Below are positions 1 to 64,000 of a DNA stretch of 64,000 nt, in pieces. The first letter of the stretch is position 1; each line of letters opens with the position of its first letter. Below the pieces are notes generated by a model. That model was not told the DNA's origin. It made no database searches and worked only from the letters and a program-made list of their open reading frames with translations. This DNA comes from Deltaproteobacteria bacterium. GTDB lineage: Bacteria > Desulfobacterota > Binatia > UBA9968. The DNA is taken from the NCBI GenBank assembly GCA_016874755.1, contig VGTH01000008.1:62001-126000 (forward strand), written 5' to 3'. The position numbers were made by a program, and so were the translations under genes.

Positions 1-95
1 TTTACCGCCCAATCGACCCAAGCCCCCATATTGTTGGTGCCGACGACAAAATGATCGATCCAATGCGCGGCGCCGCGTGGTTCAGGTTGACTCAT
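1..95 (-). CDS. VOC/glyoxalase-like protein, N-terminal fragment (cut by window edge)
   Basis: Only the first 31 or so codons lie in the window. The gene reads leftwards from ATG at 95, preceded by a good AGGAGAA ribosome-binding site. The visible N-terminus contains HWIDHFVVGTNNM, which resembles the first beta strand and metal-binding His of the vicinal-oxygen-chelate (glyoxalase/extradiol dioxygenase) fold. The 202 bp between it and the next gene carry no other ORF that I can support. The specific reaction cannot be told from this fragment. Confidence 0.6.
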   Translation of the reverse strand, partial: MSQPEPRGAAHWIDHFVVGTNNMGAWVDWAV

Positions 96-297
96 AGCGT
101 TTCTCCTGCGAGCAAACCTTTCGATTAAGCTTTCACCCCGGACACTATCTGCGATGGCGCCTTGCTGTCAACTTCGGATTGGCCCGGCAATCCAAATCGG
201 ATGACGAACGTTTACCCGCCTAAGAATGGCTAAGCCGGACTCTTTGCCGCAAGATTCTTGCGCCAGTCGGCCTGCTAGTGCACCGTGGTGGCGATTT

Positions 298-1425
298 CTA
301 TTTCTTATCGCCGAGCACTTCGTCCAACAGTTTCATCAGCGGGCCGAGATCCTTCGTGTTCGGGTCTTCGGTGTCGAAGTAGTTCAGCTTGTCGCGCCGC
401 TGCTCGTTCGGCGGGACGTGGTCTTTCGGCACATCGATGCGGCGCGAGTTGCGCGCGTCGCCCGGCGTGGTGATGGTTTTTTGAAACAGCGTCTGGCCTT
501 CGCGCGACAGCAGCCAATTGACAAAGACCTTCGCCGCATTGGGATGCGGTGCGCGGTTAAGAATCGACAATGAACCGAAGGCGGAAGAAAGGTTGACGCC
601 TTCTTTGAAGTGAAACGGTTCAAACTGATCCACCGGTAGGCCTTGGTTCTTGGCTTTGAAAATCTGTCCGCCTTGGATCGGCAAGCAGAGCAGGTATTTC
701 CCCGCGCCGAGCCAATCGACGGCTTGACGAAAGTCGGCAGTCATCGTCACGTCCATCTCGCCGAACAAACGGCGCAGATATTTGGGCCCGAGCTCGGGAT
801 GGTAATAGAGAAACTGCCAGGGAATGCCCGCGCCGCGCACTCTGCGGATGTCGCTGGAGATGATCTTGCCTTTGAGTTTGGGATTCAAAAAATCCCAGTA
901 GGTTTTGTAGTCACGCGGGTCGACGAGCTGTGTGTTGTAGCCGGCGCCGGCACCCGCGGCGACATTGCCCTCGTAAACGAAAATGTGCTCGCCCTCTTTG
1001 TCGGCGTACTTGTGCTTGGCTTCCCACCATTTGGTCATGTCGGTCACTTCCGGGAGGATCAGTGCCGACTTGATCGAGTCGAGCGTCTTGGTTTGGTACA
1101 GCATGGTGTAGAGTGAGATACCTCCGCCGTTGTAGACATCGACCAAATACTTGCCGGCTCTTCGTTCGGCGGTGATGCGCTGGGTCAGATCGGTGCCGGC
1201 GCCGGACATGTAATTGACTTTGATCTTGGGGAAGGCTTTCTGAAACACGCCGGCATCGATGATCGGACCGTAGTTGCCGATGGAGACCGTCACCTGACCC
1301 TCTTGTTCGGCCGCGCGCACGGTGCGGTCCCATTCGGCTTTCCAATCCGGCTTGGTTTCTGCGGCGCTGACTAACGTCGCAGCGAGCAAACCGGCCAACG
1401 CACTGAAGAATGATATGAATCTCAT
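298..1425 (-). CDS. ABC-type extracellular solute-binding protein
   Basis: A 375-residue secreted substrate-binding protein of the iron/spermidine-type extracellular binding-protein class. The first 21 or so residues form a signal peptide (hydrophobic FFSALAGLLAATLVSA followed by AAE). The mature start (DWKAEWDRTVRAAEQEG, then a VTVSIGNYG strand) is the usual opening of this family. The ATG at 1425 has AAAGGAG seven bases upstream. The gene ends in TAG at 298, so TAG is a genuine stop in this genome. No permease or ATPase gene lies beside it, so its transport partner, if any, is elsewhere. The ligand is unknown. It is more distantly related to the two other binding proteins in this window than those are to each other. 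Confidence 0.85.
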   Translation of the reverse strand: MRFISFFSALAGLLAATLVSAAETKPDWKAEWDRTVRAAEQEGQVTVSIGNYGPIIDAGVFQKAFPKIKVNYMSGAGTDLTQRITAERRAGKYLVDVYNGGGISLYTMLYQTKTLDSIKSALILPEVTDMTKWWEAKHKYADKEGEHIFVYEGNVAAGAGAGYNTQLVDPRDYKTYWDFLNPKLKGKIISSDIRRVRGAGIPWQFLYYHPELGPKYLRRLFGEMDVTMTADFRQAVDWLGAGKYLLCLPIQGGQIFKAKNQGLPVDQFEPFHFKEGVNLSSAFGSLSILNRAPHPNAAKVFVNWLLSREGQTLFQKTITTPGDARNSRRIDVPKDHVPPNEQRRDKLNYFDTEDPNTKDLGPLMKLLDEVLGDKK

Positions 1426-1453
1426 GGAACTCCTTTAATTTGGCTAAGTGCTA

Positions 1454-2266
1454 TTACTCGATGACGATCCCCTTTAGCGGCTGCTTGGGTTTGGGATGTT
1501 TTAGATCCAGTTTCTGCAGAGTTCGCACCAGCACTTGGGAGATCAAGAGATTGCGATTGATCTCGGAGTTGGCCGGCACGACGTACCAGGGCGCCCAATC
1601 GGTGGAGGTGGCGCTGAGCGCGGCTTCGTAGGCGCTCCGATAATCGCGCCAGAGCTTGCGCTCGGCCAGGTCGCCGACGTTGAACTTCCACTGCTTCTTG
1701 GGGTTGTCGAGCCGCTCCTGAAGGCGCTTTTTCTGCTCGTCTTTGCTGATGTGCAGGTAAAACTTGACGATGGTCGTGCCGCTGCGTGCGAGCAGCCGCT
1801 CGAATTGGTTGATCTGCTTGTAGCGCTGCTGGCAGACTTTTTCATCGATCCAATTATGCACACGGACGATCAGCACGTCTTCGTAGTGGCTGCGGTTGAA
1901 AATCGAGATCTCGCCTTTGCCGGGGACTTGGCGATGCACGCGCCAGAGAAAATCGTGATCCTTTTCTTCCTCGCTGGGCGCTTTGAAACAAACCACGCGG
2001 ACCCCGAGGGGATCGACTTGATTGAAGACATGGCGCACGGTGCCGTCTTTGCCCGAGGTGTCCATGCCCTGGAGCACGATTAAAAGACTGCGCTGATGCT
2101 CCGCGTAGAGCACATCCTGCAGCTCGTCGAGCCGGGCGGAAATCTTCGAAAGATTCTCCTTGTCTATTTCTTTGGCATCGGGCGATGCCGATTTGTCGTC
2201 GGCATCCCAATCTTCGAGGCGCACCTTGCGGCCTGGCCTTACCCGGTAGTCTTTGAGCTTGATCAT
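1454..2266 (-). CDS. ppk2: Polyphosphate kinase 2 family protein
   Basis: A 270-residue cytoplasmic PPK2 enzyme, which moves phosphate between polyphosphate and nucleoside mono- or diphosphates. The Walker A loop GMDTSGKDG is at about residues 67-75, the Walker B-like segment FNRSHYEDVLIVRVH follows, and the lid region has the basic LQERLDNPKKQWKF signature. The length fits a single-domain PPK2. ATG at 2266 with GGGGA upstream is preferred over the in-frame TTG at 2284. It sits 28 bp upstream of the binding-protein gene on the same strand, so co-transcription is possible. Whether it favours AMP or ADP as acceptor cannot be judged by eye. Confidence 0.9.
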   Translation of the reverse strand: MIKLKDYRVRPGRKVRLEDWDADDKSASPDAKEIDKENLSKISARLDELQDVLYAEHQRSLLIVLQGMDTSGKDGTVRHVFNQVDPLGVRVVCFKAPSEEEKDHDFLWRVHRQVPGKGEISIFNRSHYEDVLIVRVHNWIDEKVCQQRYKQINQFERLLARSGTTIVKFYLHISKDEQKKRLQERLDNPKKQWKFNVGDLAERKLWRDYRSAYEAALSATSTDWAPWYVVPANSEINRNLLISQVLVRTLQKLDLKHPKPKQPLKGIVIE

Positions 2267-2365
2267 GAGCGTTCCCCGCGTCAACCGAGGTGTTGATTCC
2301 TACTCGGGAAATCTAATAGACATTTCTAATAATTTATCAACGCGCTTCCTGACGAAAGGGACCCT

Positions 2366-2554
2366 ATGGACCTGAAAGAAAAACATGCGCACCGCCTCGC
2401 CATGCTGCAAGGCGTGGAATTTTCGCCGGCCGATATCGATGAAATTCTCGCCGAAGTCGACGACATCGAACGGGTGGTGGCCGAGCTCGAAGAGTTCTGC
2501 AAGAACACACCGTGGTTTTCCCAACAAACGCAGCCGGAAGGCGGGAAGGTGTGA
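2366..2554 (+). CDS. GatC/AtzG-like small amidase partner
   Basis: A 62-residue acidic helical protein whose stop codon is 2 bp before the start of the amidase gene. Size, position and the pattern of hydrophobic and acidic helices (a VEFSPADIDEIL segment, then ELEEFCKNTPW) match the AtzG family. These are short GatC-like chains that wrap around and stabilise an amidase-signature partner, as with AtzE in cyanuric acid breakdown. ATG at 2366 follows a GGGACCCT stretch with only a modest ribosome-binding site. It is likely translationally coupled to the amidase. The family assignment rests on context and size and is inference rather than a firm motif match. Confidence 0.65.
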   Translation: MDLKEKHAHRLAMLQGVEFSPADIDEILAEVDDIERVVAELEEFCKNTPWFSQQTQPEGGKV

Positions 2555-2556
2555 CC

Positions 2557-3966
2557 ATGGCCGACGGCGACGTTCTCGCAATGAACCTGACCGATCTTTC
2601 CTGGCTGATCGCGAGCAAGAAAGTTTCGGCGAGCGAAGTGGTCAGCGCCGCGCTGGCACGGCTTGACCAGTTCGAACCGCAGCTCAATGCGTTCATCACG
2701 GTGGATCGCGACGGCGCACTGGCGCAGGCCAAACGAGCGGACGAAGAAATCACCCGTGGCGCTTATCGCGGGCCGCTGCACGGCGTGCCAGTGTCGATCA
2801 AAGACCTTTTTGAAACCGCCGGCATGCGCACGACCGGCGGCTCGAAAATCTTTGCCGATTGGATTCCCGAGCACGACTCGGCGCTGGCGGAAAAATTGAA
2901 AGCGGCGGGCGCGATTAATCTTGGCAAAACTAACCTCGACGAGTTCGGCCACGGCGGCACGTCGACGCTGTCGCATTTTGGCCCGGTGCACAATCCGTGG
3001 AACGTCGAGCGCATCGCCGGCGGCTCGAGCGGCGGCTCGGCGGCCGCGGTGGCTGCCGGCATTGGGCCGCTTTCCTACGGCACGGAGACCGGCTCGTCGG
3101 TGCGCCGGCCGGCGTCCTATTGCGGCGTGGTCGGCTTCAAGCCGACCTTTGGCATCATCAGCCGCACCGGATCGTTTCGCGGCGCCTGGAGCCAGGACCA
3201 CGCCGGATTGTTCGCGCGATCCGTCAAAGACATTTGCCTGGGCTTGGATGTAGTTGCCGGCTTCGACCGGCGCGATCCCGCTAGCGTGCCGCAGGAGACA
3301 CCGCAGTACGCCGCCCGCCTCGACAGCAACATCAAAGGGCTCAAGATCGGCGTCTTGAGAAATTTTCTCGAAAGCGTCACGCCCAATGTCAAAACTGCGT
3401 TCGAAGCGGCGCTCAAGGTTTTCGCCAGCGCGGGCGCCGAGCTCGTCGACTTCGACGTGCCGGAGCTGCGCTACGCGGCGATGACTTCCAATTTCACCAG
3501 CTCGGCCGAAAGCGGCGGCATCAATCGCATTTGGTTTCGTCAGCACGCGCACGACTACGTGCCCCATGTGGCGCGTGGCATCGCCGTCGGATTGACCATT
3601 AGCGCGTCGGAGTATCTGACCGCGCAGCGGGCGCGCCAGCGCATTCGCGAAGCGGTGCGCGCGGCCTACGATAAAGTTGCGATCATCGCCACGCCGACGA
3701 CGAGCCGCATCGCGCCGTTATTGTCCGAGGGGCTCAAGGGCAACGGCGATGACGCGCGCCATGTGAGCACCAACCATTCCAACATGCTGCGCTTCCCGAG
3801 CATGCTCGGCTTGCCTGGCTGCTCGCTGCCGATTGGCATCAGCCCGGAAAACATGCCGATGGGCGTGCAGCTCGTCGGCAAATGGTTCACCGATCAGACG
3901 GTGCTCAATGCAGCGGCGGCGTATCAGAACGAGACCGACTGGCACACGAAGCGGCCGAAGATATGA
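2557..3966 (+). CDS. Amidase-signature family hydrolase (AtzE/GatA-like)
   Basis: A 469-residue amidase-signature enzyme. The catalytic Lys lies in the VSIKDLF motif, the glycine/serine-rich signature GGSSGGSAAAVAAG follows, and the cis-Ser/Ser nucleophile region reads GTETGSSVRRPAS, where Ser replaces the usual second Gly. ATG at 2557 has GGGAAGG upstream, so the longer in-frame start at 2512 is rejected because it overlaps the small upstream gene. With its GatC/AtzG-like partner it looks like a two-subunit amide hydrolase such as AtzE-AtzG (1-carboxybiuret hydrolase). GatB is absent, so a role in tRNA amidation is unlikely. The substrate is unknown. Confidence 0.88.
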   Translation: MADGDVLAMNLTDLSWLIASKKVSASEVVSAALARLDQFEPQLNAFITVDRDGALAQAKRADEEITRGAYRGPLHGVPVSIKDLFETAGMRTTGGSKIFADWIPEHDSALAEKLKAAGAINLGKTNLDEFGHGGTSTLSHFGPVHNPWNVERIAGGSSGGSAAAVAAGIGPLSYGTETGSSVRRPASYCGVVGFKPTFGIISRTGSFRGAWSQDHAGLFARSVKDICLGLDVVAGFDRRDPASVPQETPQYAARLDSNIKGLKIGVLRNFLESVTPNVKTAFEAALKVFASAGAELVDFDVPELRYAAMTSNFTSSAESGGINRIWFRQHAHDYVPHVARGIAVGLTISASEYLTAQRARQRIREAVRAAYDKVAIIATPTTSRIAPLLSEGLKGNGDDARHVSTNHSNMLRFPSMLGLPGCSLPIGISPENMPMGVQLVGKWFTDQTVLNAAAAYQNETDWHTKRPKI

Positions 3967-4359
3967 TGGGAGATTGGCCGCAAAAAACGCAAAAGGCGCA
4001 AAAAAGATTTTGTGTTGTGTTCGGAACCCGGAGAATTTAACCGCAAAGAACGCAAAGAACGCAAAAAAGATTTGTAGGGGCGGGTTTGAAACCCGCCCTC
4101 CGGGTTTTGATTAACCATTAAGATCACAAGATTCAAAGGAACATCGATGTCATTCTGCGCCGGAAGACGCGCCCTGACGAAAAGGTCATGGGCGCGGATA
4201 TGAAGATTGCGTAGCGCGTCGTAGGGTGGGTTAGCCGGCCGCGGCGTAACCCACCCCCGGCATCGATGGGTATCGCTGCGCTCAACCCATCCTGCGGTTG
4301 CTCGAACCACGTAGGGACAGGTCGCGACCTGTCCCTACAAACAATACGGCCGTAGATAA
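3967..4359. repeat. Gene-free 393 bp filled with dispersed repeats and palindromes
   Basis: No coding potential supported. The stretch holds two GCAAA-rich direct-repeat blocks (about 3977-4005 and 4041-4068), a palindrome GGGCGGGTTTGAAACCCGCCC at 4078-4098, an inverted pair built on GTGGGTTA/TAACCCAC near 4225-4257, and a perfect 28-bp palindrome at 4311-4338. The GCAAA block plus GGGCGGGTTT palindrome recurs as a unit at 21320-21390. Confidence 0.8.
4311..4338. repeat. Perfect 28-bp palindrome
   Basis: The sequence starting GTAGGGACAGGTCG equals its own reverse complement over 28 bases. It lies between two convergent genes (amidase and MBL hydrolase), so it could act as a bidirectional RNA hairpin. 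There is no clear T-run for a classical terminator. Confidence 0.85.
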
Positions 4360-5163
4360 CTAGCGGTGCCCCCAGGGCATGACGAATACTTCGGTCGGAG
4401 GCGGCAGCTCCGACTTCGCGATGCGCAGGAGCGGCGTGTTGAGCATTTTTACTTTAGGCATGCCCTGCGCGTATTCATGCACCGCCTGTTCCCACCAAAA
4501 GTGTTTTGGAATCGCAATTTTCGGCTTGACGAGATAGGTCAGCTCGCGTGCTTCGCTCGGCGTGACGGTGTAGTAGCCGCCGGCGATGGGCACGAGCAGA
4601 ATGTCGATTTTCCCCATCATCTTGAGCTGATCGGGCGTGAGCACATGCCCCAGGTCGCCCAAGTGGGCGATGCAAATATCGTCGACGCGAAAAACGAAAA
4701 TCGCATTCTTGCCGCGCTGCATACCGCGGCTTTTGTCGTGATAGGCCGGCACGACGTAGACCGACACATCGCGAATCGTCGTGTAAACTTTTTGCCAGTT
4801 CTCGCCGCCCGTTGTCAGGCCATGCAAGATTACCGGCGTGCCGGGCGCCATGTGCACACTGCTGTGCGGTCCGTGTTGGTGGCTGGTGGTGACGATGTGC
4901 TGCGGCAGGGTCGGCCGCGGCAGGTCGAAGGCGCCGTGCGGGTCGGTGAGAATCCGCGTGCCTTTCGATGAGGTGATTTGAAACGTCGAGTGGCCGAGCC
5001 ATTCGACCGTCACCGGCGCGGTTGGCGTGTTGGTCGCCGCCAGGCGCAGCTGCGGCCGCGAGACCACGTCCATCTCGTGGCAGAAGGCAAAGGCGCGCGC
5101 CTGCCCGCCGAGTGAGCTTAGCGTCGCGACGATTAGAGCGAAAATGTAGGGTTTGCAGTTCAC
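4360..5163 (-). CDS. Secreted MBL-fold metallo-hydrolase (UlaG-like)
   Basis: A metallo-beta-lactamase-fold protein of about 267 residues. The core opens with VTVEWLGHSTFQI, a typical UlaG-like first strand. The metal motif is TSHQHGPHSS, a variant of HxHxDH, followed by AHLGDLGH and a late IPKHFWW His. GTG at 5163 gives a convincing signal peptide (NCKPYIFALIVATLSSLGG then ARAFA). The longer reading from TTG at 5214 begins inside repeat-like sequence and is not preferred. No clear ribosome-binding site is visible, and the gene is 103 bp downstream of the Bat-like operon. The substrate is unknown. The replacement of Asp in HxHxDH by Pro or Gly should be checked against close relatives. Confidence 0.7.
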   Translation of the reverse strand: MNCKPYIFALIVATLSSLGGQARAFAFCHEMDVVSRPQLRLAATNTPTAPVTVEWLGHSTFQITSSKGTRILTDPHGAFDLPRPTLPQHIVTTSHQHGPHSSVHMAPGTPVILHGLTTGGENWQKVYTTIRDVSVYVVPAYHDKSRGMQRGKNAIFVFRVDDICIAHLGDLGHVLTPDQLKMMGKIDILLVPIAGGYYTVTPSEARELTYLVKPKIAIPKHFWWEQAVHEYAQGMPKVKMLNTPLLRIAKSELPPPTEVFVMPWGHR

Positions 5164-5266
5164 CGTGCTGCGCGCGTTTTTGCGGTTTCGAGTTTCGGGT
5201 TGGGATCCGGACAACCAACAGCCTATTCAGCATCTTGAACCCGAAACCCGAAACCCGGAACGTATT

Positions 5267-7522
5267 CTAAATCAGTCCCCACTTCCGCCGCATCCACCAT
5301 TCGACGCTGAGCAAGCCGAGAATGATGCCGAAGGGCCACAAGTTGTTCCACAGCTTGGTTTGGCGCTGCTCGACGATTTCCGACGGCGCGATGGTTTCGA
5401 GCTTGGCGGCGATGCGTTCGAGGGTTTTGTCGTTCCACTGGCTTAGCGGAATGAACTCGCCTTTGCTCGCTTCGGCGATTTTCTTTAACAGATCGGGGCG
5501 CGGCCGGCCGTCGTCGGTTTCACCGTAGGCGAAGGCAACGCCAAAGCTGGTTTTGTCTTTGCCGAGAACTTTGCCGCCCATGCTGGCTTCGGCTTCGACG
5601 CGGTGGGTGCCCTCGCGGGTTGGCGTGAAGTCGGCGCTGTATTCGCCTTCTTCTTGTTCGGATGTCGCCGCGAGCAACGTCGGTTCGCCCTCGGGGCCAA
5701 ACACGCGGAGCTGCACCGAGGCCTGGCGCGTCGGCAAAAAGTCGTCTTTCAAGACGCGCAGTTTGATCGCGGTTTTCTCGCCCGGCTTGACCGTCGGAAT
5801 GGCGCGCAATTGAACTTGTTCGAAGGACGGCTCCTGCGCCAGCCAGCGCACGGACTGGCGGATTAATTTTAAGTGGTGCTGCGGCGTCTCTTTGTTGCCG
5901 ACGGAGATGAAGTTCCAGCGCCAGGCATCATCGCTCAACAACGCCAGCGTCCGCCCCTTGCCGAAGCGGCCGACGGCGAGCAGTGGCGCGCCGGCGCCGT
6001 CGCTGCCGGTGGTCAGCAAGACTTCGCCGCGCGCGGCGCGCACGGCGTTGTAGCCATTCAGCGCCGGCAGCTTGCTCCAGGCCTCTTCGTTGCTTTTCGG
6101 ATCGGGCAGCAAGCGTGTCAGCGGATGGGCTTTGCCGGCCGGAGTCAAGGCCGGCCGCACGGTGGCGGTGTTTTGAAACGTGCCTTTGCCGTCGATTTCC
6201 ACCGGCAACACTTCGCGCAGCGAGCTTTCGGCGAAGCCGCCGGCATCGAAAGCACGCGGGCCGCCGAACATGGCCAGCGCGCCGCCGTCGCGCACGAAGT
6301 CGCGCACGCGGTCGAGATAGACGGGGTTGAAATAGGAGCGATGGGAAAAATCGTCGAACACGACGACGTCGAAATTCTTCAGCTCTTCGTTGAACAAATC
6401 GTCGATGGGGAAGGGGATCAAGCTCAAACGATGCTCCGGCACGTCGACGGTGTCGGTGGGCGTGCGCAGAAAAACGAAGGAGACGAGCTCGATCAGCGGG
6501 TCCTGCTTTATCGCCATGCGCAGGAATCGATAGTTCCACGCCGGGGAGCCCGACAGCGTGAGCACGCGAATCTTGTCGCGCTGGGCGTCGACTTTAAATT
6601 CTTTTTGATTGTTCTGCGCGATCTGTTCGCCGGCCTGCGCCGGTATCTCGACGGAAAAACTGTGCGTGCCGAGCTCCTTGGGCGTGAAGCTGAGGGTGAC
6701 TTTTTGTTCGAAAGGGTCGGCGTCGACGGCGACCATTTTGCTGGTGATCAAGTTTTTGCCGCGGTAGAAGTTCAGCGGCACGGTTTTGCCTTTGAACGCC
6801 GACGCCTGAACGATGACATCAAGCTTGAACTCGCGGCCGCGAAACGCAAACTCGGGCGCGCGCAGCTCGGCGATGCGCACGTCGGCGAAGCTCTCGCTCT
6901 CGCCGGCGCCGATGGCGAAGACCGGAACGCGCAGCGCCGGGCTGTGCTCCAGCGATTTCCTTTCGCCGTTGGTGATGCCGTCGGTGAAGAGCACGATGCC
7001 GGTCTGCGCCGCGGCGTCTTTGCTGACGCTTTCCAAGATTTCCAAGAGACGCGAGCCTTGGTCCTGGGCCTTCAATTGCGCGAGGCCGGTGGCTGCGATC
7101 GGTTCGAGACTCGCACCGAAACGAAAGAGCCGCAGATCGTAGTCGCGGCTGAGCTTTTGAATCGCCGCATCCTGTCCCTCGGTTAGCTTGGCGCGCACGA
7201 GATCGAATCGGCTCGGTCCCGATTTGCCGTCGCTGCCCGGTTTGTTGGTGGCGGGAAAGGCCATGCTCTGCGAGCTATCGATCAACACCGTCAGCGGGCG
7301 GCGCAATTTAGTCACGCGCTTATCGATGAGAGCTGGCCCGAGGAGAAAGAAAACCAGCACGGAGTAAACGCAGGCGCGCAGGAGCGTCAAGAAGATGCTT
7401 TGGCCGAGCTTGAGACGGCGCTTCAAATTGACGAACTGCAGGATCAGCAGGGCCAGCGCCGCGAGCCCTGCGGCGGCGATCATCCAGCCTGGCAGACTGC
7501 CTATGAGGTGAAGGTCCTGCAT
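5267..7522 (-). CDS. Membrane protein with VWA and GATase-like domains
   Basis: A 751-residue membrane protein. Two N-terminal transmembrane helices (about 13-34 and 42-66) are followed by a von Willebrand A domain with the MIDAS motif DSSQS. Next comes an Ig-like stretch, then a class I glutamine-amidotransferase-like fold around residues 330-500 (DVVVFDDFSHRSYF, then VRDGGALAMFGG) with no evident catalytic triad. One C-terminal helix (WPFGIILGLLSVEWW) ends the protein. It starts 3 bp after the DUF4159 gene and ends in TAG at 5267. This is the last gene of a Bat-like operon whose family members are thought to act in the envelope with MoxR ATPases as chaperone-like complexes. The function here is inferred from family and gene order. 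Confidence 0.82.
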   Translation of the reverse strand: MQDLHLIGSLPGWMIAAAGLAALALLILQFVNLKRRLKLGQSIFLTLLRACVYSVLVFFLLGPALIDKRVTKLRRPLTVLIDSSQSMAFPATNKPGSDGKSGPSRFDLVRAKLTEGQDAAIQKLSRDYDLRLFRFGASLEPIAATGLAQLKAQDQGSRLLEILESVSKDAAAQTGIVLFTDGITNGERKSLEHSPALRVPVFAIGAGESESFADVRIAELRAPEFAFRGREFKLDVIVQASAFKGKTVPLNFYRGKNLITSKMVAVDADPFEQKVTLSFTPKELGTHSFSVEIPAQAGEQIAQNNQKEFKVDAQRDKIRVLTLSGSPAWNYRFLRMAIKQDPLIELVSFVFLRTPTDTVDVPEHRLSLIPFPIDDLFNEELKNFDVVVFDDFSHRSYFNPVYLDRVRDFVRDGGALAMFGGPRAFDAGGFAESSLREVLPVEIDGKGTFQNTATVRPALTPAGKAHPLTRLLPDPKSNEEAWSKLPALNGYNAVRAARGEVLLTTGSDGAGAPLLAVGRFGKGRTLALLSDDAWRWNFISVGNKETPQHHLKLIRQSVRWLAQEPSFEQVQLRAIPTVKPGEKTAIKLRVLKDDFLPTRQASVQLRVFGPEGEPTLLAATSEQEEGEYSADFTPTREGTHRVEAEASMGGKVLGKDKTSFGVAFAYGETDDGRPRPDLLKKIAEASKGEFIPLSQWNDKTLERIAAKLETIAPSEIVEQRQTKLWNNLWPFGIILGLLSVEWWMRRKWGLI

Positions 7523-7525
7523 CGC

Positions 7526-8296
7526 TCAGCGGGTCATGCGCTTGCGGATGAACGGCACGTGGATCAAATCTTCTTTGTAGTTCTCAGTCATGGCGTAGAG
7601 AATCAAGTTGACCCCGGTGTGGAAAGCGTCGCGCCGTTGGGTTTCGCCGCCGGGCGTGCACTGGTTGCTCCATTTGCCCAACTGGTCGCGCTCCCAGGCG
7701 CCGCTGAGATCGTTGTGGCAATAGATCACCGGCGTCGAGGTGCCCAGCGTGATGCCCTCGAGCTGCGGACTGACGATGCGCACGCCGCCGACGCGGGGTA
7801 CCAGGTAATAACTGCGCATCGCCGCGTGGCCCACCGGCAGTTTCTTGAATTCGCTGCCGGGCAGTACACGTTGCAGCTCGCGCCGCAGCGACTTGTCGAA
7901 GCCATAGCCCTGCTGACCGAGGGCGTCGTCGGCGAGGAGAAAGCCGCCGTAGGAAACAAAGCGGCGCAGCACCTCGACTTCGTCTTGGCTGAACGGCTCG
8001 AACTCGTACTTGCCGGCGATGTAGAGAAACGGATAGTTGAACAGATCTTTGTCCTGCAGCGTCGCCTCATGGCGCACGGTCGCCGCCTCGACGCTGGTGC
8101 GCGCCATCAACTCTTCCATCAGCGGCGTCACCGACAACGGGTGGGGATTCCAATCGCCGCCGCGATATTTCAGTTGAGCGAAGACAAACTGCAAGTGACG
8201 CTTGTCCGTCGGATGGTTCGCGAAAGCGAGCGACGGCACCGCGCTGACTGCGAGCGCACTGTTTGCGATGACTCGAAGAAATTTTCTGCGACGCAT
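7526..8296 (-). CDS. DUF4159 protein with Tat-type signal
   Basis: A 256-residue DUF4159 protein, a family always found beside VWA/BatA proteins. From ATG at 8296 the N-terminus reads MRRRKFLRV followed by a hydrophobic stretch ending SLAFA, a good twin-arginine signal, so the protein is probably exported folded. The fold resembles a GATase-like Rossmann domain (YPFLYIAGKYEF, VSYGGFLLADDA). An upstream in-frame start at 8329 would put extra residues ahead of the Tat signal and is rejected. The stop is 3 bp before the next gene. The 133 bp upstream of it hold a repeat. Confidence 0.82.
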   Translation of the reverse strand: MRRRKFLRVIANSALAVSAVPSLAFANHPTDKRHLQFVFAQLKYRGGDWNPHPLSVTPLMEELMARTSVEAATVRHEATLQDKDLFNYPFLYIAGKYEFEPFSQDEVEVLRRFVSYGGFLLADDALGQQGYGFDKSLRRELQRVLPGSEFKKLPVGHAAMRSYYLVPRVGGVRIVSPQLEGITLGTSTPVIYCHNDLSGAWERDQLGKWSNQCTPGGETQRRDAFHTGVNLILYAMTENYKEDLIHVPFIRKRMTR

Positions 8297-8429
8297 AAGA
8301 ATTACGAATGGATAACGGACAATGAACAATGGATAACGGCAGAATCCAGAGAGCTCGTTCGAAGTTGGTACGGCGCCTTTAGATGCATTGCGAAATTATC
8401 CATTATCCATCCTCAATTATCCATTGCTG
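8297..8429. repeat. Inverted dispersed repeat inside the Bat-like operon
   Basis: The gap between two co-directional operon genes holds copies of GGATAACGG/CAATGGATAA (about 8310-8342) and the opposite-strand form TTATCCATTATCCAT and CAATTATCCATTG (about 8395-8426). The two arms can pair, so the mRNA would carry a long imperfect hairpin between the BatA/VWA and DUF4159 coding regions. Confidence 0.65.
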
Positions 8430-10523
8430 CTAGAAGCGCTGCGAAAGCCAACTCTCTCCCAACAACGTTACAATAAGCAACACCAGCAGCGGAAGCGCCA
8501 GGTCGGTGCGTTGGCCGCCTTCGTTCAAAGCTTCCACCGGGATCACCTCGGTGCGCACCGGGCGGAGTTTTTCTTGCAGCTCGCGCTCGCTGATTTCATC
8601 CAATCGCGACTCTAAAAAGGGCGGATTGACGGCGTAGAGCTGCGGTGCGCTGCCTTTGTCGACGCCGGGCGGCAGACTTACGCGATAAATGCCGGCGCGC
8701 TCGTTTACTTCGGCGCGCGCTACCGCGCGATCTTTTTCGGCGGCGACGGAAACTTCGGCGCCCAGCTTGTTGGGTTTGGTGACGCGTAAAGTCTTGCCGA
8801 TCGCAGTGGGCGGCAGGGAGATTTCTTTGGTCTCGCCCACGGCGATGCCGCTGTCGATGGCGCCGCGCTTGCCGCCGGCGAGATGGGCGGTCAGCGATTG
8901 TAACAGTGGCAGAAAGGCGGTTTTCAGCGGCAAGTCGCTCCAGTCGCGGTCGGCGCTGGTGGTGACGAAGATCACCCGGCCATTGCCGGATTTCTGTTCG
9001 AGCATCAACGGATCGCCGTTGGCGAGCGCGATCAACGTCGATTTGCCGATGGCCGAAGCGCGCGTGTAGCCCCAGACGCGCACTGTCTTGAAAGACTCTA
9101 GCAGCAGCGAATCGGTGAAGCCTTGGAGGGCCGGGTGCGTGACGTCGACTTTGTCGATTTTTTCGCCGCTGGCCTCGGGGCCAAATTTTTTATCGCGTAG
9201 CTGCGCTGGCAGAAACGACGCGAGTTTTTGGTTGTATTGGTCGGCTGGCAACTTATCGCCGGCGAAAATCAACAAACCGCCGCCCTGGCGCACGAAGCTT
9301 TGCAATTTGGCCACCGTCGCATCGGACAGGTTGGCGACGTTGCACAGGACGACCACTTGATAGGACTCCAGCGCCGCCGCCGCCAAGCCGTCTTGAATAA
9401 TGATCGTCGGCAGAAACAACGAGCTGTCTTTATCGCCGGCGGGGTTCAAAGCTCGGCTCAAGAAAAAAGTCTCGCTCTGCACCAGCGAAGTCTGCGGGTC
9501 GCCGTCGACCAGCAGGATCTTGATCTTGTCCTGCACATCGAGGGCGAAGTTGACGCGCGCGTTGCCGGCAAGGCCGTCTTTTTTCAGGGTGATTTGCCCG
9601 GTGTGGCCGCCGGCGCCGTCGACCCGGGTTTGAAAATTCACTTTGGTTTCGCCGCGCGGCGGCACGACCGTGAGTTTTTGTTCTTTGTTCTGGCCGTCGA
9701 TGGTGAGCTGGACCAAAAGCTCTTTGATTTCGCTGTCGCTAAAGTTGGCGACGGTGGTTTCCAAGTTCAATGGCAAGTTGGCGCCGACGCTTTGGCTGGC
9801 GAGGCGGACCTCTTTCACCGTGGCGTTGAGCGGCTTCTGTTTGCTGCTCACGCGAATGGTTTTGAGCGGAATCGACGGATCGTAAGTCTTGAGCGACGAA
9901 ATCGAAAAGCGGTCCCAGCCGGTGAGTCCCATGTCGGTGATCAGGCGGATTTCTTTCTGCCCGGCCGGTGTGTTGAGCAATTCATAGGCTTTGCCCAACG
10001 CGGCGTCGAGGTTGGCGCTGCCGTCGGCGATTTCGATCTGCTCCAGCTCTTTAAGCAGAACGTCTTTTTCGGCCTTGAGCCGCAGCGCTTCTTTGCCGGA
10101 GATGTCCGTCGCGATCAACGCGGCGCGGTCGCCCTCGTTGAGGCTCGAGATTAACAAACGCGCCGCCTCTTTGGCTTGTCTGAAACCGTCGCCGCCGCCG
10201 GCCCATTTCATGCTGAGCGAGTTGTCGAGCAAAATTACCAAGGCCACCGGGCCGCCGCCAGCGAAGAGTCCCGCACCGGTTTGAAAAATCGGATTGGCCA
10301 GCAACAGCGCGAGAAAAACCACGGCGAGGGTGCGCAGCGCCAACAGCAGCCAATGGCGCAGCCGATAGCTGCGCGAGATCCGTTTTTGCGATAGCAAGAT
10401 AAACTTCACGGCGGGGAAGCGAATGCGGTTCAGCTTTCGGCGATTCAACAGATGAATCAAGATCGGCAGCGTGGCCGCGAGTAAGCCGAAGAGGTAGAGA
10501 GGCTGGAGAAAAAATACCGACAT
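8430..10523 (-). CDS. BatA-domain VWA membrane protein
   Basis: A 697-residue protein with the N-terminal BatA (aerotolerance-regulator N-terminal) module: FLQPLYLFGLLAATLPILIH, then the basic LLNRRKLNRIRFPAVKF loop and a second helix around residues 55-80. A VWA domain with MIDAS DNSLS follows. A GATase-like region (ILLVDGDPQTS, then FVRQGGGLLIFAGDK) and a C-terminal transmembrane helix near the end complete it. ATG at 10523 has no strong ribosome-binding site. It lies between DUF58 and DUF4159 genes in the standard family order. Probable role: an inner-membrane scaffold facing the periplasm, acting with the neighbouring VWA proteins. Confidence 0.85.
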   Translation of the reverse strand: MSVFFLQPLYLFGLLAATLPILIHLLNRRKLNRIRFPAVKFILLSQKRISRSYRLRHWLLLALRTLAVVFLALLLANPIFQTGAGLFAGGGPVALVILLDNSLSMKWAGGGDGFRQAKEAARLLISSLNEGDRAALIATDISGKEALRLKAEKDVLLKELEQIEIADGSANLDAALGKAYELLNTPAGQKEIRLITDMGLTGWDRFSISSLKTYDPSIPLKTIRVSSKQKPLNATVKEVRLASQSVGANLPLNLETTVANFSDSEIKELLVQLTIDGQNKEQKLTVVPPRGETKVNFQTRVDGAGGHTGQITLKKDGLAGNARVNFALDVQDKIKILLVDGDPQTSLVQSETFFLSRALNPAGDKDSSLFLPTIIIQDGLAAAALESYQVVVLCNVANLSDATVAKLQSFVRQGGGLLIFAGDKLPADQYNQKLASFLPAQLRDKKFGPEASGEKIDKVDVTHPALQGFTDSLLLESFKTVRVWGYTRASAIGKSTLIALANGDPLMLEQKSGNGRVIFVTTSADRDWSDLPLKTAFLPLLQSLTAHLAGGKRGAIDSGIAVGETKEISLPPTAIGKTLRVTKPNKLGAEVSVAAEKDRAVARAEVNERAGIYRVSLPPGVDKGSAPQLYAVNPPFLESRLDEISERELQEKLRPVRTEVIPVEALNEGGQRTDLALPLLVLLIVTLLGESWLSQRF

Positions 10524-10927
10524 GGGCGTTTACGTCAATCCCACAGCCATCGCGACAAGTCGAGCGAGATAAAACCCTTCCGGAATGAAGGCAACAGATT
10601 TTCGCCTTGACGCCGCAACCGTAGGGGCGAACGGCTGGTCGCCCCTTTTGTGCGAATGGCACTGCGGGGGTCGAAAGCTGGTACCGTGCTCCGTGGACGC
10701 GGTCCGAGAGATTTGCGCTGATGCCTTCGCTCCTCCAGAGTTCCACCCCAATCGCTACGGTCCTGCCTCCGATGTGCATTCCGATTCTGCTGAAAATTCC
10801 CTCGGAGTCCTTCGACAAGCTCAGGACGAACGGAATCGGAGCTGAACCCTCTCAACAAGAATCCGTTCATGCTGAGCCCGTCGAAGCATTCCCAAGGTTT
10901 TTCGGCACGATCAAACACATCTCCCGC
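10524..10927. repeat. 404-bp gap with two dispersed palindromic repeats
   Basis: No gene supported. A hairpin GGGGCGAACGGCTGGTCGCCCC (10624-10645) belongs to the same family as the one at 24940. A second inverted pair is made of TTCGACAAGCTCAGGACGAAC (about 10809-10829) and GTTCATGCTGAGCCCGTCGAA (about 10866-10886). The gap splits the DUF58 gene from the rest of its operon. Confidence 0.75.
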
Positions 10928-11824
10928 CTATCCCCGCCAACTCAAATAACTCGCCAGTGCCTGGTCGAGCGGCGTCGACGTCGAAATCAATTGATAGTCG
11001 ATGATGCTGTCGTGGCACTCCTTGCGCATTTGCGTAACAAACTCCTCGACGACCTGCTTGTAAGTAGCGCGGATGGTTTTCGGATCGGCGATGACTTTGA
11101 GATTTGCTTCCTCTAAGTCCTCGAACAGAATATTGCCGTCGAAGGGCAGATCGAGCTCCGCTTGGTCGAGAATATGAAAGACAATCACGTCGTTGCCTTT
11201 GAAACGAAACAGCCGCAGTCCTTTGAGGATTTGCTCGGGTTCATCGAGCAGGTCGGAGACTAAAACCACCAGGCCGCGCCGTTTGATCTGCCCGGCGATG
11301 TCCTCGAGAATTTTCCCGATGTTGGTGTCGCCCTTGGGGCGGCGCTGCTCCAACGCGCCGACGATTTGCGTCATGTAATCGCGCTTGGCGCGCGGCGGCA
11401 AAAACGATTCTAACTTATTAGAAAAAGTCACCACGCCGGCGGCGTCTTGCTGTCGCAAAATCAAATAAGCCAGCGAGGCGATCAGGGTGCAGCCGTAGTC
11501 GAACTTGCTGATGCCGTCCGAGGCGTAGTCCATCGATGCGCTCGAATCGAGGACCAAATGGGCGCGCAGGTTGGTTTCGTCCTCGTATTCTTTGATCATG
11601 TAGCGGTCGAATTTGCCGAGCGCTTTCCAGTCGATGCGGCGGATTTCGTCGCCGGGGGAGTACTCGCGATGAGCTTCGAACTCGACGCTGAAGCCCTTGG
11701 CGCGGCTCTTGTGGATGCCCGACATGATGCCCTCGACGACCCAACGGGCGCGCAGCGACAGGTTGGAAATACCCGCCAGGACTTTGGGGTCGAAATAGTT
11801 CTTGTTGTCGGTTGCCGCGGCCAT
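10928..11824 (-). CDS. DUF58 protein with VWA-like fold
   Basis: A 298-residue DUF58 protein, usually encoded next to MoxR and BatA. The hallmark GFSVEFEAHREYSPGDEIR and RIDWKALGKFDRYMIKEYE segments are present, followed by a VWA-like domain with MIDAS DSSAS and the metal-coordinating LVSDLLDE strand. It is cytoplasmic, with no signal peptide or transmembrane helix. It is the first gene of the four-gene operon. The MoxR AAA+ ATPase normally found immediately upstream is absent: the upstream neighbour is a divergent CoA-transferase. ATG at 11824 has only a weak ribosome-binding site. Confidence 0.9.
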   Translation of the reverse strand: MAAATDNKNYFDPKVLAGISNLSLRARWVVEGIMSGIHKSRAKGFSVEFEAHREYSPGDEIRRIDWKALGKFDRYMIKEYEDETNLRAHLVLDSSASMDYASDGISKFDYGCTLIASLAYLILRQQDAAGVVTFSNKLESFLPPRAKRDYMTQIVGALEQRRPKGDTNIGKILEDIAGQIKRRGLVVLVSDLLDEPEQILKGLRLFRFKGNDVIVFHILDQAELDLPFDGNILFEDLEEANLKVIADPKTIRATYKQVVEEFVTQMRKECHDSIIDYQLISTSTPLDQALASYLSWRG

Positions 11825-11986
11825 TCGAGAATTTAACCTCTACCACTGGGCCTTATGAGAATCTAGCAAGCATAGTGAGCCAAGAACGACCTCGGAATTA
11901 TAGCATCTCCGCGGAATAAATGTCCGCCAAGCGATCGTCGTCGGTCCGTCTTGTTCGATGCCCTCCCAGAGTGATATGGCCTGCCC

Positions 11987-14398
11987 ATGGATGCCGCGGG
12001 ACCGCAAGCTTTGGAGCACGTCAAAGTCTTGGAACTTGCCGGCTGTGAAGGCGAGTACTGCGGCAAACTGCTCGCCGATCTGGGCGCCGATGTGATCAAA
12101 GTCGAGCCGCCGCAGGGGAGCCCGTGCCGGCGCGAGCCGCCGTTCGTTAACGATCAGCGCGGGCCGGAGCGGAGCCTGCACTTTCTCTACTTTAACGCTA
12201 ATAAGCGCGGCATCACGGCCGATCTCGACACCGCACAAGGCCGCGAGAGGGTTCTCCGGCTGGCGCAAAACGTCGATGTGCTGATCGAAAGCGCACCGCC
12301 CGGAAGTCTGTCGGAAATCGGTCTGGGCTACGACGATCTTCGGCGCATCAACTCACGACTCATCTACACATCGATCACCGGCTTCGGTCAAAGCGGCCCT
12401 TATCGCGACTATCGCGCCAACAATCTGGTCGCCTTCGCCATGGGTGGGCTCATGTACGTGAGCGGCAAGCCCATGGCACCGCCGGTCAACGCACCGGGGC
12501 AACAAGCACATCTTGTCGGTGCGGCGCACGCGGCGATGGCGATCCTGATCGCGCTTTGGCATGTCCGCCACGGCGGCCAGGGGCAGCATCTCGATGTTTC
12601 GATGTTCGACTGTCTTGCGGCCATGGAAAATCTCATCTCGCGCTCAGCCAATGTCGGCGGCCATCCGCGCCGCGAGGGCAGTCAGCACCGCTTCGCCACG
12701 CCGGGGACGATCTATCGCTGCCGGGATGGCTTCGTCCATATGTTCGTGACCAACTCACAGGTGGGCAGCTGGGAGCGCTTTCTCGATTGGCTGGGAAAGC
12801 CAGAGGCGCTTGCCGGCGCAGAGTTCAAAGACTCGGTCTATCGGCGCAAACATGTCGCGGTGGTCGACCGCGTGGTCGGCGAGTTCGTCAGAGATCTGCC
12901 CAAGCAAACTGTCTTCGAGGCGTTGCAAGCGCGCCACATCCCGTGCGCGCCGGTGAACACGCCGCTGGATTTCGTGCGCGATGAGCATGTTCGCGCGCGC
13001 GGTTTCGTTATCGGCGCGGTTCATCCACAACATGGGCGCATGGAATTTCCGGGGCCGGCCTTCAAGATCGATTCCTGGCGCCTACGCAAACACGCACCGG
13101 CAATTGGCGAGGACAATGAGGCGATCTTGGGGCGCATGCACTTGAAAGAATCGGCACCCGCCCATTTCCAGAATGCACTGGTGACAATGTTGTCGCCGAG
13201 TGCGCTGCCGCTGAGTGGCATTCGCATCGCCGACTTCACCCACATGGTCGCTGGCCCCTACGGCACCATGCAGCTGGCTTACTTCGGTGCCGAGGTCATC
13301 AAAGTCGAGTCGACGGTGCGGCCCGACCTGTGGCGCATTCGCGAGGGCAACAAAGACGTCGAAGCGTCGCTGCCGTTCGCCGACCACAACAAGAACAAGC
13401 TCTCGGTGACGCTGAATCTCAAAAGCGCAGAAGGCAGAGAGCTGGCGCGCCGTTTGATCGCGCGCAGCGACGTGGTGGTGGAAAATTTCAGCGCCGGCGT
13501 GATGGAGCGCTTTGGTTTGGCCTACGATGATTTGAAGGCGATCAAACCCAACATCATCATGATCCGCCTGCAAGGCTTGGGCAGCAGCGGGCCGCGCAAG
13601 GACTACGTCAGTTGGGGGCCCAGCCTGATGCCATTTGCCGGCGTGTCGCATCTTTGGAACCACCCCGACGATGGCGCGCCGGTGGGCTCGCAAACATCTT
13701 ATCCCGACTACATTGTGTCGATTCACATGGCCTACGTCCTGCTTGCGGCGCTGCATCAGCGGCAGAACACCGGCACCGGCCAGCTCATCGATATCGCCCA
13801 AAGCGAAGTCACCGCTTCGCTGATCGGCCCGGCGCTGCTCGATGCCTTGGTGCATCAGCGCGTGCCGCAGCCGCTCGGCAATCGCAGCGAGACGAGCGCA
13901 CCCCATGGCTGCTACCCGTGCCTAGGCGATGATGAGTGGTGCGTGATCTCAGTCGCTGACGACGACGAATGGACGCGCTTCTGTCGCGCGACAGATAACG
14001 AAGCGCTGCGGCGCGATGGGCGGTTCGTGACGGTGTCGCTGCGCGTTACCAACCGCGACGCGTTGGATGTGCTGATCTCAAGCTGGACACGAGCCCGCGG
14101 CGCTCAAGAAGTCATGGAGATATTGCAACGAGCGGGAGTAAAAGCCGGCCGCGTGTCCAATGGCACCATGCTCGCCAAGGACGCCCATCTTCGGGCGCGC
14201 GGCTCGATCATCGAGCAAGAGCATCCGCGCCAGGGTCGCTTAACGCTCCCCGGCGTCGTCGTGAAGTTTTCGCAAACCCCGGGCGAGCTACGGCGCCATG
14301 CGCCTTTGCTCGGTCAGGACAATGATTACGTCCTGCAAGAGCTCTTGGGTTTGTCGGCGGAGGAAATCCGCCGGCTGCGCGAGGCGGGAGCTTTTTGA
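11987..14398 (+). CDS. Tandem-fused class III (CaiB/BaiF) CoA-transferase
   Basis: An 803-residue protein made of two consecutive family III CoA-transferase domains (about 1-390 and 405-800). Each starts with the expected strand and glycine segment (KVLELAGCEGEYCGKLLADL and IRIADFTHMVAGPYGTMQL). Single domains are about 400 residues, so this is a head-to-tail fusion like that in DddD. By eye the catalytic Asp position is not Asp in either half: Asn146 in domain 1 (RDYRANNLVAFAMGG) and Gly544 in domain 2 (KDYVSWGPSLMPFAG). It may move CoA using another residue, or may only bind acyl-CoA. It is transcribed away from the Bat-like operon. The substrate is unknown. Confidence 0.88.
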   Translation: MDAAGPQALEHVKVLELAGCEGEYCGKLLADLGADVIKVEPPQGSPCRREPPFVNDQRGPERSLHFLYFNANKRGITADLDTAQGRERVLRLAQNVDVLIESAPPGSLSEIGLGYDDLRRINSRLIYTSITGFGQSGPYRDYRANNLVAFAMGGLMYVSGKPMAPPVNAPGQQAHLVGAAHAAMAILIALWHVRHGGQGQHLDVSMFDCLAAMENLISRSANVGGHPRREGSQHRFATPGTIYRCRDGFVHMFVTNSQVGSWERFLDWLGKPEALAGAEFKDSVYRRKHVAVVDRVVGEFVRDLPKQTVFEALQARHIPCAPVNTPLDFVRDEHVRARGFVIGAVHPQHGRMEFPGPAFKIDSWRLRKHAPAIGEDNEAILGRMHLKESAPAHFQNALVTMLSPSALPLSGIRIADFTHMVAGPYGTMQLAYFGAEVIKVESTVRPDLWRIREGNKDVEASLPFADHNKNKLSVTLNLKSAEGRELARRLIARSDVVVENFSAGVMERFGLAYDDLKAIKPNIIMIRLQGLGSSGPRKDYVSWGPSLMPFAGVSHLWNHPDDGAPVGSQTSYPDYIVSIHMAYVLLAALHQRQNTGTGQLIDIAQSEVTASLIGPALLDALVHQRVPQPLGNRSETSAPHGCYPCLGDDEWCVISVADDDEWTRFCRATDNEALRRDGRFVTVSLRVTNRDALDVLISSWTRARGAQEVMEILQRAGVKAGRVSNGTMLAKDAHLRARGSIIEQEHPRQGRLTLPGVVVKFSQTPGELRRHAPLLGQDNDYVLQELLGLSAEEIRRLREAGAF

Positions 14399-14612
14399 TG
14401 CGCACCAGGATACCGTCTCACGCCGATTGTAATTTATGCCAAAGTTGTGGCTTGAGACCGGTGACGCTCCGAGGGGGTCCCGGTCAAGCGATGATCCAAG
14501 CTCCGACCACGTCTTTTCGAAGGAGGACACGAAGTACACGAAGGTAAGAAAAGAGTCTTTCCGAACTTCGTGTCGCTTCGCGATCTTCGTGGTGAAAAAT
14601 AAAGGAAGCGCC
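14399..14612. repeat. Repeat-bearing gap with GAAGNACACGAAG element
   Basis: The 214 bp contain a tract of ACACGAAG direct repeats (about 14523-14545) and an opposing copy CTTCGTGTCGCTTCG (14564-14578), so the segment can fold back. The same style of element (ACCACGAAGACAC) recurs near 19711. A poor ORF through the gap joins the downstream reading frame, but the true start there is ATG 14613. Confidence 0.6.
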
Positions 14613-15563
14613 ATGAAAGCTGCGTTTATTAACAATCCCGGCGATCCCGACGCGCTGGTTTACGGCGATCTGCCGGAGCCGGAGATCGGCGCCGAAGATT
14701 TGCTTGTTAAAGTGCGGGCGACCTCGCTCAATCGCCGCGATGTGTTCGCCCGGGAGGCCTCGCATGGCGTCAAGCCTTCGCTGCCCTATATTCCTGGCTT
14801 GGAAGTGGCGGGTGAGGTGGCGCGCGTCGGTGCGCGGGTAAACAATTTCAAAATCGGTGACGCGGTCATCGCGCGCTCGCGTACCGGCGCCTATGCCGAG
14901 TACACGCGCGTGCCGGCGTTGGACGCTTACCCGAAACCCGAGTGGATGTCCTTCGAAGAGGCGGCCTGCATTCTGGTTGCGTTCTCCAGCGCCTGGAACA
15001 TGCTGATTCGCCGCGCCGGGCTGCAGCCCGGCGAAGACTTGTTGGTCATGGCCGCCGGCAGCGGCATCGGCAGCGCTGCTTTGCAAATCGGCAAGCTCGC
15101 CGGCGCGCGCGTCATTACGACGGCGAGCACCAATGACAAATTGGCCAAGGCGAAAGAGTGGGGCGCCGACGATGGCATCAACTACCGGGAGTTCCCGCAG
15201 TTCAGCAAAAAAGTTCGCGAACTAACCCGCGGTGAGGGCGTGCATGTGCTCTTCGAACACATCGGCGCGCCGGTCTGGAAGGAATGTTTCGCCAGCCTGC
15301 GCAATGGCGGCCGCTTTGTTAACTCAGGCGTTACGGCCGGCCATTGGGTCGAGCTGCACCTCGGTCAGCTTTGGACTCGGGAACTGTCGCTGCTTGGCAC
15401 TCGCATGCGCCCGCGTGAAGACATGCCGACGATCATGAAGCTCGTCAACGCTCGCAAGCTGCGCGGCGTGGTGTCGCAGGTGTTTGCCCTCGCCGAGGCG
15501 GCGCAGGCCCACCAGGTGATGGAACGGAGCGAGTTCTTCGGCAAGATTGTTCTGGTGCCGTGA
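14613..15563 (+). CDS. NADPH:quinone oxidoreductase-like MDR protein
   Basis: A 316-residue medium-chain dehydrogenase/reductase of the zinc-free quinone-oxidoreductase (QOR) type. It has a GroES-like N-terminal half (VRATSLNRRDVFAREA, then YIPGLEVAGEVARVG) and a Rossmann half with the nucleotide loop AAGSGIGSAALQIGKLAGA. Cysteine zinc ligands are lacking. ATG at 14613 has AAAGGAAG upstream. The in-frame extension to 14436 runs through repeat sequence. The likely role is NAD(P)H-dependent reduction of quinones or activated double bonds. The neighbours do not narrow the substrate. Confidence 0.85.
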   Translation: MKAAFINNPGDPDALVYGDLPEPEIGAEDLLVKVRATSLNRRDVFAREASHGVKPSLPYIPGLEVAGEVARVGARVNNFKIGDAVIARSRTGAYAEYTRVPALDAYPKPEWMSFEEAACILVAFSSAWNMLIRRAGLQPGEDLLVMAAGSGIGSAALQIGKLAGARVITTASTNDKLAKAKEWGADDGINYREFPQFSKKVRELTRGEGVHVLFEHIGAPVWKECFASLRNGGRFVNSGVTAGHWVELHLGQLWTRELSLLGTRMRPREDMPTIMKLVNARKLRGVVSQVFALAEAAQAHQVMERSEFFGKIVLVP

Positions 15564-15937
15564 TCGCTGCCTTGTGTATCTTTAGTCCCAAACCGACAAA
15601 TCATTTGCTTGTTGTTACGTTCCGTTGCGGAGGCAGTGTTGGCAACGACATTCCGTACGGTGTCATGCTGAGCGAAGCGAGGCATCTGCTTGTTCGTCCG
15701 GCGCAATCGGCAGATTCTTCGCCTTCGGCTCAGAATGATAATCGTGAAGGTCGCCAGCAGTGATGATTTCACCCTGCTCGAAGGCCTTGATCCGCCGCTC
15801 TCTAAATTCGTGAAGGCGTTTCCGCATCTTGTCGGTTTAGGGTTAGTTCCGCCGCGACCAACCTCATCGAAACCGCAAATTGTAGCTACCGACAAAATGT
15901 TCTGTTAGCATGAGCAACTTTTTAAAGGGTTTGACGT
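15564..15937. repeat. 374-bp gap with GTCATGCTGAGCGAAGCGA-type repeat
   Basis: No gene supported. At 15661-15740 an inverted pair is formed by TGTCATGCTGAGCGAAGCGA and GATTCTTCGCCTTCGGCTCA, a widespread intergenic repeat style. The rest shows no recognisable feature. A promoter for the following liv operon is expected here, but I cannot place it with confidence. Confidence 0.65.
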
Positions 15938-16906
15938 TTGGATATCGCGCTCGAAATTCTCCCCCAAGTCTTGGTGGATGGTTTGGTGCTGGGCTTCATG
16001 TACGCCCTGATCGCGCTGGGGTACACCATGGTCTACGGCGTGCTCGAGTTTATCAATTTCGCCCATAGTGAGATCTTTGTGCTCGGCGCGTTTGTCGGCG
16101 TCGAGATTCTTTTCATGCTGGAAAGCTCGGGGAACTTGACGGTTTTACACCCGGCGTTTGTGCTGGCTCTGATTGTGATGGCGGCCATGGCGATCAGCGG
16201 CTTGGCCGCGATGGCACTTGAACGGGTCGCTTACCGGCCGCTCATGGGCGGGCCTCGTCTGGTGGCGCTGATCTCGGCGATTGGCGCGTCGTTTTTATTG
16301 CAGGACGGGCTGCGCTTGTTCGAGAGCTTGTGGCGCAACACTTTCTACTTGACCTATCCCACCATGGCGGCGCTCGACCGCGCGGTGCCGCTGTCGGCCA
16401 ATCTCACCGTGCCGGTGAAATCGCTTTTGGTCATCGGCACGGCGCTGGCGATGCTGGTCGGGCTGTATCTCTTCGTCAATCGCACGCGCATGGGCGCGGC
16501 GATCCGCGCCGTGGCGCAGGACCCCGATACCGCGTCGCTGATGGGCGTGCCGGTCAAGCGCGTGATCGCGCTGACGTTCTTCGTCGGTGGCGCCATGGGC
16601 GGTCTCGCCGGTGTCTTATTCGGACTTCATTATAGTTTGGTCAACCCTTACAGCGGTTTCTTCCCGGGGTTGAAAGCATTTACGGCCGCTGTGCTGGGCG
16701 GCATCGGCAATATTCCCGGCGCCATGTTGGGCGGGCTGCTGCTTGGCACGCTCGAAGCGTTGGCGGCGTCTTACCTGTCGATCTTCACCGACGGGGCGTT
16801 TGGCGCAGAATATAAAGACGTCGTCGCTTTCGTCGTGTTGATTCTGATTCTGATCTTTCGCCCCAAGGGGCTGCTCGGCGAAAAAGTGCGGGAGGAGCGC
16901 GCGTGA
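15938..16906 (+). CDS. livH: Branched-chain amino acid-type ABC permease LivH
   Basis: A 322-residue inner-membrane permease with about eight hydrophobic helices, homologous to LivH of the branched-chain amino acid (HAAT) transporters. The start YALIALGYTMVYGVLEFINF is the family hallmark, as is VKRVIALTFFVGGAMGGLAG. The start is TTG at 15938 with AAAGGG upstream. The ATG at 15910 is out of frame. The stop overlaps the next start (GTGA), so translation of livM is coupled. The operon lacks a livJ/livK binding-protein gene. Such systems import branched-chain amino acids but also amides, urea or aromatic acids, so the substrate is open. Confidence 0.9.
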   Translation: MDIALEILPQVLVDGLVLGFMYALIALGYTMVYGVLEFINFAHSEIFVLGAFVGVEILFMLESSGNLTVLHPAFVLALIVMAAMAISGLAAMALERVAYRPLMGGPRLVALISAIGASFLLQDGLRLFESLWRNTFYLTYPTMAALDRAVPLSANLTVPVKSLLVIGTALAMLVGLYLFVNRTRMGAAIRAVAQDPDTASLMGVPVKRVIALTFFVGGAMGGLAGVLFGLHYSLVNPYSGFFPGLKAFTAAVLGGIGNIPGAMLGGLLLGTLEALAASYLSIFTDGAFGAEYKDVVAFVVLILILIFRPKGLLGEKVREERA

Positions 16907-18144
16907 GCATACCCGTCGCTACCGCCGGCTTGCTCGTCTACATCGCCGCCACCTGCGCGCTGGTTTACGTTTTTCCGCAATCGGTGCTGGCTTTTCTGTT
17001 GTTCGAAGCTTCGCTGTTTTTCGTTTACGTCGGCGAAATTCCAACCAGAGTGAAACTCGCCCTCGGCGCGCTGCTATTGCTCGTGTTGATGCCGGCGTTG
17101 GGTGTGGTCAATCCCTACTACTTGGAAATCGCCGTGCAGGTGGGCATCTACGTCGCGCTGGCGTTGGGCTTGAACATCGTCGTCGGGTTCGTAGGCTTGC
17201 TCAATCTCGGCTTTGTCGCCTTCTTCGCCATCGGCGCTTATCTCTGGGCAATTTTCGGCTCGCCCCAGGCCAATCAATTTATCGCCGGCGGACTTTTTCC
17301 GCTGTCGGCTGGTTGGTTCTTTATTTTTCTTTTGCTCAGCGTGGTCGTCGGCGCCGCCACCGGCGTGCTGCTTGGCCTGCCGGTGCTACGTCTGCGCGGC
17401 GATTATCTCGCCGTGGTGACGCTGGGTTTTGCCGAAGTGGTGCGCGCGTTGGTCAACAACCTCGATAAGCCGATCAATCTCACCAACGGGCCGCGCGGCA
17501 TCACGCCGATCACCAAACCGCCGCTGTTTTTTCAGCCATTGCTCGACGTTCTGGGAATCCAAGTCACGCCGGCGCAGCTTTATCCGCTCTATTTTTATTT
17601 TCTCGTGTTGGCGCTGGCATGCGTTATCGTCATCGTCACGCGCCGCCTCGAAGAGTCGCGCATCGGCCGCGCCTGGAAGGCGATTCGTGAAGACGAGATC
17701 GCCGCCTCGGCCATGGGGATTCCGGTGGTCAAGATGAAGCTCGTCGGCTTTGCCGTCGGTGCGTCGTTTGCTTCCGCCGTCGGTGTTTTGTTTGCCGCCA
17801 AGCAGGTGTTTATCAATCCCGAGAGCTTTACGTTCATGGAATCCATCGGCGTGCTCGCCATGGTCATCTTGGGCGGCATGGGCTCGGTGCCCGGCGCGAT
17901 CCTCGGCGCCACCGGTGTGACCGTGTTGAACCTGCAGCTCTTAAAAGGTTTATCGTTGTGGCTGAACGGTTTGCGCCAGAGCGGCGCGGTGTTGTCGATT
18001 CCGCTGCTCGGCGACTTTGCCTGGAGCCAACTGCCGGCGCAATTCGAGCCGGCAAAGTATGAGCGCATGGTGTTCGGCTTGATCTTGATCGTCATGATGA
18101 TCTTTCGGCCGCAGGGGTTCTTGCCGCCGCAGAGGAAGAGATGA
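16903..18144 (+). CDS. livM: Branched-chain amino acid-type ABC permease LivM
   Basis: A 413-residue second permease of the HAAT transporter. An extra hydrophobic N-terminus precedes the conserved core (LALGLNIVVGFVGLLNLGFV, then LRLRGDYLAVVTLGFAEVVR). The EAA-like cytoplasmic loop region RAWKAIREDEIAASAMGI is clear. Start GTG at 16903 overlaps the livH stop by 4 bp. The next gene begins 40 bp later, across a short dispersed repeat. It forms the heterodimeric membrane channel with LivH. Confidence 0.92.
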   Translation: MSIPVATAGLLVYIAATCALVYVFPQSVLAFLLFEASLFFVYVGEIPTRVKLALGALLLLVLMPALGVVNPYYLEIAVQVGIYVALALGLNIVVGFVGLLNLGFVAFFAIGAYLWAIFGSPQANQFIAGGLFPLSAGWFFIFLLLSVVVGAATGVLLGLPVLRLRGDYLAVVTLGFAEVVRALVNNLDKPINLTNGPRGITPITKPPLFFQPLLDVLGIQVTPAQLYPLYFYFLVLALACVIVIVTRRLEESRIGRAWKAIREDEIAASAMGIPVVKMKLVGFAVGASFASAVGVLFAAKQVFINPESFTFMESIGVLAMVILGGMGSVPGAILGATGVTVLNLQLLKGLSLWLNGLRQSGAVLSIPLLGDFAWSQLPAQFEPAKYERMVFGLILIVMMIFRPQGFLPPQRKR

Positions 18145-18184
18145 AGAGCTGGAGTGATGGAATGTTGGAGTATTGGGTTTTGAC
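18145..18184. repeat. Short dispersed repeat between livM and livG
   Basis: This 40-bp intra-operon gap carries GGAGTGATGG and TTGGAGTATTGGGTTT (18165-18180). The latter 16-mer occurs again, exactly but inverted, between panB and panC at 63330-63345. A good ribosome-binding site for livG is missing at the usual distance, because the only GGAG lies about 14 bases upstream of the ATG. Confidence 0.75.
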
Positions 18185-18961
18185 ATGGCACTTCTCGAAC
18201 TGACGAACATTTCCAAGCGCTTTGGCGGCTTGCAGGCCTTGAGCCGCGTCAACCTCGCCATCGAGGAGGGGATGATCGCGTCGTTGATCGGCCCCAACGG
18301 CGCCGGCAAGACCACTTTATTCAACACCATGACCGGGCTTTACATTCCCGACGGCGGGGAGATTCGTTTCCAGAGTCGTTCGTTGATCGGTTTGAAGCCG
18401 GACAAGATCACCAGCGTCGGCATTAGCCGGACGTTTCAGAATATTCGCCTGTTCGGCCATATGACCGTACTGGAAAATATTCTGGTCGGTATGCATGCGC
18501 GCTTGCCGACCCGTTTTGCCGAAATACTGCTGCACACGCGCGGCTACCTGGCGCGCGAAGCGGAGGCGCGCCGCAAGGCCATGGCGCTGATGGAATTGAC
18601 CGGTTTGAGCGGCCGCGAAGACGAATGGGCGCATCAGTTGTCCTACGGCGATCAGCGTCGCTTGGAAATCGCCCGTGCTCTAGCGGCGGAGCCTAGGCTG
18701 CTGCTGCTCGACGAGCCCACCGCCGGCATGAACACGACGGAAGCGCAGTCGTTGATGGCGCTATTTAAAGAATTGCTGGCGCGCCACGTGCGCGCGATTC
18801 TTTTGATCGAGCACAACATGCGCGTCGTCATGGGAGTTTCCGACAACGTGCATGTGCTCGACTACGGCGAAAAAATTGCCGAGGGCGTCCCCGAAGAAGT
18901 GCAGAAGAATCCCCGAGTCATTGAAGCCTACCTCGGCGCCTGGGCGGAGCCTCCTCGCTGA
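18185..18961 (+). CDS. livG: Branched-chain amino acid-type ABC ATPase LivG
   Basis: A 258-residue ATP-binding subunit. Walker A GPNGAGKTT is near residue 40, the Q-loop region ISRTFQNIRLF follows, the ABC signature is LSYGDQRRLEIARAL, Walker B is LLLLDEPTAG and the H-loop is LIEHNM. The C-terminal extension EGVPEEVQKNPRVIEAYLG is typical of LivG. ATG at 18185 is chosen over the in-frame TTG at 18173. It powers the LivH-LivM channel together with LivF. Confidence 0.93.
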   Translation: MALLELTNISKRFGGLQALSRVNLAIEEGMIASLIGPNGAGKTTLFNTMTGLYIPDGGEIRFQSRSLIGLKPDKITSVGISRTFQNIRLFGHMTVLENILVGMHARLPTRFAEILLHTRGYLAREAEARRKAMALMELTGLSGREDEWAHQLSYGDQRRLEIARALAAEPRLLLLDEPTAGMNTTEAQSLMALFKELLARHVRAILLIEHNMRVVMGVSDNVHVLDYGEKIAEGVPEEVQKNPRVIEAYLGAWAEPPR

Positions 18962-19002
18962 CGCTCGAATTCCAAATTACAGATTGCAGAGTTCAGGATT
19001 CG

Positions 19003-19704
19003 ATGCTGAAAGTTAATAACGTCCACGTCTATTACGATGCGATTCACGCGCTCAAGGGTGTGTCCTTCGCCATCGAAAAAGGCGAGCTGGTCACATTGCT
19101 CGGCGCCAATGGCGCCGGCAAAACCACGACGTTGAAGACTTTGTCGGGATTGCTCCGGCCGCGCGCAGGCAGTGTCGAGCTCGAAGAGAGATCGTTGGCG
19201 GGGGTGGAGCCCCACGAAATCGTCCGGCGCGGCGTCGCGCATGTGCCGGAAGGTAGGAAAGTCTTTCCGAGATTTACGGTCTTGGAAAATTTGCAGATCG
19301 GCGGCTACACGCGGGCGAAAAATAGTCTTGGGCCGGAACTCGACTTTGTTTTCCAGATGTTTCCGCGTCTCAAAGAACGGCAGAAACAATACGCCGGCAC
19401 ACTGTCCGGCGGCGAGCAGCAGATGCTCGCCATCGGCCGGGCGCTAATGGCCAAGCCGCGGCTGCTGCTGCTCGACGAACCGTCCATGGGACTGGCACCA
19501 AAAATCGTCGAGCAGATCTTGGAGAACATCAAAGCCATCAATCGTGCCGGTGTGACGGTCTTATTGGTCGAGCAAAACGCCGCCATGGCGCTGGCAATCT
19601 CGCATCGCGGCTATGTCTTGGAAACCGGCTCGGTAATCCTGGAAGGGACGGCGGCGGAGTTGGCGGGCAATGATTTGGTGCGGCAAGCGTATCTCGGGGG
19701 CTAA
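19003..19704 (+). CDS. livF: Branched-chain amino acid-type ABC ATPase LivF
   Basis: A 233-residue ATP-binding subunit. It has Walker A GANGAGKTT, the LivF-specific VAHVPEGRKVFPRFTV Q-loop segment, signature LSGGEQQMLAIGRAL, Walker B LLLLDEPSMGL and the LVEQNAAMAL H-loop region. It is the last gene of livHMGF. A 41-bp AT-richer spacer separates it from livG. No binding-protein gene follows, so the periplasmic component must be encoded elsewhere. Confidence 0.94.
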   Translation: MLKVNNVHVYYDAIHALKGVSFAIEKGELVTLLGANGAGKTTTLKTLSGLLRPRAGSVELEERSLAGVEPHEIVRRGVAHVPEGRKVFPRFTVLENLQIGGYTRAKNSLGPELDFVFQMFPRLKERQKQYAGTLSGGEQQMLAIGRALMAKPRLLLLDEPSMGLAPKIVEQILENIKAINRAGVTVLLVEQNAAMALAISHRGYVLETGSVILEGTAAELAGNDLVRQAYLGG

Positions 19705-19927
19705 AAAATCTTCACCACGAAGACACTAAGGGCGCGCAGCGCCTTTTGTGTTTCCTTGTGATCTTTGTGGTTCGACTCTCTTATCCGAGGTCGGTTGCGG
19801 CTCCACCACACTGGGCTCTTTGTGGTTAAATCCCGTGCCCGATTCGGTTGCGGCTGCCGCGTTGAGTCCTTGGTGGTGAATCCCAATGGCTTCCAAATTC
19901 ACGACGCTCGGGGTAGGCTAACCCAAC
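19705..19927. repeat. 223-bp gap with ACGAAGACAC / CTTTGTGGTT repeats
   Basis: The gap holds the dispersed element TTCACCACGAAGACACTAAGG (19711-19731). Partial inverted copies of the CTTTGTGGTT type lie at about 19762-19771 and 19818-19827. Two loosely similar tracts built on CGGTTGCGGCT (19793 and 19846) form a direct repeat of roughly 50 bp. No gene is supported. Confidence 0.6.
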
Positions 19928-20644
19928 ATGCAATATCGCACACAACAATTTAGCTTCGGTGGCGGCGAGCTGACGCCGGCAGTCAAGTTCTTGTTGATCG
20001 CCAATGTTGCGGTGTTTGTCGCGCAACTGGTGTTGCCCGACTGGGTGATTTCGCTATTTGGCCTGGTGCCGGCGTTGGTTTGGGACAGGGCTTATCTGTG
20101 GCAATTGTTTACCTATCAGTTCTTCCACGGCGGGCTGTCCCACATTCTGTTCAACATGCTGGCGCTCTGGATGTTCGGCGGGACTTTGGAAAATCGCTGG
20201 GGCAGCGAGTTTTTTCTCAAATATTATTTCGTCTCGGTGTTGGGCGGTGGCATTTTGAATACACTGCTTTTGCCGGGCCAAGTGGCGCCGAGCATCGGCG
20301 CGTCGGCGGGCATCTATGGCCTGCTCATGGCTTTTGCGCTGATCTACCCCAATCAGATTATCTATTTTTATTTCTTGTTCCCGATGAAGATGAAGCACTT
20401 CGTTTGTATCATCGGCGGCATTGCGCTCTATTCAGCCATTAGCTCGGGCCAGAGCGGCATCGCTCACTTGGCGCATCTGGGCGGCATGGCGTTCGGCTAT
20501 CTCTATCTGCGCGGCGGCAAAGGCTTCAACATCAGTGAAAAGATCAAAGACTATCAAGATCGTCGACGCCTGGCGCGGCTCAAGAAGAAATTTCAAGTCA
20601 TCCCCGGCGGCAAGGACGACGACTCCAAGCCGACGCTTCACTAG
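19928..20644 (+). CDS. Rhomboid family intramembrane serine protease
   Basis: A 238-residue polytopic membrane protein with six helices. The rhomboid signature is complete: WQLFTYQFFHGGLSHILFNM in the L1 loop/TM2 region, the nucleophile Ser126 in GASAGIYG, and the catalytic His183 in AHLGGMAFG. The C-terminal 50 residues form a basic cytoplasmic tail (RRRLARLKKKF). Rhomboids cleave single-pass membrane proteins within the bilayer. The substrate is unknown. The gene stands alone between repeats, convergent with the GNAT gene. Confidence 0.93.
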   Translation: MQYRTQQFSFGGGELTPAVKFLLIANVAVFVAQLVLPDWVISLFGLVPALVWDRAYLWQLFTYQFFHGGLSHILFNMLALWMFGGTLENRWGSEFFLKYYFVSVLGGGILNTLLLPGQVAPSIGASAGIYGLLMAFALIYPNQIIYFYFLFPMKMKHFVCIIGGIALYSAISSGQSGIAHLAHLGGMAFGYLYLRGGKGFNISEKIKDYQDRRRLARLKKKFQVIPGGKDDDSKPTLH

Positions 20645-20648
20645 GCGG

Positions 20649-20705
20649 GAACACCGTTCAACCCCTCGATACGAGACCTGCGGTCTCTACTCGGGGCATC
20701 GGATG
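20649..20705. terminator. Hairpin between convergent genes (possible bidirectional terminator)
   Basis: Nested inverted repeats CCCC...GGGG and GAGACC-TGC-GGTCTC occupy 20664-20697 between the convergent rhomboid and GNAT genes. No strong T-run follows on either strand, so the terminator role is tentative. The wording of the repeat suggests a dispersed family. Confidence 0.4.
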
Positions 20706-20708
20706 TTT

Positions 20709-21209
20709 CTATCGATTTGTAGTTGTGCGCCCCGCGAAATTGGCCCTGCTTGCCAGGTCGCGACCCATGCGCAGAGCGCTTTCTTTGCCTTGATAATAAC
20801 CGGGTAGCTTGGTCAGTGGGCGATATCCTAACCGTTCATAAAAACTCTGCGCAGCGATGTTGTCGGTGCGCACCTCCAACTCGATATTAAACGTGCCTGC
20901 CACCAGAGCGCATTTTTCTAACCATTGTAATAGCTGACCGCCGATGCCAGTGCGCTGAAACTCCGGTTTGACGGCGAGCAGGTCTAAGTGGGCATCGTTG
21001 GCGCCGTAGCGCATGATGGCAAAGCCGATGATCTTTTCCTCGGCGCAAGCGACCAACACGTTGACGTTCTTGGCGTGAATGCTGGCGGAGACGCGCGGCG
21101 AACGCCAGCGCCAATCGAGGCCGTACTCGATCAAATCGCGCGACATGGCGGCGATGGTTGCGGCGTCCGCTTGGCGCGCCAGGCGAAGAGAGATGTCTGT
21201 GTTTGTCAT
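20709..21209 (-). CDS. GNAT family N-acetyltransferase
   Basis: A 166-residue single-domain GNAT enzyme. The acetyl-CoA-binding motif A reads LLAVKPEFQRTGIGGQLLQW (Q/RxxGxG/A variant) and motif B contains ELEVRTDNIAAQSFYERLGY, as in RimI-like proteins. It is cytoplasmic and uses acetyl-CoA to acylate an amine. The target (ribosomal protein, antibiotic or small molecule) cannot be told. ATG at 21209. No partner genes are adjacent. Confidence 0.88.
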   Translation of the reverse strand: MTNTDISLRLARQADAATIAAMSRDLIEYGLDWRWRSPRVSASIHAKNVNVLVACAEEKIIGFAIMRYGANDAHLDLLAVKPEFQRTGIGGQLLQWLEKCALVAGTFNIELEVRTDNIAAQSFYERLGYRPLTKLPGYYQGKESALRMGRDLASRANFAGRTTTNR

Positions 21210-21553
21210 CGGCTTTCACCGTAGCGCCGGTCGTTCGGGTTAATCAAGAGGGTTCCCCGAGATCAACAGAGAAGGAACCACGAAACACCCAGCGCGGAGA
21301 GCCGCAACCAAAGAAAAGAATAGCCGCAAAAAACGCAAAAGGCGCAAGAAAGAATTTCGACGCAGGGGGCGGGTTTTAAACCCGCCCTTCCGACCTACAC
21401 AATTTGTCCTCTCCGATCTTATTTTCCTTCACCGAACTCGGTGTCCTCCGTGCCTCTGTGGTGAGTCTGAATTCGGTTTGACAGTTTTCACTGCAAAATA
21501 GTACGTAGCGGCTGGGCTTGCTCCGATCGATGCGACTCAAGAGAGGAATATCC
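21210..21553. repeat. 344-bp gap with composite GCAAA + GGGCGGGTTT repeat
   Basis: The gap contains CCGCAAAAAACGCAAAAGGCGCAA (about 21324-21347) followed by the palindrome GGGCGGGTTTTAAACCCGCCC (21367-21387). This is the same composite as at 3977-4098. An ACCGAACTCGGTGTCC inverted motif follows at about 21431. A GAGAGGAAT ribosome-binding site for the next gene sits at its right end. No gene is supported. Confidence 0.7.
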
Positions 21554-22990
21554 ATGGCCAACACCAGCGCCGATTTGGTTTTCAAAAACGGTCTTGTCGT
21601 CACGCCTTCGAGCACTATCGAAGGCGGCGTCGCCGTTGTCGGCGGCAAGATCGCTGCCGTGGGTGCCGACGCTTTTCTGCCACCGGCCGAGCGCGTGATC
21701 GATCTCAACGGCAAGCATCTGATCCCCGGCGTGATCGATCCCGAGTGTCATCTGGGCAGCCACCGGCCCCTGGCTGATGATTTTCAGAGTGAGACGCGTG
21801 CTGCCGCCGCGGCGGGTGTGACGAGCTGGGGGATGATGCTGCTCAGCGTCATGATGACCGGCGGTGCCGACAAGATAAAAGGTCCGGGGGACATTCCGAG
21901 CTTCACCAAGGCGCTGCCGTATTATTATGAAGCGTCGGGCAGCGCCGCCATCGATTTTTTTCTCAGTCCGATCATCAGCACCGACGAGCAGGTCGCGGAA
22001 ATTCCTTGCCTCGCCAAAGAGCACGGCATGAGCTCATTCAAACTGCATTTGCAGATGCAAGGTCCTTGGAAGCCATCGTGGCCGGGTTATGCGTTTGACG
22101 ACGGCAGTATTTTCTCGGTCTTTCAACACGTCGCCAAATTGGGCGCGCCGGCGATTGCGCTTTTGCATTGTGAAAATTGGGAGATAGCTCAGCTTTTACA
22201 GAAACAATTGATCGCCGCCGGCCGTACCGAAATGGGCGCCTGGGACGATCGCTCGCCGGCGTTTACCGAAGCGGGGCACGCGCGGACTTATCTATACTAT
22301 GCAAACGTCGCGCGCTGCCCAGTTTATGTCGTTCACTGCACCTGTGTGGAAACAGTCGCAGAAATCGAAAAAGCCCGGGCCGAAGGCTTGACGGTTTACA
22401 GCCAGATCGGCAGCCACTATCTGGTGCTGCACAAAGACGCCTGGAAGATCAACGTGCCGCTGCGCGATCGTTCGACGCATGACGCGCTCTGGCGCGCGCT
22501 CGCGTCCGGCTCCATCGATTGCACCGGCAGCGATCACGTGGCGCATACGCGCACGCGCGAGTCGATGACGACCGACAGCGTTTTCACGACGATCAGCGGC
22601 TTTCCATCACGCGTGGAAGGCATGCTGCCAATGTTGTTGAGCGAGGGTGTCAACAAAGGGCGCTTAACGATGGAACGATTGGTGCAAGTGTCGAGCGAAA
22701 ATACCGCGCGCGTATTTGGCTTGTATCCGAAGAAAGGTGCGATCATTCCCGGCGCCGATGCCGATCTTGTTGTCGTCGATCTCAAGCGGCGCGCAACGAT
22801 CACCAAGCAATTGCTACACACGATTACACCCTGGTCGGTTTACGAGGGTTGGGATGTGACCGGTTGGCCGGTGATGACGGTGGTCCGCGGCCATGTCGTA
22901 TCGGAATGGCCGGACGGTGCGGCGCGCGCCAACGTGACTAAGGAATCCATCGGGCAGTATCTCAAGCGGCGAGTGCCTGGCGCGGTTTAA
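21554..22990 (+). CDS. Hydantoinase/dihydropyrimidinase-like amidohydrolase
   Basis: A 478-residue cyclic amidohydrolase. The carboxylated Lys163 (GMSSFKLHLQ), metal ligands His205 (ALLHCENW) and His261 (VYVVHCTCVE) and catalytic Asp327 (CTGSDHVAH) are all in place. In the first metal motif the expected HxH after PGxID is ECH, so Glu64 replaces the first His and only His66 remains. ATG at 21554 has GAGAGGAAT upstream. The fold and C-terminal ADLVVVDL beta-sandwich strand match D-hydantoinases. Hydrolysis of a cyclic ureide is likely, but the altered metal site makes the exact reaction uncertain. Confidence 0.85.
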   Translation: MANTSADLVFKNGLVVTPSSTIEGGVAVVGGKIAAVGADAFLPPAERVIDLNGKHLIPGVIDPECHLGSHRPLADDFQSETRAAAAAGVTSWGMMLLSVMMTGGADKIKGPGDIPSFTKALPYYYEASGSAAIDFFLSPIISTDEQVAEIPCLAKEHGMSSFKLHLQMQGPWKPSWPGYAFDDGSIFSVFQHVAKLGAPAIALLHCENWEIAQLLQKQLIAAGRTEMGAWDDRSPAFTEAGHARTYLYYANVARCPVYVVHCTCVETVAEIEKARAEGLTVYSQIGSHYLVLHKDAWKINVPLRDRSTHDALWRALASGSIDCTGSDHVAHTRTRESMTTDSVFTTISGFPSRVEGMLPMLLSEGVNKGRLTMERLVQVSSENTARVFGLYPKKGAIIPGADADLVVVDLKRRATITKQLLHTITPWSVYEGWDVTGWPVMTVVRGHVVSEWPDGAARANVTKESIGQYLKRRVPGAV

Positions 22991-23220
22991 TCAAGAACCA
23001 AACTGCAGATAGCCGCTCACGTCATTCGCTTCGCTCGGCAACGAGTAAGCACTTAAAGTCAATCGAGCGGAAATCGCATCGCCTCATTGCAAACACGATC
23101 ATGGAACAGCTTTCCAGCACACCCGAAGCCGAAACGAGAAACCGTAAACCCCTAGAACAGCTTCGTAGATCCCAAACGACTACTTAGTGTAGACAGGCAA
23201 ATATGAAAGGAGGTCGTCCC
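22991..23220. other. 230-bp intergenic region with strong Shine-Dalgarno at its end
   Basis: No gene is seen. A loose repeat-like tract (GAAGCCGAAACGAGAAACCG, about 23126) resembles the tract at 5170-5260. The right end carries AAAGGAGG (23205-23212) placed eight bases before ATG 23221, which decides the start of the next gene. Confidence 0.5.
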
Positions 23221-24099
23221 ATGCGATTTATGGTCATCGTCAAAGCGACTAAAGATTCCGAAGCGGGAGTGATGCCCAGCGAAACACTTCTCGCCGGCAT
23301 GGGCAACTACAACGAGGAGTTGGTTAAAGCCGGCATCATGCTGGCAGGTGAGGGCCTTCAGCCAAGCTCTAAAGGTGCGCGCGTGCGCTTTTCCGGCAAC
23401 AAGCGCACCGTGATCGACGGGCCGTTTACTGAGACGAAAGAGCTGATCGCCGGCTTCTGGATCTGGCAAGTAAAGTCCAAAGAAGAAGCCATTGAATGGG
23501 TCAGGCGCTGTCCCAATCCCCACGATGAAGAATGCGAGATCGAAATCCGGCAAATCTTCGAAGCGGACGATTTCGGCACCGAGTTCACGCCGGAGTTGCG
23601 CAAGCGAGAAGCGGTGATTCGCGCTCAGACGATGGGGCTGGGAACGCCGCGATTTGAGCAAGGCAGAGCGATGAGCATCACCGGTTTAAATGAAAGCTAC
23701 TCGTTCGAGAGCCGCGTCAAGATTCCGGTGCAGTGGGAGCGCTTTGTGCAGCATCTCGGCAAAGTGCCGGGACAAGTGGGGAAGAATTCTTACGGCGTGT
23801 GCTGGAACTTTTCCCCCGGAAAAGGATTTGATTATCTCACTGGTGTCGAAGTCAAGGAAGACAGCAAGTTGCCCACCGACTTTCGAGCTGTGCGTCTCGC
23901 TGCCCAGGAATATGCCGTCTTCACACACAGCGAGCACGTTTCTGCCATCGGAAACACCATTGACAAAATCTGGAATAGCTGGGTGCCCCAATCGGGCTTG
24001 AAGCCGGCAAACGCGCCGGCCTTCGAGCGCTACACCGAGGGATTCAATCCGCAGACCGGCATGGGCGGCATGGAGATCTGGATTCCGCTCGAAGCATGA
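23221..24099 (+). CDS. YCII (DGPF) domain fused to GyrI-like effector-binding domain
   Basis: A 292-residue two-domain protein. Residues 1-120 are a YCII/DGPF domain with the family motif VIDGPFTETKELIAGFWIW and the start MRFMVIVKA. Residues 150-292 resemble the AraC effector-binding/GyrI-like small-molecule domain (KNSYGVCWNF, LAAQEYAVFTHSE, IWNSWVPQSG, MEIWIPL). The halves usually exist separately. No DNA-binding domain is present, so it probably senses or buffers a small molecule rather than regulating transcription directly. It leads an apparent operon with DoxX and DUF1428 genes (gaps of 27 and 26 bp). Confidence 0.85.
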   Translation: MRFMVIVKATKDSEAGVMPSETLLAGMGNYNEELVKAGIMLAGEGLQPSSKGARVRFSGNKRTVIDGPFTETKELIAGFWIWQVKSKEEAIEWVRRCPNPHDEECEIEIRQIFEADDFGTEFTPELRKREAVIRAQTMGLGTPRFEQGRAMSITGLNESYSFESRVKIPVQWERFVQHLGKVPGQVGKNSYGVCWNFSPGKGFDYLTGVEVKEDSKLPTDFRAVRLAAQEYAVFTHSEHVSAIGNTIDKIWNSWVPQSGLKPANAPAFERYTEGFNPQTGMGGMEIWIPLEA

Positions 24100-24126
24100 T
24101 CTAATCAGTAAACAGGCAGGTCCATC

Positions 24127-24486
24127 ATGAATATCGCGCTGTGGATCATACAAGCATTGCTCGCCGCGCTGTTTATTTTCGCCGGCGCTTCGAAATTCAC
24201 CATGCCGATGGAGGAAATGACCAAACAGATGCCGATGCCCGCCTGGTTTCTCTATTTCATCGGCATTTGCGAGATCCTTGGCGGGCTTGGTTTGGTTCTG
24301 CCGTGGTGGTTGCGCATCAAGCCTGGGCTCACGCCGCTGGCGGCTGCAGGTTTGCTGATCATCATGAGCGGTGGCGTGGCGGTTACGCTTATGACACCAG
24401 ACCGCGCGATGGCAGTCATACCGGCGGTGGTTGGAATTTTCTTAGCGTTTGTTGCCTGGGGGCGAGGCATTAAGGGCGTGAGGTAA
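24127..24486 (+). CDS. DoxX family membrane protein
   Basis: A 119-residue inner-membrane protein with four predicted helices (about 5-22, 43-60, 70-87 and 97-112). The DoxX-type opening IIQALLAALFIFAGASKF and GICEILGGLGLVLPW are clear. DoxX-like proteins are linked to redox and oxidative-stress functions, but their reaction is not settled. It lies in an operon with the YCII-GyrI fusion and DUF1428 genes, a grouping often seen with small stress-response genes. Confidence 0.88.
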   Translation: MNIALWIIQALLAALFIFAGASKFTMPMEEMTKQMPMPAWFLYFIGICEILGGLGLVLPWWLRIKPGLTPLAAAGLLIIMSGGVAVTLMTPDRAMAVIPAVVGIFLAFVAWGRGIKGVR

Positions 24487-24512
24487 GACTGATCGAATTA
24501 GGGGAGGATCCT

Positions 24513-24941
24513 ATGAACTACGTCGATGGTTTTGTGCTGCCGGTGCCAAAGAAGAACCTGGCTGCGTACCGCCGTATGGCGCAAATAGCTGCGAAGGTCT
24601 GGCGTGAGCATGGCGCGCTTGAATACGTCGAGTGCCTCGCCGACGACGTGAAGGCCGGCACGTACACGTCGTTTCCGCAGAGTGTAAAGTTAAAACCCGG
24701 TGAAACGGTTATCTTCGCCTACGTCGTCTACAAGTCGCGCGCCCATCGGGATAAAGTCAATGCGAAGGTGATGAAAGATCCGCGCATCGTGAAAATGATG
24801 GGCGAAAAGCACCCCTTCGAGAAAGACTTTATGAAAAAGGCGTTTCACCTACTCATGGACATAGACAAGATGGTTGGCGGTGATTTCGAGAAAGGTCTAG
24901 CGCAACTAAAAACAGTCACAGAATCTTCCCCGAAGCCGTAG
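24513..24941 (+). CDS. DUF1428 family protein (YbaA-like)
   Basis: A 142-residue cytoplasmic protein starting MNYVDGFVLPVPKKNLAAYR, the DUF1428 signature, with a dimeric ferredoxin-like (alpha/beta barrel) fold expected. It has a strong GGGGAGGA ribosome-binding site. It is the third gene of the operon. The biochemical role of the family is unknown. The C-terminal 30 residues extend beyond the usual length of about 115. Confidence 0.85.
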   Translation: MNYVDGFVLPVPKKNLAAYRRMAQIAAKVWREHGALEYVECLADDVKAGTYTSFPQSVKLKPGETVIFAYVVYKSRAHRDKVNAKVMKDPRIVKMMGEKHPFEKDFMKKAFHLLMDIDKMVGGDFEKGLAQLKTVTESSPKP

Positions 24942-24963
24942 GGGCGACCGGCTGGTCGCCCTC
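24940..24963. repeat. GTAGGGGCGACCGGCTGGTCGCCC-type hairpin
   Basis: GGGGCGACC-GGCT-GGTCGCCC forms an 8-bp stem starting at the stop codon of the DUF1428 gene. It is a second copy of the palindrome at 10621-10645. It may act as an mRNA 3' end structure, though no T-run follows. Confidence 0.7.
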
Positions 24964-24973
24964 CTCACGTTCA

Positions 24974-26137
24974 ATGAATCCATCGTTGGAGTCTGCCGAT
25001 TCAGAACCCTACATCTACGTTCAACAAGCCGCACAACTGAACGCGCTGGTGGCGCGCCTTGCCAAAGTCGAGCGAGTTGCGCTCGACACCGAGGCCGACA
25101 GCCTGCACAACTATTATGAGAAAGTTTGCCTGATCCAGCTTTCGCTGAACGGCGATCACTACCTGGTCGATCCGCTCTGCGGCCTGGATCTAACTGAATT
25201 CGCCGAAGCGCTTGCCGACAAGCCGCTGGTCTTGCATGGCGCGGATTACGATCTGCGCATGCTGCGGATTAATTTTAACTTTCGCCCACGCGCCGAAGTC
25301 TTCGACACCATGATTGCAGCGCAGCTCTTGGGCTTCGAGCAAATAGGCTTGGCGGCGCTGATCGAGAAGTATTTTCAAGTTATCATCGGCAAAGAGGGAC
25401 AGAAGTCCGATTGGTCGCAGCGGCCCTTGAGCGAGAAGCAGCTACGCTATGCGGTGAACGACACCCGCTATCTCATCCAACTCGCCGAGATTCTCACGAC
25501 TGAACTGAACGAGCGCGGCCGACTAGCGTGGCACAAGGAGAGTTGTGCCGCGATGGTGGAAACCAGCGGACGCGATCGCGTGCGCGATCCCGACGACGTT
25601 TGGCGGCTCAAAGGCTCGGGAAAATTCACGCATCGGCAGCTCGCTTACCTGCGCGAGATCTGGCAATGGCGCGAGGGCCGTGCGCAGCGTGCCAATCGGC
25701 CGCCGTTCAAGATATTTGGCAACGAGCAAATATTTCAACTCGTCCAATGGGCCGATGCCAACCCTGGTGCGCCGCTCGATCAGGGACCGAAGCTGCCGCG
25801 CAATATCCGCGACCATTTGCTACGCACCCTGGATGAGGCGGTGGCGCGTGTTGCAGCGCTGGCACCGGAGCAGTGGCCCGAGCGGAAAAAGTTCGAACGG
25901 CCGGAACCGCCGAGCGCGGAAGTCACAAAGAGAATCGAGCTGCTGCGCACCACGTGTGGCGAAATTGCCAAAGAGTTAGGAATCGCCGCAGCCACTCTGG
26001 CGCCACGCGCCGCCCTGGAAGCGATCGCGCGCAAGCCATCGCGATCGATTGAAGAGACGATGGCGACGGGCAATCTTTTGCGTTGGCAGGCGGAGCTGAT
26101 ACAAGGCGCGGTGGGAAAATGTATTGCGAAGGTTTGA
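24974..26137 (+). CDS. rnd: Ribonuclease D
   Basis: A 387-residue 3'-5' exoribonuclease of the DEDDy class, acting in tRNA 3' maturation. Exo I is VALDTEADSLHNYYEKVCLI, exo II is HGADYDLRML and exo III is LRYAVNDTRYL with the catalytic Tyr. An HRDC helical domain follows (about 215-295: AYLREIWQWREGRAQRANRP). The last 80 residues continue with helical sequence. Length agrees with E. coli RNase D. ATG at 24974. The gene stands alone downstream of a hairpin. Confidence 0.93.
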   Translation: MNPSLESADSEPYIYVQQAAQLNALVARLAKVERVALDTEADSLHNYYEKVCLIQLSLNGDHYLVDPLCGLDLTEFAEALADKPLVLHGADYDLRMLRINFNFRPRAEVFDTMIAAQLLGFEQIGLAALIEKYFQVIIGKEGQKSDWSQRPLSEKQLRYAVNDTRYLIQLAEILTTELNERGRLAWHKESCAAMVETSGRDRVRDPDDVWRLKGSGKFTHRQLAYLREIWQWREGRAQRANRPPFKIFGNEQIFQLVQWADANPGAPLDQGPKLPRNIRDHLLRTLDEAVARVAALAPEQWPERKKFERPEPPSAEVTKRIELLRTTCGEIAKELGIAAATLAPRAALEAIARKPSRSIEETMATGNLLRWQAELIQGAVGKCIAKV

Positions 26138-26167
26138 TTACCCGCCCAAAATTAACACTCCCACTTC

Positions 26168-26370
26168 TTATCCTCGGTGCACCGGCCGCACCGGATCTTT
26201 AAACTCACCGTTGAACGTGTAGAACGCCTTCGGTCGCTCGTGCGGTTGGACCCCTTGTATCATCGGCTCGTTCTTCGCCGCATCTCGGATGACGCCATCG
26301 GATCTGCGCCGCGCTCGGCGCGTGTCATGTTCTCTTCGAGCAACCGGCGCTGGTAAAAACCTTTTTGGAA
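26168..26370 (-). pseudogene. Decayed C-terminus of a Rieske oxygenase
   Basis: On the minus strand one frame reads QRRLLEENMTRAERGADPM and the next frame continues GVIRDAAKNEPMIQ. This closely follows the C-terminal region of the intact Rieske protein at 29228-30361 (LLLRKMIRESIDAVQQGKDP, then FAVIRDPQKNGPITF). The join needs a single-base frameshift around 26300. Nothing of the Rieske cluster or iron site remains. This is a relic of a second Rieske gene. The rest of the 386-bp gap (26138-26523) shows nothing else. Confidence 0.6.
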
Positions 26371-26523
26371 ATTGAAGGCACGGCGAATTTTTCGTGGAAC
26401 AGAGTCGCCGACGCAAGTTTGGTGCAGGAGGTCTTGCAAAGAGGACGGTAGATCGCCTCACGCCTAAACCGGTTAGCAAGGCCATTCTCTAGCAGCCCGC
26501 GGTTCGTGATATAAGGTTTCTCG

Positions 26524-27720
26524 ATGGATCAGAAAGAACGCTCAGCCCTAACAAGTTGGATCACGCAGGCCGGGTTGGCAGGGCTGAGCGAAGCGGCCAT
26601 GCTGACCGAGTTTTGCGAACGGGTGTCTGCGCTCGGTGTGCCACTGGCGCGCGCCAACATCGTCATCGACACGCTCCATCCCGTTTATCGTGGCCGCGCG
26701 TTCACTTGGAAGCAGCAGACGCGTCATACAGCGTTGACCGAGTACGGCCGTGAGGACAAACTGCGTTGGGAGTGCAGTCCCTTCTACGTTCTAGAGCTTT
26801 ACGAAGAACCCTTGCTGCGGCGCCGGGTCAACGCAGAGACAGCCAAGGAGTTCCCGATACTTGCCGATCTTTTGCGCGATGGCATGACCGACTATCTCGC
26901 TATCGCCAATCGTTTTGCCGCTGCGGGAGTGATTGGCAACATGGACTGCATCTACTCTTCCTGGGCGACCGATGCGCCGGGCGGCTTCGCCGATGCACAC
27001 ATTGACGACCTGACGCGGCTGGTGCCGTTGGTTGCATTGACCATGAAAGCGGCGTCGCTGACGCGCATTGCCGGGACGCTGGTGGAGACTTATCTTGGCC
27101 GCGATGCCGGGCGAAAAGTCTTGCAGGGACGCATAGAACGGGGCGTTGCCGAGCGGATTCAAACGGTGCTCTGGTTCAGCGATCTACGCAACTACGCCCG
27201 CGTCAGCGATACGGCGGCGCCGGAGCAGATTATTCCGTTGTTGAATGAGTATGCGGATGTGATTCTTTCTGCGATTCATCAATTCGGCGGCGACGTGCTC
27301 AAACTCATCGGCGATGGCACGCTGGCGATATTTCCCGTTGGCGAGCGTGCCAACGCCAGCCGTGCGGCGCTCGATGCGGCGGCACAGGCACGCCGGGCGC
27401 TCGCGGTGTTGAATCATCGGCGTGCTGCCGAAGGACTGCCAATCACTGAAATGTATCTGGGGCTGCACGTGGGCGAAGTGTTCTACGGCAATATTGGCAG
27501 CCGCGAGCGGCTTGATTTCACAGTTGTTGGACCCGCGGTCAACGAAGTCAGCCGGATTGCGAACATGTGCCGCTCGCTCGATCAGCCAATGCTCGTCTCG
27601 GCGCCTTTCGCCAGCGCGCTCGGCGAGCGTAGTGGTTCGTTGGTGTCGGTCGGTCGCTACGCGCTGCGAGGTGTGGCGAAACCGCAGGAGCTTTTTACGC
27701 TCGATCAACAGGCGGAGTGA
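26524..27720 (+). CDS. Class III adenylate/guanylate cyclase with N-terminal sensor
   Basis: A 398-residue cytoplasmic protein. The C-terminal class III nucleotide cyclase domain (about 210-395) has a metal Asp in LWFSDLRNYARVSD and the second in LKLIGDGTLAIF. The transition-state Asn/Arg region is VGPAVNEVSRIANM. The N-terminal 200 residues resemble the helical/GAF-like sensor found in many soil-bacterial cyclases (RANIVIDTLHPVYRGRAFTW). Position-by-position specificity (ATP or GTP) is not decided here. ATG at 26524 has no clear ribosome-binding site. It lies in opposite orientation between two decayed gene fragments that belong to the downstream Rieske/binding-protein locus. Confidence 0.88.
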   Translation: MDQKERSALTSWITQAGLAGLSEAAMLTEFCERVSALGVPLARANIVIDTLHPVYRGRAFTWKQQTRHTALTEYGREDKLRWECSPFYVLELYEEPLLRRRVNAETAKEFPILADLLRDGMTDYLAIANRFAAAGVIGNMDCIYSSWATDAPGGFADAHIDDLTRLVPLVALTMKAASLTRIAGTLVETYLGRDAGRKVLQGRIERGVAERIQTVLWFSDLRNYARVSDTAAPEQIIPLLNEYADVILSAIHQFGGDVLKLIGDGTLAIFPVGERANASRAALDAAAQARRALAVLNHRRAAEGLPITEMYLGLHVGEVFYGNIGSRERLDFTVVGPAVNEVSRIANMCRSLDQPMLVSAPFASALGERSGSLVSVGRYALRGVAKPQELFTLDQQAE

Positions 27721-27724
27721 TGCA

Positions 27725-27916
27725 TTACAACGCTGCTTCGATCTCCGCCAGGCCTTTGCGGCCGCCGAAGGTGGTTGGGCCGGCGACGAAGTCGATTTCT
27801 TTTTCCTGCTTGGCGGCGGCAACCAGTTGTTGAATGGTTTGCGCAACAAGCGAGCCTGGCGTGAGAAGTAGGCAACTTAGGATGATGAGGAGCAATTTGA
27901 TTCTTATCATGTGCAT
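27725..27916 (-). pseudogene. Truncated N-terminus of a solute-binding protein
   Basis: Sixty-three residues with a good signal peptide (IKLLLIILSCLLLTPGSLVA) and the family opening IQQLVAAAKQEKE, followed by FVAGPTTFGGRKGLAEIEAAL, then TAA. Its intact neighbour (28050-29174) has VASSSTFGGKKGFTELEAGF at the same place and continues for 290 more residues. The break falls 5 bp from the stop of the cyclase gene. This is a relic of a tandem copy, although a short secreted peptide could still be made. Confidence 0.75.
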
Positions 27917-27926
27917 AGAACTCTAG

Positions 27927-28020
27927 ATTCCTTCCCCCGCCTCTGGAGAAGGTTAGGATGGGGGCCGTTCTTACAGCGTTGCCCCCACCTTGATACTCCC
28001 TCCAGACGGGTGTGAGGAAT
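27927..28020. repeat. 94-bp imperfect inverted repeat
   Basis: The left arm (27927-27965, starting ATTCCTTCCCCCGCCTCTGG) and the reverse complement of the right arm (27981-28020) match at most positions and begin with ATTCCT and end with GGGGGC. It can form a long hairpin between the decayed and intact binding-protein genes. Confidence 0.75.
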
Positions 28021-28049
28021 AAGAGACCACCGAACTTAGGTCTCGAAGA

Positions 28050-29174
28050 TCACCGCAAGATCTTGGTGATCTCTTCCTCAAAGGGCGCGTCATCGTTGGC
28101 GAAGACCGCTGCCAGCTCTTTCGGGTCTTGCAGCTTGAGTTTATTGCCGCGGACGTATTTATGCATGAGGGTGCCTTCGACCAGATAGGAGCTGCGGTGG
28201 TCTTGCTTCTCCAACACCGATTGCGCTTCTCGCGTGGTCATGTAGGCGATGAACAGCCGCGCCGAGTTTGGCCGCGCCGAGTTTCTTGGAATCGCAAGTT
28301 GATAATACGAGGAAGTCGGCGGGTTCGATCCCGGCAGGCCGACGAGCGGCGCGCCTTTGGCTTGCCACTTCCACATCGCTTCGAGCGGCCCACCGGTGCT
28401 GCCCATGATTGGGAACTCGCCGCTGACAATCCGCTCTTCTTCACCTTGGCGCAGCTTGCCGCCGACCAGCGGCGCGAGCTTGCGCGCGAAGGAGAGCACT
28501 TTCTCTTTGCCCCACACCGACGAGAGGCGAATTAGCCAGTGGTAGTAGGTTGGAATTGCCAGCTTGCCGGCCCAGGTCGGCGAAAGTTTCGGATCGACGA
28601 GATCTTCATAGCTCTTGGGAGCTTTGTCTTTGGGAATCGCTTGCGAGTTGTAGATGATGCCGTGAAACGAGGCGTAAACAAGCAAGGTCTCTTGCGGAAA
28701 CATTTCCATTTCCTTGGTGACCCAGGGGAAGGTTCCAGCAAAGCTTACCGTTTGTAGCGCTTTCGCTTGGTGCATATCCGCCATGGTGCCGTCGGAACCG
28801 AGATACATATCCGTCGAGGCTTTGGCGCCGGCTTTGATCTCCGACATCACCCGCGCCGCCACTTGGGGGAAGCTCGGGCCGCCGACTAAATTGACTTTGT
28901 GATTGAGGCCGAAGCGTTTGTTGAAGCCGGCTTCTAATTCGGTGAAGCCTTTTTTGCCGCCGAAGGTTGACGAGCTGGCGACCAGGGTGACTTCGCCTTC
29001 TTTTTTGGCTTCGGCGATGATTTGCTCCATCGTTTGGGAGTGAGAAGTATCCGGCGCAATCAGAGCAACGCCCGCTGCTAGAAATAATAGAGCGCCGCTG
29101 GTGCGCGCCCTCACCCGAAGCCTCTCCCAGAGGGCGAGGGAACTCCGATGGCCTACATGGATTCGGTTAAGCAT
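28050..29174 (-). CDS. ABC-type solute-binding protein with repeat-derived signal peptide
   Basis: A 374-residue periplasmic binding protein with domain hallmarks IIAEAKKEGEVTLVASSSTF, DLVDPKLSPTWAGK and RPNSARLFIAYMTTREAQ. ATG at 29174 has a strong AAGGAGAG site six bases upstream. Residues 10-24 (RSSLALWERLRVRAR) are the translation of a dispersed repeat (29102-29147), and the hydrophobic signal core TSGALLFLAAGVALIA follows it, giving an unusually long basic n-region. GTG at 29114 would give a normal signal peptide but lacks a ribosome-binding site. It is a close paralog of the protein at 37414. It lies 53 bp downstream of the Rieske gene, so uptake and oxidation of one substrate is likely. 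No permease is adjacent. Confidence 0.87.
   Translation of the reverse strand: MLNRIHVGHRSSLALWERLRVRARTSGALLFLAAGVALIAPDTSHSQTMEQIIAEAKKEGEVTLVASSSTFGGKKGFTELEAGFNKRFGLNHKVNLVGGPSFPQVAARVMSEIKAGAKASTDMYLGSDGTMADMHQAKALQTVSFAGTFPWVTKEMEMFPQETLLVYASFHGIIYNSQAIPKDKAPKSYEDLVDPKLSPTWAGKLAIPTYYHWLIRLSSVWGKEKVLSFARKLAPLVGGKLRQGEEERIVSGEFPIMGSTGGPLEAMWKWQAKGAPLVGLPGSNPPTSSYYQLAIPRNSARPNSARLFIAYMTTREAQSVLEKQDHRSSYLVEGTLMHKYVRGNKLKLQDPKELAAVFANDDAPFEEEITKILR
29102..29147. repeat. Dispersed palindromic repeat inside a signal-peptide coding region
   Basis: The plus strand reads CCCTCACCCGAAGCCTCTCC then AGAGGGCGAGGG, an imperfect palindrome of a type common between genes in many bacteria. Here it lies in frame within codons 10-24 of the binding-protein gene. 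Confidence 0.65.
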
Positions 29175-29227
29175 TAGTTTCTCTCCTTAAACTCCGCGCA
29201 CTCCGCGCCTCTGTGGTGAATCTTTTT

Positions 29228-30361
29228 TTAACTCAGCGCTTCCACCGCATCGCGGCTTGAATCGAACGTGATCGGTCCATTCTTTTGCGGATCGCGGATG
29301 ACGGCGAAGGGGTCTTTGCCCTGCTGCACGGCATCGATCGACTCGCGGATCATTTTGCGCAGCAGCAAGATCCCTTGGTCGCCCGTCGCCAAATGTTCCT
29401 TGGTGCGATCGGCGATGGGGCCTTGGGTTTCCTGGGCAACGCGATCTTGTTCGCGGTTGGGCAGGTTCCACCAGCCGTCTTTGACGCGCTCATAGACACC
29501 GGGCACGGCGTAGTCGAATTTGCCGGTCTTGAGTGCCACCGGCCGCGTCGGCTTGCCATCTTTGTGCGGGTAAAAATCGATGTGATACGTGGTGGTCTTG
29601 TAGTCGTCGGTGGGCACGCGGAAGCGAATCACCTGGCGCGGATCTTCGCCAACGCGCGCGGCCGAGTGGCGCACGTGCGCGGGAAAAACAAAATGCGAGA
29701 TGCGCGGCTTGGAGACACCTTCGACGTAGGTGGTTTCTTTGATGCCAAAAGGGCTGGGCTCCCATTTAATATTCGGCCGCTTCATCGCCATGTTCGGGTA
29801 GCCGGGTGCGTGCAGCGCGATCGAATGGGTGCCATCGGCGGAGTTCTCGGCGCGCTGCAGCCAGTTGCAATGCTCCTCGCCGCCGCCCACCACGCGGCAG
29901 CCATCTTGCCGCACCAGCAAGTCAAACGCCGGCAAAAGCGGCGCCGGCTCCGGACCGATGTAGGCCATGACTAAACCACCGGCATCTTGGGCGTGAAACG
30001 CCGGATGCTGGATGCGGTTTTTGAAGGTGCTGTCGGCCGGCTCGGCCGGCTGGTCCAAACATTTGCCGCGGGCGTTGTACAACCAACCATGATAGCAGCA
30101 GCGAATACCATTTTCCTCGACGCGGCCAAATTCCAACGACGTGCCGCGATGCGAACAGTGCAATTCCAACAGTCCCAATTGGCCGCTGCCGTCGCGAAAC
30201 AAAACGAAATCTTCGCCGAGCAGGCGCACCTTGCGCGGGCCGTTCTCTTGGGTCACTTCTTCGCTAAACGCCACCGGCCACCAGTAGCGCCGCAACATTT
30301 CGCCCGCCGGCGTGCCCGGTCCGACGCGGGTCATCAAATCATTCTCTTCCTTAGTCAGCAT
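29228..30361 (-). CDS. Rieske non-haem iron oxygenase, alpha subunit
   Basis: A 377-residue oxygenase. The Rieske [2Fe-2S] motif is CSHRG at the first pair and CCYHGW at the second, near residues 69-93. The mononuclear iron site is ENSADGTHSIALH (Asp...His...His) near 170-182. It belongs to the aromatic ring-hydroxylating and demethylating group. ATG at 30361. A binding-protein gene follows on the same strand, suggesting import and oxidation of an aromatic or alkylamine-type compound. No reductase or ferredoxin gene is adjacent. A degenerate C-terminal copy lies at 26168. Confidence 0.92.
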   Translation of the reverse strand: MLTKEENDLMTRVGPGTPAGEMLRRYWWPVAFSEEVTQENGPRKVRLLGEDFVLFRDGSGQLGLLELHCSHRGTSLEFGRVEENGIRCCYHGWLYNARGKCLDQPAEPADSTFKNRIQHPAFHAQDAGGLVMAYIGPEPAPLLPAFDLLVRQDGCRVVGGGEEHCNWLQRAENSADGTHSIALHAPGYPNMAMKRPNIKWEPSPFGIKETTYVEGVSKPRISHFVFPAHVRHSAARVGEDPRQVIRFRVPTDDYKTTTYHIDFYPHKDGKPTRPVALKTGKFDYAVPGVYERVKDGWWNLPNREQDRVAQETQGPIADRTKEHLATGDQGILLLRKMIRESIDAVQQGKDPFAVIRDPQKNGPITFDSSRDAVEALS

Positions 30362-30512
30362 TGTCTCAGCTCATTCAACTGGTTAAGTTGCAGTGTGCCC
30401 AAAATACAGCGATTCAGCTACGAATTTCAATGAAGCTACCCCGGCCGGTGGGGATTGGTTGACAGCCTCCCGCTGCTATGGTTCGTTAAACCCGCTTTCT
30501 TGTGAGTGCTTC

Positions 30513-31631
30513 ATGGTCCATCCGAGAATTCTAACCGTTATCGGCACCCGGCCCGAGGTTATCAAGATGGCGCCGGTGATTCAGGCAATCCAGCGCGCAG
30601 GCACTTTCGAGCATAGTTTGGTCGTTACCGCCCAGCATCGTGAGCTACTCGATCCCTTTCTCTCGAGTTTTGCCATCACACCGGACCTCGATCTCAACCT
30701 CATGCAAAGCAATCAAAGTCTGGCCGATTTCGCTACGCGCGCTCTCGCGGCATTGTCGGAGACGATTCGCGCGCGGCAACCTAATGCGATTCTCGTGCAG
30801 GGTGATACTGCGACGGTTCCAATGGCGAGCCTGGCGGCTTTCTATTCCGGAGTTAGTGTATGTCATGTGGAGGCAGGCCTGCGCTCCTTTCATCGCAACA
30901 ATCCATATCCCGAAGAGGTCAATCGGCGCGTGACCTCCTGTCTGGCAAACTTGCACTTCGCACCGACGGAGCGAGCTCAAAACAATTTACTAAACGAGGG
31001 GATATCTCCAGACGATGTGTTTGTTACGGGGAATACAATCGTCGACGCGCTGCGCTTGATGCCTGTGAACGGCAATTTCACATACGCGAATCTGAACCGG
31101 CTTGATTTTGCTGAGAAGCGCGTGGTTCTGGTGACCGCTCATCGGCGCGAAAGTCATGGTGCTCCACTGCTTTCAATTTGTGATGCGATCAGGCGCTTAG
31201 CGCGTCGCTTTGCCGGGGTTGAGTTCGTCTATCCGGTACATCCTAACCCTCACGTAGAGCCGGTTGTCCGCAAAGAGCTAGCGTCGCTTCCCAATGTGCA
31301 TCTGTTAGAGCCGATTCCCTACCAGGACATGTTGCGTATTTTGCGCCTGTGCTACCTGGTGTTGACCGATTCCGGAGGCGTGCAGGAAGAAGCGCCTTCT
31401 TTCAATAAGCCGGTGTTGGTACTGCGTGAGGTTACCGAGCGACCGGAGCTTATCGAGGCTGGTGCCGGACGCTTGGTCGGTACCAGCTCTGATCGGATTG
31501 TCACCGCCGCCAGTGAGCTGTTGCTGGACGACACCGTGTATCATTCCATGCAGGCTGCAAAGAACCCGTTTGGCGACGGACATGCTGCTGAAAGAATCGT
31601 TCGAATCCTTGCCGAGCGCTTGGCGCCGTAG
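30513..31631 (+). CDS. wecB: UDP-N-acetylglucosamine 2-epimerase (non-hydrolysing)
   Basis: A 372-residue cytoplasmic epimerase that makes UDP-ManNAc for surface polysaccharides. Hallmarks: GTRPEVIKMAPVIQAI near the start, VQGDTATVPMASLAAFYSG, HVEAGLRSF, NPYPEEVNRR, VTAHRRES and TDSGGVQEEAPSFNKPVLVL. The start is ATG at 30513, since the longer frame from 30393 lacks family similarity. It is convergent with the glycosyltransferase gene 16 bp away and opens the polysaccharide cluster. No good ribosome-binding site is seen. Confidence 0.93.
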   Translation: MVHPRILTVIGTRPEVIKMAPVIQAIQRAGTFEHSLVVTAQHRELLDPFLSSFAITPDLDLNLMQSNQSLADFATRALAALSETIRARQPNAILVQGDTATVPMASLAAFYSGVSVCHVEAGLRSFHRNNPYPEEVNRRVTSCLANLHFAPTERAQNNLLNEGISPDDVFVTGNTIVDALRLMPVNGNFTYANLNRLDFAEKRVVLVTAHRRESHGAPLLSICDAIRRLARRFAGVEFVYPVHPNPHVEPVVRKELASLPNVHLLEPIPYQDMLRILRLCYLVLTDSGGVQEEAPSFNKPVLVLREVTERPELIEAGAGRLVGTSSDRIVTAASELLLDDTVYHSMQAAKNPFGDGHAAERIVRILAERLAP

Positions 31632-31647
31632 TCGTTCAAAAGTCGAT

Positions 31648-33102
31648 TTAGACGGTCAGCCCATGGAGGGACACCCACAGAAGGCTGTAGCACGAAGCTA
31701 TGCCGGTGATTTTTTCACTCAAAATCTTATAACGATGGAGCCAGGTGTTACGCCGCGCCAAATCGATTCTCGCGTTTACTTTCTCGGCTGAGCGCTCACC
31801 GAGAGCCGCTTCGATCTGTGGCACGAACTCTTCGCGAGATCGCACCGGATAGAAGTACTCCTGATAGGGTTCAAGCTCCGGTAATTGCACCGAGACCACT
31901 GGCTTACCGGCACTCAAATATTCGTAGAATTTGACAGGGTTTGTTGCTCGAGTGAGAGAGGTGTGGAGAAAGGGAATACAGGCAACATCGAAGTCTTTGA
32001 GATAGCTCGACAGGGTGATGTAGGGCTGTTCGCCGAGCATATGTACATTGGCCAGCCGACTGAGCGGCCCGACTTTGGCACCGGCGGTGTCGCCGATCAA
32101 GACAAATTGCCAGTCGGGTCGGTGCTTCGCAGCCTGCTCGATCATGGTTACATCGAACCAGTGGGAAATCGCGCCATAGTAGCCAATAATGGGCCGGCCA
32201 ATTTTGTCGAGCAGGCGGAGCGGAGCAGGGTGGTGAAAATAATCGAAATCCACCGCGTTTGGCAGCAATAGAGCGGCACGTTCGGTACCGGAGATCTTGT
32301 CATGCAGAATTCTACTGGTGGCAACGACTAAGTCGCTATGCTGGATTAAGTCCTGTTCCGGTAAGAGCGCGGTGCGCCGGACGTTGGCGAAGCCGCTGTG
32401 CTCGTCCATGCAGTCGTAGACGAGCTTCCAACCCCAATGCGCGCGAGCCGAAAAAGCCAGCGGCGCCCAGAACGGCACGTGGACTAAACTTACGGCTTGA
32501 GCAATCGCTGCGCGGTTGCGAAACTCAGCGAGGGCGTTGATGAGTTTTTCCAGCGTTGCTTTGCTCAGGCCGTGCAAATTGGCGCCGACATGGGACGGCC
32601 CCGGGAGCTGCAGCTCGAAAATGTTTTCCCCAAGGCGTCGCGCTAGAACTTGGGGGTTCGATTGCTGAAACGAACAACTTATATAAAAAACGCGGTGGCC
32701 GTCCTTGGCGAACAACGTTAGCAATTGTTGTGGTCGTTGAAAGCGAAAATTCCAATCAATGATCGGGAAGCAAATCACGTCGTATTTAACCGGCGGCGGA
32801 AACGCCAACTCCGCTTCTGCGTTTGCGCCGCCCGTGGTCGTTGCACTGACTTCGTGGTCGAATAGTTTGGCGAACCAACCAAAGACCGGCCCAAGATAAT
32901 ATTTCAACCATGAGTAGCGGTTGACGACCTGCCACCCAAGCGATCCGGTAATTTCGTTAAGCCGCGCCTCTTTCGCAGCTAATTGGGCTGACAAGATCTG
33001 GATGCTTAGCTCTTGCTCTTTGAGTTGCCGTGACAAGGTGGCAACGAGTCTCTCGTTGTCCGTTTGCTCTTGCAGGTCCTGCTTATTGTCACCGGTTAGC
33101 AT
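31648..33102 (-). CDS. Glycosyltransferase (GT4-like) with N-terminal coiled coil
   Basis: A 484-residue protein. Residues 1-50 form a coiled coil (RLVATLSRQLKEQELSIQIL). Then comes ITGSLGWQVVNRYSWL, a membrane-association motif common in polysaccharide enzymes. A GT-B fold follows from about residue 105: CFPIIDWNFRFQRPQQLL, a donor-binding half starting PIIGYYGAISHWFD, and NPVKFYEYLSAGKPVVSV with the conserved Glu for nucleotide-sugar binding. Its start overlaps the end of the upstream methyltransferase gene by 7 bp. It likely adds a sugar during surface polysaccharide assembly. Confidence 0.88.
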   Translation of the reverse strand: MLTGDNKQDLQEQTDNERLVATLSRQLKEQELSIQILSAQLAAKEARLNEITGSLGWQVVNRYSWLKYYLGPVFGWFAKLFDHEVSATTTGGANAEAELAFPPPVKYDVICFPIIDWNFRFQRPQQLLTLFAKDGHRVFYISCSFQQSNPQVLARRLGENIFELQLPGPSHVGANLHGLSKATLEKLINALAEFRNRAAIAQAVSLVHVPFWAPLAFSARAHWGWKLVYDCMDEHSGFANVRRTALLPEQDLIQHSDLVVATSRILHDKISGTERAALLLPNAVDFDYFHHPAPLRLLDKIGRPIIGYYGAISHWFDVTMIEQAAKHRPDWQFVLIGDTAGAKVGPLSRLANVHMLGEQPYITLSSYLKDFDVACIPFLHTSLTRATNPVKFYEYLSAGKPVVSVQLPELEPYQEYFYPVRSREEFVPQIEAALGERSAEKVNARIDLARRNTWLHRYKILSEKITGIASCYSLLWVSLHGLTV

Positions 33103-33707
33103 AGTGGTGGTTCACCCGACGCTTCCGGCAGTCGACGAAGCCAAAACGATCCGGCTTTATCCCAGCGCGGCAAAAAAGGAAACGTTCTTTGCAGCGCAGT
33201 CAGGTGTTCGCGCAATAGGTAATGATTCGCCAAGAGCGGTTTGAAGACATCGTTAAACATCAGAAAAGCGAGTAGCAAATACTGCTCGTTCCAGAAAATT
33301 TTCAGGTCTTTGACCCACTGGCGCGGATACTCCCAGGGAAGAAAAATGTCGTGGAAGTGAATCAACACGCCGGGTTTCAAGCGCGGCAGGATTTCGAAAA
33401 AAATCCGGTGCACTTCCGAGCCGATTCGACTCACATGGCAGCTATCGACAAACAGGATATCGTTGTTGTCCAGCGATTCAAAAAGATCGCGGGGCACGTC
33501 TTGTGCCTTCGAGACCAAGAGGCGGCTTAACCCCGGTAGCTTTGCGGTAAAAAATTTCGGCGGTGCCGGCTCAATGCAATCCACCCGGGTCGTGCCGTTG
33601 CGCAGCGCGGCGCGAGTTGAGAGTAGCGTGGAATAGCCACCGCCGATCTCGACAACACGCTGCAGTCTGAATTCGCGGATCATCGAATAATAGATCACGC
33701 CATCCAC
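33096..33707 (-). pseudogene. SAM-dependent methyltransferase, 3' part of a frameshifted gene
   Basis: A 203-residue reading frame from GTG 33707 carrying the SAM-binding core (RLQRVVEIGGGYSTLLSTRA, then NNDILFVDSCHVSRIGSEVH and IHFHDIFLPWEYP). The same frame continues upstream as YFWYNPAFNP, the conserved segment that precedes VDGVIYY in this family. It is then interrupted by TAG at 33738-33740 and by a frame change around 33765-33780. The N-terminal part is the reading frame at 33760-34242. Together they would make a protein of about 382 residues. Either the gene is recently broken or the assembly has errors here. Confidence 0.75.
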
Positions 33708-33759
33708 CGGATTGAACGCCGGGTTATACCAGAAATACTACCCCGTTTGGGCGTCGGTT

Positions 33760-34242
33760 TCAGTGGTTGGAGTATTCGCCAACTCGGCCCCCCCAGGATG
33801 CAAGCCGCGCAAGCAGCTCGATCTGTGCCGGCGCATCAAGTCGCAATGCTGTCGTAAAATCCCGCGTCCAAATCGTTTCGGGCAACGCCTGCGTGTCAGG
33901 GACCGGGTGATAATAGTTCAACGGTGCAATGTGCATGCGCTGCTTCTCAGCACGATCGTAGAGCTTTAGCCAGGTCTCTCCGTCCTTAAAGCCGACGTTG
34001 CCCACCGGCGTGAGCAACGAGCTCAACATGTCGCTCAGCGGCTCACCGCTTAGATGCCGGCTCAAACTGGCAGCGAACTCGGCTTGGCGTTGGTCCATCA
34101 GCACACGGAAATTCTGCCATGCTAACGCCGCCGTTCGTTCGTCGGTCAACGCATTGAAAAACTCACTCACGGCTTTACTCGATGGCTCGGAGGAGTGTGT
34201 CACGCGCCACTGACGCAAACGTTTTTTGACCTGGTTGATCAA
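33760..34242 (-). pseudogene. SAM-dependent methyltransferase, 5' part of a frameshifted gene
   Basis: A 160-residue reading frame giving the N-terminal part of the methyltransferase. The HIAPLNYYHPVPDTQ and LPETIWTRDF segments precede the SAM-binding core in intact relatives (the NWYxPVP and DLWxRP motifs). It ends at TGA 33760-33762 about 20 codons before the SAM-binding half resumes in another frame. ATG at 34242 overlaps the aldo/keto reductase stop (ATGA), so the broken gene still sits in a coupled operon. Confidence 0.75.
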
Positions 34243-35213
34243 CGGTCAATAAACCCCATCGCATCTTCGGTGTGCCGCGCGCCGGCGACGGCGCCCGGCG
34301 GCACCGCCGCTTCGATGCGTTTTAACTCTTCGGCAGTGATTTCGATGGCGGCCGCGCCGACGTTTTCTTCCAGGTGGCTGCGTCGGTTTGCACCCGGGAT
34401 CGGTACTAGATTATCCCCTTTCCCAAGCATCCAGGCCAAAGCTAGCTGCGCGGGCTGACACTCTTTTGCCGCCGCGATCCGTTGCAAGGCACCGGCCAAC
34501 TGGAGATTGCGTTGAAGATTGTCCTTTTGGAAACGCGGCAACAGAGTCCGTGGATCATGCGCGGCGAACGGTTCGTTGTTTTTAATCTGTCCAGTCAACA
34601 GGCCCCGTCCAAGCGGGCAGAACGGCACGAAAGCTATGCCAAGCTCGCGGCACGCGGGAAATATTTCCGTCTCTGGATCCCGCGTGACCAATGAATACTC
34701 CGATTGCACGGCGCTGATCGCATGCACTCGATGGGCGCGCCGGATCGTCGCCGCCGAGACTTCGGACAAGCCAAGGAAACGCACCTTTCCACTGCGCACA
34801 AGCTCAGCCATGGCGCCCACGGTTTCTTCGATGGGAACGTGAGGGTCTAGCCGTTGCAGATAGAATAGGTCAATGACGTCGACGCCTAAACGGCGCAAGC
34901 TGGCTTCGCAGGCTTGGTGCACATACTCTGGCCGGCCGTCGACCGCCGTCTTGCCGCCGCGGCTGACAAAGCCGAATTTGGTGGCCAAGATGACTTCGCT
35001 GCGCCGCCTACGCACAAACGCGCCGATCAATTGTTCGTTGTGACCTGCACCGTAGACATCGGCGGTGTCGAGAAAGTTCACACCGAGATCGAGCGCCAGG
35101 TGAAGTGTTTTCGCCGACTCCCGATCGTCGCGGTCGCCGTAGGACCGTGACATCCCCATGCAGCCGAGACCCAGGCACGACACCATGGGCCCATGGAGCC
35201 CCAGCGCGCGCAT
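34239..35213 (-). CDS. Aldo/keto reductase with altered catalytic tetrad
   Basis: A 324-residue AKR-fold oxidoreductase. Tetrad residues Asp49 (NFLDTADVYG), Tyr54 and Lys79 (ILATKFGF) are present. The catalytic His of the usual YYQHRVDP motif is Gln120 (FYLQRLDPHVPIEET). NADPH-binding segments near the C-terminus (PIPGANRRSHLEENVGAA) are intact. ATG at 35213 is chosen, since the extension to 35306 is not conserved in character. The gene is co-directional with the polysaccharide genes. The likely substrate is an aldehyde or ketose, with activity possibly altered by the His-to-Gln change. Confidence 0.87.
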   Translation of the reverse strand: MRALGLHGPMVSCLGLGCMGMSRSYGDRDDRESAKTLHLALDLGVNFLDTADVYGAGHNEQLIGAFVRRRRSEVILATKFGFVSRGGKTAVDGRPEYVHQACEASLRRLGVDVIDLFYLQRLDPHVPIEETVGAMAELVRSGKVRFLGLSEVSAATIRRAHRVHAISAVQSEYSLVTRDPETEIFPACRELGIAFVPFCPLGRGLLTGQIKNNEPFAAHDPRTLLPRFQKDNLQRNLQLAGALQRIAAAKECQPAQLALAWMLGKGDNLVPIPGANRRSHLEENVGAAAIEITAEELKRIEAAVPPGAVAGARHTEDAMGFIDR

Positions 35214-35269
35214 GGCGATCGTCGCCCGTGGTTTTTTCCAGAAACGTACACTCAAGGTACAAAGATCTC

Positions 35270-36277
35270 TTAGCTTGCAGGCCGTTGGGCGGTGACGGAG
35301 CGCCAAGCTTTATACAAGGCGATGATCGGTCCCAGCCAAGTCTTTTCGCTCATTTCACCCAGGCTTGCTTTGAGGTTTTCGTTTTCTTGCCGTAGCCGGT
35401 CGATCTCCGCCACTGACGCGCGCAACTGATCGGCATTGCGACTATCCACCTGGCGGAAGGCTTCCACCAAAGCTCCCTCGGCGCTTGCAATGGAAGCGGG
35501 CGTCTCGGCAGGCGCCTGCATGATTTGCTCAAGCTTGTCGAGATCAAGCGTCGGGTCGGTCGCTAGCACCATCAAATAGCGATAGCAGGGCTCCTTGTAA
35601 TCATAAGGGCCGATCCGTTCATTGTAGATGCGATTGACCGATTCGTAAAATTCGCTGAACGGATTTTGATATTGGGTATCGAAGAATATCAGTATCTGGT
35701 GGATGAACCGGTAAAGATAGTTATCCGGCAATACGACAACGCGCGATGCGCCCTGCGCTTTGATCGTGGCAACGACTTCTTCAACCGGTTGCAGTCCGTA
35801 TCGAACATGCTGCATGGCCGGTTCGAATTCGTGCGCATACTTACCCCAGACAAAATCAAACACCAGCCGGTCGATGTGATTGACAATGTCACGCTTCACC
35901 GGACTGCCGATCACAACTAATCCCCGGGTCACTCGCATCATTTCGGCGACTAGCCCGGGCCGCTGCTCCTGCGGGATATGCTCGTAAACGTCGGTGACGA
36001 AACAGGCGTCGAATGCTTTGTCCGGAAACGGAATCGCGACCGGCATCGGCAGCGTTGGAACTTCCTTTTCGTCGTGGGTCGGATAGCGTGTGATGCGCGA
36101 CTCCGGGAGATACTCACGCAGGTTGGTTGGATAACGCGATAGTTCAAGCACGCGAGGCTCGGTAAGCGATTTTTGTCGTGCCCCCTCGCGAATACAACGG
36201 GCGATCTGCATCATGTTTTGATACTGATCGAAGACGTTGCCGAGAAATGTTTGCGTGCGCGCTGATTGCTTGCTCAA
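35270..36277 (-). CDS. Methyltransferase-like protein with C-terminal coiled coil
   Basis: A 335-residue protein. The central part looks like a class I methyltransferase of the type 11 group (FPDKAFDACFVTDVYEHIPQ, then MMRVTRGLVVIGSPV), although the N-terminal glycine loop is weak. The C-terminal 80 residues form a coiled coil (IDRLRQENENLKASLGEM), a common bearing for polysaccharide-cluster enzymes. The start is TTG at 36277, seven bases after AAGGAGG. The upstream in-frame TTG at 36301 lacks a site. The target is unknown, but the position within the polysaccharide cluster suggests methylation of a sugar or lipid intermediate. Confidence 0.72.
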   Translation of the reverse strand: MSKQSARTQTFLGNVFDQYQNMMQIARCIREGARQKSLTEPRVLELSRYPTNLREYLPESRITRYPTHDEKEVPTLPMPVAIPFPDKAFDACFVTDVYEHIPQEQRPGLVAEMMRVTRGLVVIGSPVKRDIVNHIDRLVFDFVWGKYAHEFEPAMQHVRYGLQPVEEVVATIKAQGASRVVVLPDNYLYRFIHQILIFFDTQYQNPFSEFYESVNRIYNERIGPYDYKEPCYRYLMVLATDPTLDLDKLEQIMQAPAETPASIASAEGALVEAFRQVDSRNADQLRASVAEIDRLRQENENLKASLGEMSEKTWLGPIIALYKAWRSVTAQRPAS

Positions 36278-36335
36278 GGGACCGCCTCCTTGGGTGCTCA
36301 AATGGTTATAACAAGGCGGGTTGGTTGTTCAACCG

Positions 36336-37358
36336 TTAGGATCGCGCAGCGATAGCATGTTTTTCCCGGCGTAAAGAACCGGATCGATGGGGTTGCCACT
36401 GAAGGTTCCATTTTTTCTCAAAGCGCTCCCGGTTTTGGGCGAAAATGCTGTTGTACTCTCCGGTCGCCTCGAGCTTTTCGAAGGCCGCGCGGCCGAAGTG
36501 ATGGACGAACACGCCGGGTGCGCAAACCACCCGGTAGCCGGCACGCTTGATCCGCAACGAATAGTCGTCATCCTCGAACATGCCGACGCCAAATTGTTCA
36601 TCGAGTGGTCCGATCGCATCGTAAATTTCGCGGCGGAATGCCACACAGAACATTGCGAGCATATGGATATCCGCGATGGTTCGAGCGTTTCTCCGCATGG
36701 TGTAGCGCGCGAAGCTCTCCATTTCCTCCCAAGTGCGGTAGTAAACTTCGACTCTCGCCTCGTTGCCGACGAAATTGCTAACCGGGCCGACCAAACCAAT
36801 GGCGCGGTCTTGCAGATGCCACAGCAGGCCCTCAAGCCAGCCAGGAGGAACTATCGTGTCGTTATTGAGTAGTACCAAGAAGTCACCGCGTGCGCGGGCG
36901 ATTCCCTGGTTGTTGGCGCGGGCGAATCCTTCGTTGCGATCGTTCAGCAAGAAGGTGATCCATTTGCATTCGTGGGCGACTCGTTGCAGGTAAGCCGGTG
37001 TGTTATCGGTCGACCGATTGTCGACAACGATCACTTCGGAATTTGCGTATTCGGTGTTGCGCGCGATGCTTTCCAGACAAAGTTTGGTCAGAGGTAAGTT
37101 GTTATAGGTAACAATGATGATGCTAACGCGCGGTGGCTTGGATTCGTGGCGATGGTTAGCAGTTTCCTTGAGAGGGCGATAGGTGAGAATCCTGTTAAGC
37201 GCATCCGGGTCGAGATGGGGCAACAGCGTTAGCCCGTCGTGGAAACCTGCCGCCGTCAGTGCTGCGTTCTTTGCGGCACCGACAAAGCGCTGGATCACTC
37301 CCCAGCGATGCAGCGTGCGCCATGTTGCTGCGCGGAGGCTGTAGGGCATGCAGTGCAT
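36336..37358 (-). CDS. Glycosyltransferase family 2
   Basis: A 340-residue GT-A enzyme. The core starts at about residue 77 (VSIIIVTYNNLPLTKLCLES), followed by VIVVDNRSTDNTPAYL, NRSTD and NEGFARANNQGIARARGDF. The DxD-type motif LLNNDTIVP and the acceptor-side FGVGMFEDDDYSLRIKRAGY complete the pattern of rhamnosyl/N-acetylhexosamine transferases. The N-terminal 75 residues are an extra helical region. It is the promoter-distal member of the minus-strand polysaccharide genes. Confidence 0.92.
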   Translation of the reverse strand: MHCMPYSLRAATWRTLHRWGVIQRFVGAAKNAALTAAGFHDGLTLLPHLDPDALNRILTYRPLKETANHRHESKPPRVSIIIVTYNNLPLTKLCLESIARNTEYANSEVIVVDNRSTDNTPAYLQRVAHECKWITFLLNDRNEGFARANNQGIARARGDFLVLLNNDTIVPPGWLEGLLWHLQDRAIGLVGPVSNFVGNEARVEVYYRTWEEMESFARYTMRRNARTIADIHMLAMFCVAFRREIYDAIGPLDEQFGVGMFEDDDYSLRIKRAGYRVVCAPGVFVHHFGRAAFEKLEATGEYNSIFAQNRERFEKKWNLQWQPHRSGSLRREKHAIAARS

Positions 37359-37413
37359 TATTTGCGGGAACCACTCATGACACAGCTAGCCCGACATCTA
37401 CCGAAAGACGGGG

Positions 37414-38496
37414 CTATTGTTTCAAAATCTTCGCCAACTCGGCTTTGAATTGCAGCCCTTCGTCGCTTTCGCCCTTGAGATAGTAGTCAATGGATTCTTT
37501 GGGCGATTGGAGAGACAACTTCGACTCACGCAAGTGTTTGTTCATCAGCGTGCCTTCGACCAGATGTGAGCTGCGCGACTCGTGCTTCTGCAAAACCTCC
37601 TGCGCTTCTTTGGTTGTCATGAAGGCAACGAATAGTTTGGCGAGGTTTGGGTGCGGCGCGTTGCGCGGCACGCTGAGTTGGAAATAGTCGGTATTGATCG
37701 GCGTCGTGCCCGGCACCGCCATGATCGGTGCGCCTTTGGCCTTCCACTTCCACATGGCGCTCAGCGAGTCGCCGAGGTTGGCCATGATCGGATACTCGCC
37801 GCTGACGATGCGTTCTTCCTCGCTGTAGCGCAGGCGCCCGGCGCTGATGGCGACCAACTTGCGGGCGAAGTCTTTTACTTTCTCCGTGCCCCAATTGAGC
37901 GACAGCTCGGCCAGCCAGGCAACATAGGGAGGAATAGCGATTTTCCCGGCCCAGGTCGGGCTCAATTTCGGGTCTACTAAATCGAGGTAGCTCTTCGGCG
38001 CTTTGTCCTTGGGGATCAAATTGACGTTATAGATGATGCCGTTGGGCGAGGTGTAGGTGAGCACGGTTTCGCTGGGATAGATTTCCATTTGCTTGGTGAC
38101 CCACGGAAAGATGCCGGCGTAGTTGACTTTTTCGAGGGCGTTCTCGACGTGCATCAATGCCTGGTGCGACTGCGAGCCCAAGAAAATATCGGAAGATACT
38201 TTGTTGCCGGATTTGATCTCGGCAATATGGCGTGCGGCGCGCGCGTTCATGTCTGGCCCGGCGGCAAAGGCGATTTTCATTTTCGTACCAAAGCGCTTGT
38301 TGAACGCCGCTTCGAGATCGCTCTGTCCCTTTCTGCCGCCGAAGGTGCCGGCGCCGGCGATAAAGACGAGCTCTTCCTCTTTTCTTGCCGCAGCGACCAA
38401 AGACTCCACGGTGTCGGCCGCAAAAGCTTTTGCGGAGTGGACCAGCTGCGCCCCCAGCAATGCTGCTCCAGCCAAGAATAAATTCAGTTTCGTCAT
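37414..38496 (-). CDS. ABC-type solute-binding protein (paralog of 28050)
   Basis: A 360-residue secreted protein with signal peptide LFLAGAALLGAQLVHSAKAFA. It shares IPKDKAPKSY, DLVDPKLSPTWAGK and EERIVSGEYPIM with the binding protein at 28050, so the two are recent paralogs. ATG at 38496 has AAAGGCGA upstream, whereas the longer frame from 38541 has no ribosome-binding site. It lies 23 bp after the haem-oxygenase-fold gene on the same strand. As with the other copy, a binding protein is paired with an oxygen-using enzyme and no permease. Confidence 0.88.
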   Translation of the reverse strand: MTKLNLFLAGAALLGAQLVHSAKAFAADTVESLVAAARKEEELVFIAGAGTFGGRKGQSDLEAAFNKRFGTKMKIAFAAGPDMNARAARHIAEIKSGNKVSSDIFLGSQSHQALMHVENALEKVNYAGIFPWVTKQMEIYPSETVLTYTSPNGIIYNVNLIPKDKAPKSYLDLVDPKLSPTWAGKIAIPPYVAWLAELSLNWGTEKVKDFARKLVAISAGRLRYSEEERIVSGEYPIMANLGDSLSAMWKWKAKGAPIMAVPGTTPINTDYFQLSVPRNAPHPNLAKLFVAFMTTKEAQEVLQKHESRSSHLVEGTLMNKHLRESKLSLQSPKESIDYYLKGESDEGLQFKAELAKILKQ

Positions 38497-38519
38497 GATC
38501 GCGATTCGCCTTTCTGCGT

Positions 38520-39263
38520 TTAATGGGTTGCCGCGTAGCAACCGTCCATGAACATTTTATTCAAGTCCGCCGGTGTCACAGCGCAATACTCAGCCGGGTA
38601 GCCGGGCCGCTCGTTGATGCCTTCTTGCAGCATGCGGACGAGCACATGTTGGGTCACCGCGCCATGGGCCATGCGATCTAGATGATCCTGCGTATCCGCT
38701 TCATGGTGCTTGGAGAAATAGCTCGCCTGGGCGGTGGTGAGGCCGTAGTATTTCGTCAGCGCTTTGAAGAAATCCAAACAGGACTCGCCGAAGGGGTGTT
38801 CCCACAAAACCGAGAACCAATATTCTTGAATCTGCCCGTCGTTGATCAGCGTGCGGTGAAAATCCGGCAGGGCGCGGCACTCGGGCAGCATGGGTGTGAG
38901 CAGCACTTCTTCTTTGGTTAAGCCCAATGCTTCGCCGGTGCTCATGAGAATCTGAATGTGCCCCGGAGGCGAGGGGTGACCAAATTCATCGAGAACTTTC
39001 TGGGTATAGACGTTCATCAAGTCGACGTTCTTCACGAAGAACCAAAGATGCTTGTAGAACGCCGAGGTGTACACCGAATTGATCACCGGCACGAAGGCGC
39101 CCCAATTTTTGTAAAAGAGTTGGATGGTCTCTTTTTTGAGCTTGCCTGCTTTGAGCTCATCCATGAAACGGGTCTTGTCGACCGTTTGCTTCCAGCGCTT
39201 GTCACATTTAGCCGCCAGCTCGGCAATGAATTCCTTGGCTTGCGACTCGTTGAGTTTCAACAT
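38520..39263 (-). CDS. Haem-oxygenase-fold (TenA/PqqC-like) diiron-type enzyme
   Basis: A 247-residue all-helical protein resembling the iron-containing redox-enzyme/HDO group (TenA, PqqC, SznF-like fold). Likely iron ligands lie in ISHEF-like positions: FYKNWGAFVPVINS, VLDEFGHPSPPGH and YFSKHHEADTQDHLD, the last carrying His-x-Glu and Asp-x-x-His spacing. ATG at 39263 has AGGAG upstream. It is paired with a binding-protein gene. It might oxidise or cleave an imported substrate. The metal site should be confirmed by structure prediction. Confidence 0.7.
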   Translation of the reverse strand: MLKLNESQAKEFIAELAAKCDKRWKQTVDKTRFMDELKAGKLKKETIQLFYKNWGAFVPVINSVYTSAFYKHLWFFVKNVDLMNVYTQKVLDEFGHPSPPGHIQILMSTGEALGLTKEEVLLTPMLPECRALPDFHRTLINDGQIQEYWFSVLWEHPFGESCLDFFKALTKYYGLTTAQASYFSKHHEADTQDHLDRMAHGAVTQHVLVRMLQEGINERPGYPAEYCAVTPADLNKMFMDGCYAATH

Positions 39264-39410
39264 TGCGCATCTGCTCCTAATAAATCTCTAGGGAAGGTAT
39301 TTGAGGATTGGCGCTGCGTCAAGGTCCGCTACCGCCTGAGTTAGAGTGTATTCGGTGGCTCGCGGCGTGTCGTGATCGCATGGTATATGTTGATTCGAGG
39401 AAGCTCACAG

Positions 39411-40898
39411 ATGCACAACAATTCAGGGATTGCTCGATTTCCTTTCGACAACACCTTCGCGCGCGAGCTGGAGGGGTTCTACGTCTCGTGGCAGGCGACG
39501 CAGGTGGCGCGGCCGGAGTTGGTGCGGTTCAATCACGATCTGGCGCAAGAATTGGGTTTGGATGGCGCGGCTCTCGCGTCCGAATTCGGGGCGAGGGTCT
39601 TTGCCGGCAACGAGACCCCGCAGGGCGCGGCGCCGTTGGCGCAAGCTTATGCCGGGCATCAGTTTGGCGGCTTTTCACCGAGGCTCGGCGATGGGCGGGC
39701 GCTGCTGCTTGGCGAAGTGATCGATCGGCATGGACGCCGTCGCGACATTCAGCTAAAAGGCTCCGGGCCGACGCCGTTCTCGCGCGCCGGCGACGGCAAG
39801 GCCGCGCTCGGGCCAGTGCTGCGCGAGTATCTGATCGGCGAGGCGATGCATGCGCTGGGCATTCCCACCACTCGGGCGCTGGCCGCGGTGACTACGGGCG
39901 AAGCGATCTATCGCGAGACCGCGCTGCCGGGCGCGGTTTTGACGCGCGTTGCCGCCAGCCATATTCGCGTCGGCACCTTTCAATTCTTCGCGGCGCGCGG
40001 CGAATGGGACAAGGTGCGCCGCCTGGCCGACTATGTGATCGGCCGCCACTATCCCGAATTGCTGGGCCACGCGCAGCCGTATCTTAAATTGCTCGAAAGC
40101 GTCTGCGACCGGCAAGCCGCGCTCGTCGCTCGTTGGATGAACGTCAGTTTCATTCACGGCGTGATGAATACCGATAACATGACAGTCTCCGGCGAGACCA
40201 TCGACTATGGCCCTTGTGCGTTTATGGATCACTATGATCCGGCGACCTGTTTTAGTTCCATCGATGCGCGCGGCCGCTACGCCTATGGCAATCAGCCGAC
40301 GATTGCGCAGTGGAACTTGGCGCGCTTTGCCGAGACTTTGCTGCCGCTGCTCGATGGCGATGAGAAGCGCGCCATCGAGATCGCCCGGGGAGTGATCAAC
40401 CGTTTCCCATCTCTCTACGAACGGTACTGGCTAAACGGCATGCGCGCCAAGCTCGGTTTGCTGAGCGAAGACGAAGCCGATTTGCACCTCGCCGAAGGAT
40501 TTCTCACGGCAATGGCGGGCAGCCACGTCGACTACACGTTGGCGTTTCGTTGCCTCGCCGATGCCGCTTTGGGCGACGAGCAGCGGATTCGCGCGCTGTT
40601 TGCCGATCCGGCTGCGTACGATCAATGGAGCAAAGGCTGGCGCGCCCGGCTCATGCGTGAAGAGCTATCTCCCGCGGAGCGAGCGCAGTCGATGCGCAGA
40701 GCGAGCCCGGCATTCATACCGCGCAATCACCGGGTCGAGGAAGCGTTGAGCGCCGCCGTCGAGCGCGGCGACTATGGTCCGTTCGATTCAATGCTCAAGA
40801 TTCTGGCGCGCCCGTTCGACGATCAGCCGGAATTTTCGGCCTACGCGGAACCTCTCCACGATGGAAATCCGGGCTACCGAACTTTTTGCGGCACCTGA
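39411..40898 (+). CDS. selO: Protein adenylyltransferase SelO (YdiU family)
   Basis: A 495-residue SelO/YdiU pseudokinase, which transfers AMP to Ser/Thr/Tyr of target proteins in redox-stress responses. Key motifs: YAGHQFGGFSPRLGDGRALL, QLKGSGPTPFSRAGDGKAAL (ATP-binding Lys and Gly loop), HGVMNTDNMTVSGETIDYGP (metal-binding Asn and Asp). The C-terminus ends YRTFCGT, retaining the Cys that aligns with the Sec of eukaryotic SelO. ATG at 39411 follows GAGGAAG. The divergent neighbour is the diiron-type gene, with a 147-bp shared promoter region. Confidence 0.94.
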   Translation: MHNNSGIARFPFDNTFARELEGFYVSWQATQVARPELVRFNHDLAQELGLDGAALASEFGARVFAGNETPQGAAPLAQAYAGHQFGGFSPRLGDGRALLLGEVIDRHGRRRDIQLKGSGPTPFSRAGDGKAALGPVLREYLIGEAMHALGIPTTRALAAVTTGEAIYRETALPGAVLTRVAASHIRVGTFQFFAARGEWDKVRRLADYVIGRHYPELLGHAQPYLKLLESVCDRQAALVARWMNVSFIHGVMNTDNMTVSGETIDYGPCAFMDHYDPATCFSSIDARGRYAYGNQPTIAQWNLARFAETLLPLLDGDEKRAIEIARGVINRFPSLYERYWLNGMRAKLGLLSEDEADLHLAEGFLTAMAGSHVDYTLAFRCLADAALGDEQRIRALFADPAAYDQWSKGWRARLMREELSPAERAQSMRRASPAFIPRNHRVEEALSAAVERGDYGPFDSMLKILARPFDDQPEFSAYAEPLHDGNPGYRTFCGT

Positions 40899-40949
40899 CA
40901 TGCTAGCCTCGATTTGACTTGCGCGCGCCACCTGCGCTACAGGGCGGCG

Positions 40950-41522
40950 ATGAAAAACCTACTCGGTGCGCTCTTTTTCGTTGCGTTGACTTGCGGTGCG
41001 GCTAACGCCCAGACTCCCTAGTATCAAGGCCAAACGATTCGCTTCGTCATCGGCTATCCGGCCGGGAGCGCGCATGACTTGTGGGCGCGCTTGGTGGCGC
41101 CCTGCATGACTTAGCAAATCGCCGGCAACCCGCACATCATCGTGCGAAACATGCCGGGCGCCGGTTCGGCGGTGGCGGCGAACTATGCTTACAGCATCGC
41201 CAAGCCCGACGGCTTGACGACCGCGGTCACCAATGCTGGACTCTACTTCGATCAAATTCTCGGCCGCAAATAGGCGCAGTGCGATTGGGCCAAGTTCGGC
41301 TGGATCGGCAGCACGACGCGCACCTACCCGCTGCTTTACATGGCGGCGAAAAGTCCTTACGGGAGCACTCACGAGTTGCGCAGCGCCGCGGCGCCGCCCA
41401 AGTGCGGCAGCACCGGCACCGGCAACAGCGGCTACTACATTGCCAAGCTGCTCGAAGAATCCATCGGGGCCAAGTTTCAAATCGTCTCTGGCTCAACGGA
41501 GCAAGTGCGGCGGGCACCATGA
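40950..41522 (+). pseudogene. TctC/Bug-like binding-protein relic with three in-frame TAG codons
   Basis: From ATG 40950 the frame gives a signal peptide (LLGALFFVALTCGAANA) and then a sequence clearly of the tripartite tricarboxylate transporter binding-protein family: IRFVIGYPAGSAHDLWARLV, IIVRNMPGAGSAVAANYAYS, DWAKFGWIGS and CGSTGTGNSGYYIAKLLEES. It is interrupted at 41019, 41112 and 41271, every time by TAG, with no TAA, TGA or frameshift over 190 codons. It ends at TGA 41520, well short of the usual 320 or so residues. Probably a truncated pseudogene. Amber read-through is the alternative. Confidence 0.8.
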
Positions 41523-41539
41523 TCCATAACAACGAAGTG

Positions 41540-41709
41540 AAAGAAGGCGGCGCTCGATAGCGGGCCAACGCCAGGCCGGTGCAGAGCAGCAAGGAAATAA
41601 ACAAAGGCTCCGACCAAACCATGGTGTGAGTCGTCAGTATCGTTGGCGCGGTCAAGGTGAGCAGCGCGGCGATGAAGCCCGCCAGCCCGACGCCGGTGGC
41701 GCGATAAAG
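41540..41709 (-). pseudogene. Membrane glycosyltransferase fragment (GT39-like)
   Basis: In the minus strand, directly after the TAA stop of the SH3 protein gene and in the same frame, the translation reads ALYRATGVGLAGFIAALLT followed by THTMVWSEPLFISLLLCTGL and ALARYR. This is typical of a transmembrane segment and luminal motif (WSEPLF) of polytopic mannosyl-type glycosyltransferases. Both ends of the gene are missing. About 55 codons remain between the SH3 gene and the TctC-like relic. Confidence 0.6.
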
Positions 41710-41712
41710 CGC

Positions 41713-42690
41713 TTAATTGATGCTAAGGCGGGCGAAGGCTTCGCTCCGCGCGGTGGGTGTGTCGGCGGGGCCGAGGAACTCGATGCGTACGAAGCCGGGT
41801 TCTTTGCCTTCTAGTTGGATCTTGGCCCAGGAGTTTTTCACACCGATTACCTGCACCAGCGTGCCTTCGGAAAATTTCTCAACTGTCGGGGCGGCGAATC
41901 TGGCTGCTTGTCTGATGGCGATTGGGCGGCGGGCGCGCAGGTAAAGTGGGTTGGCCGCTGAGGCGTAGTGCTCTTTGGCCGGTCGCGAGGCGACGGCCGG
42001 TGCTTCATCGACGCCATCGCCTTCGGCTTTGGCGCGGTGGCTCCCTTTCGGCTTCTTCTTCTTGGCTTTAGCAATCGCCGTCCCGGACGGCTTTGTGCCC
42101 GCTTCAGACCGATTGGTGGCGGCAATTTTTGGCGCATTGTCACCGCCGGCAACTGGTTGGGGAGGCGCGCTGTTTTCTACCGCAGTTGACGCCGTGCCGA
42201 GCGGCGGGCTTTCGACGGCCGCTATCGTTGCCGCGCGCTGTTCGAGGTTGGCGGGCGTTTGCGTCGATGCGGTCAAGCGCCGGCCTTTCCCCAGGAGGAG
42301 GTCGGTGCCAAGCACCGTGACAATCGAGGCCATGCTCAAGACCGAAGCGGTGAGCGCAAAGCGAAATCCCCAATCGTGGGCTGTGCCGCGGGTTAGACCG
42401 AAGCGCCGACGTTTGCGCGCCGATGTTGGGTTGGGCGCCGTGTTCGATGCGCGCTCGTTCTCCCACTGCTTGAAATCGGCGTGGGCGTCCGGTCGTTCGC
42501 GTTGATTTTGGCAGAACTCGCGCAATGCAACGATGCGCGTTACCAGCGATCGGTAAAGGTAAGCGTCGCTATCCTGAGGCGTCGTAGCGATGATCTGATT
42601 GAGCAGCTCGATGCTCTCTTCATAGCGGCGCTGCTTAATCAGCGATTCGAGCCGGTCGTACCGGGCCGCGTCGCGAAGTATCCCATCCAT
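41713..42690 (-). CDS. Membrane-anchored protein with C-terminal SH3 domain
   Basis: A 325-residue protein. Residues 1-90 are helical with a TPR-like pattern (YEESIELLNQIIATTPQDSD). One transmembrane helix lies at about 112-132 (FALTASVLSMASIVTVLGTD). A long low-complexity, Lys/Ala/Pro-rich linker (KAKKKKPKG) leads to a bacterial SH3 domain at the C-terminus (AIRQAARFAAPTVEKF, VQVIGVKNSWAKIQ). This suggests an inner-membrane protein whose SH3 domain reaches the periplasm. ATG at 42690 has GGAGG upstream. Function unknown. The stop adjoins a membrane-protein relic. Confidence 0.75.
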   Translation of the reverse strand: MDGILRDAARYDRLESLIKQRRYEESIELLNQIIATTPQDSDAYLYRSLVTRIVALREFCQNQRERPDAHADFKQWENERASNTAPNPTSARKRRRFGLTRGTAHDWGFRFALTASVLSMASIVTVLGTDLLLGKGRRLTASTQTPANLEQRAATIAAVESPPLGTASTAVENSAPPQPVAGGDNAPKIAATNRSEAGTKPSGTAIAKAKKKKPKGSHRAKAEGDGVDEAPAVASRPAKEHYASAANPLYLRARRPIAIRQAARFAAPTVEKFSEGTLVQVIGVKNSWAKIQLEGKEPGFVRIEFLGPADTPTARSEAFARLSIN

Positions 42691-42934
42691 GTTGTCCTCC
42701 ACCTGTGCGGTCCCTTCCTTGGGCTGTCGCGGCAGGCGCCACTCGAAGAATCGAAGCTAATTGCATACCAAATAAGGAGGGCAAAAGTCAAGAAAAATAT
42801 AACTACATTATATAAATGGCAATTTCTGGCCTTTCATACCAAGTGCGTGCGCCGCTGTGGCGCGCCATTTCGATCGCTTGCCGAAGCTTGGCGCTCTGAG
42901 CTACAGTGTGTGAAAATCGCTGGAGGTAAACCCT

Positions 42935-43291
42935 GTGGATTGCATCAACCTGAAAGATGAGATGGGTAAGGCGCAGCGCAAAGTCGATTTGTTCGGCACG
43001 GACAATTTTCGTTCCTGGCTGCTTTACTTCGTGCCTGGCGACGGCACCGACATGCATTATCATGCCAACCCGGAGACATTTTTAGTTTTTTCCGGCAACG
43101 GCATCGTCAAGGGCATCAAGGGCGAAGAGCGGCCGATCAAGAAAGACGATGTGCTCTGTTTAGCGGCCAAAGATTATTACCAGATCGTCAATACCGGCAG
43201 CGAGCCGCTGGTGCTGTTTGGCAATCGCTCGGAAGCGTTCGGTGGACCCCATATCAAGGCGGACGGCAGCGACCGCAATGCGCGGGTGTGA
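42935..43291 (+). CDS. Small cupin-domain protein
   Basis: A 118-residue single-domain cupin. The first metal motif is MHYHANPETFLVFSGNG (HxHx4Ex6G variant) and the second half contains LCLAAKDYYQIVNTG. The start is GTG at 42935, with GGAGGT eight bases upstream. The 244-bp upstream region includes an AT-rich tract (42786-42832). It is likely a small-molecule binding or isomerase-type cupin. The substrate is unknown. Confidence 0.85.
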   Translation: MDCINLKDEMGKAQRKVDLFGTDNFRSWLLYFVPGDGTDMHYHANPETFLVFSGNGIVKGIKGEERPIKKDDVLCLAAKDYYQIVNTGSEPLVLFGNRSEAFGGPHIKADGSDRNARV

Positions 43292-43314
43292 GACATCGTT
43301 TTCCGGAAGAAAAA

Positions 43315-43343
43315 TTGACATCCCCTAGCCAAGTGATTAAGTT
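43315..43343 (+). promoter_or_regulatory. Candidate sigma70 promoter for the FmdB-type gene
   Basis: TTGACA at 43315-43320, a 17-bp spacer, then TAAGTT at 43338-43343, 34 bp before the start codon. The -35 box is perfect and the -10 box is weak. Confidence 0.45.
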
Positions 43344-43376
43344 CCAGCGCAAACGCGCGTAAGGTGAGGATTTGCC

Positions 43377-43712
43377 ATGCCTGTTTACGAGTACCATTGC
43401 CAAAAATGCGGTGAGTTCGAGGTCACCCAACGAATCACGGAAAAGCCTTTGGGCAAATGTCCGACGTGCAAAGGCAAAGTGAAAAAGCTGATCTCCAATA
43501 CCTCGTTCCAATTGAAAGGCACCGGCTGGTACATCACCGATTACGCCCGCAAAGGCCAGAACGGCGATTCGAAAGCAACGAGCAGCACCACGTCGGAAAC
43601 CAAATCCGAGACCAAGAGCGAATCGAAGAAGAGCGAAAGCTCGTCCAGCTCAAGTAAGAGTGAGAAATCTTCATCGTCGAGCTCAACTTCGAGCCCGGCA
43701 TCGACGACGTGA
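43377..43712 (+). CDS. FmdB-type zinc-ribbon protein
   Basis: A 111-residue protein. Residues 1-40 are the FmdB regulatory-protein zinc ribbon ([16 protein letters not shown], then [14 protein letters not shown]) with two CxxC pairs. The remainder is a low-complexity Ser/Lys/Glu tail ([15 protein letters not shown]). FmdB-like proteins are widespread, small and of unclear role. A perfect terminator follows the stop codon. Confidence 0.9.
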
Positions 43713-43736
43713 GACAGCGTTAGGCCAGTGACTGCA

Positions 43737-43768
43737 GCAAACGGCGGGTTTCCCGCCGTTTGCATTTC
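43737..43768 (+). terminator. Perfect 12-bp stem terminator
   Basis: GCAAACGGCGGG (43737-43748), loop TTT, then CCCGCCGTTTGC (43752-43763), followed by ATTTC. It terminates the FmdB-type gene. The T-run is short. Confidence 0.75.
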
Positions 43769-43899
43769 TAGGCTTGGCGGCTATTGCGGGCGAAGCCTTT
43801 TTGAGCTTTTTAGCCGAATCAAACGTTTAAGTCTGGACGCCCAATCCATTTTTCGCTATAGCTGGGGCAGCCAATAACTACAAATTTAGGAGGTTCAAA

Positions 43900-44634
43900 A
43901 TGGCTCAGACGATTGAGAATATTGTCGATCCGAACGATTCCGGTTTGGCATCGGAAATGGTGAAATTCACCAGCCCGGGTGGCAGCATTAATGCCTACAT
44001 CGCGCGGCCGAAGGATGGCAAGAACTTGGGAACGGTGATCGTGATTCACGAGAACCGCGGCTTGGTGGGGCATATCAAAGACGTGGCGCGCCGTTTCGCA
44101 AAGGACGGCTTTGCGGCAATCGCAGTGGATTGCATGAGCCGCATCGGCGGCAGCGACACCTGGAACGGCAGCGATGAAGCGACCAAGGAGATCGGCAAGA
44201 TCAACGGCGGCATGGTCGTTGAAGACCTGACCGCGGCGGTCGCGCACATGAAAAAGCAGGGCTATATCAACGGCAAGTTCGGCGTGGTCGGCTATTGCTG
44301 GGGCGGCGGGCAATCGCTCAATTTCGCCACCAAGTGCAAGGATCTAAACGCGGCTGTGGTGTATTATGGCCGCAACCCCGATCCGCTCGATTCCGTCGCC
44401 AACATTCCGTGCAACGTCATGGGCAACTACGCAGCAGACGATGCCAACATCATGCCGGGCGTGGAGCCTTTGAAAGCCGCCATGGCGAAGGCCGGCAAGA
44501 GCTTTGACGTCAAGGTCTACGACGGCGCCAAGCATGCGTTCAACAACAATACCAACGCCGACCGCTATCATCCCGATGCGGCCAAGGACGCCTGGGCGAG
44601 AACGTCGAGCTTCTTCAAAGCCAACTTGGCGTAG
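43900..44634 (+). CDS. Dienelactone hydrolase family protein
   Basis: A 244-residue alpha/beta hydrolase of the dienelactone hydrolase type. The nucleophile is Cys in GYCWGGGQ, the supporting Glu is in VIHENRGLVGHI, and the catalytic His is in GAKHAFNNNT. The expected Asp lies near ADDANI. An AGGAGG ribosome-binding site is ideally placed. It acts on lactones or activated esters, possibly after aromatic ring cleavage. A strong terminator follows. Confidence 0.9.
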   Translation: MAQTIENIVDPNDSGLASEMVKFTSPGGSINAYIARPKDGKNLGTVIVIHENRGLVGHIKDVARRFAKDGFAAIAVDCMSRIGGSDTWNGSDEATKEIGKINGGMVVEDLTAAVAHMKKQGYINGKFGVVGYCWGGGQSLNFATKCKDLNAAVVYYGRNPDPLDSVANIPCNVMGNYAADDANIMPGVEPLKAAMAKAGKSFDVKVYDGAKHAFNNNTNADRYHPDAAKDAWARTSSFFKANLA

Positions 44635-44662
44635 TAGGATTTAGTTTAGGCAGGTAGTGATG

Positions 44663-44702
44663 GGCGGCACGTGGAGCAATCCCGTGCCGCCTATTTTTTT
44701 TC
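44663..44702 (+). terminator. Rho-independent terminator
   Basis: GGCGGCACG (44663-44671) pairs with CGTGCCGCC (44683-44691), followed by a run of T to 44701. It ends the dienelactone hydrolase transcript and overlaps the 3' end of the convergent gene. Confidence 0.85.
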
Positions 44703-45014
44703 GGGGCGCTCGCCGATGGCCTGCTTGGCTAGCTCGGGGGTGATGTAGTACGGGCCGGTTTGAGTGTCGCGCCAAACTTGTTGGGCGACTTCGGGGTCGC
44801 CGCCGGTGACGACATAGGAGAGCGCACCGGCAAGCGCGCCAATGAAAACCGAAACCAATTTGGCCGGGACATAGACCAGGTTGCCGACGCCCATGCCGAG
44901 GGCAACGCCGCTCTTCTCAATGAGATCCTCCGCGGTCGATTTGGCGGGCATGGCCGCGACCAGCAACGCCGCAATGACCATCCCAGGGATAAGTTTTTTC
45001 ATTTGCAGTGGCAT
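44691..45014 (-). CDS. Small secreted or membrane protein of unknown function
   Basis: A 107-residue protein with a signal peptide (LIPGMVIAALLVAAMPAKSTA) and a glycine-rich hydrophobic hairpin (GVALGMGVGNLVYV, then VFIGALAGALSYVVTGG). The conserved WRDTQTGPYYITPELA tail ends the protein. I do not recognise a named family. ATG at 45014 has AGGT upstream and lies 3 bp after the DUF3553-like gene, so the two are coupled. Its stop lies within the terminator of the convergent gene. Confidence 0.7.
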   Translation of the reverse strand: MPLQMKKLIPGMVIAALLVAAMPAKSTAEDLIEKSGVALGMGVGNLVYVPAKLVSVFIGALAGALSYVVTGGDPEVAQQVWRDTQTGPYYITPELAKQAIGERPEKK

Positions 45015-45017
45015 GAG

Positions 45018-45467
45018 CTAACCTCGCATGAACAGTTTCGACCGAATCGCGTCGACGCCGTGGGTCGGGTTCCAAAAACGGCGCACGCCGAAATAGTAGC
45101 AGCACGCCTCGTTATCCAAATCGTTGTTGAAGCAGCGCAGTTGGCCGTCTTGAAAACGCACGCGCGCCAAACAGGTGCCGCCAGGAACGGAGGAGGTCAT
45201 CACTTCCATGACCACACCCAGCCCCCATTCTTCGTAGCGGAGATGGTTGACTTCATCGCCGACGCGCAGATAAAGCCGTTTGCCTTCGCTGACAGCGAGG
45301 GAGCGTTCGCGGCGATGCTGAAAATGTTTGATGGTGAGGGCGACGTTGGAATTGGTGGCCGGCACAAGCGCCACGCCGCCGCGCTCCGGCGGCTTATCTT
45401 CGACCGTCGACTCGTGCCGGCTGGACGGCGGCACGCTCTTTTTTCGCGGTGACTTTGTCTTGGCCAC
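45018..45467 (-). CDS. DUF3553-like protein with basic N-terminal tail
   Basis: A 149-residue cytoplasmic protein. Residues 1-35 are basic and probably disordered (KTKSPRKKSVPPSSRH). The globular part has LRVGDEVNHLRYEEWGLGVV and ARVRFQDGQLRCF, matching the SH3-like fold of DUF3553/CarD-type domains that touch RNA polymerase or ribosomes. The start is GTG at 45467 with a weak site. The stop is TAG. The coupled downstream gene is secreted, so a joint role is unclear. Confidence 0.6.
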   Translation of the reverse strand: MAKTKSPRKKSVPPSSRHESTVEDKPPERGGVALVPATNSNVALTIKHFQHRRERSLAVSEGKRLYLRVGDEVNHLRYEEWGLGVVMEVMTSSVPGGTCLARVRFQDGQLRCFNNDLDNEACCYYFGVRRFWNPTHGVDAIRSKLFMRG

Positions 45468-45617
45468 AACCGTTTCTATTTTTGAAAATTCTCAATGAAC
45501 CTTTCTGGTCGATCGATCAGCCTCGATACAGGCATAATCCCAGATATCGAGTTGACTAGTCAAGCTCTCGCGAGTGGCCACGCAGTGACGACCCGTGCCA
45601 TGCGCCGCGCGTTAATC

Positions 45618-46490
45618 TTACAACTGCAAAAATGGCACAACCACCTCCGCCAGACCGACTGGATTGTCCTGATGCACCATGTGACCGGCGTTGGCGATAA
45701 CCGTTTGTCGGCGGTTGGCGATGGCAGCGTAGCGCTGCCGTTTGTCAGTGCGCTTGCTCTGGTGGCTCTCCTTGCCGTCGACGATCAGCACGGCGCACTC
45801 GATGCGGCGCAGAAACTCGATGGCTTGAGCGGTGTAAAACGGCTGCGGCGCGGCGGTGCGATGGAGCGGGTCGAACTTCCACACCCATTTGCCTTTTTCA
45901 TTCTGGCGCATGCCGGCATCGGCCAAGGCCAGGGCAAATTTTTCGTTCAAGCGCGGGTTGGTTTGCTGCAGTTGGCTGGCGCCGGCGGCGACACTGGTGT
46001 ATTCGCGAAAATGATCGCGGCCGCGGTGGTGCACTTCGCCTATCCACTGTTCCATGCGGACCGGTGCGTCGGAGAAATGCATGCCCACCGGACCGACGCC
46101 TTCGATCAGAACCAGCCGCAAGATTTGTTTAGGAAACGCGCCGCCGTAGAGCAACGAAATGGTGCCGCCCATGGAGTGGCCGACGAGGTTGAACTGGCTC
46201 AGCCCAAGCGCGCGCACAACACAGGAGAGGTCGAAGACGTAATCCGGAAAATGGTAGTAGCCGCCGGCGCCGATCCAGTCACTGTCACCGTGGCCGCGGC
46301 CGTCCGGCGCGATGATCCAAAGCGGTTGGTTCGCGCGGCGCATCAGCACGTCGACGAAGGGGCTCCAGCTAAACGCCTGGTCGAGAAAACCGTGAATCAA
46401 CAAAAGCGGCGTTCCCGTCGGCTCGCCCCATTCGAGACAATGAATGGCCAAGCCGCGTGCGTCGACAATTCTGTGGCGAGGTTCGGGCAT
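45618..46490 (-). CDS. Alpha/beta-fold hydrolase
   Basis: A 290-residue alpha/beta hydrolase. The oxyanion region is LLLIHGFLDQAFSW, the nucleophile Ser lies in LVGHSMGGTIS, the acid residue in LIVDGKES and the catalytic His in NAGHMVHQDNP. ATG at 46490 is 2 bp after the stop of the JAMM peptidase gene. The longer frame from 46544 overlaps that gene. It acts on an ester, epoxide or C-C bond. The substrate is unknown. It is the last gene of a four-gene minus-strand run starting at 48291. Confidence 0.88.
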   Translation of the reverse strand: MPEPRHRIVDARGLAIHCLEWGEPTGTPLLLIHGFLDQAFSWSPFVDVLMRRANQPLWIIAPDGRGHGDSDWIGAGGYYHFPDYVFDLSCVVRALGLSQFNLVGHSMGGTISLLYGGAFPKQILRLVLIEGVGPVGMHFSDAPVRMEQWIGEVHHRGRDHFREYTSVAAGASQLQQTNPRLNEKFALALADAGMRQNEKGKWVWKFDPLHRTAAPQPFYTAQAIEFLRRIECAVLIVDGKESHQSKRTDKRQRYAAIANRRQTVIANAGHMVHQDNPVGLAEVVVPFLQL

Positions 46491-46492
46491 GC

Positions 46493-46960
46493 TCAGGCCT
46501 TGTGCACCGGGATTTCGACGAAATCTTGCGCCGCCGCGGACCACGCGAAGGCGCGAATGATTTTCACGGTCCGCGCGTAGATCGAAACAACCAGCTGCGT
46601 GGTATCGGGAAACGTCGGCTCGCCAAACGGCATGGCAAAGGCTTTGTCTTCGGCAGAAAAGTAGGCATCGTGATCCGGGTGTGAATGGTAAAACGCCTTA
46701 AGCGCGGCGCCGGCTTTTGCCGCAGCCGCGATGGCGTTTTCCAGCTCCATCGGGTCCATGGCATAGGCGATTGTGGCAGTGCGCGGATAGGTTTGCGGGT
46801 CGAGCGCATGCAGTTGATTCTGCATGTTGCGCAGGCGTTGGACGCGATCGACCTTGCCGTCGGAAAAAATAACGCCGCAGCACTCGTCGGGAAACTCATC
46901 TTCGGCGTGGCGTGAAATCTCCTGCCAGCAGGCGCTGCTGAGAGAGAACGGTGCGTTCAT
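46493..46960 (-). CDS. JAMM/Mov34 (M67) metallopeptidase
   Basis: A 155-residue JAB1/MPN-fold metalloenzyme. The JAMM motif is complete: the catalytic Glu in FPDECCGVIF, then YHSHPDHDAYFSAED (HxHPx...SxxD). Bacterial versions release C-terminal residues from sulphur-carrier (ubiquitin-like) proteins or from small substrates. No ThiS/MoaD-like or E1-like gene is adjacent. ATG at 46960 follows a TTG start in frame (46963) that I reject. It is coupled to the alpha/beta hydrolase. Confidence 0.9.
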   Translation of the reverse strand: MNAPFSLSSACWQEISRHAEDEFPDECCGVIFSDGKVDRVQRLRNMQNQLHALDPQTYPRTATIAYAMDPMELENAIAAAAKAGAALKAFYHSHPDHDAYFSAEDKAFAMPFGEPTFPDTTQLVVSIYARTVKIIRAFAWSAAAQDFVEIPVHKA

Positions 46961-46968
46961 CAAGTCGG

Positions 46969-47547
46969 TTATTTAACATGACCCACGGTCGATTTTCCAT
47001 CGACGTAGGCGAGCATGTCCGGAGTCGCTGCGCAGGGGATGCGCGCCGCTTGGAAGGCTCTAATCCAACTGTGGATCTGTTCCATCATGACACAATCAGA
47101 AACCTCCAGCGGGCCAATCAACGTCGGCCCATGCGACCCATCGATGCTCACATGCGCGGGCGCCGTCAGGGTGGCGCTGAAGCCGAGCCGCGCGCCAAGC
47201 GTTTGCTCGGCGCCGAAACCGGCGGCAATGGTGTCGAGGGTGCGCAAGTCGTCGGACAATGCCAGTGCCAAACCCTCGGCTGGTGCGTAGGAGCGCAGTT
47301 GCGCGACTTGATGGGTTTCGACTAGGAGCATCAGCGAATAAGCGCCGGTCAATTCATCGATGGTGTTTGCGTGCTGAAAGCCTTCGGCATCGTAGGCGCC
47401 CCAAAGACCACGTAACCGCAGACCTTGCGCTGGCTGCCATGCGGCGCCGAGCAGCGCGACGTCATAGCCCGCGTGGCGCAGCAAACAAGCGAAGACGCAC
47501 GCGTCGGCGTTATGTCCGGCAATGAGCACTCGCGAAGGCGCGGACAT
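46969..47547 (-). CDS. Ketopantoate reductase-like N-terminal domain protein (short)
   Basis: A 192-residue protein similar to the N-terminal NADP-binding half of ApbA/PanE-type reductases. It has a Rossmann start (RVLIAGHNADACVFACLLRH) in which the GxGxxG loop is degenerate (GHNADA). Later come LVETHQVAQLRSYAPAEG, LGARLGFSATLTAPAHVSID and LIGPLEVSD, which align with the family's central part. The C-terminal ApbA_C domain of about 120 residues is absent. It may be a truncated, non-catalytic member. It lies 8 bp upstream of the JAMM gene. Confidence 0.6.
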   Translation of the reverse strand: MSAPSRVLIAGHNADACVFACLLRHAGYDVALLGAAWQPAQGLRLRGLWGAYDAEGFQHANTIDELTGAYSLMLLVETHQVAQLRSYAPAEGLALALSDDLRTLDTIAAGFGAEQTLGARLGFSATLTAPAHVSIDGSHGPTLIGPLEVSDCVMMEQIHSWIRAFQAARIPCAATPDMLAYVDGKSTVGHVK

Positions 47548-47568
47548 GATGGAATATTTTCCGTGTAG

Positions 47569-48291
47569 TTAGAAAGTTGGCAGTTTGGCTTTTCGATATT
47601 TCTGATAGGCCGTCATGACCAGGTTCGCGTAGCCATCGGGCAGCTGCTCGTTGTTGTCGAGGCGGGTCTGAATTTCCGTCGGTCCCCTGTTGTAGGCAAT
47701 CAGCGCCAGGTTTAGGTTGCGAAAGTGGCGCTTCAAATCATGCAGATAAAAGACGCCAAGCTTGATGTTGAGAATCGGGTCGTCGAGCAGTTCGGTGCGA
47801 AACGTTTCGGCGCTCAGACCCTGTCGCCGGCCGATATCGAGGGTGGAAAGAAACTTTCCCGTGTCGGGCATGATCTGCATAATGCCGCGGGCCCCCACCG
47901 GAGAAATCGCCTTGTATTGAAAACGGCTTTCGACTTCGATGACAGCTAAGACCAACATTGGGTCGAAAGCGTGCTTCGCACTCTCCTGCAAGATCACCTC
48001 GGAAACTTGCCACGCCTCGGTATCGCTAATATCAGGACGGTTGGATCGCACAATCGAATAGATTTTAACCAGATCTTTGGGCTTCGGTTTTTCGATAAAT
48101 TGCACCACTTTTTTCAGTGGCGAGAATCTCTTGGTTTCTGCTTGGGGCTCAAGCGTTTGTTCGGCGCGGACGAGATATTGCGCCGAGAGCCAGGCCGGTA
48201 AAAAAAGCAGCGCGACTAGACTCAGTTTTGCAAAAAAGCTGCTGAGCCATCGCAAAGTACGAGCGAGCGCGTTGGTGTGACGTTTCTCCAT
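47569..48291 (-). CDS. Lytic transglycosylase (SLT domain)
   Basis: A 240-residue peptidoglycan-cleaving enzyme. The N-terminal hydrophobic segment (FFAKLSLVALLFLPAWLSA) is a signal peptide or anchor. The SLT catalytic domain occupies about residues 95-225, with Glu in LAVIEVESRFQYKAIS, then GARGIMQIMPDTGKFL and LALIAYNRGP. ATG at 48291 has AAAGG upstream. The frame from 48459 adds poor sequence and is rejected. It cleaves the glycan backbone to 1,6-anhydro ends during wall turnover. Confidence 0.92.
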   Translation of the reverse strand: MEKRHTNALARTLRWLSSFFAKLSLVALLFLPAWLSAQYLVRAEQTLEPQAETKRFSPLKKVVQFIEKPKPKDLVKIYSIVRSNRPDISDTEAWQVSEVILQESAKHAFDPMLVLAVIEVESRFQYKAISPVGARGIMQIMPDTGKFLSTLDIGRRQGLSAETFRTELLDDPILNIKLGVFYLHDLKRHFRNLNLALIAYNRGPTEIQTRLDNNEQLPDGYANLVMTAYQKYRKAKLPTF

Positions 48292-48484
48292 TACTTTAGC
48301 CTTTGAATTGGGGTTAGCTGAAAGAGAGGATTTCTTGCGAGCTACAAAATCGCTATCAGGCGAGTTGCGCGATGTCAACGCGCGCAACGGAAATAATTGT
48401 ACCCGTTGACCGCGAAAAATTACAAGCGCAGCGGCGGAAAAAGAGATTTTTTCAGTCAAAACATCGTCAGGTGCGCTGAAAAAA

Positions 48485-48519
48485 CAAAGGCGGCAGGATC
48501 GAGGATCCTGCCGCCTTTG
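48485..48519 (-). terminator. Strong hairpin terminator downstream of the UbiD gene
   Basis: CAAAGGCGGCAGGATC pairs with GATCCTGCCGCCTTTG (48485-48500 and 48504-48519, loop GAG). On the minus strand it is followed by TTTTTT. It ends the UbiD-family transcript, 22 bp past its stop codon. Confidence 0.85.
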
Positions 48520-48540
48520 TGTAGAAGAACTTCTGGGAGC

Positions 48541-50112
48541 TTATCGGCCGGTGCGCGCCAAGGAATGCACCCAGCCCTGCATGCGCGACTTGGCGTTTTG
48601 GATGTCCTTGTCGGCAAACCATTTTTTTAGATCGATGCGATCGACCGGATAGACCGGGCGCATGAAGTCGCTCTCATAGCCGAAGGGCACGGTGGCGTCG
48701 ATGCCCATGCCGCCTTCGAAGCTGGTGTTTGAGGCGGTCCATTCTTTTTCACCGGCGGTCATGCGTTCCGCGGGCATGAAGGTCTGGCCGCGGCCGCCGG
48801 GGAGCGGATTGATTATGTCGGTCTTCGGATTGACGCGCGTGGTCAGGTTCCACATGACGTCGTCCATGTCGTAAATATCGCAATCTTCACTGAGTGCGAC
48901 GACTAGGCGAGACCCTTGCGAGGTGGCCAGGATCGCCGCCATGAAGTTACGCTGCCAGCCTTCTTCGATGCGGTTGCGTTTTTTAACCTGGATGATCGCG
49001 CCGCCCCAATCGGTCATGCAGTAGGGGATGTTCACGTCCATGATGATGCCGGGCTGCATTCTCTCGCAGAGCTCCCACATCGCCGCTTCACGCACGGTCG
49101 TGTCGATATTGTGATCGTCCAGTGTGTGCACGCCGAGCGGGAAGATGATGGGCTTGCCTTCACGCTTTCTTGTCGTTACAGCGGTGACGTGAAAGGTCGG
49201 CGCTTTATAAGCTTTGCCCATATAGCCGGCCCATTCCGGATGGAAATGGAAGCGGCCTTGGATGCCGGCTTTTTCCGACTCCGCGGTTTCGAAACGGCGG
49301 TCGCGCGGATTGACGTAGCCTTCAAGCACGACTTCGGCGTCGGCAAGTGACATCGCGTCCACGGTGCGCGCTTTCACCAAACGCATCGGCGCGCCTTGCA
49401 CGGCACCGGCGACGCCGACTTCGTCGCAGCCTTGCGGCAAGATGACATAATCGAAACCCGCGCCGGCGAGCAGCGAGCCCGCGACCGGCAACCCGAAGTT
49501 CATCGTGATTGGCACCGGCTTGTTGTCTTTGTAGTACTTGCTAACGACTTGCCACATGTGTGAGCCGGGCGAGATCTGAAACGTGCCGACGTTGCCCCAG
49601 CGAAAGTTCATGCGGTTGTAGCCCAAGTCGGTGCCGCCGTTGAATTGTTCGCCCGAGATGAGCCGGTTCCCGGAACCGACGGTCAGCTCAGGTTCGACGT
49701 CGGTATGGCGGATCGGCACGACGAAGTCGTTGGCTTCGGCCGGCTTCTCATAAACTTCCTCTTGGACGGGCGCGCTCTTTTGGTCGATAACGATAGGAGC
49801 AATGGGATGATTGATGGCGTAGGCAAGCTTTCGGGTGCGATCGGCGTGGTCCTTCCAGCCGAACAGCTTGTTGATGACGTTCATGTCGCCGAACAAATTG
49901 GTAATGCAGCGGTGCTGCGGTTTGCCTTTAATATTGTTAAAAAGGATGGGGCAGCCGCCGTCGAGCTGCTTCTGAATGCCGGTGATCTCGAGGTTAGGGT
50001 CGACTTCTTTATCGGTGATGATAATGTCGCCCTCTTTTTTCATCCACTCGATGGCGCTGCGCAGGTCGCGTACTTCTTCCGGCGCTGCGCCATCTCTTTT
50101 TGCTTGAGCCAT
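48541..50112 (-). CDS. UbiD family (de)carboxylase
   Basis: A 523-residue UbiD-like decarboxylase, which uses prenylated FMN to carboxylate or decarboxylate aromatic or alpha,beta-unsaturated acids. Hallmarks: NRMNFRWGNVGTFQISPGSH, the metal and prFMN-binding VNPRDRRFETAESEKAG and the catalytic Glu/Arg/Glu region around LEGYVNPRD (E-x-x-x-x-x-R). ATG at 50112 has TTGGAGGA upstream, while the longer frame begins with TTG. No ubiX (prFMN synthase) is present in the window. A single-gene unit with its own terminator. Confidence 0.9.
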   Translation of the reverse strand: MAQAKRDGAAPEEVRDLRSAIEWMKKEGDIIITDKEVDPNLEITGIQKQLDGGCPILFNNIKGKPQHRCITNLFGDMNVINKLFGWKDHADRTRKLAYAINHPIAPIVIDQKSAPVQEEVYEKPAEANDFVVPIRHTDVEPELTVGSGNRLISGEQFNGGTDLGYNRMNFRWGNVGTFQISPGSHMWQVVSKYYKDNKPVPITMNFGLPVAGSLLAGAGFDYVILPQGCDEVGVAGAVQGAPMRLVKARTVDAMSLADAEVVLEGYVNPRDRRFETAESEKAGIQGRFHFHPEWAGYMGKAYKAPTFHVTAVTTRKREGKPIIFPLGVHTLDDHNIDTTVREAAMWELCERMQPGIIMDVNIPYCMTDWGGAIIQVKKRNRIEEGWQRNFMAAILATSQGSRLVVALSEDCDIYDMDDVMWNLTTRVNPKTDIINPLPGGRGQTFMPAERMTAGEKEWTASNTSFEGGMGIDATVPFGYESDFMRPVYPVDRIDLKKWFADKDIQNAKSRMQGWVHSLARTGR

Positions 50113-50429
50113 TCTATCCTCCAATAGTTTTTATCTAGTCTGTTCTTGATTGCGCCAGCGAAACATCGCCAGAATATGTTTAACCCGCCGAAAACTCTTG
50201 AAATTCTTAGACCCAATCAGGAAAAATCCGAGGGAGAATTCTTGTTGCGGGACTCTTAAACGGACTTTATGCTTATACGACGAAAGGGCAAAAGTCAACG
50301 AAGGCGAGAGCGCGCGCCGAGGCGGCAAACCCCCTTGAAACCTCGAAGGCTTTACAGTTCACAGTGGGCTTGCTATCTCTTTGCAATTCTTCAAATTTCT
50401 TTTTTCGGAGGTCTTCTCTGGAAACTCAA
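50113..50429. promoter_or_regulatory. 317-bp divergent intergenic region with a candidate promoter
   Basis: On the minus strand TTGACT (50293-50298) and TATAAG (50272-50277) are separated by 15 bp, a plausible though short-spaced sigma70 promoter for the UbiD gene. A 14-mer AGGGCAAAAGTCAA around this -35 (50285-50298) is also found upstream of the SH3 gene (42778-42791). Nothing else is seen. The right end carries GGAGG (50407-50411) for the next gene. Confidence 0.4.
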
Positions 50430-53400
50430 ATGACTGCAAGTGCCGAGCGCACCAGGCAGGATTGGTTGCTGCTCGTCGGACTCTTATGTTTCTTCTTGTC
50501 CGGCGCAGCCGGTTTGATCTACCAGGTGGTCTGGACCCGCATGTTGACGCAGATTTTCGGCAACACGACCTACGCGATTGCCACCGTGCTCTCCGCGTTC
50601 ATGGCGGGGTTGGCGCTGGGCAGTTATTTCTTTGGCAAGATCGCCGATCGTGGCAAAAACGATTTTCTGCTCTACGGCATTCTGGAAGCCGGTGTCGGAG
50701 TCTACGGGTTTCTTGTTCCCTGGTTCTTCGCCGGTGCGCAGAAGCTCTACGGGCCGATCTTTGGTTTGAACCAGAGCTACCCCTTCTTGTTCAACCTGGT
50801 GTTGTTCTTTCTTTCGTTCGTGCTGCTGGTGTTTCCGACCATGCTGATGGGCGCGACACTGCCGGTGTTGAGCCGCTTTTTCGTGCGCAGCTTTTCCCAG
50901 TTCGGCCGGCGCATCGGCGATCTCTATGCGACCAATACCCTGGGCGCGGTGATCGGCTGCGCCGCCGGTGGGTTTTTCCTGATACCGCAGTTGGGCATGC
51001 GCACGACGGTGTACGTCGCCGCGGCGGTGAACTTGGTTGTTGCGCTGGTCATACTTGTTGTCGATCGGTTGCGCGATCAAGAATTCCGAGAAGATGTTAT
51101 CGCCGCCACGGCCGCACAGGCAAATGATCATGTGACGGCCGAGACTAGCACGCCGTCATGGGTCAGTTGGCTCTTGCTGGTTTCTTTTGGCCTCTCCGGC
51201 TTCGCTTCCCTGGTTTACGAAAATGCTTGGACGCGCTCTCTAACGCTGGTCATCGGCAGCTCGATCTATTCATTCACGACCATGCTGGTGACTTTCTTGA
51301 TCGGCTTGGCGCTGGGCGGCTTCATCTACGCGCGCTTTCTCGGCAACCGCGAAGCGCGTCTGAGTCTGTTCGGCCTAGTCGAACTGTGGGTCGGTCTGGC
51401 GGCCTTGGCGACGATTCCGCTCTTCGAAAAACTACCGCTGATTTTCGTGCGCCTGCTGCACGGCTTTGGCGATACGTTTACGGTGTTTCTCTGGCTGCAG
51501 ATCGTGCTTTCAGCGCTGGTGATGTTTCTGCCGACGGTGCTGCTCGGCATGACGTTCCCGCTGGTTGCGCGGCTATACACGCAAAATCTCTATCGGGTGG
51601 GCAGCGGCGTCGGCAGTTCCTATGCCGCCAACACGGTGGGCGCCGTGCTCGGTGCCTTTGCCGGCGGTTTCATCTTAATACCCAATATCGGCGTGCAGAA
51701 CACGATCATCTTTGGCGTCGTCTTGAATCTGGTGATCGCGGCCGTGCTCTTGCTGGGCGACACCAAGGCGGCATTGGTGCCGCGTCACATTATGGGTTCT
51801 GCCGTACTGGCGCTGGCTGCCTATGTACCGGCGAACCTGCAACGCTGGGACCGTCATGTGCTGACGAGCGGCGTGACGATCTACAACGACCGCTATGAAG
51901 CACTGCCCAGCGATTCCTTGCGCATCGAGGAGATGAAGCGCGACGACGTCGAGTTTTACCGCGAAGGGTTGACGACGACCGTGAGCGTGCATCGCATTCC
52001 CGGCAGCAACTATGTTTACTTCAAATCCAACGGCAAGATCGACGGTTCCTACGGCGACGCTTTGAGCCAGTTGATGACCAGCTACATCGCCATGCTGATG
52101 CATCCCAAGGCAGAAACCGCGCTGACCATCGGTTTAGGCAGTGGAATGTCGGCCAAAGCGCTGGCGACTTTCACATCGCTAAAAGATATCGAGGTCATCG
52201 AAATCGAGCCGGCGATGATCGAAGCAAGCAAGTATTTCGATCGCGCCTGGGTGCCGGTGGACAAACTGCCGGCGGGCGTGAGCTTCCCCGCCGATGACGC
52301 ACAGAGTCGGATCTGGTATGACGCGGCGTCGAAGCGGCTCTATTATAAAGGTGTGATGGACTCCGAAATGCGCACCAAGTTAATGGAAAAATCGCAGGAC
52401 AAGGACTACCGCGGCGTGATCGATCGGCTCTATCGCAACGCGCGCCATTCGCGCCACTCGAGCGTGCTTGAAGATAAACGCGTGCGGGTGATTCCCACCG
52501 ACGGGCGCAATTACATTCTCGCCACGCCCAAGTACTACGACGTCATCACGGCCGAGCCGTCCAATCCCTGGATCGCCGGCATCGCCAATCTCTACACTCG
52601 CGAGTTTTACCAGGTGATTAAATCGAAGATCAAAGACGACGGCATCTTCGCCCAGTGGTTTCACAATTATTCGATGTCACCGGACGATTTTCGCATGGTG
52701 TTTCGCACCTTCACCGAGTCGTTTCCCCATGTTTCGCTCTACAGCATGAAGGAGAGCGATTTTCTGCTGATCGGCAGCAAGCAGCCGCACGGCTTCAACT
52801 ATCCGCTGATCAAACAGGTTTACGATAGCCATCCGATGTTGCGGTCTGACTTCGAATACTTGGGACTGTCGGACGTTTACGCGGTGCAGGGCTTTTACCG
52901 GATGGGGCGAGAGAAGCTTTTGGAATTTTCCAAGGGCGCCGACATCAACACCGACGACGGCGCCCAGCTGGAATTTTCCGCGCCGAAAAATCTCCGCCGG
53001 CCGACCACCGAGCTCAACCGCCGCTTGATGGCGCCGTTTCTCGAAGCGGCGCCGCCGTGGCTCAAGCCGGGATCGCTGCCGGTGCCCGAGGCGATGCACC
53101 ATTACTACATGGCGCAGTCCTACTCGGCCAGCATCGCGCACAGCCGCGCTCAGAAGGAGATCGAAAAAGCGATCGCGCTCGATCCCTCCAACCCAAAGTT
53201 TCATTTGCTGAGACTGAAGATCTTGCTCGACCAGGATAAGAGCGCCGACGGCGCCAAGGCGGCGTTTGCAGCTCTGGATCTCGACAAGAACACCGCCGGC
53301 GATATTCTCGGCATGAGCGATGAGTTCTATCTGCCCGAGGCCAAAGCGGTCTACCGCAAGATCATCGAAATCGGCAGCCGCGAAGTCTTGCCCTATCTCG

Positions 53401-53837
53401 GCCTCGGCAATATCGCGCTTCACTCCGGCGATAAAGAAGAAGCGGAGAAATGGTTTCTCCAAGCGCGTGAAATCGATGCCGATCACCCGGCGGTGCTTTT
53501 GGCCTGGGGCCGGCTGATGGCGGCAAAGGAAAAACACGCCGAAGCGCGCGACCTGCTGGAAAAATCGCGCAGCAAAGGCGAGGAGTCCGCCACGGTATTC
53601 TCGGAATTGGGCGGCGTCTATATGCATCTCAAGAATTGGGACAAGGCGGCGGAGAACTATGAGCAAGCGCTGCGCATGAAGCGGCGCCGCAACGATCTGC
53701 GGATCTCCTTGGCGCGAACCTATGCCAAAATGGGAAGAACCAGCGAAGCGGAAAGAAAGTACCGCGAGGTGTTGGCGTTCAGTCCCGATGATACCGACGC
53801 GGTGAAAGGCTTGCAGGAATTGGGGCGGCGCTTCTAG
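50430..53837 (+). CDS. Fused MFS-like transporter / spermidine synthase-like / TPR protein
   Basis: A 1135-residue multidomain membrane protein. The N-terminal 460 residues hold two six- to seven-helix MFS-like halves (GLIYQVVWTRMLTQIFGNTT and SLVYENAWTRSLTLVIGSSI are internal repeats). A spermidine synthase-like Rossmann domain follows at about 480-790 (LTIGLGSGMSAKALATF, EVIEIEPAMIEASKYF, TAEPSNPWIAG). Several TPR repeats end the protein (about 890-1130, e.g. NWDKAAENYEQALRMKR). ATG at 50430 is conservative. A CTG at 50418 is better spaced from GGAGG. Such fusions are widespread, but their polyamine or other substrate is not established. Confidence 0.85.
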   Translation: MTASAERTRQDWLLLVGLLCFFLSGAAGLIYQVVWTRMLTQIFGNTTYAIATVLSAFMAGLALGSYFFGKIADRGKNDFLLYGILEAGVGVYGFLVPWFFAGAQKLYGPIFGLNQSYPFLFNLVLFFLSFVLLVFPTMLMGATLPVLSRFFVRSFSQFGRRIGDLYATNTLGAVIGCAAGGFFLIPQLGMRTTVYVAAAVNLVVALVILVVDRLRDQEFREDVIAATAAQANDHVTAETSTPSWVSWLLLVSFGLSGFASLVYENAWTRSLTLVIGSSIYSFTTMLVTFLIGLALGGFIYARFLGNREARLSLFGLVELWVGLAALATIPLFEKLPLIFVRLLHGFGDTFTVFLWLQIVLSALVMFLPTVLLGMTFPLVARLYTQNLYRVGSGVGSSYAANTVGAVLGAFAGGFILIPNIGVQNTIIFGVVLNLVIAAVLLLGDTKAALVPRHIMGSAVLALAAYVPANLQRWDRHVLTSGVTIYNDRYEALPSDSLRIEEMKRDDVEFYREGLTTTVSVHRIPGSNYVYFKSNGKIDGSYGDALSQLMTSYIAMLMHPKAETALTIGLGSGMSAKALATFTSLKDIEVIEIEPAMIEASKYFDRAWVPVDKLPAGVSFPADDAQSRIWYDAASKRLYYKGVMDSEMRTKLMEKSQDKDYRGVIDRLYRNARHSRHSSVLEDKRVRVIPTDGRNYILATPKYYDVITAEPSNPWIAGIANLYTREFYQVIKSKIKDDGIFAQWFHNYSMSPDDFRMVFRTFTESFPHVSLYSMKESDFLLIGSKQPHGFNYPLIKQVYDSHPMLRSDFEYLGLSDVYAVQGFYRMGREKLLEFSKGADINTDDGAQLEFSAPKNLRRPTTELNRRLMAPFLEAAPPWLKPGSLPVPEAMHHYYMAQSYSASIAHSRAQKEIEKAIALDPSNPKFHLLRLKILLDQDKSADGAKAAFAALDLDKNTAGDILGMSDEFYLPEAKAVYRKIIEIGSREVLPYLGLGNIALHSGDKEEAEKWFLQAREIDADHPAVLLAWGRLMAAKEKHAEARDLLEKSRSKGEESATVFSELGGVYMHLKNWDKAAENYEQALRMKRRRNDLRISLARTYAKMGRTSEAERKYREVLAFSPDDTDAVKGLQELGRRF

Positions 53838-53943
53838 CCTGCGCTTGTTCCAGGTTCAAAGTTCCACGTTCAACGTCGGAACCAGATCGGACCCCGGTTG
53901 AGGCCGTGGAATTTGCTCGCGCGCATTGCGAAGGAGTCTTGGC

Positions 53944-54756
53944 ATGTTGAAAAACAAAGTTGGCATCATCGGCGCCGGCAAAATCGGCTCGGCGATCGCC
54001 CGCGGCATTATCGGCGCCGGCCTCGTCGGCAAAGAGCAAGTCATGGCGAGCGATGTCGCCGAGGTATTGCGGCAGATGATCACGCGCGATGTTGGTATTA
54101 ACTCGACGGCGGATAACCTTGCGGTTTGTGAGTTCGCCGATGCGGTGATTCTTTCCGTCAAGCCGCAGATCATCGACGGTGTGCTCAAAGAGATTGCCAA
54201 GAAGGTCGGCAAATCCAAGCTCGTCATCTCAGTCGCCGCCGGCGTGCCGCTGGCGCGGCTCGAGGCCGGGTTAGAAAGAGGCGCTCGGGTAGTGCGCGTC
54301 ATGCCCAACATCCCTTGCGTTGTCGGCGCCGGCGCCGCGGGCTTTGCCGGCGGTACGAGCGCTACAGCCGCAGATCTGGAGATTGTCGGTGCGATCCTTA
54401 ACAGCTTTGGCGTTGGCATGCCGGTGGAAGAAAAATATCTCGACGCGGTGACTGGACTCAGCGGTAGCGGGCCGGCCTATGTCTTTCTGTTCATGGAAGC
54501 GCTGGCCGACGGCGGTGTGCAAGTTGGACTGGCGCGCGACGTGGCGCTGAAGCTCGCCATGCAGACGGTATACGGCGCGGCAAAGATGGCCCTCGAAAGC
54601 TCAAAGCACTTAGGCGAATTGAAAGACGAAGTCACCTCGCCCGGCGGCACGACCATCGCCGGCCTCTACGCCATGGAGCAGAAAGGCTTTCATGGCGTCG
54701 TCATGGACGCGGTCGTGAACGCAACGCGGCGCTCGCAGGAGCTGGGCAAGAGTTGA
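53944..54756 (+). CDS. proC: Pyrroline-5-carboxylate reductase
   Basis: A 270-residue cytoplasmic enzyme for the last step of proline synthesis (NAD(P)H-dependent reduction of pyrroline-5-carboxylate). The Rossmann loop is GIIGAGKIGSAIARG, RVMPNIPCVVGAGAAGF is the substrate-side motif, GLSGSGPAYVFLFMEALADG is the dimerisation helix and SPGGTTIAGLYAME closes the signature. ATG at 53944 has GAAGGAG upstream. A monocistronic unit following the TPR protein. Confidence 0.95.
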   Translation: MLKNKVGIIGAGKIGSAIARGIIGAGLVGKEQVMASDVAEVLRQMITRDVGINSTADNLAVCEFADAVILSVKPQIIDGVLKEIAKKVGKSKLVISVAAGVPLARLEAGLERGARVVRVMPNIPCVVGAGAAGFAGGTSATAADLEIVGAILNSFGVGMPVEEKYLDAVTGLSGSGPAYVFLFMEALADGGVQVGLARDVALKLAMQTVYGAAKMALESSKHLGELKDEVTSPGGTTIAGLYAMEQKGFHGVVMDAVVNATRRSQELGKS

Positions 54757-54790
54757 TCTGAAAAGTTTGAAAATCGCCGAATCGGCGCCG

Positions 54791-54845
54791 GTCAAGATCA
54801 CAAGCTTCGATCTTGACGGACGGCCAAGGTCATTGGCTATTTTCT
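54791..54845 (+). terminator. Double hairpin after proC
   Basis: GTCAAGATC and GATCTTGAC (54791-54799 and 54809-54817) form a 9-bp stem. A second short stem GGCCAA...TTGGCT is followed by ATTTTCTT. It lies between convergent genes. Terminator function is likely for the plus strand. Confidence 0.5.
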
Positions 54846-55421
54846 TCGCCAGTTCCCCTGCGTGTCTTGAATGTACCAGCCCGGCCGGGCTTGATCGGAC
54901 CAACTTTTGGCAAAGATGCTTTTGATCTTCGGCACGGATTCTTTGGGGATGCCATTCGCCTTCGCGATTTCAATGTAGAGCGCTTCGCGATCGTTGTTCT
55001 CAGCGTCGACCAACTGTTTGGTTTCGGCGCGTTCCTTCAGATTTAATCCATCGGAACTGCGGATTGCCAACAGGCCGTCCTGAGCGATGCCGATGCTGCC
55101 CTTGTCCATAAACGGTTTGATCGCCTCGCTGCGATTCTTGATCGAATCTTTGAGCGCGCGGATCGCCGGATTGGATACATTGATGTCGGCTTCCTGGGCG
55201 TGGGCGCGACTGATAAACGTCAGCGCGTAGCGGCTGCCAAGGCTGTCGATCAGCCGGCTTTGCGGCTGGCCTTTTTGCGGCGCTGGCTCGGTGGGTCCTC
55301 CCCAGGTTTCTTTAACGATTTGATCGGCCGCGCGCTCCACCGCCGCCGCCGGAAAATAGATGTTCACCGTCACACAGGCGCTCATTAGGAAAGCGGCGAT
55401 CATCAAGCTTCTTTTCAACAT
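54837..55421 (-). CDS. DUF1318 (YdbL-like) lipoprotein
   Basis: A 194-residue lipoprotein: signal SLMIAAFLMSAC with lipidated Cys, then VTVNIYFPAAAVERAADQIV, a common opening of DUF1318 in delta-type bacteria. The DUF1318 domain (NPAIRALKDSIKNRSEAIKP, KSWSDQARPGWYI, NWRRK) ends the protein. ATG at 55421 has GGAGG upstream, 12 bp after the AsmA-like gene stop. In E. coli ydbL is encoded with ydbH and ynbE, which bridge the two membranes for phospholipid transfer. The pairing here suggests the same system. Confidence 0.85.
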   Translation of the reverse strand: MLKRSLMIAAFLMSACVTVNIYFPAAAVERAADQIVKETWGGPTEPAPQKGQPQSRLIDSLGSRYALTFISRAHAQEADINVSNPAIRALKDSIKNRSEAIKPFMDKGSIGIAQDGLLAIRSSDGLNLKERAETKQLVDAENNDREALYIEIAKANGIPKESVPKIKSIFAKSWSDQARPGWYIQDTQGNWRRK

Positions 55422-55432
55422 GGTTCCTCCGT

Positions 55433-58400
55433 TCACTTGACCTCGATTTTGTCAGATTTTTTGATTTGTTGCAGCCGGCGGAGCAGCTCACCGAAACTTA
55501 TTTCCTGGGTGTAGCTGATAATGTTGACGGTGGGGGGCAGCAGACTGCCGACCACGAGGAACTCCTTGCCATCGCGGCTTTCGATGCCGCGCAGCGTCAA
55601 TTTGTCATTGCGCAGTGTGGCTTTGAAGCCGAGCTTGCTATAGCGAAAGCTGTCGAAAAATCCGGCGAGCCCGCCGTAGACGGCGCCGGCGTTTTCGCCG
55701 GAGCTTAGCACGGTAATCTTGTTCAGCGCTTCGACGCTGATGCGCTGCTCGGTGCCGCGATCGACGGAATGCAAGTCGGCGCGCAGTTGCGCCGGCTGCC
55801 CGTCGGTGATGACGAGATCGTTGATGCTGCCTTCGAGCACGCCGGAGATGCGGCCGAATGCAAACGTTTTCGAGGCTTGTTCGAGATTGACGTCGCGAAT
55901 CGTGGTGTCGAGCTTGATCGAAGCCAAAGACGAAAAAGGGTCTTCAATTTCCAACTTGACAAGATCGATGCGCCCGCCGAACACCTCCGCGCGGATCGCG
56001 CCGCTCGTGCGCAGGACGCTGGCGCTGGCGGTGATCTGTGGGATCGACGCCGTCAGCGTGCCGCTGAAGCGCGGCCAGCCCAGTGCTTCGGTCAGCTCTT
56101 GGAGTTGCAGTTGTTTGCCCTCGGCGGCAAAAGTGAAATCCTTGGCGCTCTTGATGATGTCGGGCCAAAGCAGGTTGGCGAGCGCAAGGGTGCCGCCGTA
56201 GATCGTCAACACAATCGGTTGATGAAAGCGCAACCGGTTGTTCGATAATGATAAGCTGGTCCTGATCGGCGCCAAGCTGCGCGCCCCGAAGCGGGCCGAC
56301 TGAATCGCGATGGTTCCCGGCTGAACTTCACTGCTGCTGCTTGCGGCAGATTCGGGATAGCGCGTTTGAAAAGGCAGCGCGAGGGCTATCGGACCGATCT
56401 GCCAATCGTTCGATCTGGCGCGCAGCTGCCCATTTCGCAACGACAGCTCTCCGGCGATGTTGAACGCGTCGAGGCTGCCTTGCAGCCGCGTTTGCAACGC
56501 CATCTCGCCGCCGACGATGATCTTGTCTAACAGCGGATAGCGTTGCTTGAAGGTGTCGCGCAGAAAGACATCGAAAAATCCGCCGGGAAGAAAAGCATCG
56601 CTGCGCAGCTCGGCGTTGAGCTGCGGTCTTTCGGTGAGCCGCTCGACGCTGCCGCGCAGTTGAATGTGGCCAACTCTGGCAATGGCGAGCTCGCAGCGGC
56701 GGCAATCGAGGCGATCGTTGCCGAAGGAGTAGTCCCCGTCGAATTCGAGAACCGGCTTCTGAGTTTTTAAATCGCCAAAAAACTTGCCCCACAGAACTTC
56801 GCCGCCGTCGATGTTGAGCTTGCTGCCGATGCTGATCAGATTTTTTGCCGGATTCATCGCGGCGCTAAAACTGCCGTTGAGCGCCAGATTCTCACCGACG
56901 CGCGCGCTGTCCGCGGCAGCGAATTTGGCATTGGCCAGTTGCAGCTGTCCTTCTATCCTGAGCGACTCGTTGGCCGGGTAGGCAAGTTTGCCATCGATGA
57001 TAACCTGGCCGGCGCTGGCGCTGGTGCCGTCGCTGGTTTGCCCGCTCGTGCCGCGCAGCTGCACGCGCCCATCGAAGGTAACCGGCGACTGCGCCTTCCC
57101 AGCGAGCGTGCCACTAATGGCAATTTGCTCTGCGGCAAGACTGCGCCGCGCTGCTTTCCAGGCCAGCGCTTTCCCTTGCAGACGAATATCTTTGAGCTGG
57201 ACAGCTGAAGCGGAAGCTTCCAAGGGAGCGTTCAGCTCCACCGGACCCAGGGAAAACTCGCCGGCTTCGACGCTCAAAGCAGCGCTACGCGCAACGCCTT
57301 TGATATCGAGCGCCTCGGCCGGGCCGCGCAGCATCAAATCGGCCTCGCCGAGGCCCTTGTAGCTCCATCGATTGAGCGGCGCCGGCAATAATGGCTTCAA
57401 CGCTTCCCATGACAAGCCGCGCAGCGTGGTGCGCGCTTCCTGGACAATTATTTTATCGTGCAATATCAGCCGGCCGTCGGCTTCGCCGCTGCCGAGCTGG
57501 CTCGTCAGCTTCAGCGATTGGATAGCCAAGGATCGGTCGTTGGAAGCGTAGCGGCCGCTGGCCGTGAACTGTGCCGGGCCATCGCGCAATGGCAGAGCTC
57601 GCGGCGACAGCACGTTGGGGAAGCCGACCAGTTGCCCCTGCGCAGTAAAGCCGATTTCTTTGGCTTTGGCGTCGAAATCGAGGCGGGACTCCAAATGGCC
57701 GGTGACTTTCTTGGTGCCCAGGGCGAGCTCGCTCGCTTGCGCTGTGAAGCTGACCCAGGGCGCTTGTTTTTCCGGCGCGTGAATCAAAGCGTTGATCCGC
57801 AGGCTGCCCGGCGCCGCCTCGCTGGCTTTGCGCCGGTCAAAAAATTTGCGGGTTGTCTTGGCGCGCAGATGCACTTTTACCGTCAATTCGCGCAACGACC
57901 CGCTGAGCGCGACTTCGGCCTCGCTTGCGAGCGCCGGCACATCGGTTTTCAAAGTGATGCCACTCTGCGGTCCTAAGTTTAGGTTCTCGGCATCGAGAGT
58001 GATCTGCGGCAATTCGATCGCGTTGCCCTCCGCTATTTCTAAGACGACCGTGCCGTCTCGCACATTCAGTTGGCGGATCGCCGTCGTGATCTCGCCCTGT
58101 GCCGAAGACTTCATAAACTCTTCGAGATCAAGGCGAAGCACGGGTTTCTCCAATATAAGTTGGTGGATGCGATTGGCCATGACTTCCGCCGGATTGAGAA
58201 GCAGCGAAAGCCGCTCGCTATGCAGGCTAAAACCCGGTTTGGCGACGGCAACGTTGCCGGCAGTCACGCCGAACGGCCAGCGGAAACGCAGGTCGGTGAA
58301 TTGAACCGCGGCGCCGGTGCGGGTGGCAAGCTCGGCCCGCAGCCAATCTTGGAATCGTTCGGATCGTAAAAATAAGCCCAGGCCGACAATCAGCAACGCC

Positions 58401-58456
58401 AGCAGCAAAATCGTGCTGAGCGCTCCGACCAAGGCCCGACGCACCCACCGGTCCAT
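55433..58456 (-). CDS. AsmA/YdbH-like periplasm-spanning protein
   Basis: A 1007-residue protein with an N-terminal anchor helix (LVGALSTILLLALLIVGLG) and a long beta-rich body of repeating strands typical of AsmA-like (YdbH, TamB, YhdP) lipid-transfer proteins. The opening motif LRSERFQDWLRAELATRTGA and the strand-rich C-terminus (NIISYTQEISFGELLRRLQQ) fit. ATG at 58456. The coupled downstream DUF1318 lipoprotein gene supports a YdbH-YdbL assembly bridging inner and outer membranes. Direct domain identification needs profile search. The AsmA_C-like region near 820-1000 is the best candidate. Confidence 0.75.
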   Translation of the reverse strand: MDRWVRRALVGALSTILLLALLIVGLGLFLRSERFQDWLRAELATRTGAAVQFTDLRFRWPFGVTAGNVAVAKPGFSLHSERLSLLLNPAEVMANRIHQLILEKPVLRLDLEEFMKSSAQGEITTAIRQLNVRDGTVVLEIAEGNAIELPQITLDAENLNLGPQSGITLKTDVPALASEAEVALSGSLRELTVKVHLRAKTTRKFFDRRKASEAAPGSLRINALIHAPEKQAPWVSFTAQASELALGTKKVTGHLESRLDFDAKAKEIGFTAQGQLVGFPNVLSPRALPLRDGPAQFTASGRYASNDRSLAIQSLKLTSQLGSGEADGRLILHDKIIVQEARTTLRGLSWEALKPLLPAPLNRWSYKGLGEADLMLRGPAEALDIKGVARSAALSVEAGEFSLGPVELNAPLEASASAVQLKDIRLQGKALAWKAARRSLAAEQIAISGTLAGKAQSPVTFDGRVQLRGTSGQTSDGTSASAGQVIIDGKLAYPANESLRIEGQLQLANAKFAAADSARVGENLALNGSFSAAMNPAKNLISIGSKLNIDGGEVLWGKFFGDLKTQKPVLEFDGDYSFGNDRLDCRRCELAIARVGHIQLRGSVERLTERPQLNAELRSDAFLPGGFFDVFLRDTFKQRYPLLDKIIVGGEMALQTRLQGSLDAFNIAGELSLRNGQLRARSNDWQIGPIALALPFQTRYPESAASSSSEVQPGTIAIQSARFGARSLAPIRTSLSLSNNRLRFHQPIVLTIYGGTLALANLLWPDIIKSAKDFTFAAEGKQLQLQELTEALGWPRFSGTLTASIPQITASASVLRTSGAIRAEVFGGRIDLVKLEIEDPFSSLASIKLDTTIRDVNLEQASKTFAFGRISGVLEGSINDLVITDGQPAQLRADLHSVDRGTEQRISVEALNKITVLSSGENAGAVYGGLAGFFDSFRYSKLGFKATLRNDKLTLRGIESRDGKEFLVVGSLLPPTVNIISYTQEISFGELLRRLQQIKKSDKIEVK

Positions 58457-58561
58457 GCAAAAAAACTTACAACACTTTGATGATTGAACGAACTGCGAGC
58501 GTCAAATTGTCAGCCACAGCGGCGCACCTGCCGGGATGCCGTCGCATCACTGCGAAAAAAA

Positions 58562-58591
58562 TTGACAACAGCTTTTTGCCTGGCGTATAAC
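58562..58591 (+). promoter_or_regulatory. Strong sigma70 promoter upstream of the OmpA-like gene
   Basis: TTGACA at 58562-58567, an 18-bp spacer and TATAAC at 58586-58591. Transcription would start near 58598, giving a leader of about 335 nt that includes the mscL relic and several hairpins. A second TTGACA lies at 58859. Confidence 0.65.
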
Positions 58592-58803
58592 CCCAGGCCT
58601 AAGGGTTAGTACTTAGTGCGCCTTGGCGAACTCAACAGGGAAGGAGGGGATGCCGATGCGGGGCATTCACGATGAAGTCAGAGATGACCGCGGCAGCTAA
58701 CCGCCCGTATCGGCTTTTGGTGTGGCAATGGGGGATTGCCCCTTAAAGATCAACTCAAACCGTTCCTTATCAGCGAACGACAAAAAAACGGGGGAAGGGA
58801 AGA

Positions 58804-58980
58804 ATGATTCAGGAATTCAAAGACTTTATCAACCGTGGTAACGTTCAAAAATTTTACTTGACAACCTACGACACTTGTACTACTTTGGCCAAAAATTTGA
58901 GCTTAGCAAGGAATTTTCAGGAGGCAGAGAGATGCAGAAAAACAAATACCTGGCGCTATCGGCCGTGGGGTTTTTCCTGA
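58804..58980 (+). pseudogene. Truncated mscL start fused to the OmpA leader
   Basis: ATG at 58804, preceded by GGGGAAGGGAAG, starts a 58-codon frame that reads MIQEFKDFINRGNV. This is the N-terminal amphipathic helix of the mechanosensitive channel MscL (usual form KEFKEFAMRGNVVDLAVG). The similarity stops abruptly after 14 codons at 58845, and unrelated sequence follows into the OmpA ribosome-binding site. A deletion probably joined the mscL promoter and start to the OmpA-like gene. The peptide may still be translated as an upstream ORF. Confidence 0.6.
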
Positions 58981-59660
58981 CAGGATGTGCAGGATTAACC
59001 AAGAACCAAGCGGCGATCGTGGGCGCTACGTTGTGCGGTGTTGGCGGCGCGGCAGGCGGCGCGGTGGCAGCGAATAACCGTATCGAAGGAAGCAAGCGCA
59101 ACACCGGTGCCGCGGTTGCGATTGGCGCTGTTTCTGGAGCCGTGCTCTGCGGCGGCTTAGCTTATTTGTTGACGGAAGATCCGAAGCCGGCGGCCAAACC
59201 CGCGCCACCGCCGCCACCACCACCTCCTCCGCCTCCTCCCGCGCCCAAGAAACCCGCAGAGAAGCCTGCAGAAAAGAAACCCGCAGCGAAACCCGCAGCG
59301 AAACCCGCAGCGAAACCACCAGCGCCCAAAGTCGAGCGCACGATCATTCTCGACGATGTCTTGTTTGACTTCGACAAGAGCAACATCAAGCGCGAAGCCG
59401 GTGCTATCCTCGACTTCATGAACGAGAACAAAGACAAGAACGCTAACCTGTCCGGTCACACCGACAACGTGGGTAGCGACGCCTACAACCAGGCGCTGTC
59501 CGAACGTCGGGTTGCTTCTGTTAAGGATTATGTCAGCGGCAAAGGTGTAGCCGGTAGCCGGATCTCCGGCCAGGGCTTTGGCGAGAGCAAGCCGATCGCT
59601 GATAATAAGACTGCGGAAGGGCGGGCAAAGAACCGCCGCGTCGAAATAAAAGTTAACTAG
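58932..59660 (+). CDS. OmpA/Pal-like outer-membrane lipoprotein
   Basis: A 242-residue lipoprotein. The signal ends LTGC. A glycine-zipper segment (GVGGAAGGAVAANNR, then AIGAVSGAVLCGGLAYLL) is followed by a polyproline run and Lys-Pro-Ala repeats, then the OmpA peptidoglycan-binding domain (about 135-240: DVLFDFDKSNIKREAG, LSGHTDNVGSDAYNQALSERR, GFGESKPIADN, KNRRVEIKV). ATG at 58932 has CAGGAGGCAGAG upstream. It anchors the outer membrane to the wall. A strong promoter and a long leader precede it. Confidence 0.93.
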   Translation: MQKNKYLALSAVGFFLTGCAGLTKNQAAIVGATLCGVGGAAGGAVAANNRIEGSKRNTGAAVAIGAVSGAVLCGGLAYLLTEDPKPAAKPAPPPPPPPPPPPPAPKKPAEKPAEKKPAAKPAAKPAAKPPAPKVERTIILDDVLFDFDKSNIKREAGAILDFMNENKDKNANLSGHTDNVGSDAYNQALSERRVASVKDYVSGKGVAGSRISGQGFGESKPIADNKTAEGRAKNRRVEIKVN

Positions 59661-59685
59661 TACCAGAGTCATTGGGTTCAGCACA

Positions 59686-60069
59686 ATGCGGATGCCGGGC
59701 AAGGCAAGAATTATCCTCCTGGCATCCGCATTGTTATTTCCACAGTTGGTCCCCGCTCAGGTGATCAACTTCAAAGAGCTGCAAAATCAGATTCTGGGTT
59801 ATAAGAGCTGGTTAGATCGGTTCGGTGCCGGTGGTTCCAGGTTTTGGACACGGCTCGATAGCAGCAAGCGGCCCCATCGCCTCTATGTCGGCGAAGCTTT
59901 CTTGAACGCCGACGACGGTGAAAAAGAAGAGTTCATCGAAATATTTTCGCGTTTCCTCGCCGGCCATCCCGATAAAAACATGCTGATCGATATCTACGAT
60001 TCGTCGACAAACAAATATATCGGCGAGTACGGGTTCGGTGGCTTTCGGCTTTTTCCCACGCCTCGCTAG
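59686..60069 (+). CDS. Secreted protein of unknown function
   Basis: A 127-residue protein with a signal peptide (IILLASALLFPQLVPA) and a small globular domain (FKELQNQILGYKSWLDRFGA, then VGEAFLNADDGEKEEFIEIF and IDIYDSSTNKYIGEYGFGGF). I do not recognise the family. It follows the OmpA-like gene after 26 bp and may share its transcript. Confidence 0.65.
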   Translation: MRMPGKARIILLASALLFPQLVPAQVINFKELQNQILGYKSWLDRFGAGGSRFWTRLDSSKRPHRLYVGEAFLNADDGEKEEFIEIFSRFLAGHPDKNMLIDIYDSSTNKYIGEYGFGGFRLFPTPR

Positions 60070-60307
60070 TTCCCGTTCCGATAGTTGATACTGCGATGAC
60101 CGCAAAGCCGTCAGCGCTTTGCCGCTGAGTCGTTTTGCCTCAAGGGACACGGCCGTATTGTCGTTTCCACGCAACTGCTGCGCTTGAGCCATGAACAGAC
60201 CCTCACCGCTCCGCTGCTATCGGTGATCTCGGTCAGGTAAGTTTAGGATATTCTTAGCACAACTGCGAAGTTTAGTGGTATGTAGACGCCAACAAATCTA
60301 ATTTTTT
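60070..60307. other. 238-bp intergenic region without supported features
   Basis: No gene, repeat family or clear promoter is seen before the glycerate kinase start. A short inverted tract (GCGATGACCGCAAAGC region, about 60091) is weak. Confidence 0.4.
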
Positions 60308-61639
60308 ATGGACTTGTCGGCTGGACTGCGCAGCGATGCGCGCACGATCTTCTCGGCGGCGTTAGCGGCCGTCGACCCGGCTGCTGCGCTGAAGCGGCAG
60401 GTCACGCGCGTTGGCGATCGTTTGCAGATTGCCGGGCGGTGGATCGATCTTGCCCAGGTCGGGCATATTTCGGCCGTCGGTGCCGGCAAGGCCTCGGCCG
60501 GAATGGCACTGGCGATCGAAGCCATCTTAGCCGACAAGGTCCCTGAGGGGCTGGTCATCGTCAAGGACGGCTATGGACAAGCGACGAGCAAAATCCGCGT
60601 GGTCGAAGCGGGTCATCCGGTTCCTGACGCGCGCGGCGTCGACGCTGCCAATGAAATCATCGAAATGGTGCGCGCCGCCGGGCCAGACGATCTGGTCCTG
60701 TGTCTGCTTTCGGGCGGCGGCTCGGCCTTGCTCAGTGCTCCGGCCGAAGACATTTCGCTCGCCGACAAGCAACGCGCCACCGAGCTGTTGCTGCGCTGTG
60801 GCGCGACGATCCAAGAGATCAACGCGATCCGCAAACATGCTTCGCAAATAAAAGGCGGCCAGCTGGCGCGATTGGCCAGACCGGCGCGGCTTGTTTCGCT
60901 GATTGTTTCCGATGTCATCGGCGATCCGCTCGATGCCATTGCTTCGGGTCCGACGGCTCCTGACCCGACGACGTTTGCCGATTGCTTGGCGGTCATCGAC
61001 CGTTACAGTTTGCGCCAGGCGATGCCGGCAGCGCTGATCACGCGCTTCGAGGCGGGACAGCGCGGCCAAATCGACGAAACGCCGAAGCCGGGAGACGCGG
61101 TGTTTGCCGGCGTGCAGAACGTTATCGTCGGTAATAATCGCGAGGCCGTGCTGGCCGCCGAACAGAAGGCGGTGGCGCTCGGCTATCGCACCCTGGTGCT
61201 CAGTGAGCCGGTGCAAGGCGAAGCGGCACAGGCCGGGCTGGCGTACGCGGCACTGTGCCAAAAGGTCGCGGCGACGGGTGCGCCCGTGGAGCGTCCGGCC
61301 TGCGTTCTTAGTGGCGGTGAAACCACAGTGACGGTGCGCGGCCATGGCCGCGGCGGCCGCAACCAAGAGTTTGCTACCGCGGCGGCAACTGCCATCGCTG
61401 GGTTGCCTAACGTTGTGATCTTGAGCGGCGGCACCGATGGCGGCGACGGGCCGACCGATGCAGCCGGCGCCATCGTTGACGGCGCCACCATCGCGCGCGG
61501 TAAAGCGTTGGGGCTCGATGTCGCCAGCTTCTTGGCAAACAATGACACTTACCACTATCTCAAAGCAGTCGACGAGCTACTGATTACCGGGCCGACGCTT
61601 ACCAATGTTATGGATGTGCAGGTCATGCTGATCGGCTGA
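60308..61639 (+). CDS. Glycerate 2-kinase (MOFRL family)
   Basis: A 443-residue class II glycerate kinase (GckA/DUF4147-MOFRL). The N-terminal half has AVGAGKASAGMALAIE and VEAGHPVPDARGVDAANEII, then LLSGGGSALLSAP. The C-terminal MOFRL half has VLSGGETTVTVRGHGRGGRN and LSGGTDGGDGPTDAAGAIVD. It converts D-glycerate to 2-phosphoglycerate with ATP, linking glyoxylate or serine breakdown to glycolysis. ATG at 60308. No neighbouring pathway genes fix its role. Confidence 0.93.
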   Translation: MDLSAGLRSDARTIFSAALAAVDPAAALKRQVTRVGDRLQIAGRWIDLAQVGHISAVGAGKASAGMALAIEAILADKVPEGLVIVKDGYGQATSKIRVVEAGHPVPDARGVDAANEIIEMVRAAGPDDLVLCLLSGGGSALLSAPAEDISLADKQRATELLLRCGATIQEINAIRKHASQIKGGQLARLARPARLVSLIVSDVIGDPLDAIASGPTAPDPTTFADCLAVIDRYSLRQAMPAALITRFEAGQRGQIDETPKPGDAVFAGVQNVIVGNNREAVLAAEQKAVALGYRTLVLSEPVQGEAAQAGLAYAALCQKVAATGAPVERPACVLSGGETTVTVRGHGRGGRNQEFATAAATAIAGLPNVVILSGGTDGGDGPTDAAGAIVDGATIARGKALGLDVASFLANNDTYHYLKAVDELLITGPTLTNVMDVQVMLIG

Positions 61640-61709
61640 CAACGGTAACGCGATCTGTCACCTAGACAATTTTCAGCTCAAAGTGTAAATTCGCCCCACA
61701 ACGGCGGTC

Positions 61710-62351
61710 ATGGCGAAAGCGAAATACATAGTCGTCGAAGGGCCCATCGGTGTCGGCAAGACCAGTCTTGCCAAAATGTTGGCGAATGAGTTTCAGGCGC
61801 GGACGATCTTCGAGCGCGTGGAAGAGAACCCGTTTCTGCCAAAATTTTATCAGTCGCGCGAGACCTACGCCTTCCAGAACCAGACCTTTTTTCTGCTCAA
61901 CCGCTATCAGCAGCAGATGGAGTTGAGCCAGCAGGACCTGTTCAATCAGAACACGGTTTCTGACTACCTGTTTGCCAAGGACAAGATCTTTGCCAGCCTG
62001 ACGCTAAGCGCCGAAGAGCTCAGCCTTTACCAGCAGATATATGCGCTGTTGAACGCCCGGGTGCCGAAACCGGACCTGGTCGTCTACCTGCAAGCGCGGC
62101 CCGAAGTGCTTTACAAGCGGGTCAAAAAAAGGGATAAGAAATACGAGCGAAGCGTAACCTTCGAATACCTGACAGAGGTGGCGCAGGCGTACAATCAGTT
62201 CTTTTTTCGCTATGATGAGACGCCGCTCCTGGTCGTCAACACCTCTGAGATCGATTTCGTGGCAAGCAGCAAGGATCGGGCTGACTTGATCAAAGAAATC
62301 AATAGTATGGGTTCGGGGACGCAGCATTATATACCGCTTGGATCCAAGTAA
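61710..62351 (+). CDS. Deoxynucleoside kinase
   Basis: A 213-residue dNK/deoxyadenosine kinase-type enzyme. The P-loop is VVEGPIGVGKTSLAKML, followed by EENPFLPKFY, the DRS-equivalent segment VSDYLFAKDKIFASL, VYLQARPEVLYKRVKKRDK and the LID arginines. It salvages deoxynucleosides. ATG at 61710. The order dNK, panB, panC is common in many bacteria and is kept here. Confidence 0.92.
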   Translation: MAKAKYIVVEGPIGVGKTSLAKMLANEFQARTIFERVEENPFLPKFYQSRETYAFQNQTFFLLNRYQQQMELSQQDLFNQNTVSDYLFAKDKIFASLTLSAEELSLYQQIYALLNARVPKPDLVVYLQARPEVLYKRVKKRDKKYERSVTFEYLTEVAQAYNQFFFRYDETPLLVVNTSEIDFVASSKDRADLIKEINSMGSGTQHYIPLGSK

Positions 62352-62388
62352 TCTGGACCGAGACGGATGCCAACAGGCGCACTTTAGA

Positions 62389-62452
62389 GAGACCATGGGG
62401 TCTCCCTGCCGATATTGGCCTTCCGGTTCGTTCCGGAGGGCTTTTTTGTTTT
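62389..62452 (+). terminator. Terminator-like hairpin directly upstream of panB (possible attenuator)
   Basis: A first small hairpin (GAGACC-ATGG-GGTCTC, 62389-62404) is followed by GCCTTCCGG (62418-62426), loop TTCGTT, CCGGAGGGC (62433-62441) and a T-rich run to 62452. The panB ribosome-binding site starts two bases later, so no promoter fits between. TCTCC at 62401 can also pair with GGAGG at 62435, giving an alternative fold. Confidence 0.7.
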
Positions 62453-62462
62453 AGGGGGATTG

Positions 62463-63266
62463 ATGGCCGACAAAGTGACCGTGCCAGAGATTGTCCGGAA
62501 GAAACAGCGCGGCGAGAAAATCACTTGCCTGACCGCCTACGACTACTCCTTTGCGCGTATTCTGGACGACGCAGGCGTCGACATGCTCCTGGTTGGCGAT
62601 TCTCTGGGCTGTGTTGTGCAGGGGCACGCCAACACCTTGCCGGTGACCATCGATGAGATGATCTATCATACGCGCTTGGTCGTGCGCGGCCGTAAAAGGG
62701 CGCTGGTTATCGGTGACATGCCGTTTCTTTCCTATCAGGTGAACAGTGAAGAAGCGCTGCGCAACGCCGGACGTCTACTGCAAGAAGGCGGCGCGGAGGC
62801 GGTCAAACTGGAAGGCGGCGTGGCGATGCGCGAGACCATCGCCAAAATCGTCGCGGTGGGCATACCGGTCATGGGCCATGTCGGGCTGACGCCGCAATCG
62901 GTCCACAGCTTCGGCGGCTACAAAATCCAGGGTAAAGAAAAAAGCCAGCGCGAGGCCGTGCTGCGGGACGCGTTGGCGGTGCAAGAGGCGGGCGCCTTTT
63001 CGATTGTGCTCGAAGGCATGCCGCTCGATTTGGCTAAAGAAATCACCGAGCGGTTGACTATTCCTACGATCGGCATCGGCGCCGGCGTCCACTGCGACGG
63101 CCAGGTTTTGGTGATTCACGATATGCTGGGATTGTTCGATGATTTCCGGCCGAAATTCGTCAAAAGGTATGCTGAGCTCAAAAATGTCATGAACGGCGCG
63201 GTCAAAGAATTTATCGGCGAGGTGCGCGAGCAGAAATTTCCGGCACAGGAGCACTCGTTCAAATGA
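62463..63266 (+). CDS. panB: 3-methyl-2-oxobutanoate hydroxymethyltransferase
   Basis: A 267-residue ketopantoate hydroxymethyltransferase, the first step of pantothenate synthesis. Signature: [86 protein letters not shown] and the catalytic Glu in IVLEGMP. ATG at 62463 has GGGGGA upstream. The next gene in the pathway, panC, follows after a 105-bp gap filled by a repeat. Confidence 0.95.
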
Positions 63267-63274
63267 GAGAAGCA

Positions 63275-63366
63275 CAAGAGATTGGGGTGATGGAGTCTTG
63301 GAATGGTGGAGTGATGGGTTCGGATCGAGAAACCCAATACTCCAATACTCGATCACTCCAACTTAT
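63275..63366. repeat. Inverted dispersed repeat between panB and panC
   Basis: GGTGGAGTGATGGGTTCGG (63306-63324) and the opposing AAACCCAATACTCCAATACT / CGATCACTCCAACTT (63330-63364) make an imperfect stem-loop. The segment AAACCCAATACTCCAA (63330-63345) is the exact reverse complement of 18165-18180, which lies between livM and livG. Confidence 0.8.
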
Positions 63367-63371
63367 CCCGA

Positions 63372-64000
63372 TGCAGGTTATCGAGCGCATCGCCGACATG
63401 CGCGCCTGGAGTGAAGCCGAGCGGCGCGCGGGCCGGCGGATTGTCTTTGTGGCGACCATGGGCGCGCTGCATGAGGGCCATCTCACACTGGTGCGCGACG
63501 CGCGCCGGCGCGGCGACCGCGTGGTGGTGTCGATCTTTGTTAATCCGATGCAGTTCGGCCCCAAGGAAGATTTCACGGCTTACCCGCGCGACCTCAAACG
63601 CGACCAAGCGCTCTTGGAAGGCGCAGCAGTGGACGTGCTTTTCTTTCCCGCGGCGGCGGAAATTTATCCCGCCGGGTTCCAAACCCATGTCGAGGTGGAA
63701 AATGTCAGCCTGCCGCTATGCGGTGCGGTAAGGCCGGGCCATTTCCGCGGTGTGGCGACCGTGGTGACCAAACTTTTTAACATCGTCAAACCGCACGTCG
63801 CGATCTTTGGCGAAAAGGACTACCAGCAGCTCCAAGTGATTCGCCAATTCGTCCGTGACCTAAACCTCGACGTCGACGTCGTCGGCCACCCGATCGTGCG
63901 CGAGAAGGACGGCCTGGCGATGAGCTCGCGCAACGCCTATCTCAGTGCCGAGGAACGGCAAGCCGCTTTGTGCCTGTCCCGCTCGCTGTGCCGCGCCGAG
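63372..64000 (+). CDS. panC: Pantothenate synthetase, N-terminal part (cut by window edge)
   Basis: The first 209 codons of PanC, which joins pantoate and beta-alanine using ATP. Class signatures: [20 protein letters not shown] (HIGH-like HEGH), [54 protein letters not shown] and [15 protein letters not shown] (KMSKS-like). The start is ATG at 63372, with no strong ribosome-binding site. The frame is open to the window end. PanB and PanC together give the last steps of pantothenate synthesis. An aspartate decarboxylase gene (panD) might follow outside. Confidence 0.95.

Follow-up and report, generated by a model that had tools for sequence, protein, structure and literature searches.

A REP/MITE-like repeat arm in frame at the 5′ end of a solute-binding protein gene, probably translated as a long arginine-rich n-region

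A solute-binding protein (SBP) gene in the 64-kb window (the whole stretch of DNA that was analyzed) carries a REP/MITE-like insert at its 5′ end, which is probably translated as a long, arginine-rich n-region from a start most likely at the ATG at 29174. According to the mechanism that we favor, one arm of a REP/MITE-like palindromic family would have inserted in this lineage between the start codon and the hydrophobic core and would have kept the reading frame. Codons 10-23 would then be made as part of a Sec-type signal peptide that begins at ATG 29174 and has about 46 residues. Because n-regions do not fold and are cleaved off, they would be expected to tolerate inserts, and this is likely why the inserts persist. 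The window species is represented by one genome.

The SBP gene occupies 28050..29174 on the minus strand, with 374 codons from the ATG (29174-29172). A profile search assigns its product to Pfam SBP_bac_1 (E 1.9e-9), with SBP_bac_11, SBP_bac_8 and SBP_bac_6 also above the cut-off. A Shine-Dalgarno (SD) sequence, AAGGAG, lies 7-8 nt ahead of the ATG on the same strand, and its duplex energy is -9.2 kcal/mol against assumed anti-SD letters. The strong ribosome-binding site named in the sequence-only reading is therefore present, but at 29183..29188 and not at 29174. Directly before the SD, in the 5′ UTR, the genome pattern search placed one member of another dispersed repeat family, the second repeat (CACCACAGAGGC...GGAG; 29192..29218, minus strand). 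Farther upstream is a gene with a Rieske domain (Pfam; 29228..30361, minus strand) that serves as a synteny marker.

Within the gene, a pattern search located a 33-bp core, CCCTCGCCCTCTGGGAGAGGCTTCGGGTGAGGG, that belongs to a single arm of the REP-like repeat; it lies at 29108..29140 (minus strand), in frame as residues S12-R22. By eye comparison with 30 copies, the arm probably extends over 29104..29147 (minus strand; boundaries approximate), with the family-like flanks CGGAGTT and CGCG; the former encodes R10-S11, and a similar flank is found on other copies of the repeat. Codons 10-23 thus read RSSLALWERLRVRA, of which codons 12-22 are the core. The earlier claim of a dispersed palindromic repeat serving as codons holds for both the family and the reading frame. 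The window has a single copy of the core, where 0.00 occurrences are expected from 100 shuffles, and as this is the only repeat site in the entire window, the paralog at 37414 lacks the insert, as had been stated. The normal signal core said to follow the repeat is likewise found there, a hydrophobic stretch, ALLFLAAGVALIA, at about residues 28-40 by hydropathy only (29055..29093, minus strand). Past it, SHS/Q aligns with the mature start A/QKLEQ of the orthologs, which places the probable cleavage site between S46 and Q47 (29034..29039, minus strand). No convincing terminator or promoter was found at the repeat site in the window. A single Rfam match, far under its gathering score, was ignored.

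Other copies of the repeat, which the sequence-only reading had proposed to look for, are abundant in the genome to which the window belongs (G000; 5.56 Mb, 101 contigs). A search with a 20-base core pattern, allowing up to 3 mismatches, gave 55 matches in 34 clusters, and the reversed-pattern control gave none. Many of these clusters are inverted pairs, consisting of two opposite-strand arms about 60-85 bp apart that are not identical to each other. The window copy is a solitary arm that resembles, by eye, the arm flanked by CGAGTT-type letters. With a slightly looser pattern and at most 1 mismatch, the repeat was also detected in the genomes of 26 of 58 relatives, which range from the same genus to the same class. 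The family agrees with the description of REP/BIME elements as dispersed, imperfect palindromes of 20-40 bp in many copies, and a 9-bp stem is predicted for the window copy; by eye, no constant GTAG/CGTC end tag was noticed in the 30 printed copies. By eye, the arms at the two ends of the dimers are inverted, and their flanks are so in part. Three Y1_Tnp genes are present in G000, and none of the three has a repeat site (up to 3 mismatches) in its locus of 2.2-3.3 kb; with the repeat absent from the flanks of all three Y1 transposases, we rejected a RAYT as the mobiliser, and a mobiliser other than RAYT may be involved. The hairpin of the single arm in the window is not more stable than shuffled sequences (z 0.82 and -0.66), and a strong RNA structure was therefore discarded as its role. 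The second dispersed repeat (CACCACAGAGGC..GGAG type) has 32 matches in G000 (up to 3 mismatches; none in the reversed-pattern control), with copies in the window at 29192-29218 and 21437-21463, both on the minus strand.

Three genomes of the same genus (G001, G002 and G004) have an ortholog of the window gene that immediately follows this Rieske gene; the records that bear them include JAERMN010000062.1 (Deltaproteobacteria bacterium) and CAMDBU010000026.1 (Syntrophobacter sp. SbD2). We found no repeat site (up to 3 mismatches) in the 4.6-7 kb examined around these syntenic orthologs, whose signal peptides, read by eye, have 21 (G001), 18 (G002) and 30 (G004) residues. A genome rich in the repeat and orthologs free of it are both in line with the sequence-only reading. 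The mature window SBP is 73.7-77.1% identical to the three orthologs, and the neighboring Rieske protein 78.5-79.6%; among the three relatives themselves, the values are 85-89% for the SBP and 86-90% for the Rieske protein. Because its identities are close to those of its Rieske neighbor, the window SBP appears to evolve only slightly faster and has no sign of decay. In a relative-rate tree of five sequences the paralog took an odd position, and the tree was set aside. In the spacer ahead of two orthologs we observed another repeat-like stretch, of the GAGAATGG type, at 3060-3290 of locus L115 (G002) and 3300-3460 of locus L117 (G004), where it provides the likely SD of the G004 ortholog.

The sequence-only reading described one gene; the window case stands, but further copies of this repeat within signal peptides of other SBPs of G000 had been overlooked. 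After examining all 55 matches of this genome, we found 5 of the 34 clusters in SBP signal peptides that have no in-frame ATG, GTG or TTG between the repeat and the hydrophobic core. The coding-ORF scan identified these as the window gene, L016 (TctC family), L018 and L022 (both NMT1 family) and L107 (SBP_bac_1). L110 (NMT1) is an ambiguous sixth case: a GTG follows the repeat but borders on the hydrophobic stretch, so that the scan lists no start between the two. In the sister species G001, all 88 matches, counted as 43 clusters, include one clear case (L128, NMT1) and one ambiguous one (L149); L204 of G010 is also ambiguous, a start codon following the repeat in both L149 and L204. No clear signal-peptide case was found in the examined parts of G015 (10 of 10 matches), G006 (10 of 18), G032 (30 of 174) and G010 (52 matches in all, covered by 10 loci from the search and another 20 stretches). 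In L028, L109, L153, L154 and similar loci, the repeat was judged to lie upstream of a later start, merely extending the open reading frame, and these were set aside.

L016, L018, L022, L107 and L128, all SBPs by Pfam, carry the two-armed form of the repeat. In the stretches shown, neither of the two closest orthologs of L107 (G001, G003) and none of four orthologs of L016 (G001, G002, G003, G004) has a repeat site at up to 4 mismatches, and the sister-species orthologs of both genes begin at the corresponding place. Since the window gene, L016 and L107 each have orthologs that lack the repeat in the stretches examined, the three genes received separate insertions, and hitchhiking of the repeat on gene duplication was rejected for all three. 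Counted from the first possible start of the open reading frame, the n-regions have 26 (window), 81 (L016), 29 (L022), 58 (L107) and 52 (L128) residues. The SD is good in L016 (-9.3 kcal/mol) and weak in L107 (-2.4 kcal/mol) and L128 (-1.4 kcal/mol), and some of the parallel cases with a weak SD may be poorly expressed or decaying. Two further observations concern these loci. GTTCAA-type repeats occupy codons 4-14 of L016, before the two-armed insert, and the signal peptide of its ortholog L253 (G003; about 1501-1640) reads through repeats of this type. In L013 (G000) and L149 (G001), the shared spacer ahead of a TctC-type gene carries a two-armed repeat whose arms are in opposite order in the two species (by eye), as if the spacer had been hit twice.

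The best sign that the repeat is translated outside signal peptides comes from a dihydrolipoamide acyltransferase gene. In L002 of G000 (1130-2398), the repeat is in frame at codons 96-134, in the linker between the lipoyl domain (4-76) and the E3-binding domain (147-182) as defined by Pfam. It also lies between the corresponding acyltransferase stretches, in frame after the lipoyl domain, in L135 of G001 (570-1790) and L210 of G010 (595-1905), so that the repeat-derived linker is present in three genomes of two genera. At the other end of genes, arms read in another frame give a 3′-end stop codon (..PSPSGRG..stop) in L008 and L029 of G000 and in L214 and L225 of G032.

No in-frame ATG, GTG or TTG occurs between the end of the repeat and the hydrophobic core of the window gene, so the start codon must either precede the repeat or belong to it. 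Inside the repeat, the GTG at 29112..29114 (V21, minus strand) is in frame and 8 nt past the SD-like UGGGAGA, and both the SD-like letters and the GTG codon are derived from the repeat. The suggestion of the sequence-only reading that GTG 29114 could have become the working start thus has an in-frame codon and an SD-like site behind it. We nevertheless consider a start at ATG 29174 to have a good, though not conclusive, case, because its SD is stronger (-9.2 versus -7.3 kcal/mol at spacing 8) and the GTG is within the predicted 9-bp stem. Signal-peptide features were called from hydropathy, charge and ortholog alignment. Counted from ATG 29174, the n-region would have 26-28 residues, a net charge of +6 and many arginines, which would make it as unusually long and arginine-rich as first described. 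From GTG 29114, it would have 8 residues and a net charge of +3, giving an ordinary signal peptide. Against the coding sequence of G000, the first 40 codons score -0.37 and -0.06, and later stretches mostly 0.2-0.6; such a non-coding-like beginning is expected of a recent insert but also of untranslated DNA. The proposed change of export route found no support, as residues 1-46 have no RR pair, hence no twin-arginine motif, and the signal peptides of the orthologs look Sec-type. The Tat route was accordingly dropped for this protein.

The alternative that survives best is that the repeat acts as a portable start site, bringing the SD-like GGGAGAGG and a GTG 8 nt on, so that translation would begin at GTG 29114 and everything upstream would be 5′ UTR or part of a minor form. 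This is rather unlikely in our view, although the repeat-borne SD duplex and the short, positive n-region noted above would both suit it. The first arm is read in the GTG-containing frame in the window gene, L016, L107 and L128, and the sole possible ATG, GTG or TTG start of L022 is within the dimer. In its treatment of three species, PMC3733652 infers downstream starts for most N-terminal REPs. Ribosomes from ATG 29174, however, with a stronger SD and an in-frame, stop-free path, would read through the repeat, and the GTG is paired in the predicted hairpin, even if shuffled sequences fold just as stably. In addition, dimers would keep their second arm translated even if the first arm's GTG were the start, and L018 has the repeat in another frame.

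The repeat may also be a mobile 5′-end cassette for exported proteins that rewires the expression and export of SBP paralogs and is retained for that in G000, which we regard as improbable. Each arm combines the SD-like GGGAGAGG with a suitably spaced GTG, whose frame encodes an arginine-rich peptide, WERxRVRA; it is a similarly doubtful idea that an arm landing before a hydrophobic core would supply a start and a positive n-region together.

In G000, an SBP mature start lies 66-219 nt downstream of 13 of the 34 clusters, comprising six signal-peptide cases (including the ambiguous one) and seven in which the repeat is in the 5′ UTR and an ordinary start lies past it. As background, 8.2% of gaps and 7.1% of intergenic bases taken at random were equally close in a sample of 464 kb of G000 (20 stretches of 20 kb at regular chosen places plus the window), where the same queries found 27 SBP starts among 390 called genes. 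The enrichment has a binomial P of 2e-7 to 1e-6 with seven SBP queries, six of which are repeat-bearing genes themselves, and once these six are removed it becomes 7 of 28 (P 0.002-0.006). E-values refer to small locus sets in the proximity test and to a fixed database size in the background test. The sister species G001 has no significant enrichment (5 of 43, P about 0.17-0.27). For comparison, the second dispersed repeat is near an SBP start, that of one of 3 genes, at 4 of its 30 loci, which amount to 25 distinct places, and the Fisher test, computed with 3 of 29, gives P 0.019. SBP genes are much expanded in G000, where an SBP_bac/NMT1-type query finds 106 matches and a TctC query 123. The enrichment at SBP starts is thus a property of G000, in which SBP genes are numerous and stand in arrays, making the clusters non-independent.

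One could read these numbers as a sign that, close to SBP genes, the repeats work chiefly through RNA or DNA, for example as expression-tuning hairpins, and that their presence in signal peptides simply follows from their abundance at 5′ ends. We think this very unlikely: the 13 clusters do exceed the intergenic background and seven are in 5′ UTRs, but the count comes from one genome and shrinks without the query genes, the single-arm hairpin in the window is no more stable than shuffles, and such a role would in any case be compatible with translation. That the insert damaged the gene, turning one of very many SBP paralogs into a pseudogene, is highly improbable, for all the redundancy of SBPs in G000 and the weak upstream SDs of several parallel cases, given that the frame is open, the mature part is coding-like, the strong SD is kept and identity to the orthologs is similar to that of the neighboring Rieske protein.

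Several independent inserts of one family at SBP n-regions, beside repeat-free orthologs at the same loci, outweigh a single case. They amount to a natural experiment on how much extra length a Sec n-region can take, and on whether start sites can arise from repeats. They also mean that automatic start calls need care in environmental genomes that are rich in both repeats and SBPs.

An unusually long, charged n-region ahead of a Sec signal core is familiar from the extended signal peptides (ESPR) of autotransporters, which share a conserved family motif. The insert described here differs in being repeat-derived and species-specific. Published examples of proteins with palindromic inserts already exist, one of them in a signal peptide (PMC3733652, PMC2759123); among open-licence PMC papers, we found no published recurrence of palindromic repeats at SBP signal peptides. 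The relevant passages of PMC3733652 describe REPs within open reading frames, more at N-termini than at ends, and hold many of the N-terminal ones to be extragenic as translation may begin downstream. Like our family, these REPs are palindromes of 20-40 bp that occur singly and as inverted dimers, some in frame and many N-terminal. The paper assigns most of them to GTAG- or CGTC-tagged families, and the core letters of the window family do not appear in its main text. They differ, as presented there, in the emphasis on DNA-repair genes rather than SBPs and in most N-terminal copies being regarded as extragenic. The palindromic elements of Rickettsia (RPE), work of Ogata and Claverie that PMC3733652 and PMC2229807 cite, are also selfish palindromes in frame in protein genes, and some N-terminal ones are reported to be expressed, including RPE-1-decorated N-termini in R. 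conorii (PMC3733652), but they are of different sequence and longer, and the citing passages draw no link to signal peptides. Another close parallel is the RU-2 (YPAL) MITE in Yersinia YPO1552, a locus whose predicted signal peptide is partly made by the element (Delihas 2007, PMC2759123; PMC2229807). As in the window, a dispersed palindrome is in frame, there forming residues 1-30 of the predicted signal peptide. The passages on RU-2 concern one locus, a putative exported protein and hydrophobic residues from the element, whereas the window repeat supplies an arginine-rich n-region, recurs in several known SBP genes and can be set against repeat-free syntenic orthologs.
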